This document shows, one piece after another, positions 1-23,571 of a stretch of DNA of 23,571 bases. The DNA lies in IMG/VR virus record IMGVR_UViG_3300030333_003529, positions 1 to 23,571 of that record. One strand, given 5' to 3'. The notes under the pieces were generated by a model that saw only the letters and a program-made list of their open reading frames with translations, was not told the origin of the DNA and made no database searches. Within the stretch, counting starts at the first letter, position 1, and every line of letters starts with the position of its first letter. This DNA is from a virus. Position numbers and translations under genes: made by a program.

Positions 1-15
1 AGTTGCGTATGCCAT
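1..15 (-). CDS. 5' end of a further late gene (partial, five codons)
   Basis: Only the first five codons are inside the window (Met-Ala-Tyr-Ala-Thr), reading leftward off the edge. The start is chosen because a Shine-Dalgarno AGGAG (minus strand, 25-29) ends 9 bases before this ATG; another ATG at 21-23 is only one base from AGGAG and is too close. An AATAAATA octamer at 42-49 provides a late promoter. By position after a gp27-like hub it should be another tail or baseplate gene, but the product cannot be named from five residues. Confidence 0.45.
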
Positions 16-41
16 ATACACATTCTCCTGTTATACACTAA

Positions 42-49
42 TATTTATT
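42..49 (-). promoter_or_regulatory. Late promoter octamer AATAAATA
   Basis: Minus-strand AATAAATA fits the T4-type late promoter core (TATAAATA). It ends 26 bases before the ATG of the partial gene at 15 and overlaps the stop codon of the gp27-like gene. Assignment rests on the motif and on the same spacing at other late genes in this window. Confidence 0.5.
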
Positions 50-1460
50 ATAACGAGAATATCGAATCTTTCAACAAAACCAATTGTGTTTTCATTGTCA
101 AACCAACAGAAGAATGAGTAATACCTGCAATTAAATATCTACCACTAAATTTCTTATCAACAACTTTTGTATCCTGTACCTTCATAGAAGAAGGAATAAT
201 GATATCAATACCTTGCCCTGAATAAAGATCTAAGTTGCCAGGAATTGTTATTTCAAGTTTAGTAGACTTAAGGGACTCCAAACGAAGCCATTGATATGCT
301 TGCAATTCTACTAGATGCTCATAATTTTTTTCTGGGTTTTTCTTATATGTCTTATCGAAAATTTGATTGGGTAACATATTATATCTAACCCTTTTAGGAT
401 AATCAATCATAGACTGAATTTCTTTATCAAACGTCTCAATAGGATTAACAGATCTAGTACTATTAAGATGTGACATCTTACTCCATAATGTCTTAAGACT
501 ATAACGATAAGCATCAACAGACAAATCACTACTCAATCCCATTTTAGAATTACCAAGACTATTAGGATCAAATCCCATACTAAACCCAGACCAAGTTCCA
601 TGTCGCAAACCTGATAACCAATTTCTTTCATCTGGAAAAACTAGATTAGTAATAGCATATTGATCAGCACCAGTATCACCAACACTTTTCGGAGAATACT
701 CATATTCATATATTCTACCTTTTCCTTGATCCCAGTTACTTTCTGTTGGCATATCATTAATATCATCAATCATACCATCAATTGATTTGAAATGATATCC
801 TAGAGAGCTCTCCCAGAAAGCAAATCCATTTTGTAAAGTTCCACCCTTCTTACCTTTACGAATACTACGTTGCATTATCCAGTAGATAGTATCAAGAGGT
901 CTCCAATTAGTAGCAATAAATGTATTTGGATTTAAAGTCTCTTCACCACCAATAGGATGTAAAATCTTTTTAGATGATCCTATATACTTCTTATCTTTTA
1001 TAAGTTTTTGAATAATCTTAGATGCTTCGGTTTCTTTATTAAAAATGGTCTCACTATTACCAAAAACATTAGTTACTTCATTTTTAATAAATTCATCAGA
1101 ACAACAATTAAGTATAAATTGCTCAGTTCCACTTGAATTTCTAGTACGAGCTTCAATACTATGAACTCTAAAATGATATAACCTATCTGCAATACTTGTC
1201 CTAATTTTAAATTGTATTAACTCAGATCCAGTTATAGAACCAAACACACCTGCAGCATCTTCAAATTGAAACCGTGCTTCTAAAGTTGCAGAAGATATAT
1301 TTTCATTTATTGTCCAACCTCTTAAAAAATCAACCAAATTCCATTGACCAGATTCAGTTGTAAGTTTCTGACCGTCTCTATAGAAAGTTATACTAAACTC
1401 ACAATCACCGACTCCTTCTCTATTCAAAGAAGGTTTTGTTGTGGTATTGGTACTACTCAT
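48..1460 (-). CDS. 27: Baseplate hub protein, T4 gp27-like
   Basis: A 470-residue protein, probably the tail hub ring that connects the tail tube to the central spike, as T4 gp27 does. Supporting signs are the position after the tape-measure-like genes and an overall beta-rich, soluble composition without signal peptide. Around residues 185-200 there is an Asn-Trp-Arg-Pro-Leu-Asp-Thr-Ile-Tyr-Trp-Ile stretch of the kind found in gp27-like and related hub proteins. T4 gp27 is 391 residues, so this one is somewhat longer. Its ATG overlaps the stop of the upstream 941-residue gene by four bases (ATGA), implying translational coupling. The family call is from recognition of pattern and synteny rather than an alignment; another hub or baseplate structural protein is the alternative. 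Confidence 0.6.
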   Translation of the reverse strand: MSSTNTTTKPSLNREGVGDCEFSITFYRDGQKLTTESGQWNLVDFLRGWTINENISSATLEARFQFEDAAGVFGSITGSELIQFKIRTSIADRLYHFRVHSIEARTRNSSGTEQFILNCCSDEFIKNEVTNVFGNSETIFNKETEASKIIQKLIKDKKYIGSSKKILHPIGGEETLNPNTFIATNWRPLDTIYWIMQRSIRKGKKGGTLQNGFAFWESSLGYHFKSIDGMIDDINDMPTESNWDQGKGRIYEYEYSPKSVGDTGADQYAITNLVFPDERNWLSGLRHGTWSGFSMGFDPNSLGNSKMGLSSDLSVDAYRYSLKTLWSKMSHLNSTRSVNPIETFDKEIQSMIDYPKRVRYNMLPNQIFDKTYKKNPEKNYEHLVELQAYQWLRLESLKSTKLEITIPGNLDLYSGQGIDIIIPSSMKVQDTKVVDKKFSGRYLIAGITHSSVGLTMKTQLVLLKDSIFSL

Positions 1461-4282
1461 TTAAACAGACCTCTCAAAGGATTATTGAAAGAGTTTAAAA
1501 CTTTAGTAGCAATACCAAAAATTCCATTAGCTTTAGTGCTAGTAAAAGGACCAGCAGAACCTCCGCCTCCACCTCCTCCACCAATATAAGTTGGTTTATC
1601 GGACTGACCTAAAATTGCTGTAGCAGCAGCATTTGCTTGTTCAATCCATCCTTTAGTAGCTTGGTTAGAAGTTTCTATTTGTGCTAATGCTTGCTGTACA
1701 ATTTCTATAGTTCTTCTATTCATTTCTTTTCTTGCAGCATTTCTCTGATCCGTTGCCTTTCTCATAGCAGCAGTATCTTGATTACCTGTAGTAGCATTAC
1801 CTTTTGCGTTAGCATTACCGAAAAGTCTATTTGTGGTATTACCACCACCACTTCTCATTCCTCCACCACCTGTAAGTGCTCTAAAAATATTACCAACTCC
1901 ACCAGACATATTTGCTTTAGAGTCTACAAAACTCCGAACTCCTCCACCACCGCTAGTTCTACGATTACCATCAAGACCCATACTAGGGTTCAATATTCTT
2001 AAATTTTCATTACCAGCACTATTAAAGATATGATTACCATGTTTTGTTGTATTAACCTGTTGAGATTTATCCAAGAATGCACCGCCAGTTCTAAATCCTG
2101 TTGCACCTAATAGTTTATTGACAGTAGCATCATCATATCCTGCTGCTATCAATCTATTTCGTAATGCTTTAGGATTCTTAGCAAGCATAATTGCTCTCAT
2201 AGCATTATCCATTTCACGAGGAGATCTTTCAGCATTAATAGAACCGTCTCTTATTGGTTGATACTGCCCTTTACCCATAATAATATCAGTAATACTACCA
2301 CCTTTAGCATTAAACAAACCTGGTGCAGCACCATCTTGAATAATACCTGCTCTATTCATAACAGATCTTGCCACTAATGCCATACCTAAAACACCTTCTC
2401 CTCTAGCTTCAGCAAGTACCAATCTTTGAAGAAGATCCATTTCAGTTTGAGTTGATCTTCCTTTGCCTCCTTGACCTTTTGCCATAAATGCTCTCATCAT
2501 AGCACGTAACTCATTACCACCACTACCAGGAGCACCACGTTTAGTAGTCTTAAAGAAATCCCAACGTTCTCCAGTACCACCCCATTCTACTGGACCATAA
2601 TTTTCATGACTATTACCACCATCTCTGTTAGATGCAGCTTCAGCACCAGTCATTACATTTTTTACACTAACATCTTCACCTTTCCATCCCCAACTCTTAG
2701 CAATTCTTGCTGCCTCCATCATCATAGCAGTCTTTTGTGCGATTGTAGGAGGATAATCTATCCAAGGTCTACCTCCCATAGCAGAAGCTGCTAAACCTAT
2801 ACTATTTTTATTACGTTTCCAAGTATGAGAACCAGTTTTATTATAATCTACTCCTTGTTTCTTCCTCCCATCTCCACTAAAAACACTATGGAAATGACCT
2901 TTAGGTGAATATCCATAACCCGTACCAGTCCAATGTAGATATATCTTCTTATCTACCATACCACCAATAGCAGCAGATAATCCACCAATATCATAACCCA
3001 TGCTTTTTGCTTCACGGATTCTTGTTTCTGTAAGATTTGGATTTGTTCTAGTTGCCTTAGTATCAAACGGAACAATAAATGCTGAACCGTCACCTTTCCT
3101 TGCTACATATTCCGATCCATGACCGATAAAATCTGTACCTTTCCCATCAAGACTAACTGGATAACCAGACTGAGGACCATGTATCCAACCTCCACCTGCA
3201 AACTCTTTGAGATTATTTAACGATCCTCCCCATGCTTTATATCTGTTAGGATCATTCGGACCTCCTACACCAACTCCAGGATCATCAGGTCCAAGTGTTC
3301 CTGGTGCTCTGTATAAAGTTTGTGGAGTAACCTGATGTCTGTCACCTTTACCTGTAAGAAAATCCCAAATTTGACCAAATGCACCTTTTTCCTTACTATG
3401 TAATTCAGGAATCTTATCATACATTGGATCACCAGGATAATAAAATTTCCCTTCATAAAATCTTCCTGCACCTCTCTCTTCTTCCCTTTGTCTAGCATTA
3501 TCAACTAATAATTTTCCAGTAACTACACCTGCACCTACTGCTAAAAACATCCATCCTAATGGACCTTTAAGAAGAGCAGACATTTTTACAAATGCTGATC
3601 TTATTGCTGTACCGAATAGAGTAACAATAGTCTTAAGTTCTTTTGTTGTTCTAACAATATTAAGAGGATTAAGCCATCTAAATCCTAATGCTAAAGTACC
3701 AAATCCTACTAGAAATTGACCAAATCCTTGCAATCTTTCCCACCAAGTACTCTCATCTGAAAGCATTTTATAGAGACCATTAAATGCATTACTAGTCCCA
3801 AATTCAGCCCATTTCTGAATAATTTTTCCTATTTTTGCTACTACCTCTATACCCCTTTCTATTTTCTTCCTATTCTCAGGATTTGCAAACCATTTTAATA
3901 TTGCTCTTCCAATAGTAAGTTTAAACAAACCAGCAAGCAACTTAAGTAAAGATTCTAAAAATCCAGGAACTTTACCCATAGATAATTTCTTAAAGAAATT
4001 ACCAAATTGAACATTAGGTTTATTATATTTTGCTTTAGGTAATTTTTGACGTGCTGCTTGCTCTGCAGTTAAAGATGCATGAGTAATCTTTTTAATATCA
4101 ACTACAACTTTGGCAAGCGAATTTACCGTTCCACCAAGATTATTAACTGCTTTTACATTAGTTAAAACGGCTTGAGTAAGTTTCGGATTCGAGTCATCTG
4201 GATTTGCAGTAGAAGCAGTTGCCAGAGTTACAGGAACGAACTTATAAAAATTAATTTTTGCACCCTTTTGAATTGTTGCCAT
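1457..4282 (-). CDS. Large tail/hub protein with two peptidoglycan hydrolase-like domains
   Basis: A 941-residue tail protein that probably helps the phage breach the cell wall during injection. Residues 100-205 (hydrophobic, with a Trp-Phe-Ala-Asn-Pro motif and an Glu-Ser-Thr...Glu-Arg motif) match residues 107-205 of the preceding 842-residue protein, so the two are paralogues. Residues 445-580 look like an amidase_2/PGRP-type N-acetylmuramoyl-L-alanine amidase (Tyr-Leu-His450-Trp-Thr-Gly; Asn-Ser-Ile-Gly-Leu; Gly-Glu-Arg-Trp-Asp). Residues 612-755 look like a SleB-type cell wall hydrolase: Glu625 in Ala-Glu-Ala-Arg-Gly-Glu, Asn-Arg, then Gly-Gln-Tyr. The tail is Gly-rich with eight consecutive glycines near 901-908. 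A late-type octamer ACTAAATA lies 25 bases before the ATG. The expected amidase second-zinc His appears replaced by Gly546, so that domain may be binding-only. No T4 protein has this composition; its exact place in the tail is inferred. Confidence 0.65.
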   Translation of the reverse strand: MATIQKGAKINFYKFVPVTLATASTANPDDSNPKLTQAVLTNVKAVNNLGGTVNSLAKVVVDIKKITHASLTAEQAARQKLPKAKYNKPNVQFGNFFKKLSMGKVPGFLESLLKLLAGLFKLTIGRAILKWFANPENRKKIERGIEVVAKIGKIIQKWAEFGTSNAFNGLYKMLSDESTWWERLQGFGQFLVGFGTLALGFRWLNPLNIVRTTKELKTIVTLFGTAIRSAFVKMSALLKGPLGWMFLAVGAGVVTGKLLVDNARQREEERGAGRFYEGKFYYPGDPMYDKIPELHSKEKGAFGQIWDFLTGKGDRHQVTPQTLYRAPGTLGPDDPGVGVGGPNDPNRYKAWGGSLNNLKEFAGGGWIHGPQSGYPVSLDGKGTDFIGHGSEYVARKGDGSAFIVPFDTKATRTNPNLTETRIREAKSMGYDIGGLSAAIGGMVDKKIYLHWTGTGYGYSPKGHFHSVFSGDGRKKQGVDYNKTGSHTWKRNKNSIGLAASAMGGRPWIDYPPTIAQKTAMMMEAARIAKSWGWKGEDVSVKNVMTGAEAASNRDGGNSHENYGPVEWGGTGERWDFFKTTKRGAPGSGGNELRAMMRAFMAKGQGGKGRSTQTEMDLLQRLVLAEARGEGVLGMALVARSVMNRAGIIQDGAAPGLFNAKGGSITDIIMGKGQYQPIRDGSINAERSPREMDNAMRAIMLAKNPKALRNRLIAAGYDDATVNKLLGATGFRTGGAFLDKSQQVNTTKHGNHIFNSAGNENLRILNPSMGLDGNRRTSGGGGVRSFVDSKANMSGGVGNIFRALTGGGGMRSGGGNTTNRLFGNANAKGNATTGNQDTAAMRKATDQRNAARKEMNRRTIEIVQQALAQIETSNQATKGWIEQANAAATAILGQSDKPTYIGGGGGGGGSAGPFTSTKANGIFGIATKVLNSFNNPLRGLFK

Positions 4283-4307
4283 TAGATGCTATAAGACTCC
4301 ATGAACA

Positions 4308-4315
4308 TATTTAGT
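4308..4315 (-). promoter_or_regulatory. Late-type promoter octamer ACTAAATA
   Basis: Minus-strand ACTAAATA ends 25 bases upstream of the ATG at 4282 and overlaps the stop codon of the upstream gene. It carries C for A at the second position of the TATAAATA core, as do the octamers before gp26 and gp4. Confidence 0.5.
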
Positions 4316-6843
4316 TACCCACCAGCAATTAATAGTTTTTGTTTGATTGCAGGAGCAAGAGCAACCTCACCCTTAATGACTGGTATAACAAGAGGTAGTA
4401 TCTCTAATTCAGGTTGATCTAATGCAAACTGCTTAGATCTATCAATTAAACTTCTACCTTTATCAATCATACCAAATACTTCTGCACCTATTCCCAATTC
4501 ACCAGCAATAGATCTAATTCCAGTAGCATAATCAGTAGATCCTTGGTACATACCCATTACAGATCTAAACAATCCACCAGCACCCATAGAATCTGCCAAT
4601 CCACCCATAGCAGCCATAGGTGAAAATCCACCTTCAAATAACTGAGAAATTCCTGGTAATTGAGAAACACCTGGTATTTGACCAAGGAAACTACCCAATC
4701 CAGGAATCATATTACCAATTCCAGAAAGACCGTATTTATCTAAGAATCCACCAAACTGTGACATCCTTCCACCTTGACCAAAGAATCCACCCTCACCAAA
4801 TAATGCACCTGGTTTGGTCAGACCAGTCATATTACCAACTGCTGATAGAGCACCACCCCATCCTCCACCTTGAAGTCCTTGGAATACACCGCCAGCAAGT
4901 TGACCGACTTTACTACCCATAAAGTTATTATATGCACCAGTAATACCACTAATAGCACCACTTATACCACTATGCATACTAGCAAGTCCTTGACCAAACT
5001 TACTCATACGTAAGTTCAACATCCAATTTGGTGTATCTACTATTGACTTAGCAGTAGTACCAATAGAAGCAAAGTTACCTAAGGCACTAAAGCCTCCCAT
5101 TGCTGCACCAAGTATATCTCCTTGCCTTAACGAATTAACAGCATTAATTGCTCCAACAATAGGTCCAACACCAGGAATAAATGATAATGCAGTACCTACT
5201 ATCGGATTACTAACTACCTTACCAACAGTATTAACTACACCACTAACTGCCTTCTTAACACCATTAAATACACCACTAACTGCCTTACTAACACCTTTAA
5301 ATATTTTACCAAAGAAAAATTCTGGTAATTTCTTATGTTTTCCACCTTTTGCCCAGAATTTCCACCAAGGTTTCTTTGTTTTGGTTATTGTTGGAACTAC
5401 ATGTTTCTTAGTAACAGGCTTCTGTTCTTTCTTTTTATTACCCCATCCACTAAAAAGATTACCCCAGAAACCAGATTTCTTCTCCTCTTTTTTCTTATGT
5501 ACTACAACTTTCTTAGTAGGAGGTTGTACTATACCTTCTCTATTCTTAACATAATCAATCTTCTTCTGCAGTACCTGCACCTTCATGTCGTTAGGACCGA
5601 CAAAAATATTGCCGTATCCTAAGGTGGCCATATTCACCCATTTATTTAAGGGTGTTTTTGATTGTTCTTTAGCTAAATCTGCTTCTAATTTCTTAAGTAC
5701 GTGTTCTGTACCATGCTCTTGAATTGCTTTTTCAGTATTCCTATCACTTGCTCTATCTCCAGCTCTCTGCATAGGTTGAAAAATAACCTTATCAGCAGCC
5801 CAATTAATACCCCAATCAGCAAGAATACCAATACCAAGATTCGCAGCACCCTTTGCTGTACCCTTTAAAACACTTCCAGTAGTTGCAAGAGGTTTATTCT
5901 TAATCTGATTAATACCCTTCTTACCCCAATTCTTTATCCCTCTCCAAGTTTTTCCCCAAAAATTCCCTTTCTTCATTATATTAGAAGAACCCTGAATACT
6001 AGGTGCTCTAAACTTAGTAGAAGAAAACTTACCCTTATTAAAGGTTGATTTACCCTTTACACCTTTACTCGAACCTTTACTCTTTGTTCTTTGATTAGTT
6101 TTACTAGTTTTACTTTTATTTTTATCACCAAGTTTGGGTTTCGGTTTACCCATATGATTACAAAAATTACCAATCCACATCACTATGGATGACATCATAC
6201 CAAGAGGATCGGTTATCATTTTCAAGACAAGGACACCTTGAGTTAAATCCCAAAGTCCCTCAAACCTTTCCATTAAGGTACTTTCTTTACCTACTAATTT
6301 ACCCCAACCTTCAATTAATTTATCATTAATTAACCATTTGCCAAAATTATATAATTTTGTCCAAATTACATTTGCCTTATGAAGAAAAGTCTCAACTTTT
6401 TCAACATTAGCAGGATCACCCCACCATTTCAACATTTCCCTAACTACAGGAAATGCAATTAGTTTTGCAAAAAATTCAAGAACTGGCATCAGCATATTAA
6501 GCCAACCAGGTAAAAGACTCTTTAAGAGATTTTTATTCTTACCAGTTGGTTTTATATTTGATTTAAATCCTTTCTTACTAAGATTATTAATTTCTGCTTG
6601 TGTTTCAGCAGCTTCATCTGCTTCTCTTTGTAGTCTCCTCCTTTCTGCTTGTTCCGCTAACTTATTATTAGTAACTCTTGCTGCTTCAATACTTTCAAGG
6701 TCTTTAACAACACTACCCATACTAGAGATGGTAGCACCCAACCTATTAATAGCATAAGTAGACTTTCTGACACTAGCAACCTGAGGAGATACATGTGAAA
6801 ATGCTCCTGGTTTAACTACTTTGTAGGCAGAAATTTTAGCCAT
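4315..6843 (-). CDS. Tape-measure-like tail protein
   Basis: An 842-residue protein that is the best candidate for the tail tape measure, which sets tail length and fills the tube. It follows the gp26/gp51 pair as tape measures follow tail chaperone pairs. It has an N-terminal charged helical region (50-100), a hydrophobic domain (107-225), a very Lys-rich stretch (230-330 and 440-510), a hydrophobic Gly/Ala/Val-rich segment (515-600) with repeated Ala-Val-Ser-Gly-Val units, and a long Gly/Met/Phe-rich C-terminal third. Residues 107-205 match the 941-residue protein downstream. The first eight bases overlap the end of the gp51-like frame. T4 gp29, the known tape measure, is about 590 residues and not recognisably similar; a central hub protein remains possible. 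Confidence 0.55.
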   Translation of the reverse strand: MAKISAYKVVKPGAFSHVSPQVASVRKSTYAINRLGATISSMGSVVKDLESIEAARVTNNKLAEQAERRRLQREADEAAETQAEINNLSKKGFKSNIKPTGKNKNLLKSLLPGWLNMLMPVLEFFAKLIAFPVVREMLKWWGDPANVEKVETFLHKANVIWTKLYNFGKWLINDKLIEGWGKLVGKESTLMERFEGLWDLTQGVLVLKMITDPLGMMSSIVMWIGNFCNHMGKPKPKLGDKNKSKTSKTNQRTKSKGSSKGVKGKSTFNKGKFSSTKFRAPSIQGSSNIMKKGNFWGKTWRGIKNWGKKGINQIKNKPLATTGSVLKGTAKGAANLGIGILADWGINWAADKVIFQPMQRAGDRASDRNTEKAIQEHGTEHVLKKLEADLAKEQSKTPLNKWVNMATLGYGNIFVGPNDMKVQVLQKKIDYVKNREGIVQPPTKKVVVHKKKEEKKSGFWGNLFSGWGNKKKEQKPVTKKHVVPTITKTKKPWWKFWAKGGKHKKLPEFFFGKIFKGVSKAVSGVFNGVKKAVSGVVNTVGKVVSNPIVGTALSFIPGVGPIVGAINAVNSLRQGDILGAAMGGFSALGNFASIGTTAKSIVDTPNWMLNLRMSKFGQGLASMHSGISGAISGITGAYNNFMGSKVGQLAGGVFQGLQGGGWGGALSAVGNMTGLTKPGALFGEGGFFGQGGRMSQFGGFLDKYGLSGIGNMIPGLGSFLGQIPGVSQLPGISQLFEGGFSPMAAMGGLADSMGAGGLFRSVMGMYQGSTDYATGIRSIAGELGIGAEVFGMIDKGRSLIDRSKQFALDQPELEILPLVIPVIKGEVALAPAIKQKLLIAGG

Positions 6844-7030
6844 TCTGTGCTTGTTGTTCCTTTGCTTTACGCTCTTCTTCCTTTAGGAATGAGACTAATA
6901 AATTCATATAAATCTCCTTTTCAAAAGGCATTAAATTATCGACATATTCAGGATTCCACTTATGGTGATGCATTAATGCAAAGTTACCCTCATAATATGA
7001 CTTTAAATTAGTATGAAGAAGAGCTACTCG
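6836..7030 (-). CDS. 51: gp51-like tail/hub assembly domain, probably made by -1 frameshift from gp26
   Basis: This frame is too short to stand out but is clearly protein-like: 64 codons from the frameshift point to a TAA, ending eight bases inside the tape-measure-like gene. Key features are a His-His-His-Lys-Trp cluster, Leu-Met-Pro-Phe-Glu-Lys-Glu-Ile-Tyr and a charged Lys/Glu/Gln-rich tail, as in gp51-type hub assembly catalysts and the T domain of tail assembly chaperones. The only ATG (6973) would give 45 residues, has no well-spaced Shine-Dalgarno, and would omit about 19 upstream codons that also look coding (for example Asn-Leu-Lys-Ser-Tyr-Tyr). No in-frame ATG lies above that before a TAG. 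The frame is -1 relative to gp26 and joins it exactly at a T TTT TTC heptamer, so a 300-residue gp26-gp51 fusion is the likely main product. T4 makes gp51 as a separate protein. Confidence 0.65.
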   Translation of the reverse strand, partial: RVALLHTNLKSYYEGNFALMHHHKWNPEYVDNLMPFEKEIYMNLLVSFLKEEERKAKEQQAQNG

Positions 7031-7737
7031 AAAAAACTAGCTAGTCCCTCAAGTACTATTTCATTATCCTTTTTAGTCTTAGGATTAACTACGTTAATTG
7101 TATGAGACAACTTAGGCATAGTTTCAAAGAATTCTTGAATTTGTAAGAATTGCTTACTACTTAATTGTTCAAAAAATTCCATAATCTCTTCCTTAGGAAG
7201 ATCAGTACAATCATGCACTTCTTCACCATCAGTAATTGTTTTTACACAACTAGCTGCCATTTTGAAAATTTGATCAACACCAGGTTGTTCGTCACCAACA
7301 AAATTCATACTAACAAACGTATCTAAACTCGGATAAGCCATAGTTAAGATACACTCAGGTGATAACTTAATATCTGGTTTATGTCCTTTAGTCTTAATAA
7401 CTTTTATTTCATTAAGAGGAATATTTACTGGAACTTCAGTTATTCCATCATCAGGACATGTAACAGAAATCTCAACACTTTCACCAACAGATTTTCCACG
7501 AATTTGAAGGAAAACATATTCAATATCAAAAGTTGCAAGACTGTCCAAATCTTTAATATCTGTACAATCGGTGATAATGGTTTTAATAGCAGACATAAGA
7601 TCTGCCTGTTCACCAGTTTCCGTTGCTAAAAGTAGTAATTTCTCTTCTTTTACAAGAAAAGGTCTATAATTCACGGTTCTGCCATCAGAAGGCAGTTTCA
7701 GTTTGTACTTAGGTACATTTAATTTAGGTAATGCCAT
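7024..7737 (-). CDS. 26: Baseplate hub subunit, T4 gp26-like
   Basis: A 237-residue protein of the T4 gp26 baseplate family (T4 gp26 is 208 residues), needed for hub or tail assembly in the host cytoplasm. The N-terminus (Leu-Pro-Lys-Leu-Asn...Tyr-Lys-Leu-Lys-Leu-Pro-Ser) followed by Tyr-Arg-Pro-Phe-Leu-Val-Lys-Glu-Glu-Lys-Leu-Leu-Leu, and the Ile-Arg-Gly-Lys-Ser-Val-Gly-Glu segment, are family hallmarks. The gene has its own late-type octamer (CCTAAATA, 7760-7767) 23 bases upstream. Its last codons, Ala-Ser-Phe-Phe-Glu-stop, contain a -1 slippery heptamer, so two products are expected: gp26 alone and a gp26-gp51 fusion. By analogy with lambda G/GT these may chaperone the tape measure encoded next. 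Confidence 0.85.
   Translation of the reverse strand: MALPKLNVPKYKLKLPSDGRTVNYRPFLVKEEKLLLLATETGEQADLMSAIKTIITDCTDIKDLDSLATFDIEYVFLQIRGKSVGESVEISVTCPDDGITEVPVNIPLNEIKVIKTKGHKPDIKLSPECILTMAYPSLDTFVSMNFVGDEQPGVDQIFKMAASCVKTITDGEEVHDCTDLPKEEIMEFFEQLSSKQFLQIQEFFETMPKLSHTINVVNPKTKKDNEIVLEGLASFFE
7030..7036 (-). promoter_or_regulatory. Programmed -1 frameshift site (T TTT TTC)
   Basis: On the minus strand the gp26 codons read AGT TTT TTC GAG TAG; the heptamer T TTT TTC is exactly in the X XXY YYZ register. Slipping one base back continues as TTT TTT CGA GTA GCT into the gp51-like frame. A Shine-Dalgarno-like GAGGGA (7045-7050) lies 9 bases upstream, the placement known to stimulate bacterial -1 frameshifting at dnaX. 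No strong downstream hairpin is visible, only a three-pair GAG/CTC. Confidence 0.65.
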
Positions 7738-7759
7738 AGAATAGTCAATTCAGTATAGT

Positions 7760-7767
7760 TATTTAGG
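7760..7767 (-). promoter_or_regulatory. Late-type promoter octamer CCTAAATA
   Basis: Minus-strand CCTAAATA in the 31-base gap between gp54 and gp26, ending 23 bases before the gp26 ATG. The motif resembles the T4 late core with C in place of the first A of TATAAATA. Confidence 0.5.
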
Positions 7768-7768
7768 G

Positions 7769-8653
7769 TCAAATGATAAAGCTGTTAATAGCAGATCCTA
7801 GTATATCCCATAAGGTAATTGGATTGCCAGATTCGTTAGTAGCAGCATCCCAATAGTTATCAGCAGGTATACGAATTTTATTTCTTATACCATAATCATC
7901 AAAAGCTTCTTCTGGATAGAATCTATATCTTTCATAATAGAACCCTACTGTTAGATTCATAATAGTCGCAGCAGAGTTATTTAACTGGACTGTACCTATA
8001 TTATAAGGAAAACAATTCTGTAACTCCCAACATGCAGTAACTTTATAATATCTTGCAAGAGACCAACTAATTCCTGGATTCTCAGCAATTGCCCTACGCA
8101 TATCAGCTGTTATTGGTGCTTGATCTCCACCACCTCTTTCCCATTTATAAATTCTGATGACAGGAGAAACCATATCATCATAAAAACCTGTATATTGATT
8201 AGAATCACTAGCCATTACTTGTGTCCACCTCTCAAAGAAAGTTCTCGTATATTGAGAGCGTGGCATTATAAAATTAACATTAAACTGACTAAATGCAGTA
8301 CCAGTAGGATATCTCCAAGGAGATCCAACATTTACTTGTGTACCAGTTGTAATTTGCTTACTTGGAAGACTAAGGTTTAATGCATAATAATCCATCAATA
8401 AACCTAAATCACCTGTCTCAGAAGCAAACCTATCACTACCGAAATACTGTCGCATACATCTAGGTGTTGCGAAATTGATTGAAAAAAGATTGGTAAAACT
8501 AGGAGAATTATCATCCTTTTTCATCGTATTGCTGATAAATCCTTGCAGAGAAGGATATCGAGCAGTATCTTTACGTGGAATTCCTATACCGTTTGTTGTA
8601 CCAGATCCAGAGTTAGTTGTCAGCAGAGCGTTTATTGCAGAAAAAAATGCCAT
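7769..8653 (-). CDS. 54: Baseplate tail-tube initiator, T4 gp54-like
   Basis: A 294-residue protein that probably caps the baseplate hub and starts tail tube polymerisation, like T4 gp54 (320 residues). The central region (about 90-220) has the beta-rich tube-fold character of this group, with Leu-Pro-Ser-Lys-Gln-Ile-Thr-Thr-Gly and Gly-Ser-Pro-Trp-Arg-Tyr-Pro segments, and it ends in a Phe-Tyr-Tyr-Glu-Arg-Tyr-Arg-Phe motif near residue 240. It follows gp4 with one intergenic base (TAAAATG junction), so it is probably co-transcribed and coupled. The divergent gp48 gene nearby is its structural partner in T4. No signal peptide or membrane segment is present. Confidence 0.75.
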   Translation of the reverse strand: MAFFSAINALLTTNSGSGTTNGIGIPRKDTARYPSLQGFISNTMKKDDNSPSFTNLFSINFATPRCMRQYFGSDRFASETGDLGLLMDYYALNLSLPSKQITTGTQVNVGSPWRYPTGTAFSQFNVNFIMPRSQYTRTFFERWTQVMASDSNQYTGFYDDMVSPVIRIYKWERGGGDQAPITADMRRAIAENPGISWSLARYYKVTACWELQNCFPYNIGTVQLNNSAATIMNLTVGFYYERYRFYPEEAFDDYGIRNKIRIPADNYWDAATNESGNPITLWDILGSAINSFII

Positions 8654-8654
8654 T

Positions 8655-9077
8655 TTATACTTTAAGTTCTTTTTCGGTGATTAACATAAATTCCCAACCA
8701 TAATCTTTACAAAATTCACTTGCAGCCTTCCATTTAGCCTTATTAACACTCCATGTAACAACTTCAGTAATATACCGTTTAGTTACTTTCTTTTGTGTTT
8801 TAGGTTCTTTAGTTTGTCTGAAAGGTTTCACCTCTACCATATATTTCTTATTATTCACCTTCACATAAAAATCTGGAAAATAACGATGACGTTTACCATC
8901 AACAGGAGATATATAAGGTATAGCAATCTCTTCACTACCCCATTCTTGTACAGAAGGAGTTTGATCACACCAAAGCATGAACTTATATTCCCAAGATGAT
9001 CTATAACAGATGTTACGGGGATCACCTTTATACTTCTTTGGAAGTCGAGGTTTATATTTTCCCTGCTTATAACGCAT
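8655..9077 (-). CDS. 4: Head completion protein, T4 gp4-like, with nuclease motif
   Basis: A 140-residue homologue of T4 gp4 (about 150 residues), which acts late in head maturation so that tails can join filled heads. The sequence shows a TnsA/PD-(D/E)XK-type endonuclease core: Glu30 in Ser-Ser-Trp-Glu, Asp69 in Phe-Pro-Asp-Phe-Tyr, and Glu82-Val-Lys84, preceded by a very basic N-terminus (Lys/Arg-rich to residue 21) suited to DNA contact. It is the first gene of the leftward late block and starts 37 bases from the divergent gp48; an ACTAAATA octamer (9099-9106) sits 22 bases before its ATG. That the nuclease acts on packaged DNA ends is inference from the motif. Confidence 0.8.
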   Translation of the reverse strand: MRYKQGKYKPRLPKKYKGDPRNICYRSSWEYKFMLWCDQTPSVQEWGSEEIAIPYISPVDGKRHRYFPDFYVKVNNKKYMVEVKPFRQTKEPKTQKKVTKRYITEVVTWSVNKAKWKAASEFCKDYGWEFMLITEKELKV

Positions 9078-9082
9078 AAATA
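9075..9082 (+). promoter_or_regulatory. Late promoter octamer CATAAATA for gp48/gp53
   Basis: Plus-strand CATAAATA, seven of eight matching TATAAATA, ends 32 bases upstream of the gp48 ATG. It overlaps the gp4 start codon and lies back to back with the minus-strand octamer at 9099-9106, making a compact divergent late promoter pair. Confidence 0.55.
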
Positions 9083-9098
9083 TAAAGAGGTCACATAG

Positions 9099-9106
9099 TA
9101 TTTAGT
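9099..9106 (-). promoter_or_regulatory. Late-type promoter octamer ACTAAATA for gp4
   Basis: Minus-strand ACTAAATA ends 22 bases before the gp4 ATG. It is the same octamer as the one upstream of the 941-residue tail gene and is paired with CATAAATA on the other strand. Confidence 0.5.
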
Positions 9107-9114
9107 CATTAAGG

Positions 9115-10155
9115 ATGACGATTTTCAGATATCCATATAAGAGTCCAGTTCCTGGTAACGGTAGTGTTGCTAGTGGACCTACTGAAGCGATAGATTACAT
9201 ATGCATAAAAAGAAATAGAAGAGTATATAAGGATGGTGACAAGTCATATTATTCAAATAGAAATTTAGGTAATGATACATTAGCCAAAACCAACGATCCT
9301 GATACAGTATATCTTGCTATGCCACCTAATTTGGCAACAGCATATCAAGCAGGATATCAAAAAGTTGATGTAGGTATTCTTGGTATGGGTGCTTTACAAA
9401 TGTTTGCTGAAAATGATGCAACCAAACAAGCTGAAGCATTACAGGCAGCAAGTAGAGGTATTTTAACTGAATTTACATCATCTGGTGTTGCTAATGTTAT
9501 TAATGGTGCTAGTGGTCTGTTAGGACTTGCAGGTCAATTAAGTCCTAACGTTATACAAGCTATGACAGAAGGAAGAGTATTTAATCCATTTAGTGAACAA
9601 ATATTCAATTCTATGGGTTTTAGAACTCATAGTTTTAATTTTAAATTAGTAGCAAGAAGTGCAAGAGAAGCACAAGAAATTAAAAGTATAATTAAGTACC
9701 TAAAAGTAGGTATGGCACCAAAAGTAATTAAAGGTGATTTTATGAAAGCTGTTAAAGGTGGTAAGAATCTTAAAGGATGGAAAGAAGGATTAGGACAGAA
9801 ATTAGATGAAAATATTAAAGAAAGTAAATCCTTTGATGATCTTGTGTACAGTTCTAGAGGAGAAGATAGACGATTCTTCCAAACTCCTGATCATTATGAT
9901 CTAAAATTTGTAAGAGCAGAAGACGGTAGACTGGTATGGCAAGGAAATAGTTCTGATGCTCCAACCCAAACTATGCACTTTAAAATACATCCATCATACT
10001 GTACAGGAGTTTCTGTAAATTATACTCCAGATGGTCAATATACGTCATTTAAACAATTTGATGGATCTATGATACAAGTTCCAGCAGTAAATCTAGCAGT
10101 ATCTTTTGTAGAAACTAGATTAATCGATCAAGCAGACATGGATGCGGGGTTCTAA
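9115..10155 (+). CDS. 48: Baseplate tail-tube cap, T4 gp48-like
   Basis: A 346-residue protein (T4 gp48 is 364) that with gp54 forms the platform on which the tail tube grows. The N-terminus Thr-Ile-Phe-Arg-Tyr-Pro-Tyr and a middle region rich in short Ala/Gly helices (about 85-170) followed by a beta-rich C-terminal half with Met-Gly-Phe-Arg-Thr-His-Ser-Phe-Asn-Phe-Lys and Gln-Thr-Met-His-Phe-Lys-Ile-His-Pro are typical of the cyanophage proteins annotated gp48. The ATG follows AAGG directly, so the ribosome site is poor and start choice rests on the conserved N-terminus. It is one of only two plus-strand genes and shares TAATG with gp53. Confidence 0.75.
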   Translation: MTIFRYPYKSPVPGNGSVASGPTEAIDYICIKRNRRVYKDGDKSYYSNRNLGNDTLAKTNDPDTVYLAMPPNLATAYQAGYQKVDVGILGMGALQMFAENDATKQAEALQAASRGILTEFTSSGVANVINGASGLLGLAGQLSPNVIQAMTEGRVFNPFSEQIFNSMGFRTHSFNFKLVARSAREAQEIKSIIKYLKVGMAPKVIKGDFMKAVKGGKNLKGWKEGLGQKLDENIKESKSFDDLVYSSRGEDRRFFQTPDHYDLKFVRAEDGRLVWQGNSSDAPTQTMHFKIHPSYCTGVSVNYTPDGQYTSFKQFDGSMIQVPAVNLAVSFVETRLIDQADMDAGF

Positions 10156-10898
10156 TGCAGTATTTTTCAAATTTCCCAAATGTTTATATCGGAGAAGGAG
10201 TCGGAGACGAAGAATCCTTTAAATATAGACTAGTCAAAAATATATTCAGAAAAACTAAAGTAAGACCTGATTTAGAGAAATTTATTACTAGTTTTGAAGC
10301 ATATTCCATTAAAGATGGAGAAACACCATCAAATCTAGCATCTGCCCTATATGGCGATATGTTCTTAGATTGGGTTATTTTACTAGTTAACGATATTACC
10401 GATTTTTACGAACAATGGCCAAAACTTGATGATGACTTATATAAGTACTGCACTAATCTTTACGATGATGTTGATGCTATTCATCATTACGAAACAAAGG
10501 AAATTTTGTTTAATGACGTAGTTTGCATGAAAAAAGGTATTGAAGTAAATAAGACTTGGCGTACAGTTACCCCAGATGGAGTAACTAAGTCAGAAACAGA
10601 TTCTATCTATCCTGTAAGTAATTACGAACACGAACAATACTTAAATGAGCAAAAAAGACTAATAAAGTTACCTACCCCAACTGTAGTAAATTTAATAACT
10701 GAAGAATTTGAAAAATTAGTAGCATATGAGCAAAATGCCGAAATGGACGATCTTGGCAATAAAAAAACCCCGATGAGCGTAGCAGCGAGGTTCTTAGATA
10801 TTACTGGATATGTTACTGGAAGTGTTGATCGAAATGTTGATGTTGGTACAGTAACCTCATATGATAACGGTCCTGGCAGTACCACAATTTTAGTATAA
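10155..10898 (+). CDS. 53: Baseplate wedge protein, T4 gp53-like
   Basis: A 247-residue baseplate wedge subunit (T4 gp53 is 196 residues), which joins wedges around the hub. The opening Gln-Tyr-Phe-Ser-Asn-Phe-Pro-Asn-Val-Tyr-Ile, then Tyr-Ser-Ile-Lys-Asp-Gly-Glu-Thr-Pro with Leu-Ala-Ser-Ala-Leu-Tyr-Gly-Asp (a LysM-like stretch near 50-70) and Asp-Trp-Val-Ile-Leu-Leu-Val-Asn-Asp-Ile, are recognisable gp53 features. The ATG overlaps the gp48 stop by one base (TAATG), implying coupling. It converges with the leftward gene ending at 10981. Confidence 0.8.
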   Translation: MQYFSNFPNVYIGEGVGDEESFKYRLVKNIFRKTKVRPDLEKFITSFEAYSIKDGETPSNLASALYGDMFLDWVILLVNDITDFYEQWPKLDDDLYKYCTNLYDDVDAIHHYETKEILFNDVVCMKKGIEVNKTWRTVTPDGVTKSETDSIYPVSNYEHEQYLNEQKRLIKLPTPTVVNLITEEFEKLVAYEQNAEMDDLGNKKTPMSVAARFLDITGYVTGSVDRNVDVGTVTSYDNGPGSTTILV

Positions 10899-10927
10899 AA
10901 ACCCTACAGACGAAAAAAATGTCGGAG

Positions 10928-10961
10928 TTTTTTTTGCGGTTTCCTGGGAATTAAAAGTCGA
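10928..10961 (-). repeat. 3'-end module, copy 1 (shared with the psbA downstream region)
   Basis: Read on the minus strand this carries the motif ACTTTTAATTCCCAG, then a GC-rich spacer and an A8 run, followed leftward by a second GC-rich segment and T7 (10913-10919). The same order occurs after psbA at 23017-23059. Here the inverted repeat around the A8 is degenerate, so terminator strength is uncertain. It lies between convergent gp53 (+) and the small gene ending at 10981 (-) and would serve the latter; a C8 run sits at 10973-10980. Confidence 0.45.
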
Positions 10962-10980
10962 ATTATATATGACCCCCCCC

Positions 10981-11181
10981 TTACTCTTGCATGGGACTAC
11001 CTGTCCTGTACCTTGAGTTAACAAACATACTTTCAATCTCTATTATATAATTAGTGTTGTGCCACCTTGCTTCTTTGATTTCATTCATTGCATGTGATGC
11101 AAGTACTTTTGCATGGCGACGTTTGCCTTCGGCAGAATAGAATTTAATTGGTTGATTTCCGTGTAAATTGTCTCCTGACAT
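10981..11181 (-). CDS. Small hypothetical protein, 66 residues
   Basis: Not recognised. A basic, soluble, mostly helical small protein with the stretch Glu-Gly-Lys-Arg-Arg-His-Ala-Lys-Val-Leu and several Asn and Arg residues; no membrane segment or signal peptide. The ATG lacks a well-placed Shine-Dalgarno (AGGA is about 14 bases away). It is the last gene of the leftward cluster from 12637 and its stop codon abuts a C8 run and the 3'-end module. The open frame and placement in an otherwise gene-packed strand support it being real. Confidence 0.5.
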   Translation of the reverse strand: MSGDNLHGNQPIKFYSAEGKRRHAKVLASHAMNEIKEARWHNTNYIIEIESMFVNSRYRTGSPMQE

Positions 11182-11220
11182 GTGTATTGTGTTGAATCCT
11201 ACACATTATTTTATAACGAA

Positions 11221-11245
11221 ACCCTTATAAAAGGGGGGTTTCTTT
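11221..11245 (-). terminator. Hairpin at the end of the small membrane protein gene
   Basis: Inverted repeat GAAACCC/GGGTTTC (7 pairs; arms near 11218-11224 and 11236-11245, with extra G) surrounds the stop codon of the 61-residue gene. No clean T-run follows on the minus strand, so it may be a weak terminator or an mRNA 3'-stabilising stem. Confidence 0.35.
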
Positions 11246-11410
11246 AGAATATCTTTCGGTTTCCTTAACAAATTCAACCTTAATAGGTTTGTCAAGAAGG
11301 TCTTTAATACTCATGTATGCATAGGCAGTAAAGACTTGTGGTACTATAAAAGCAACCATCGCTACAGTCCAAAAAACATAGTAGTAATTTTCTTTACGTT
11401 GAGTTCTCAT
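11225..11410 (-). CDS. Small membrane protein, 61 residues
   Basis: Function unknown. A short basic N-terminus with Arg-Lys, then one hydrophobic segment (about residues 10-34, Tyr/Val/Phe/Ala-rich) that should span the inner membrane, then a charged C-terminal half. Its ATG overlaps the stop of the 115-residue gene by four bases (ATGA), so it belongs to an operon of membrane proteins. Three consecutive Tyr precede the membrane segment. The stop codon lies inside a GAAACCC/GGGTTTC stem. Confidence 0.65.
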   Translation of the reverse strand: MRTQRKENYYYVFWTVAMVAFIVPQVFTAYAYMSIKDLLDKPIKVEFVKETERYSKETPLL

Positions 11411-11754
11411 CTTCTTACAACAGCAGGTACATCACCATCGTCATCATCATCTGAATCGTTTAATTCAGTAATTCTATTCTCCAAAGATTGTTGAAGAAAA
11501 CTATCAGATTCTTTTACCCTCTTATTAAACTCATCATCAGGTGTAAAATTTACAACTAACAACTCATCACCCTGTTCAACATCTACCATCTCTGGATGAG
11601 GTACTTTTGTTACTTGCCTTGTCTTTATATCCATCCTCACCTCATTACTTCTTGGTTGCATTATCATACTCCACCCCCTTGCCATCGACCTAATAGCCCA
11701 CACTAATAGACCGAACCAAATTATTGTGAAAATCATATCTGTAATGGGGTTCAT
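11407..11754 (-). CDS. Membrane-anchored protein with HPEM motif and acidic tail
   Basis: A 115-residue protein of unknown function. Residues 5-24 form one hydrophobic segment; the rest is predicted cytoplasmic, with Val-Pro-His-Pro-Glu-Met-Val-Asp-Val-Glu at about 51-60, Asp-Glu-Leu-Leu-Val-Val shortly after, and a run of acidic residues near 101-107. The same order (N-terminal membrane segment, HPEM-x-Asp-x-Glu, Asp-Glu-Leu, poly-Asp) occurs in the 79-residue protein at 17655-17894, suggesting shared ancestry. It overlaps both neighbours by four bases (ATGA), so the three genes are translationally coupled. Confidence 0.65.
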   Translation of the reverse strand: MNPITDMIFTIIWFGLLVWAIRSMARGWSMIMQPRSNEVRMDIKTRQVTKVPHPEMVDVEQGDELLVVNFTPDDEFNKRVKESDSFLQQSLENRITELNDSDDDDDGDVPAVVRR

Positions 11755-12077
11755 ATTCGTGGTATATAACCTTTTGCTTGCTTTAATAATGGAAGTACTT
11801 CTGACTCTACCTTCTCTGCTATCTTATCTACTATACTTATATCTATATCCATAAACGGTGGTATGATTCCCAATAATCTTAATGTACCATCAAGAAATAA
11901 AGCAAGACAAACAAACCCAAGTACCATACTAATAATGGTTGCTTTAAAGTTATGTTCTGCCATAGAAGCTTCATCTATCGCACGTGCTTCATCAAGAGCA
12001 GCAGCAATCATAGCATCAACTTCTTTCTTAGTATAAAAATCTCCTATTATTGGGATATCATGTCTGTCTGGGCTCAT
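11751..12077 (-). CDS. Small membrane protein, 108 residues
   Basis: Not recognised. The N-terminal half is charged and helical (Lys-Lys-Glu-Val-Asp-Ala-Met-Ile-Ala-Ala-Ala-Leu), one hydrophobic segment lies near residues 47-70, and the C-terminus is amphipathic (Ile-Val-Asp-Lys-Ile-Ala-Glu-Lys-Val). No catalytic motif is visible. It starts two bases after the stop of the secreted glycine-zipper gene and overlaps the next gene by ATGA, so the four genes 12637-11225 form one operon of envelope-associated proteins. Confidence 0.6.
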   Translation of the reverse strand: MSPDRHDIPIIGDFYTKKEVDAMIAAALDEARAIDEASMAEHNFKATIISMVLGFVCLALFLDGTLRLLGIIPPFMDIDISIVDKIAEKVESEVLPLLKQAKGYIPRI

Positions 12078-12079
12078 AA

Positions 12080-12637
12080 TTACCCCCCATCAATGTCACA
12101 TCCTATGACACTACCTGTAACTACTCCTAAAGGAATTGCCCACCAACGTCCATCACCTCTTGATAATGCAGCACCTGCTCCACCACCTAAGATACCACCA
12201 AGGATTGCTCCTTCCTGACACTCATTCCCATCAGGTGAAGGTGTTCTCTCACGTATTACAGTTGTTCTAGCAGGTCTATTACATGGAACTTCAATAGTAT
12301 CATGCCATGTCTTAACATAACCTGGATTGTTTGCAGTACCAGGAATATATTCTTCTCTGTACTCTTGTCTTGTACAAGTACTAGATGAAGAATAACCTGG
12401 TTGATATTCGTTAGTTGCTAAATGCTTTTGCCACCAGTGATTATTTCTTCTATATCTTTCTTCCTGATGGTATGTTTTAGTGAACCAGTTGTTTCTTCTG
12501 GGGGTATATTCTGGTTCTGGATTCCAGTTATACTGTTGAGCATCTTGATATGCTAGACGATTACTACGATCTCCAATACTCTCTGCCATAACTGGAGAAG
12601 TCAAAAGAGGAAGTAGTAACAAAGGTGCAAGTTTCAT
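12080..12637 (-). CDS. Secreted glycine-zipper protein
   Basis: A 185-residue exported protein. Residues 1-18 are a clear Sec signal peptide (basic start, Leu-rich core, Val-Met-Ala cleavage site). The middle is Arg/Tyr/Asn/Trp-rich and polar, with Cys residues near 87 and 119. Residues about 138-181 form a glycine-zipper-like pair (Gly-Ala-Ile-Leu-Gly-Gly-Ile-Leu-Gly-Gly-Gly-Ala-Gly and Pro-Leu-Gly-Val-Val-Thr-Gly-Ser-Val-Ile-Gly), as in 17-kDa surface antigen-type outer membrane proteins. It probably sits in the periplasm or outer membrane of the infected cell. It leads its operon, behind an extended -10 promoter (12661-12668), with AAAAGGG before the ATG. A role in lysis or envelope change is only inference. 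Confidence 0.7.
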   Translation of the reverse strand: MKLAPLLLLPLLTSPVMAESIGDRSNRLAYQDAQQYNWNPEPEYTPRRNNWFTKTYHQEERYRRNNHWWQKHLATNEYQPGYSSSSTCTRQEYREEYIPGTANNPGYVKTWHDTIEVPCNRPARTTVIRERTPSPDGNECQEGAILGGILGGGAGAALSRGDGRWWAIPLGVVTGSVIGCDIDGG

Positions 12638-12660
12638 AATACCCTTTTGTTTATATGTAT

Positions 12661-12668
12661 ATTATAGC
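12661..12668 (-). promoter_or_regulatory. Extended -10 promoter
   Basis: Minus-strand TGCTATAAT (TG-n-TATAAT; TATAAT at 12661-12666, TG at 12668-12669) about 24 bases before the glycine-zipper gene ATG. The -35 position falls inside the preceding hairpin and is a poor match, which fits extended -10 promoters. Confidence 0.6.
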
Positions 12669-12674
12669 ATAGCA

Positions 12675-12696
12675 AAAGGGGAATAAATCCCCCTTT
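12675..12696 (-). terminator. gp32 terminator hairpin
   Basis: Stem AAAGGGG (12675-12681) with CCCCTTT (12690-12696) and an 8-base loop, 14 bases after the gp32 stop. On the minus strand it is followed by only TTTT, so it may be partly leaky into the next operon. Confidence 0.55.
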
Positions 12697-12710
12697 GTGC
12701 CACTTTATTA

Positions 12711-13628
12711 TCAGTCCTCCTCTGCTAAAGATGCAAAGTATGATAACGTATCTTCTTCTGAATTTGCAGGAGAAGCAGCGACTGCTTTCTCTCTGAACTC
12801 AGAAACTTCCTTACCCCAATTCTGTGGAGTAACTTCTTCCTCACTCTCATCAACAACTCTTGGTGCTGGACGTGATGAAGACTTACCTAGAACAAGATCT
12901 AAACGCTTCTTCAAATCCTCATAGGACTTAAAGTTTTTAGAATCTTCAAACTCAGCAAGTGAATAAGATTGCTTCCAGATATTCTCCAAAGTAGCATCAT
13001 CATAACCACCTAGAGTACCAGGTGCTGCGAACTCTGACTTATCATAGTTCCAATATCCGTCTACCTTTCTAATCTTAACTTTAAAATCTGCACCTTGCCA
13101 TAGATTGAAAGGATCTAATGGTGTCTCGTCTTTAAAAGCAGGTTGCATAGCTTCGACTAGTTTGTCAAAGATTTTCTTACCATACTTGTAAAGGAATACC
13201 TTACCTTCATTCTCTGGATGTGCTGGATCTTGCACAACATATATGTTAGAGTAATAAGAAAGCTTACGCTTCTGTACTCTAGCAGTTGCTTTATCCTGCT
13301 CACGACCACTATTCCATAGTTCTCTGTTCAATTCTCCAACGGGATCGTCCTTACCAATAGTAGTAAGAGAGTTCTCGATGTACCATTGACCGCCAGGTCC
13401 TTTGAAAGAGTGTGACCAGATCTTTGCCCAAGGCATTTCTTCTTGATCTGGGGCAGGAAGGAATCGAATAACTGCGTATCCATTTCCTGTCTTATCTAAC
13501 TCAGGTTTCCAGAGACGCTCATCAGCACCTCCTCCAGTCTGAGGTTGATTTATTTTCTCGATCTCTTGCGTGAGTTTGGCGAAGGTGTTACCTGCTTTAG
13601 CAGCCTTCTTTAATGTTGCAAAAGACAT
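12711..13628 (-). CDS. 32: Single-stranded DNA-binding protein, T4 gp32-like
   Basis: A 305-residue homologue of T4 gp32 (301 residues), which coats ssDNA and organises phage replication and recombination. The basic N-terminal arm (Leu-Lys-Lys-Ala-Ala-Lys), the core motifs Gly-Gln-Trp-Tyr-Ile-Glu-Asn, Tyr-Tyr-Ser-Asn-Ile-Tyr-Val-Val-Gln-Asp-Pro, Glu-Asn-Glu-Gly-Lys-Val-Phe and Phe-Gly-Lys-Lys-Ile-type Tyr-Gly-Lys-Lys-Ile-Phe-Asp-Lys, and an acidic C-terminal tail used for partner binding are all present. There is no cysteine anywhere, so the Cys ligands of the T4 zinc site are lost. It has its own TATAAATA promoter, a leader hairpin and a GGAG ribosome site 9 bases before the ATG; T4 gp32 autoregulates through its leader, and the hairpin here could serve the same purpose. 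Confidence 0.93.
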   Translation of the reverse strand: MSFATLKKAAKAGNTFAKLTQEIEKINQPQTGGGADERLWKPELDKTGNGYAVIRFLPAPDQEEMPWAKIWSHSFKGPGGQWYIENSLTTIGKDDPVGELNRELWNSGREQDKATARVQKRKLSYYSNIYVVQDPAHPENEGKVFLYKYGKKIFDKLVEAMQPAFKDETPLDPFNLWQGADFKVKIRKVDGYWNYDKSEFAAPGTLGGYDDATLENIWKQSYSLAEFEDSKNFKSYEDLKKRLDLVLGKSSSRPAPRVVDESEEEVTPQNWGKEVSEFREKAVAASPANSEEDTLSYFASLAEED

Positions 13629-13658
13629 AATCGTATTCTCCGTATTGAGTGTATGAAT

Positions 13659-13679
13659 TGCTACTGTGTAATCGTAGCA
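13659..13679 (-). promoter_or_regulatory. Hairpin in the gp32 leader
   Basis: Perfect 6-bp stem TGCTAC/GTAGCA with a 9-base loop, 31 bases upstream of the gp32 ATG and just after the late promoter octamer. T4 gp32 mRNA carries a leader structure used for translational autorepression; I see no pseudoknot partner here, so equivalence is inferred from position only. Confidence 0.4.
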
Positions 13680-13682
13680 TAC

Positions 13683-13690
13683 TATTTATA
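13683..13690 (-). promoter_or_regulatory. Late promoter octamer TATAAATA for gp32
   Basis: Exact minus-strand match to the T4 late core, overlapping the stop codon of the upstream DUF1825-like gene and 54 bases before the gp32 ATG, giving a leader of about 40 bases. Confidence 0.6.
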
Positions 13691-14027
13691 AGGAGTCAAG
13701 CTCCTTCTCTGCTGCTTTGTCAAGGGTTACAATCATAGCATTCATGCAGTCTAACAAGGACTGATATCCGAATGCCTGAGACAAAGCATTTACTCTGCTC
13801 TTCATATCTGCTGCTTCAGGATCTTCTGCTGAAGCAAGAGATAGTCTACCATAAAATGTTTTCTGTTTATCAATAAGCATCTTACACTTATCAATATGCT
13901 GTATCTTTTCTTCCTTATTCATCTTAGGAAGCATAGATGTTACTGCTGCAATCTCCTGATATGTTTGAAATATATCATGGAGATTTTGTTGAACTTGATC
14001 CGATTTAAAAAATGTATTCTGGGTCAT
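13686..14027 (-). CDS. DUF1825-like protein
   Basis: A 113-residue, fully helical soluble protein resembling the cyanobacterial DUF1825 family (Phe-Phe-x-Ser-x-x-Val-Gln near the start, Asp-Ile-Phe-Gln-Thr-Tyr-Gln-Glu, Met-Asn-Lys-Glu-Glu-Lys-Ile, then Leu-Ile-Asp-Lys-Gln-Lys-Thr-Phe-Tyr-Gly-Arg-Leu). The biochemical role of the family is unknown. It overlaps gp33 by ATGA and precedes gp32, so it is expressed with replication and late-transcription factors. Its presence points to a cyanobacterial host, since the family is characteristic of cyanobacteria and their phages. Confidence 0.65.
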   Translation of the reverse strand: MTQNTFFKSDQVQQNLHDIFQTYQEIAAVTSMLPKMNKEEKIQHIDKCKMLIDKQKTFYGRLSLASAEDPEAADMKSRVNALSQAFGYQSLLDCMNAMIVTLDKAAEKELDSL

Positions 14028-14275
14028 AAAGGTAAGACTCCTTTAGATGATTGCTTCATGTAATTAAGACGTTGAGCTTCATACTTTAGTCGTTCCTTTA
14101 ATGGTTTAGAAATTAATTTAGGAACAGTTTCCAATTCAATTTCATTCTCTTGGCAGTATGTAACTACTGCTTCTATGTAAGTGATAAGTCCTTCACTCTT
14201 CTGTACCAATCGTTCAATTTCAGCAGAGAACTTGGTGGGAGTTAAAAATTTATCCTCAAGATTTTCTTTAGGCAT
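14024..14275 (-). CDS. 33: Late-transcription co-activator, gp33-like
   Basis: An 83-residue homologue of T4 gp33 (112 residues), which binds the RNA polymerase flap and links the sliding clamp to late promoter activation with gp55. The pattern Thr-Pro-Thr-Lys-Phe-Ser-Ala-Glu-Ile-Glu-Arg-Leu-Val, Tyr-Ile-Glu-Ala-Val-Val, Cys-Gln-Glu-Asn-Glu-Ile-Glu-Leu-Glu-Thr, Leu-Ile-Ser-Lys-Pro-Leu-Lys and Glu-Ala-Gln-Arg-Leu-Asn is typical of cyanophage gp33. A start at 14275 is chosen because AGGGGAAG lies at good spacing and the family begins there; an ATG at 14389 would add an unlikely 38-residue N-terminus buried in the exonuclease gene. The gene overlaps the exonuclease by 8 bases. The late octamers across this window are its predicted targets. 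Confidence 0.75.
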   Translation of the reverse strand: MPKENLEDKFLTPTKFSAEIERLVQKSEGLITYIEAVVTYCQENEIELETVPKLISKPLKERLKYEAQRLNYMKQSSKGVLPL

Positions 14276-14945
14276 GTCTTCCCCTAACAAATTCTTCGAT
14301 ATAGGTTTTAAGTAATTGTAGATAGTCATCAAGATTGTATTTCTGAAACACTTGTACAGACCCATCTTCAACTGCGATAAGTGTGACAATTTTCTTTACC
14401 TCAATACCTGAACGTTCAAGGAACATCGCTGCGTATGCAGTTTCTTGAACAAAGTAATGTTCAATCCAATCTTCCTTCTTTTCTTTAGTAGAGGTTTTAA
14501 AATCGATTACTGCCAACTCACCATCGAACTCAGCAATACAGTCTACTCGACCAGCAAGTCCAAGATAATGGGAGTATAGGAAAGTCTCTAAACAATGAAT
14601 ATTGTTAATACGATTGAGAGTATTCTTAGCTGTCTGGAACATCCTAACAGGTAATGGATTGTTTTCCAAGTACTTGTCTAAGTTCAAGTCACCTTTGATA
14701 TAATCTTCAGCAATACTATGAAATGTAGTTCCTCTTTGTGTTGCCCTAGCAGTAATTCGATTAGCCTCATCTTCACCTACTTTTGTTCTCCAATCTTGGA
14801 AGAACTTTGCGTTCTGGAACGATGTGATTGAGGTAACACTCGGATAGTATTTATCCGCACCAGGAATAGGGTAATACCGAACTCCATCCTTGTTTATGGG
14901 ATCGACTTCAGGATCTTTAAGATTGATATTAACAAACTCAAACAT
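14268..14945 (-). CDS. PD-(D/E)XK exonuclease
   Basis: A 225-residue RecB/Cas4-fold nuclease, common in T4-like cyanophages next to gp32. Visible active-site residues are His76 (Phe-His-Ser-Ile-Ala-Glu), Glu120, Asp135 in Gly-Arg-Val-Asp, Asp148-Phe-Lys150 and the Gln167-x-x-x-Tyr171 motif. The length and layout resemble the MGME1-type single-strand exonucleases. It probably acts in DNA replication, recombination or host DNA degradation. It is the first gene behind a near-consensus sigma-70 promoter whose -35 overlaps the phoH stop, so it is expected to be expressed early or mid infection with gp33 and the DUF1825-like gene. Confidence 0.82.
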   Translation of the reverse strand: MFEFVNINLKDPEVDPINKDGVRYYPIPGADKYYPSVTSITSFQNAKFFQDWRTKVGEDEANRITARATQRGTTFHSIAEDYIKGDLNLDKYLENNPLPVRMFQTAKNTLNRINNIHCLETFLYSHYLGLAGRVDCIAEFDGELAVIDFKTSTKEKKEDWIEHYFVQETAYAAMFLERSGIEVKKIVTLIAVEDGSVQVFQKYNLDDYLQLLKTYIEEFVRGRHA

Positions 14946-14968
14946 TAAAATTTTGCTTTCCAGTATAC

Positions 14969-14997
14969 ATCATAACAAAGACCTACACATATGTCAA
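14969..14997 (-). promoter_or_regulatory. Near-consensus sigma-70 promoter
   Basis: Minus-strand TTGACA (14992-14997), a 17-base spacer and TATGAT (14969-14974), placing a start about 17 bases before the exonuclease ATG. The -35 covers the phoH stop codon. Confidence 0.75.
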
Positions 14998-15782
14998 GAC
15001 ATACCTGCAGGAGTTGTACCGAAATGTGTATACTTAGCGATAAGATATTCTTTAACAAGACCAGACCTAACGATATCATCTAAACCAAATTCTATACAAG
15101 TAAACTGTTTCATGCCCTGTAGAATGGAAATGAAATCAGAAATACCAGAGGTTTCTTTTTCACGTGTAAGATCTGTCTGTGTAATATCACCACAGAACAT
15201 AAGTTTAGAGTCCTCACCTATGCGAGTGATCATAGAATCTAACTCATGGAAATTTAAATTACTAAATTCATCTACTATAATGATAGCATTATCAAGAGTA
15301 ACACCCCTGATAAAAGAAGTAGACCAAAAATCTATTGTGTCTTGTGCTCGTAGATTATCGTACAGCATTTCAAATGAATTATCATCTGGCATACTGAACA
15401 TATACCTTACCATATTTTTGTAAGGGACTTGATAAAGATAGGACTTATCTTCATGATCGCCAGGAAGAAACCCAATTTCACGAGTAGGAACAAGACTCCT
15501 AACAATATAAATTTTTTCGTAGGGAGTAGTTTCATCCAATACTTCCTGTAATGCTAGGTAAAGCATAATAAAAGTCTTACCTGTACCAGCAGCACCATGC
15601 AAGAGCAAGTTCTTACCTGCCTTATACTCATCAAAAGCAATCTTTTGATTATCAGTAAGAGGCTTGATCTCAGTCATGTATGACTTATCAATAGGCTTCT
15701 TTCTCTTCATCATTTTTTTAGACATGGGTTGGAGAGGTGTTCCGTTCCCATTACCGTTAGTTTTCTTTCTCGCTCTTGGCAT
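14994..15782 (-). CDS. phoH: PhoH-like ATPase
   Basis: A 262-residue PhoH-family P-loop ATPase, a phosphate-stress related gene present in most marine T4-like phages; its role in infection is unresolved, with RNA metabolism often suggested. A low-complexity basic N-terminus (residues 1-33, Lys/Arg/Gly/Asn) precedes the PhoH core. Walker A is Gly-Ala-Ala-Gly-Thr-Gly-Lys-Thr at 63-70; Walker B is Ile-Ile-Val-Asp-Glu-Phe-Ser-Asn near 170; Gly-Asp-Ile-Thr-Gln-Thr-Asp follows, as in all PhoH proteins. It overlaps the FmdB-like gene by one base and closes the long leftward operon from glutaredoxin. Confidence 0.92.
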   Translation of the reverse strand: MPRARKKTNGNGNGTPLQPMSKKMMKRKKPIDKSYMTEIKPLTDNQKIAFDEYKAGKNLLLHGAAGTGKTFIMLYLALQEVLDETTPYEKIYIVRSLVPTREIGFLPGDHEDKSYLYQVPYKNMVRYMFSMPDDNSFEMLYDNLRAQDTIDFWSTSFIRGVTLDNAIIIVDEFSNLNFHELDSMITRIGEDSKLMFCGDITQTDLTREKETSGISDFISILQGMKQFTCIEFGLDDIVRSGLVKEYLIAKYTHFGTTPAGMS

Positions 15783-16012
15783 TATGTAAAACGACTCAGG
15801 TTGGCACGAGGATGGTGTTGTTGAACTTTTGACATCACCTCTTTGAATCCATCAGATTGTTTAGGATTTCCATAAACAGCAGAGGTTTTTTGATTACCAA
15901 AATACCTTTCCATATCTGGATTGTCTTCTTTATATTTATCGAGATCTGCTATAGACATAGCAAGCTCAATAACTTCACCTGTCTTCTTATTAATAAAATC
16001 GTACGTAGGCAT
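15782..16012 (-). CDS. FmdB-like small protein lacking its zinc cysteines
   Basis: A 76-residue protein whose start, Met-Pro-Thr-Tyr-Asp-Phe-Ile-Asn-Lys-Lys-Thr-Gly-Glu, resembles FmdB-family regulators (Met-Pro-Thr-Tyr-Glu-Tyr-x-Cys-x-x-Cys-Gly). The two CxxC pairs of a zinc ribbon are absent; there is no Cys at all. The C-terminus, Asp-Gly-Phe-Lys-Glu-Val-Met-Ser-Lys-Val, is typical of the cyanophage proteins next to phoH. It overlaps phoH by one base and lies 12 bases after thyX. Function unknown; a DNA- or protein-binding role is only suggested by the family. Confidence 0.6.
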   Translation of the reverse strand: MPTYDFINKKTGEVIELAMSIADLDKYKEDNPDMERYFGNQKTSAVYGNPKQSDGFKEVMSKVQQHHPRANLSRFT

Positions 16013-16024
16013 AACTGATAGGTT

Positions 16025-16672
16025 CTATTGGGTGTGTACATATCCAAGTGCCTCGGATATAATTGGGAATTGTTCTTTAAAAATATCTTTACATCCTTCT
16101 GCAATATCCATGTGCTCTTTCTGAGTTCCATGTCCACTACGTAAATCTATATAGTGAATCCAAGAACGAATACTACCTGTCATGTATAATTTGGTCGGTG
16201 TAGCAAGAGGTAGTACAAATCTAGCACACTCTTTTGCAATACCTGCATCCAACATCTCTTTATATAATTTCATTCCATTAACAAAATGTCTTTGCATTTT
16301 AATCTCAAAGTCTTGTTGTGTTAATGGATCTATATCATCAATACTATTTTGTCTGTTCTTTGTATCTTGTCTACGTAGTGCTGGTAGTGGTATCTCTTTA
16401 GCTAACAAACTACTATCAGCATACCGTTGAGAGAACTCTTGGTATGTAAATGATCTGTGTCTCAGTATCTGAGCAGCAAGACCTCTAGTAGTTGATATTT
16501 CTACAGTCATATGTGCTTGCTCAAAGACACTCCAGTGTCCGTGTTCAATACAATACTTAAGTAGACCTGCTACCTTAGGATTTTCTTGGTTCTTAGGGTT
16601 AGAGACACGTGCTACATAACCAATAGTTTTCTCTGCATCAGGAGTTACAGAGATCAAAGATACATTATTCAT
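16025..16672 (-). CDS. thyX: Flavin-dependent thymidylate synthase ThyX
   Basis: A 215-residue FAD-dependent thymidylate synthase (methylenetetrahydrofolate + dUMP to dTMP), supplying dTTP for phage DNA synthesis. The signature Arg-His-Arg-x7-Ser occurs at 71-81, followed by Gln-Arg-Tyr; His45-Trp-Ser-Val-Phe-Glu-Gln-Ala and Arg-Ser-Trp-Ile-His-Tyr-Ile-Asp-Leu-Arg near residue 175 are also family motifs. The length is normal for ThyX. It overlaps the upstream membrane protein gene by 8 bases. ThyX is widespread in marine cyanophages. Confidence 0.95.
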   Translation of the reverse strand: MNNVSLISVTPDAEKTIGYVARVSNPKNQENPKVAGLLKYCIEHGHWSVFEQAHMTVEISTTRGLAAQILRHRSFTYQEFSQRYADSSLLAKEIPLPALRRQDTKNRQNSIDDIDPLTQQDFEIKMQRHFVNGMKLYKEMLDAGIAKECARFVLPLATPTKLYMTGSIRSWIHYIDLRSGHGTQKEHMDIAEGCKDIFKEQFPIISEALGYVHTQ

Positions 16673-16907
16673 CAGATGTAAATAAAATACGAGAGATTAC
16701 ATAAAGACCCATAGCCTTTAAATAACCGATTGCTTGTAGTCCAAATAGACCAGGCATCAACCAGTTCCATACTAGCATAAGAATAACAGGATTGAGAAAA
16801 AATCCAACAACTTGTTTGCCATACTTAAGATTTTGCTCTTGCTCTTTAGCATCAGCAAGTTTCTTATCCTCATCCTCTACTTTACGCTTATCAAAATATA
16901 CCGTCAT
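16665..16907 (-). CDS. Small membrane protein with Trp-Asn-Trp-x-Met-Pro motif
   Basis: An 80-residue protein with a highly charged N-terminal helix (residues 6-30, Lys/Glu/Asp-rich) and a C-terminal membrane domain: Asn-Pro-Val-Ile-Leu-Met-Leu-Val-Trp-Asn-Trp-Leu-Met-Pro, Phe-Gly-Leu, Tyr-Leu-Lys-Ala-Met-Gly-Leu, Ser-Arg-Ile-Leu-Phe. This domain pattern also occurs in small bacterial membrane proteins of unknown role. A start at 16907 is preferred over 16970 because its ATG overlaps the upstream stop by ATGA and the extra 21 residues would be Thr/Gln/Lys-rich filler covering the end of the upstream gene. Confidence 0.65.
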   Translation of the reverse strand: MTVYFDKRKVEDEDKKLADAKEQEQNLKYGKQVVGFFLNPVILMLVWNWLMPGLFGLQAIGYLKAMGLYVISRILFTSDE

Positions 16908-17185
16908 CCTTTTTCTTTGTTTGGTTTGTTGGGTTTCTTTGGTGGAGGAGTCTGAGTTGATTGGTTCCATAATTTAGGGTTAATTCTACCTTCTGTTTGC
17001 TGCATATTTTTGAAATCTTTCTTGTACTTATCATAGTACTGATCAAAAATTTCAACTGCACTATTTGTATTTACTATATCATATGCGATTCTTCCTTCAC
17101 GCATATACTCTACAATATATGCAGTATAAGGTAACTTTTTATCTTTTGCTAGATTAGGATCACAATCCTCATGTATCACATTCAT
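16904..17185 (-). CDS. Hypothetical protein, 93 residues
   Basis: Not recognised. Soluble, with a Tyr-rich middle (Asp-Gln-Tyr-Tyr-Asp-Lys-Tyr-Lys-Lys) and a Pro/Lys-rich tail (Thr-Pro-Pro-Pro-Lys-Lys-Pro-Asn-Lys-Pro). The start at 17185 is chosen because it overlaps the previous stop as ATGA and has GGGGTGG upstream; an ATG five codons earlier lies deeper in the neighbour. It is coupled to both neighbours by four-base overlaps in the glutaredoxin-phoH operon. Confidence 0.6.
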   Translation of the reverse strand: MNVIHEDCDPNLAKDKKLPYTAYIVEYMREGRIAYDIVNTNSAVEIFDQYYDKYKKDFKNMQQTEGRINPKLWNQSTQTPPPKKPNKPNKEKG

Positions 17186-17649
17186 GAACGACCACCCCAT
17201 TCTATAGCAGGAAACGCTTGACTTACTACTGCTTTAGTAATACGTTTATACTTTGAGGTAAGTTTACCATCTTTAACTAAACAAAGAAGTTCTGCTTCTT
17301 CTGCTGATAAACCTTCCAGCAATTGAATAAACATAGACTCTCTTTTAGTTGACTTCAAAGTATCTTGTCCACCCTTAAAGAACCTATACAGACCTCTGTA
17401 CTCCTGTTCTAAGCGACTGTGATCAGTCCCTACGGGTGCATCATTAGGTGTATAAGGAACATCACCTTCAGGTAACAAAGAAACTACACTATCATCATAG
17501 TTAATAATTAATAACTGACGTAATGCAGTTGAATTATTATCTCTGAGAATTTTTACCTTCTCGTCTTTTGTTTTAGCATTAGAGACCTTACGTAAGATCT
17601 CACTAATAAGTAACCGTGAGTTACTATTAGAAAGTTGTTGTTTTGGCAT
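17182..17649 (-). CDS. Conserved T4-like phage protein (probably DUF6433)
   Basis: A 155-residue, largely helical protein resembling the family I know as DUF6433 from T4-like and cyanophages: an N-terminal helix pair (Leu-Leu-Ile-Ser-Glu-Ile-Leu, Lys-Thr-Lys-Asp-Glu-Lys-Val), a central Leu-Pro-Glu-Gly-x-Val-Pro-Tyr-x-Pro-Asn-Asp-Ala-Pro, and a C-terminal Phe-Ile-Gln-Leu-Leu-Glu-Gly-Leu-Ser-Ala-Glu-Glu-Ala-Glu-Leu-Leu with Lys-Tyr-Lys-Arg-Ile-Thr. The biochemical role is unknown. It sits mid-operon, overlapping the next gene by ATGA. The family number is from memory and not verified. Confidence 0.55.
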   Translation of the reverse strand: MPKQQLSNSNSRLLISEILRKVSNAKTKDEKVKILRDNNSTALRQLLIINYDDSVVSLLPEGDVPYTPNDAPVGTDHSRLEQEYRGLYRFFKGGQDTLKSTKRESMFIQLLEGLSAEEAELLCLVKDGKLTSKYKRITKAVVSQAFPAIEWGGRS

Positions 17650-17654
17650 AATAA

Positions 17655-17894
17655 TTAGTCCTCATCATCGTCATCATCAGATTGAAATTCAGTCCAGTTG
17701 TTTTGAGTACGAAGATAAATTAGTTCATCATGTATGATGTTACCTTCTTCATCTAACATCTCTGGGTGTGTAACTGACTTGGCATAAGCAGCGTTTTCGA
17801 TATAATCTTCAACGTATCCTTTTGCCAACCATGCTATCACCAGTCCTAAAAGAAAGGCACCGATTACCATTAATACAACTAATGCAATCTCCAT
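17655..17894 (-). CDS. Membrane-anchored protein with HPEM motif and acidic tail
   Basis: A 79-residue protein with one strong N-terminal membrane segment (about residues 3-25, Val/Leu/Ile/Ala-rich), a Thr-His-Pro-Glu-Met-Leu-Asp-Glu-Glu-Gly motif near 43-52, Asp-Glu-Leu-Ile-Tyr-Leu after it, and a C-terminal run of acidic residues. It shares this layout with the 115-residue protein at 11407-11754. The start at 17894 is favoured over 17906 because GGAG lies 6 bases before it. Function unknown; it should sit in an inner or thylakoid membrane with the tail in the cytoplasm. Confidence 0.65.
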   Translation of the reverse strand: MEIALVVLMVIGAFLLGLVIAWLAKGYVEDYIENAAYAKSVTHPEMLDEEGNIIHDELIYLRTQNNWTEFQSDDDDDED

Positions 17895-17914
17895 GTGACT
17901 CTCCATATCTGATT

Positions 17915-18262
17915 TTATTTAGAGAGTTTCTTTCTCCCTGGCTTACGATCTATTTCGTATTGCCTAACATCTTTTAGTATACCATAAAGATAATTTCTTA
18001 TCTTACGTGCTCTAGGTTTTCCTAGATGACCATATGCTTCTCGAATATACTTATGGTCAGCATCACTACCTCCCTTAATATATGCATCGAGATCTGAAAC
18101 TAAAAGAGCAGTAGATCCTGCTGTACTGGACTCAATAAACTCTCTGACTTGTCTACGAGTTGCTTTAATATGCTGAAGATATTGATAACATTTAAACAAA
18201 TACATCTCTTGCTCAAATGCAGCATCAATAGCATGTTCAACTAAATCGTAGAATTCTTCCAT
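17915..18262 (-). CDS. Hypothetical helical protein, 115 residues
   Basis: Not recognised. Helical and soluble, beginning Glu-Glu-Phe-Tyr-Asp-Leu-Val-Glu-His-Ala and ending in a strongly basic stretch (Arg-Lys-Pro-Gly-Arg-Lys-Lys-Leu-Ser-Lys), with a second basic patch (Lys-Pro-Arg-Ala-Arg-Lys-Ile-Arg) near residue 83-90, which might contact nucleic acid. It shares TGATG with the glutaredoxin stop (2-base-frame overlap), so it is translationally coupled to it. Confidence 0.6.
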   Translation of the reverse strand: MEEFYDLVEHAIDAAFEQEMYLFKCYQYLQHIKATRRQVREFIESSTAGSTALLVSDLDAYIKGGSDADHKYIREAYGHLGKPRARKIRNYLYGILKDVRQYEIDRKPGRKKLSK

Positions 18263-18498
18263 CAGATAAGATTGTTTTCTCGCAGGTATTTAACTGTTTC
18301 TGTACATCCACCTAGATTATCACTATTTAAAACAACCTGAGGGAATGTAGAACCTTGACCAAACTGATCATAGAATGCTTCTCTCTGAAAGTCAAGCCCC
18401 AATTTATATTCCCTAAAATTATATCCTTTTCCTTGTAATACTTGTTTAATCTGAGTGCAATAAGGGCAACCGTCCCTTGTATAGACTGTGAAATTCAT
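18262..18498 (-). CDS. grx: Glutaredoxin
   Basis: A 78-residue dithiol glutaredoxin that reduces disulfides with glutathione, most likely feeding ribonucleotide reductase for dNTP supply, as phage NrdC does. The active site Cys11-Pro-Tyr-Cys14, the Thr-Phe-Pro-Gln-Val cis-proline motif (near residue 53) and Gly-Gly-Cys-Thr-Glu-Thr near the C-terminus are all present. It leads the operon that runs to phoH, behind a TTGACA-17-TATACT promoter that is placed directly before the hairpin terminating the previous gene. Confidence 0.93.
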   Translation of the reverse strand: MNFTVYTRDGCPYCTQIKQVLQGKGYNFREYKLGLDFQREAFYDQFGQGSTFPQVVLNSDNLGGCTETVKYLRENNLI

Positions 18499-18518
18499 AG
18501 TAGTTTAAAAAATAAAAA

Positions 18519-18539
18519 GGGTGGGGATAAACCCCACCC
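18519..18539 (-). terminator. Strong terminator after the outer-membrane-like gene
   Basis: Perfect 8-bp stem GGGTGGGG/CCCCACCC (18519-18526 and 18532-18539) with a 5-base loop, followed on the minus strand by TTTTTATTTTTT. A sigma-70 promoter abuts its upstream arm. Confidence 0.8.
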
Positions 18540-18568
18540 AGTATATATTATCTGATTTACTCTGTCAA
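18540..18568 (-). promoter_or_regulatory. Consensus sigma-70 promoter for the glutaredoxin operon
   Basis: Minus-strand TTGACA (18563-18568), 17-base spacer, TATACT (18540-18545). The -35 begins directly after the stop codon of the upstream gene and the -10 ends one base before the terminator stem, so transcription should start near 18533, inside the first arm of the hairpin. Confidence 0.7.
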
Positions 18569-18955
18569 TCAGAATGTGAACTTAGCACCTAACTTAGCAC
18601 CCCAGTTAACGATACCGTCACCTGAAGAATCTTCATCAGTGATGCCTGAAAGCTCACCATAGACTCCTAGAGAATCTGTAGCAGCAACAGTAAGACCTGC
18701 TTTACCAGAGAACTCAGTTTCAGAACCGTCTGTACCGTCAACTGCAGTGAATGCAGGACCGCCTTGGACATAGTAAGAAACTTTCTCAGAAGCAGAACCT
18801 TCATAACCGATTGCTAGATCAGTTGTTGCTCCAGAGTAGTCTCCATCAGGATAAGAGATATTGCTTTCTACATTCACATATGGACCAGCAAAAGCTGCAC
18901 CAGCGAGAAGGAATGGAGATGCTGCTACTGCAGCGATTGTTGATTTAATAGACAT
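18569..18955 (-). CDS. Small secreted outer-membrane-like beta protein
   Basis: A 128-residue exported protein. Residues 1-23 are a Sec signal peptide (Lys near the start, Ala/Val core, Gly-Ala-Ala-Phe-Ala cleavage site). The mature part is acidic, Gly/Ser/Thr-rich and alternates polar and hydrophobic residues as beta strands do, ending Trp-Gly-Ala-Lys-Leu-Gly-Ala-Lys-Phe-Thr-Phe, a C-terminal Phe signal typical of outer-membrane barrels. At about 105 mature residues it would form only a small barrel. The start at 18955 is chosen because the signal peptide begins there; an in-frame ATG at 19018 would bury it behind 21 residues. It has a perfect TATAAATA promoter and a roughly 110-base leader with nested hairpins. 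Function in infection is unknown. Confidence 0.7.
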   Translation of the reverse strand: MSIKSTIAAVAASPFLLAGAAFAGPYVNVESNISYPDGDYSGATTDLAIGYEGSASEKVSYYVQGGPAFTAVDGTDGSETEFSGKAGLTVAATDSLGVYGELSGITDEDSSGDGIVNWGAKLGAKFTF

Positions 18956-18991
18956 GATTGTGTTTAAGTGTCTCGCAAGGATACAAAAAGA

Positions 18992-19044
18992 CCCTGCGGA
19001 TGATAGAACCCTCGACATGGGTTCATATTACATTCGACGCAGGG
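18992..19044 (-). promoter_or_regulatory. Nested hairpin in the 5' leader of the outer-membrane-like gene
   Basis: Outer stem CCCTGCG/CGCAGGG (19038-19044 with 18992-18998; 7 perfect pairs) encloses an inner stem GAACCC/GGGTTC (19019-19024 with 19006-19011; 6 perfect pairs) with a 7-base loop. It lies between the late promoter and the ATG. Its role could be mRNA stability or translational control. Confidence 0.55.
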
Positions 19045-19076
19045 GCACGATAGTTTCGATTCCTGTGTTGAAGAAG

Positions 19077-19084
19077 TATTTATA
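19077..19084 (-). promoter_or_regulatory. Late promoter octamer TATAAATA
   Basis: Exact minus-strand match to the T4 late core, 23 bases after the stop of the upstream 77-residue gene and 121 bases before the ATG of the outer-membrane-like gene. Confidence 0.65.
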
Positions 19085-19106
19085 ATAACATATCTTTACA
19101 TTTCTG

Positions 19107-19340
19107 TCAAGGGTGTTCGGATTTCTCTAGTTTCTCCATGATCTCATCGTATCTTTTCTGCTCATAGATCAACTTAGAATGGAGTTCCTCCTTCTCTTTC
19201 ATAAATTTCTCCTCATCATACTCAGGGAGTATCATTACATCATTAGGATCTACAAGAGAATCGAATTCAATATCAACATCACCAACAACCTCTCTTAGTT
19301 GTTTAGTTAAATCTTCTTTCTTTAGTTTAGGTAGTTTCAT
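19107..19340 (-). CDS. Small charged coiled-coil-like protein, 77 residues
   Basis: Not recognised. Almost half the residues are charged (Lys/Glu/Asp); residues 44-75 are predicted to form a long helix or coiled coil (Lys-Glu-Lys-Glu-Glu-Leu-His...Ile-Met-Glu-Lys-Leu-Glu-Lys). There is no membrane segment or signal peptide. It overlaps the end of the 588-residue structural gene by 14 bases, so it is probably its co-expressed partner, perhaps a chaperone or small structural protein (inference from context only). Confidence 0.6.
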   Translation of the reverse strand: MKLPKLKKEDLTKQLREVVGDVDIEFDSLVDPNDVMILPEYDEEKFMKEKEELHSKLIYEQKRYDEIMEKLEKSEHP

Positions 19341-21093
19341 AATCGTATCCTATTGCCATTCTTGTATGCCAGATTAGATTTCCGTTTCCAGCATTATCTA
19401 GGTCAAGTGAAGTCATTATAACATTATTACTAGCGTCACGCAATACAAATGCAACACCGCCTGGGTTAGTTGGCCAATCAGAATTACCTGTACCATTAAG
19501 TACTGTAACTGCTAGTGTATGATCTCCAACTGTTACACCACTAATAGTATATGTTGTACTACTTGAGAACGAAGCATTAAAAGGTGCTACATTCTGTCCT
19601 ATAGATCCTAATGTAGTACCATCCCATACAAACTGAGCCCAGTTATCTGCTCTACACTCAAGAGTATAATCTCCTGCAGTAGGACATGTTGCAATCCAAT
19701 TAGCAGCATGATTAATACCTTCTAGTGTAGCAGTATTGGATGGATAAACTGCATAAGTATCCATAAAGTCTGGCCATGCAGGGTGTGGTCCTGATCTAAC
19801 CCAACTAATATTAGAAGAACCAGAACATATTCCACCTCTACAGATTTTAATATACCATCCACCAGGATTTCTTTGCCAAAGAAATGCATCTCCATATGGT
19901 TTACCATCACCATCTACAAATCCAGCAGCAGAGTTTGTACAACTAACTTGTAATTTTAATGTACCAGCAGTTAATGATCTTGTTCCTGTTGTGGGAGTAG
20001 CATTAGCACCAGCAGCAAAAATACCACCCTCAGCAGTTAAAAATGCTGTGGTCTCATCATTAAGAAATATAGAAGCATTATCATCACATCCAAAAGTAAA
20101 CCCATACGTATCATTAGCAGGTATAGGTATCAAATAAGTAACAGTCTGAGTTATAAAGGGTAATGTACATACCATAGGGTTTGTCCACACCCCATACTTA
20201 TTTCCTTCTTCACTCCAATACCCTGCATTAGCAACAGTATCTTGAGAAAGTAATGAAGTTACAGTAAAGTTAGCATTACAATCAGGACCATGACCATCTT
20301 TCAAACATAAACTTGTACTGCTATTCTGTACTATAGGATTGTTAGCAGCATTTAATCCTGAATATGTAATATTATATGTACCTGGTACTACTTGAAAACC
20401 TTCAGTCTGACTACCTGTTTGTGCTCCACCTCCTGCACCATCTCCTCTTGTCCAAGTCTGTCCACCAAGTTGAATCGTATTTATTGCAACGCCAGCAGTA
20501 TTAGGATTATCATTCCAGTCTAATGTAAGTAATATATTACCAGTACCTGTACCAGTAATAACTAAAGCACTACTGTCAGCATTAAATGCTGCCGTTAAAG
20601 ATCCAGAAGTTTGTTCTACTTCACTAGTATCTGAAGTAACAGCATAAGTTACTGGAGTAGACCTCTGTTTCTTAATCTTAGTTACCTGATTACCATTAGC
20701 ATCATAAAAAACAATAGGTCTAATGTTTATATCAGGATCAAAAGGTGAACAAGATTCTGGTCCTGTATTAGGATTAATAAACACATCACTAAATCCTATA
20801 TCAGTTACATCTATAGGACTATCAAATGTAATTGGTGTAAGAAACTCATCTTCACAATCATAGTAAGTACCATCATCCCTTTGTTTACACTTACGTCCAA
20901 GGAAAAATGGTGGAGGAGGATCAAAAATTTTTAATACTTCATCATACCAACCAGGTGGTGTACCATTAAAGACTGTTACTCTAGGATCTTGTTCCACTTT
21001 AATAGCAAAACGAGACCTGTTTGTTATCTCTTCCTCTGATACGAGAGAATCACAAACAGGACCAAAATAACCTTCAGGATAATAGAACGCCAA
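19327..21093 (-). CDS. Large beta-rich virion structural or fibre-type protein (TTG start)
   Basis: A 588-residue protein, probably a virion appendage or tail-fibre-related component. The N-terminus (Ala-Phe-Tyr-Tyr-Pro-Glu-Gly-Tyr-Phe-Gly-Pro) resembles cyanophage structural proteins. Residues about 150-250 form one beta-sandwich-like region, and 290-412 and 440-570 look like two diverged copies of a PA14/lectin-like beta domain (Gly-Phe-Thr-Phe-Gly-Cys-Asp-Asp-Asn-Ala-Ser-Ile-Phe-Leu versus Glu-Cys-Arg-Ala-Asp-Asn-Trp-Ala-Gln-Phe-Val-Trp), both ending in Gly-Gly-Trp/Gly-Gly-Val before the next unit. Several Cys are spread through it. The start codon is TTG, directly after the purC TAA; no ATG follows for over 300 codons. 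A TATAAATA octamer inside purC (21125-21132) provides a late promoter. Receptor or glycan binding is inferred. Confidence 0.65.
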   Translation of the reverse strand: MAFYYPEGYFGPVCDSLVSEEEITNRSRFAIKVEQDPRVTVFNGTPPGWYDEVLKIFDPPPPFFLGRKCKQRDDGTYYDCEDEFLTPITFDSPIDVTDIGFSDVFINPNTGPESCSPFDPDINIRPIVFYDANGNQVTKIKKQRSTPVTYAVTSDTSEVEQTSGSLTAAFNADSSALVITGTGTGNILLTLDWNDNPNTAGVAINTIQLGGQTWTRGDGAGGGAQTGSQTEGFQVVPGTYNITYSGLNAANNPIVQNSSTSLCLKDGHGPDCNANFTVTSLLSQDTVANAGYWSEEGNKYGVWTNPMVCTLPFITQTVTYLIPIPANDTYGFTFGCDDNASIFLNDETTAFLTAEGGIFAAGANATPTTGTRSLTAGTLKLQVSCTNSAAGFVDGDGKPYGDAFLWQRNPGGWYIKICRGGICSGSSNISWVRSGPHPAWPDFMDTYAVYPSNTATLEGINHAANWIATCPTAGDYTLECRADNWAQFVWDGTTLGSIGQNVAPFNASFSSSTTYTISGVTVGDHTLAVTVLNGTGNSDWPTNPGGVAFVLRDASNNVIMTSLDLDNAGNGNLIWHTRMAIGYDYETT

Positions 21094-21789
21094 TTAAGAA
21101 AACTGTCTTAGGTGCTGTAAAATATATTTATATGCCTGTACTATATCTCCTTCTCCTTTTCTAAATAAGTCCTTATCATATCTCTCTTGCGTTCCCTTTT
21201 TCCAGAGTCGCATGTTGTCAGGTGATAATTCATCAGCCAGGAATAAATCGCCATGAGCATCGTAACCAAACTCCAATTTAAAATCAACAAGGTCAATACC
21301 CATCAGGGTAAATAAGGATTGCAACTGATAATTAATATCAAGTGCTCGTTCTTTCATAGGTGCAGGGTCAATACCCATTAACCTTACCCTATCATATGTA
21401 AGCAACGGATCATCTTTAGCATCATCCTTAAGGAAGTACTCTACTATAGCAGGTTGAATAATAGTACCTTCATTTAATGTTGTCTGTCTAACAATAGAAC
21501 CAGCAGCAATATTTCTTACAATAACTTCTACTGGTATGATAGTTAGTTTCCTACACAACATGGTATCTAGACCTTCTGTTCCTAAGAAATGAGTCTTGAT
21601 ACCATTCTTCTCCATCAACTCAAAGAGTAATGCAGATATAAGGCAACAGATTTTACCTTTGTCTTCTGGGAAATCTACTGACCTACCGTTACCAGCAGTA
21701 ACTTTATCATGATATTTAATGAGCACCTTCTGTGCATCACCATCAACATCATAAACGGTCTTGACCTTTCCCGCCAACAATTCTTTCAT
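21094..21789 (-). CDS. purC: SAICAR synthetase PurC
   Basis: A 231-residue phosphoribosylaminoimidazole-succinocarboxamide synthase, joining CAIR and aspartate with ATP in purine synthesis. Motifs seen are Gly-Lys-Val-Lys-Thr-Val-Tyr-Asp (nucleotide-binding start), Val-Glu-Val-Ile-Val-Arg-Asn-Ile-Ala-Ala-Gly-Ser (mid-protein), Val-Asp-Phe-Lys-Leu-Glu-Phe-Gly and Asp-Glu-Leu-Ser-Pro-Asp-Asn-Met-Arg-Leu-Trp near the C-terminus. A start at 21789 is chosen over 21804 because AGAGGT lies 4 bases before it, within the extra five codons. The first 41 bases overlap a small hidden frame. With purN it should raise the purine supply for phage genome synthesis. Confidence 0.94.
   Translation of the reverse strand: MKELLAGKVKTVYDVDGDAQKVLIKYHDKVTAGNGRSVDFPEDKGKICCLISALLFELMEKNGIKTHFLGTEGLDTMLCRKLTIIPVEVIVRNIAAGSIVRQTTLNEGTIIQPAIVEYFLKDDAKDDPLLTYDRVRLMGIDPAPMKERALDINYQLQSLFTLMGIDLVDFKLEFGYDAHGDLFLADELSPDNMRLWKKGTQERYDKDLFRKGEGDIVQAYKYILQHLRQFS
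21125..21132 (-). promoter_or_regulatory. Late promoter octamer TATAAATA inside purC
   Basis: Exact minus-strand late core within the 3' end of purC, ending 31 bases before the TTG start of the structural gene. It would give the virion gene late transcription independent of the purine genes upstream. Confidence 0.6.
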
Positions 21790-21922
21790 AGATACCTCTT
21801 GCACTATTATTATGTTCTATGAGTTTATTAACCCAGATTCTTTCTGTCAGAGTAACTTTGCGTCCTAGTCTAACACGACATGCTATTTCTGACAAGCGTA
21901 GTCTATTGTCCCTCGAAAGCAT
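21749..21922 (-). CDS. Hidden 57-residue protein between purN and purC
   Basis: An ATG-started frame of 57 codons that overlaps the last 20 bases of purN and the first 41 of purC and fills the otherwise empty gap. The translation is basic and protein-like: Leu-Ser-Glu-Ile-Ala-Cys-Arg-Val-Arg-Leu-Gly-Arg-Lys-Val-Thr-Leu-Thr-Glu-Arg-Ile, then Trp-Val-Asn-Lys-Leu-Ile-Glu-His-Asn. This pattern (Ile-x-x-Arg-Val, Val-Thr-Leu-x-Glu-Arg-Ile-Trp, Lys-Leu, Asn-x-Ser-Ala) reminds me of a small cyanophage protein family of unknown function. No strong Shine-Dalgarno is visible, so translation may be coupled to purN. Confidence 0.6.
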   Translation of the reverse strand: MLSRDNRLRLSEIACRVRLGRKVTLTERIWVNKLIEHNNSARGIYERIVGGKGQDRL

Positions 21923-22427
21923 TGATCACTAAAGGTAGAAGACGATATTCTGCCCTTTGAATACGATGAGTTAAAGTTTCAACAGTATCACCAGGACATA
22001 TCATAACTCTGGACTGATCTATTATCTCTCCACCATCCAACTCTTCGTTAACATAGTGAACAGTACAACCAGTCTCAGTATCTCCACTATCTAGGGCTTG
22101 TTCTACAGCATGTAATCCTTTGTACTTAGGAAGTAGTGATGGATGTACATTAATAATAGGAGCAGGGAAAGCAGCAGGATTTTTAATTATCCTCATATAT
22201 CCTGCAAGGACTATTAAATCTACATTCCATGCTTCAAATAATTTTATCATATCCTTTTCATCCTTTGCCTTGATTCGACAATGAGGAACACCAAACTTAA
22301 CTGCTCTTCTAACAGCACCACAATCCTTCTTGTCATGTATCATGATCACTACTTCATGCTTAGTGACAGAACGTAATATGTTCTCGAAGTTAGTTCCGTT
22401 TCCAGAACACATAACACCGAGTCTCAT
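21903..22427 (-). CDS. purN: GAR transformylase PurN
   Basis: A 174-residue phosphoribosylglycinamide formyltransferase (GAR + 10-formyl-THF), the third step of purine synthesis. Ser-Gly-Asn-Gly-Thr-Asn-Phe-Glu-Asn-Ile-Leu at 8-18 binds the ribose phosphate; Ile-Asn-Val-His-Pro-Ser-Leu-Leu-Pro-Lys-Tyr-Lys-Gly carries the catalytic His, and Cys-Thr-Val-His-Tyr-Val-Asn-Glu-Glu-Leu-Asp-Gly-Gly-Glu-Ile holds the catalytic Asp. It is shorter than E. coli PurN (212) at the C-terminus. It overlaps the upstream gene by ATGA and the hidden 57-residue frame downstream. Confidence 0.94.
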   Translation of the reverse strand: MRLGVMCSGNGTNFENILRSVTKHEVVIMIHDKKDCGAVRRAVKFGVPHCRIKAKDEKDMIKLFEAWNVDLIVLAGYMRIIKNPAAFPAPIINVHPSLLPKYKGLHAVEQALDSGDTETGCTVHYVNEELDGGEIIDQSRVMICPGDTVETLTHRIQRAEYRLLPLVINAFEGQ

Positions 22428-22798
22428 TTGTTCTTAATCCACTCAGGAGGTTCTTGTCCTTCTAAGTTATTATAATTTGGACCTAACCAATTACTTCTAA
22501 CAAATGCTGGATGAAGTATGTTTATAAAGTAATCTCTATGTTCTTGAGCTTGTTTAGCAGTCTTTGCCATACCTATATCAGTTGCTTCTATCAATCCAAG
22601 ACCTGCAACAGCAGCAGCAATAACAGCAGCAGCACCAGCAACCCACTTCTCAAGTTTACGGATCCTTCCTTTCAATCTCTCATTCTCTTCACCCATGAGA
22701 CGTTTGTTATCTTCTTCAAGGTCATCAACCTTTGTCTCTAATGCTTTAATTCTTTCATTCTGTTCTCTTTGTAGAGAATGATATTCATTACTTTCCAT
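22424..22798 (-). CDS. Coiled-coil membrane protein
   Basis: A 124-residue protein: a coiled coil at about residues 10-50 (Gln-Asn-Glu-Arg-Ile-Lys-Ala-Leu-Glu-Thr-Lys-Val-Asp-Asp-Leu), then a basic patch and one Ala/Val-rich hydrophobic segment (about 55-75), then a polar tail with Trp and Asn residues. The layout recalls small XhlA-type holin-associated proteins, but no specific match is claimed. The start at 22798 has GGAGG 7 bases upstream and shares TGATG with the stop of the 52-residue gene; the ATG at 22825 lacks one. It is coupled to purN by ATGA. Confidence 0.65.
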   Translation of the reverse strand: MESNEYHSLQREQNERIKALETKVDDLEEDNKRLMGEENERLKGRIRKLEKWVAGAAAVIAAAVAGLGLIEATDIGMAKTAKQAQEHRDYFINILHPAFVRSNWLGPNYNNLEGQEPPEWIKNK

Positions 22799-22956
22799 CA
22801 CTCTTCCTCCTTGCGACGTTTCCAATCAGCATACATGCCACCATATAACATACCTTCATGTGATTTGATGGCATCACCTTGAAGAAGTTCCTTTTGTCTC
22901 TTTGAGAGGTCGGGATTCATAGTAAGGTATTCTTGCTCCCAATTACTTATGTCCAT
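22798..22956 (-). CDS. Small hypothetical protein, 52 residues
   Basis: A short frame opening the purN operon, behind an extended -10 promoter. The product is soluble: Asp-Ile-Ser-Asn-Trp-Glu-Gln-Glu-Tyr-Leu, then Leu-Ser-Lys-Arg-Gln-Lys-Glu-Leu-Leu and a tail Met-Tyr-Ala-Asp-Trp-Lys-Arg-Arg-Lys-Glu-Glu-Glu. Its stop shares TGATG with the next ATG, and its last codons encode the GGAGG ribosome site of that gene, a tight arrangement typical of real coupled genes. The ribosome site of this gene itself is weak (T-rich leader). Function unknown. Confidence 0.6.
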   Translation of the reverse strand: MDISNWEQEYLTMNPDLSKRQKELLQGDAIKSHEGMLYGGMYADWKRRKEEE

Positions 22957-22983
22957 TAAAAAAAGGGTGTAAGGTTTGTATTA

Positions 22984-22992
22984 ATTATAACA
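22984..22992 (-). promoter_or_regulatory. Extended -10 promoter after psbA terminator
   Basis: Minus-strand TGTTATAAT (TG-n-TATAAT) lies 27 bases before the 52-residue gene. The -35 position falls in the T-run of the psbA terminator and is a weak match. Confidence 0.6.
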
Positions 22993-23016
22993 CAAAAAAC
23001 CTTAAAGCACAAAAAA

Positions 23017-23041
23017 ATACCCCGATTTTTTTTCGGGGTAT
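23017..23041 (-). terminator. psbA terminator
   Basis: Stem ATACCCCGA/TCGGGGTAT (9 pairs, arms 23017-23025 and 23033-23041) with a 7-base A-rich (minus strand) loop, followed on the minus strand by a T7 run (23011-23017). It begins 26 bases after the psbA stop. Confidence 0.88.
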
Positions 23042-23059
23042 CTGGGAATCAAAAAGTGA
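23026..23059 (-). repeat. 3'-end module, copy 2 (after psbA)
   Basis: Contains the minus-strand motif TCACTTTTTGATTCCCAG between the psbA stop and the terminator stem, then GC-rich arm and A8. The same motif and order occur at 10928-10961, about 80% identical over 33 bases. Confidence 0.5.
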
Positions 23060-23067
23060 TTTTGGTT

Positions 23068-23571
23068 TTAGCCTATTGCAGGAGCAACGAGTGCAACCTC
23101 ACTAGTCTCAGCAGCAGCAAGATCAAGTGGGAAGTTGTGTGCATTTCTTTCATGCATAACTTCCATACCTAAGTTCGCTCTGTTAAGAACGTCACCCCAA
23201 GTAGGAACAACTTTACCGTTGCTGTCTACGACAGACTGGTTGAAGTTGAAACCGTTAAGGTTGAATGCCATCGTGCATATACCCATAGAGGTAAGCCAGA
23301 TACAAACAACTGGGAAGACAGCAAGGAAGAAGTGAAGACTTCGACTGTTGTTAAACGATGCATACTGGAAGATTAATCTACCAAAGTATCCATGAGCAGC
23401 AACGATGTTGTAGGTCTCTTCTTCTTGACCAAATTTATAACCATAGTTTTGTGATTCGTTGTCAGTTGTCTCTCTGATTAGAGAAGATGTAACAAGAGAA
23501 CCGTGCATGGCAGAGAATAATGCTCCACCGAACATACCTGCTACACCTGCCATATGGAATGGGTGCATAAC
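23068..23571 (-). CDS. psbA: Photosystem II D1 protein, C-terminal part
   Basis: The last 167 or so codons of psbA, continuing beyond the window edge. D1 is the photosystem II reaction-centre subunit that is damaged by light; phage copies keep host photosynthesis running during infection. The sequence has His-Pro-Phe-His-Met-Ala-Gly-Val, the Glu-Thr-Thr-Asp-Asn-Glu-Ser D-E loop end, [10 protein letters not shown], and the C-terminal [20 protein letters not shown], with the manganese-cluster ligands. About 13-14 residues follow the expected CtpA cleavage after Asp-Leu-Ala. The frame is intact in this part, and a strong terminator follows. Confidence 0.97.

Follow-up and report, generated by a model that had tools for sequence, protein, structure and literature searches.

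The stretch of viral DNA analysed here (hereafter the window) comprises positions 1 to 23,571 of IMG/VR record IMGVR_UViG_3300030333_003529 and contains, on its minus strand, a fragment of psbA at the contig end (23068–23571), thyX (16025–16672), phoH (14994–15782) and gp32 (12711–13628), a set of genes that is typical of a marine cyanophage. The region of interest, also on the minus strand, begins with a gene (7024–7737) whose predicted 237-amino-acid product matches the Pfam family T4_baseplate (PF12322; E 6.9e-73) and phrog_150 (E 2.3e-84), and which we refer to as gp26. Read on the minus strand, the last codons of gp26 are GAG GGA CTA GCT AGT TTT TTC GAG TAG. They include the heptamer T TTT TTC (7030–7036), in which TTT and TTC are zero-frame codons and which therefore stands in exact register for a −1 slip, as had been proposed in an initial annotation of this DNA; the zero-frame stop codon TAG (7024–7026) lies one codon past the heptamer. 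The −1 frame is then open for 64 codons beginning RVALLHTNLKSYYEGNFALMHHHKW (6839–7030), up to a TAA at 6838–6836, and encodes a C-terminal domain (the C domain) that matches phrog_634 (E 6.2e-27). Joined to gp26 by a −1 shift, the C domain would give a product of 300 amino acids, gp26-C (6836–7737), so that the zero-frame and shifted products would resemble TAC-N and TAC-NC, respectively; the open frame and both product lengths are as the initial annotation had given them.

The end of the C domain overlaps the ATG, at 6843, of the next gene on the minus strand (4315–6843), which encodes a protein of 842 amino acids that matches phrog_790. By its position this gene is a candidate tape measure gene, and in HTVC008M the gene in the matching place is annotated as a ‘putative tail tape measure’. 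The following gene on the same strand (1457–4282) encodes a protein of 941 amino acids with a cell wall hydrolase-like domain that falls just under the Pfam cut-off. The initial annotation described the −1 frame as running up to a tape-measure-like gene; the position of the 842-amino-acid gene fits that description, but neither the 842- nor the 941-amino-acid protein has sequence similarity to T4 gp29. The two proteins have their N-terminal ~200 residues in common (29% identity, E 8e-12).

T TTT TTC occurs in register a single time in the 7,526 codons of the likely window genes, at the gp26 junction, and 149 of 154 distinct relatives carry T TTT TT(C/T/G), in register, where gp26 ends. Because the heptamer is found at this one place in the window genes, and because both the site and the frame are conserved among relatives, its presence at the end of gp26 exceeds what would be expected by chance. 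In particular, among the 154 distinct junctions, which include those of distant relatives, T TTT TTC is present at 138, T TTT TTT at nine and T TTT TTG at two, with five non-canonical sequences, and at every one of the 154 the C domain is in the −1 frame. The heptamer is identical, with the downstream domain in the −1 frame, in the window and 80 IMG/VR relatives, and the distance from heptamer to stop codon is zero or one codon in every relative that bears a heptamer. We found this layout in Kyanoviridae, Pootjesviridae, Menderavirus and Chakrabartyvirus, as well as in Schizotequatrovirus, Angelvirus and Nanhuvirus, which are genera of Straboviridae outside the T4 group. The comparison across T4-like cyanophages that the initial annotation had called for thus bears out both the heptamer and the frame.

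The five non-canonical junctions comprise one contig that appears to be broken (IMGVR_UViG_3300011253_000081), in which the frame of gp26 is disrupted short of the junction, probably by a sequence error, and those of phages EP75, VP-1 and Cygsa01 and of a contig (L202) near-identical to VP-1, all of which have ATT TTC or GTT TTT in place of the heptamer. Vibrio phage D495 has a similar sequence, CTT TTC, at the site, and its C domain is too divergent for scoring. In these Ackermann-type relatives (EP75, the VP-1 type, Cygsa01 and D495) the C domain is still in the −1 frame but there is no canonical heptamer, and most of them offer a TAATG start where gp26 terminates; they may use either a weaker slip site or termination–reinitiation.

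The codons of the heptamer are constrained beyond the amino acids they specify. The Phe-Phe pair at the junction is encoded by TTT TTC in 70 of 70 distinct close relatives, compared with one of 129 other Phe-Phe pairs in gp26; the relatives are not independent of one another, and for this contrast the other Phe-Phe pairs of the same genes serve as an internal control. Indeed, among 95 conserved positions at which the codons are degenerate, the TTT and the TTC of the junction are the sole codons without variation.

As the initial annotation had suggested, these features very probably reflect a programmed −1 ribosomal frameshift at T TTT TTC, close to the 3′ end of gp26, that yields two tail assembly chaperones, gp26 and gp26-C, from a single start; the conservation of heptamer and frame, the codon constraint, the coding character of the −1 frame and the lack of an early start codon within it (both described below) all support this reading. 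Most ribosomes would terminate at the TAG and gp26 would be the major product. A minority, with tRNA-Phe in both the P and A sites, would re-pair from TTT TTC to TTT TTT and read the 64 further codons, producing gp26-C as the minor product, and the slip may be aided by an upstream GAGGG that resembles a Shine–Dalgarno (SD) sequence. Homology to T4 gp26 and gp51, and analogy with lambda G and GT, suggest that gp26 itself would hold the tape measure protein and that the extra domain of gp26-C would recruit the tail tube or hub.

A different explanation is that the C domain stands alone as a small protein, the annotated gp51, made by internal initiation or by termination–reinitiation after the gp26 stop codon. 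This is how public records present it, most often beginning at an internal ATG or at a start of the TAATG type, and in some relatives a suitable codon is at hand: of a wider set of 148, 55 have an ATG no more than 12 codons from the slip, often at codon 4 (as in many phages, S-PM2 among them), such that a separate, free C domain is possible in those relatives, whereas 74 have no start codon in the first 12 codons. In the window, however, there is no start codon ahead of codon 20 of the C domain, an ATG at 6971–6973 on the minus strand that the initial annotation took to be the only one in the frame; it is in fact the first of three, the others being codons 34 and 42. This ATG is an unlikely start. 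It does have a GAGGG upstream, but at ~13 nt, which is the poor ribosome-site spacing noted at the outset; the methionine (Met20) is replaced by isoleucine in 14 of 55 distinct relatives; and initiation there would discard sequence that is evidently coding. Specifically, pN/pS for the 19 codons that precede Met20 is 0.24 in the −1 frame, compared with 1.07 and 2.10 in the other two frames, and is 0.18 in the −1 frame for the part of the C domain after the Met codon. Judged by these ratios, the 19 codons evolve as protein under purifying selection in the −1 frame. AlphaFold (AF2) places helices at residues 9–22, 27–33 and 35–63 of the C domain (model pLDDT 88), and since Met20 falls within the first of these, a start at this codon would cut the first long helix. 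In the window phage and its close relatives, the conserved N-terminus of the C domain has no in-frame start codon that is served by a ribosome site. Upstream of the slip, the −1 frame contains no ATG, GTG or TTG in any of 70 close relatives, and none in 145 of the wider set of 148, with one present in the remaining three. A separately initiated C domain also leaves the heptamer unexplained, and T TTT TT(C/T/G) is retained even in relatives that have an ATG nearby. Taken together, these findings make separate initiation improbable as an account of the C domain.

The SD-like element GAGGGA is located at 7045–7050 on the minus strand and is a possible stimulator of the proposed frameshift. The initial annotation placed it nine bases upstream of the heptamer; the element is indeed present, but the distance to the first T is 8 nt, and becomes nine only when GAGGG is counted as the core. 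At this site the Glu codon is GAG in 82% of close relatives, compared with 15–46% at six other conserved Glu positions, a bias that supports selection on the SD-like element; the predicted duplex has an energy of −6.1 kcal/mol with an assumed anti-SD sequence. The element is often absent in distant relatives and thus is not universal. We did not detect a conserved stem-loop or pseudoknot downstream of the heptamer, where RNAalifold returned eight weak pairs with an energy of −1.7 and where the mean folding z-score was −0.8 over 58 sequences (−0.3 for the window), and an Rfam search at the site gave no match above threshold. Phages pf16 and S-PM2, unlike most relatives, have strong hairpins close behind the slip site, in the 65 nt after the heptamer (z −5.5 and −4.9, respectively), which are possible lineage-specific stimulators.

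Two further explanations concern the T run and the integrity of the contig. RNA polymerase might slip on the run of six T to produce some mRNAs in which gp26 and the C domain share one continuous zero frame, and the run is seven T or longer in a few relatives. For slippage by a polymerase, however, a run of six T is short, and in most relatives the run stays at six T followed by C, is not lengthened, and keeps the canonical X XXY YYZ register; the favored GAG codon of the SD-like element, moreover, fits stimulation of a ribosomal event. We consider polymerase slippage even less probable than separate initiation. That gp26-C is a single gene broken by a sequencing error or an indel, as might be suspected of a single sequence from an environmental contig, is refuted by the presence of the same two-frame layout at all of the distinct junctions, including those of isolate genomes, and has a negligible probability.

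The proposed frameshift finds a counterpart in the relationship of gp26 and gp26-C to proteins of T4. In two-sequence searches against a profile of the fusion, T4 gp26 aligns with the zero-frame part (E 7.6e-27), its C-terminus (GLKEFFELL) ending at the junction, and T4 gp51 (249 amino acids) aligns with profile positions 23–286 (E 2.5e-16); T4 gp51 also matches phrog_150 over 13–280 of 282 positions, plus phrog_634. The ‘gp51-like domain’ of the initial annotation therefore agrees with how cyanophage genes are named, but T4 gp51 corresponds to the whole fusion and not to the C domain. The two T4 proteins look like paralogues on the basis of a pairwise BLASTP search (E 1.7e-6), and these alignments indicate that T4 gp51 is a full-length paralogue with the N and C parts in one chain, an arrangement that also speaks against a free C domain. 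With gp51 equivalent to the complete fusion and gp26 to the initial portion of it, T4 thus encodes the long and short forms as two genes. Indeed, T4 gp26 and gp51 are separate genes, as the initial annotation stated, and lie on opposite strands; T4 gp26 ends with GAG TTC TTT GAG TTA CTA TAA, which contains no slippery heptamer, whereas the window phage has one gene and a −1 frame. A protein of the T4 gp51 type is present in 1,339 records, with most of the query covered in 1,334.

In their layout, the predicted short and long forms have a common N domain and adjoin a candidate tape measure gene identified by position. We also modeled gp26 with AlphaFold, separately from the C domain (pLDDT 87). 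Its best match in the PDB is the HK97 tail assembly chaperone 2ob9_A (VIA-align: Z 7.5, rmsd 4.4 over 83 residues within 1–84), followed by 3fgx_A (VIA-align: Z 7.4), and the Foldseek E-value for the gp26 fold match is 1.0. We regard the HK97 match as modest support, because unrelated structures can also give best matches with a Z of this size (7.5, below 8). Sequence profiles of gp26 and of the C domain gave chance-level hits in the PDB, and a fold search with the C domain model returned no useful match. The identification of the pair as chaperones, as made in the initial annotation, is nonetheless supported by these comparisons with T4 and, to a lesser degree, with HK97.

Most long-tailed phages make two forms of a tail assembly chaperone, a short one and a longer one that results from frameshifting. 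In lambda G/GT and P2 E/E′ both the slippery heptamer and the C domain are unlike those of the window phage, and the family link to such chaperones was assessed through the modest fold match to the HK97 chaperone. The G–T frameshift was described by Atkins et al. in 2016 as widely conserved ‘except T4’ (PMC5009743). According to papers that cite it (PMC10885494 and PMC12846349), the work of Vladimirov, Gautam and Davidson (2022, Virology 566:9–15) identified the tail assembly chaperone genes of T4-like phages, and the chaperone status of T4 gp26 and gp51 rests on that study; of these citing papers, the PRFect paper mentions that some T4-like phages have a short gene along with a longer, fused one (PMC10885494), and the Adele paper credits Vladimirov et al. 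with poly-T −1 signals in T4-like chaperone genes (PMC12846349). In the public record of Acinetobacter phage Stupor, gp26 and gp51 are both named ‘tape measure protein assembly chaperone’. On the strength of that record and those citations, the kind of frameshift proposed here is known, and T4-like phages have probably already been reported to use it; our literature search for cyanophages and programmed ribosomal frameshifting found no paper on this particular site, with Vladimirov et al. represented by the papers that cite it. Poly-T slip sites at the end of the short-form gene, which is extended in the −1 frame ahead of the tape measure gene, also occur in Vandenendeviridae and Andersonviridae, which are other phage families and in which the motif is GTTTTT instead of T TTT TTC; there too the extension is usually annotated as a separate gene (PMC12846349).

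The marine T4-like phage of the window almost certainly makes a short and a frameshifted long tail-assembly helper. Sullivan et al. reported in 2010 that cyanophage gp51 is ~20% of normal length and lacks the first ~200 residues (PMC3037559). This is the same C domain as that of the window phage, there taken as a reduced separate protein, and the odd ‘truncated gp51’ of cyanophages would become one half of an expected frameshift product, with gp26 supplying the missing part through the proposed frameshift. The public records that we inspected list two genes or omit the second, and in 504 annotated phage records the matches span 80% or more of the fusion at a single place (as two pieces among the matches listed), such that correction of the annotation is called for in hundreds of cyanophage genomes. 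The proposal also makes a clear prediction for the proteomes of infected cells. The link that the initial annotation drew between T4 hub assembly and the lambda scheme is supported, and the long-puzzling hub assembly proteins gp26 and gp51 of T4 would fall within a lambda-type chaperone scheme; others made this point first, however, as the citations of Vladimirov et al. and the phage Stupor record indicate. What is new here are the quantified codon-level, start-codon and coding tests, together with a survey across families.

We favor, with some reserve, the view that in the T4 superfamily the T TTT TTY frameshift is older than the two-gene arrangement and persists in cyanophages and three genera of Straboviridae outside the T4 group, and that T4 and its nearest relatives lost it through gene duplication, leaving gp26 as the short form and gp51 as a hard-wired long form. 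If so, the ratio of the two forms would have been freed from the efficiency of frameshifting. This order of duplication and loss in the T4 branch may already be contained in Vladimirov et al. (2022), the content of which is represented here by citing papers. T4 gp26 also weakly matches the gp28 family phrog_1140 (E 9e-4), and the record of phage Stupor annotates gp28, too, as a tape measure chaperone, so that gp28 is perhaps a third paralogue.
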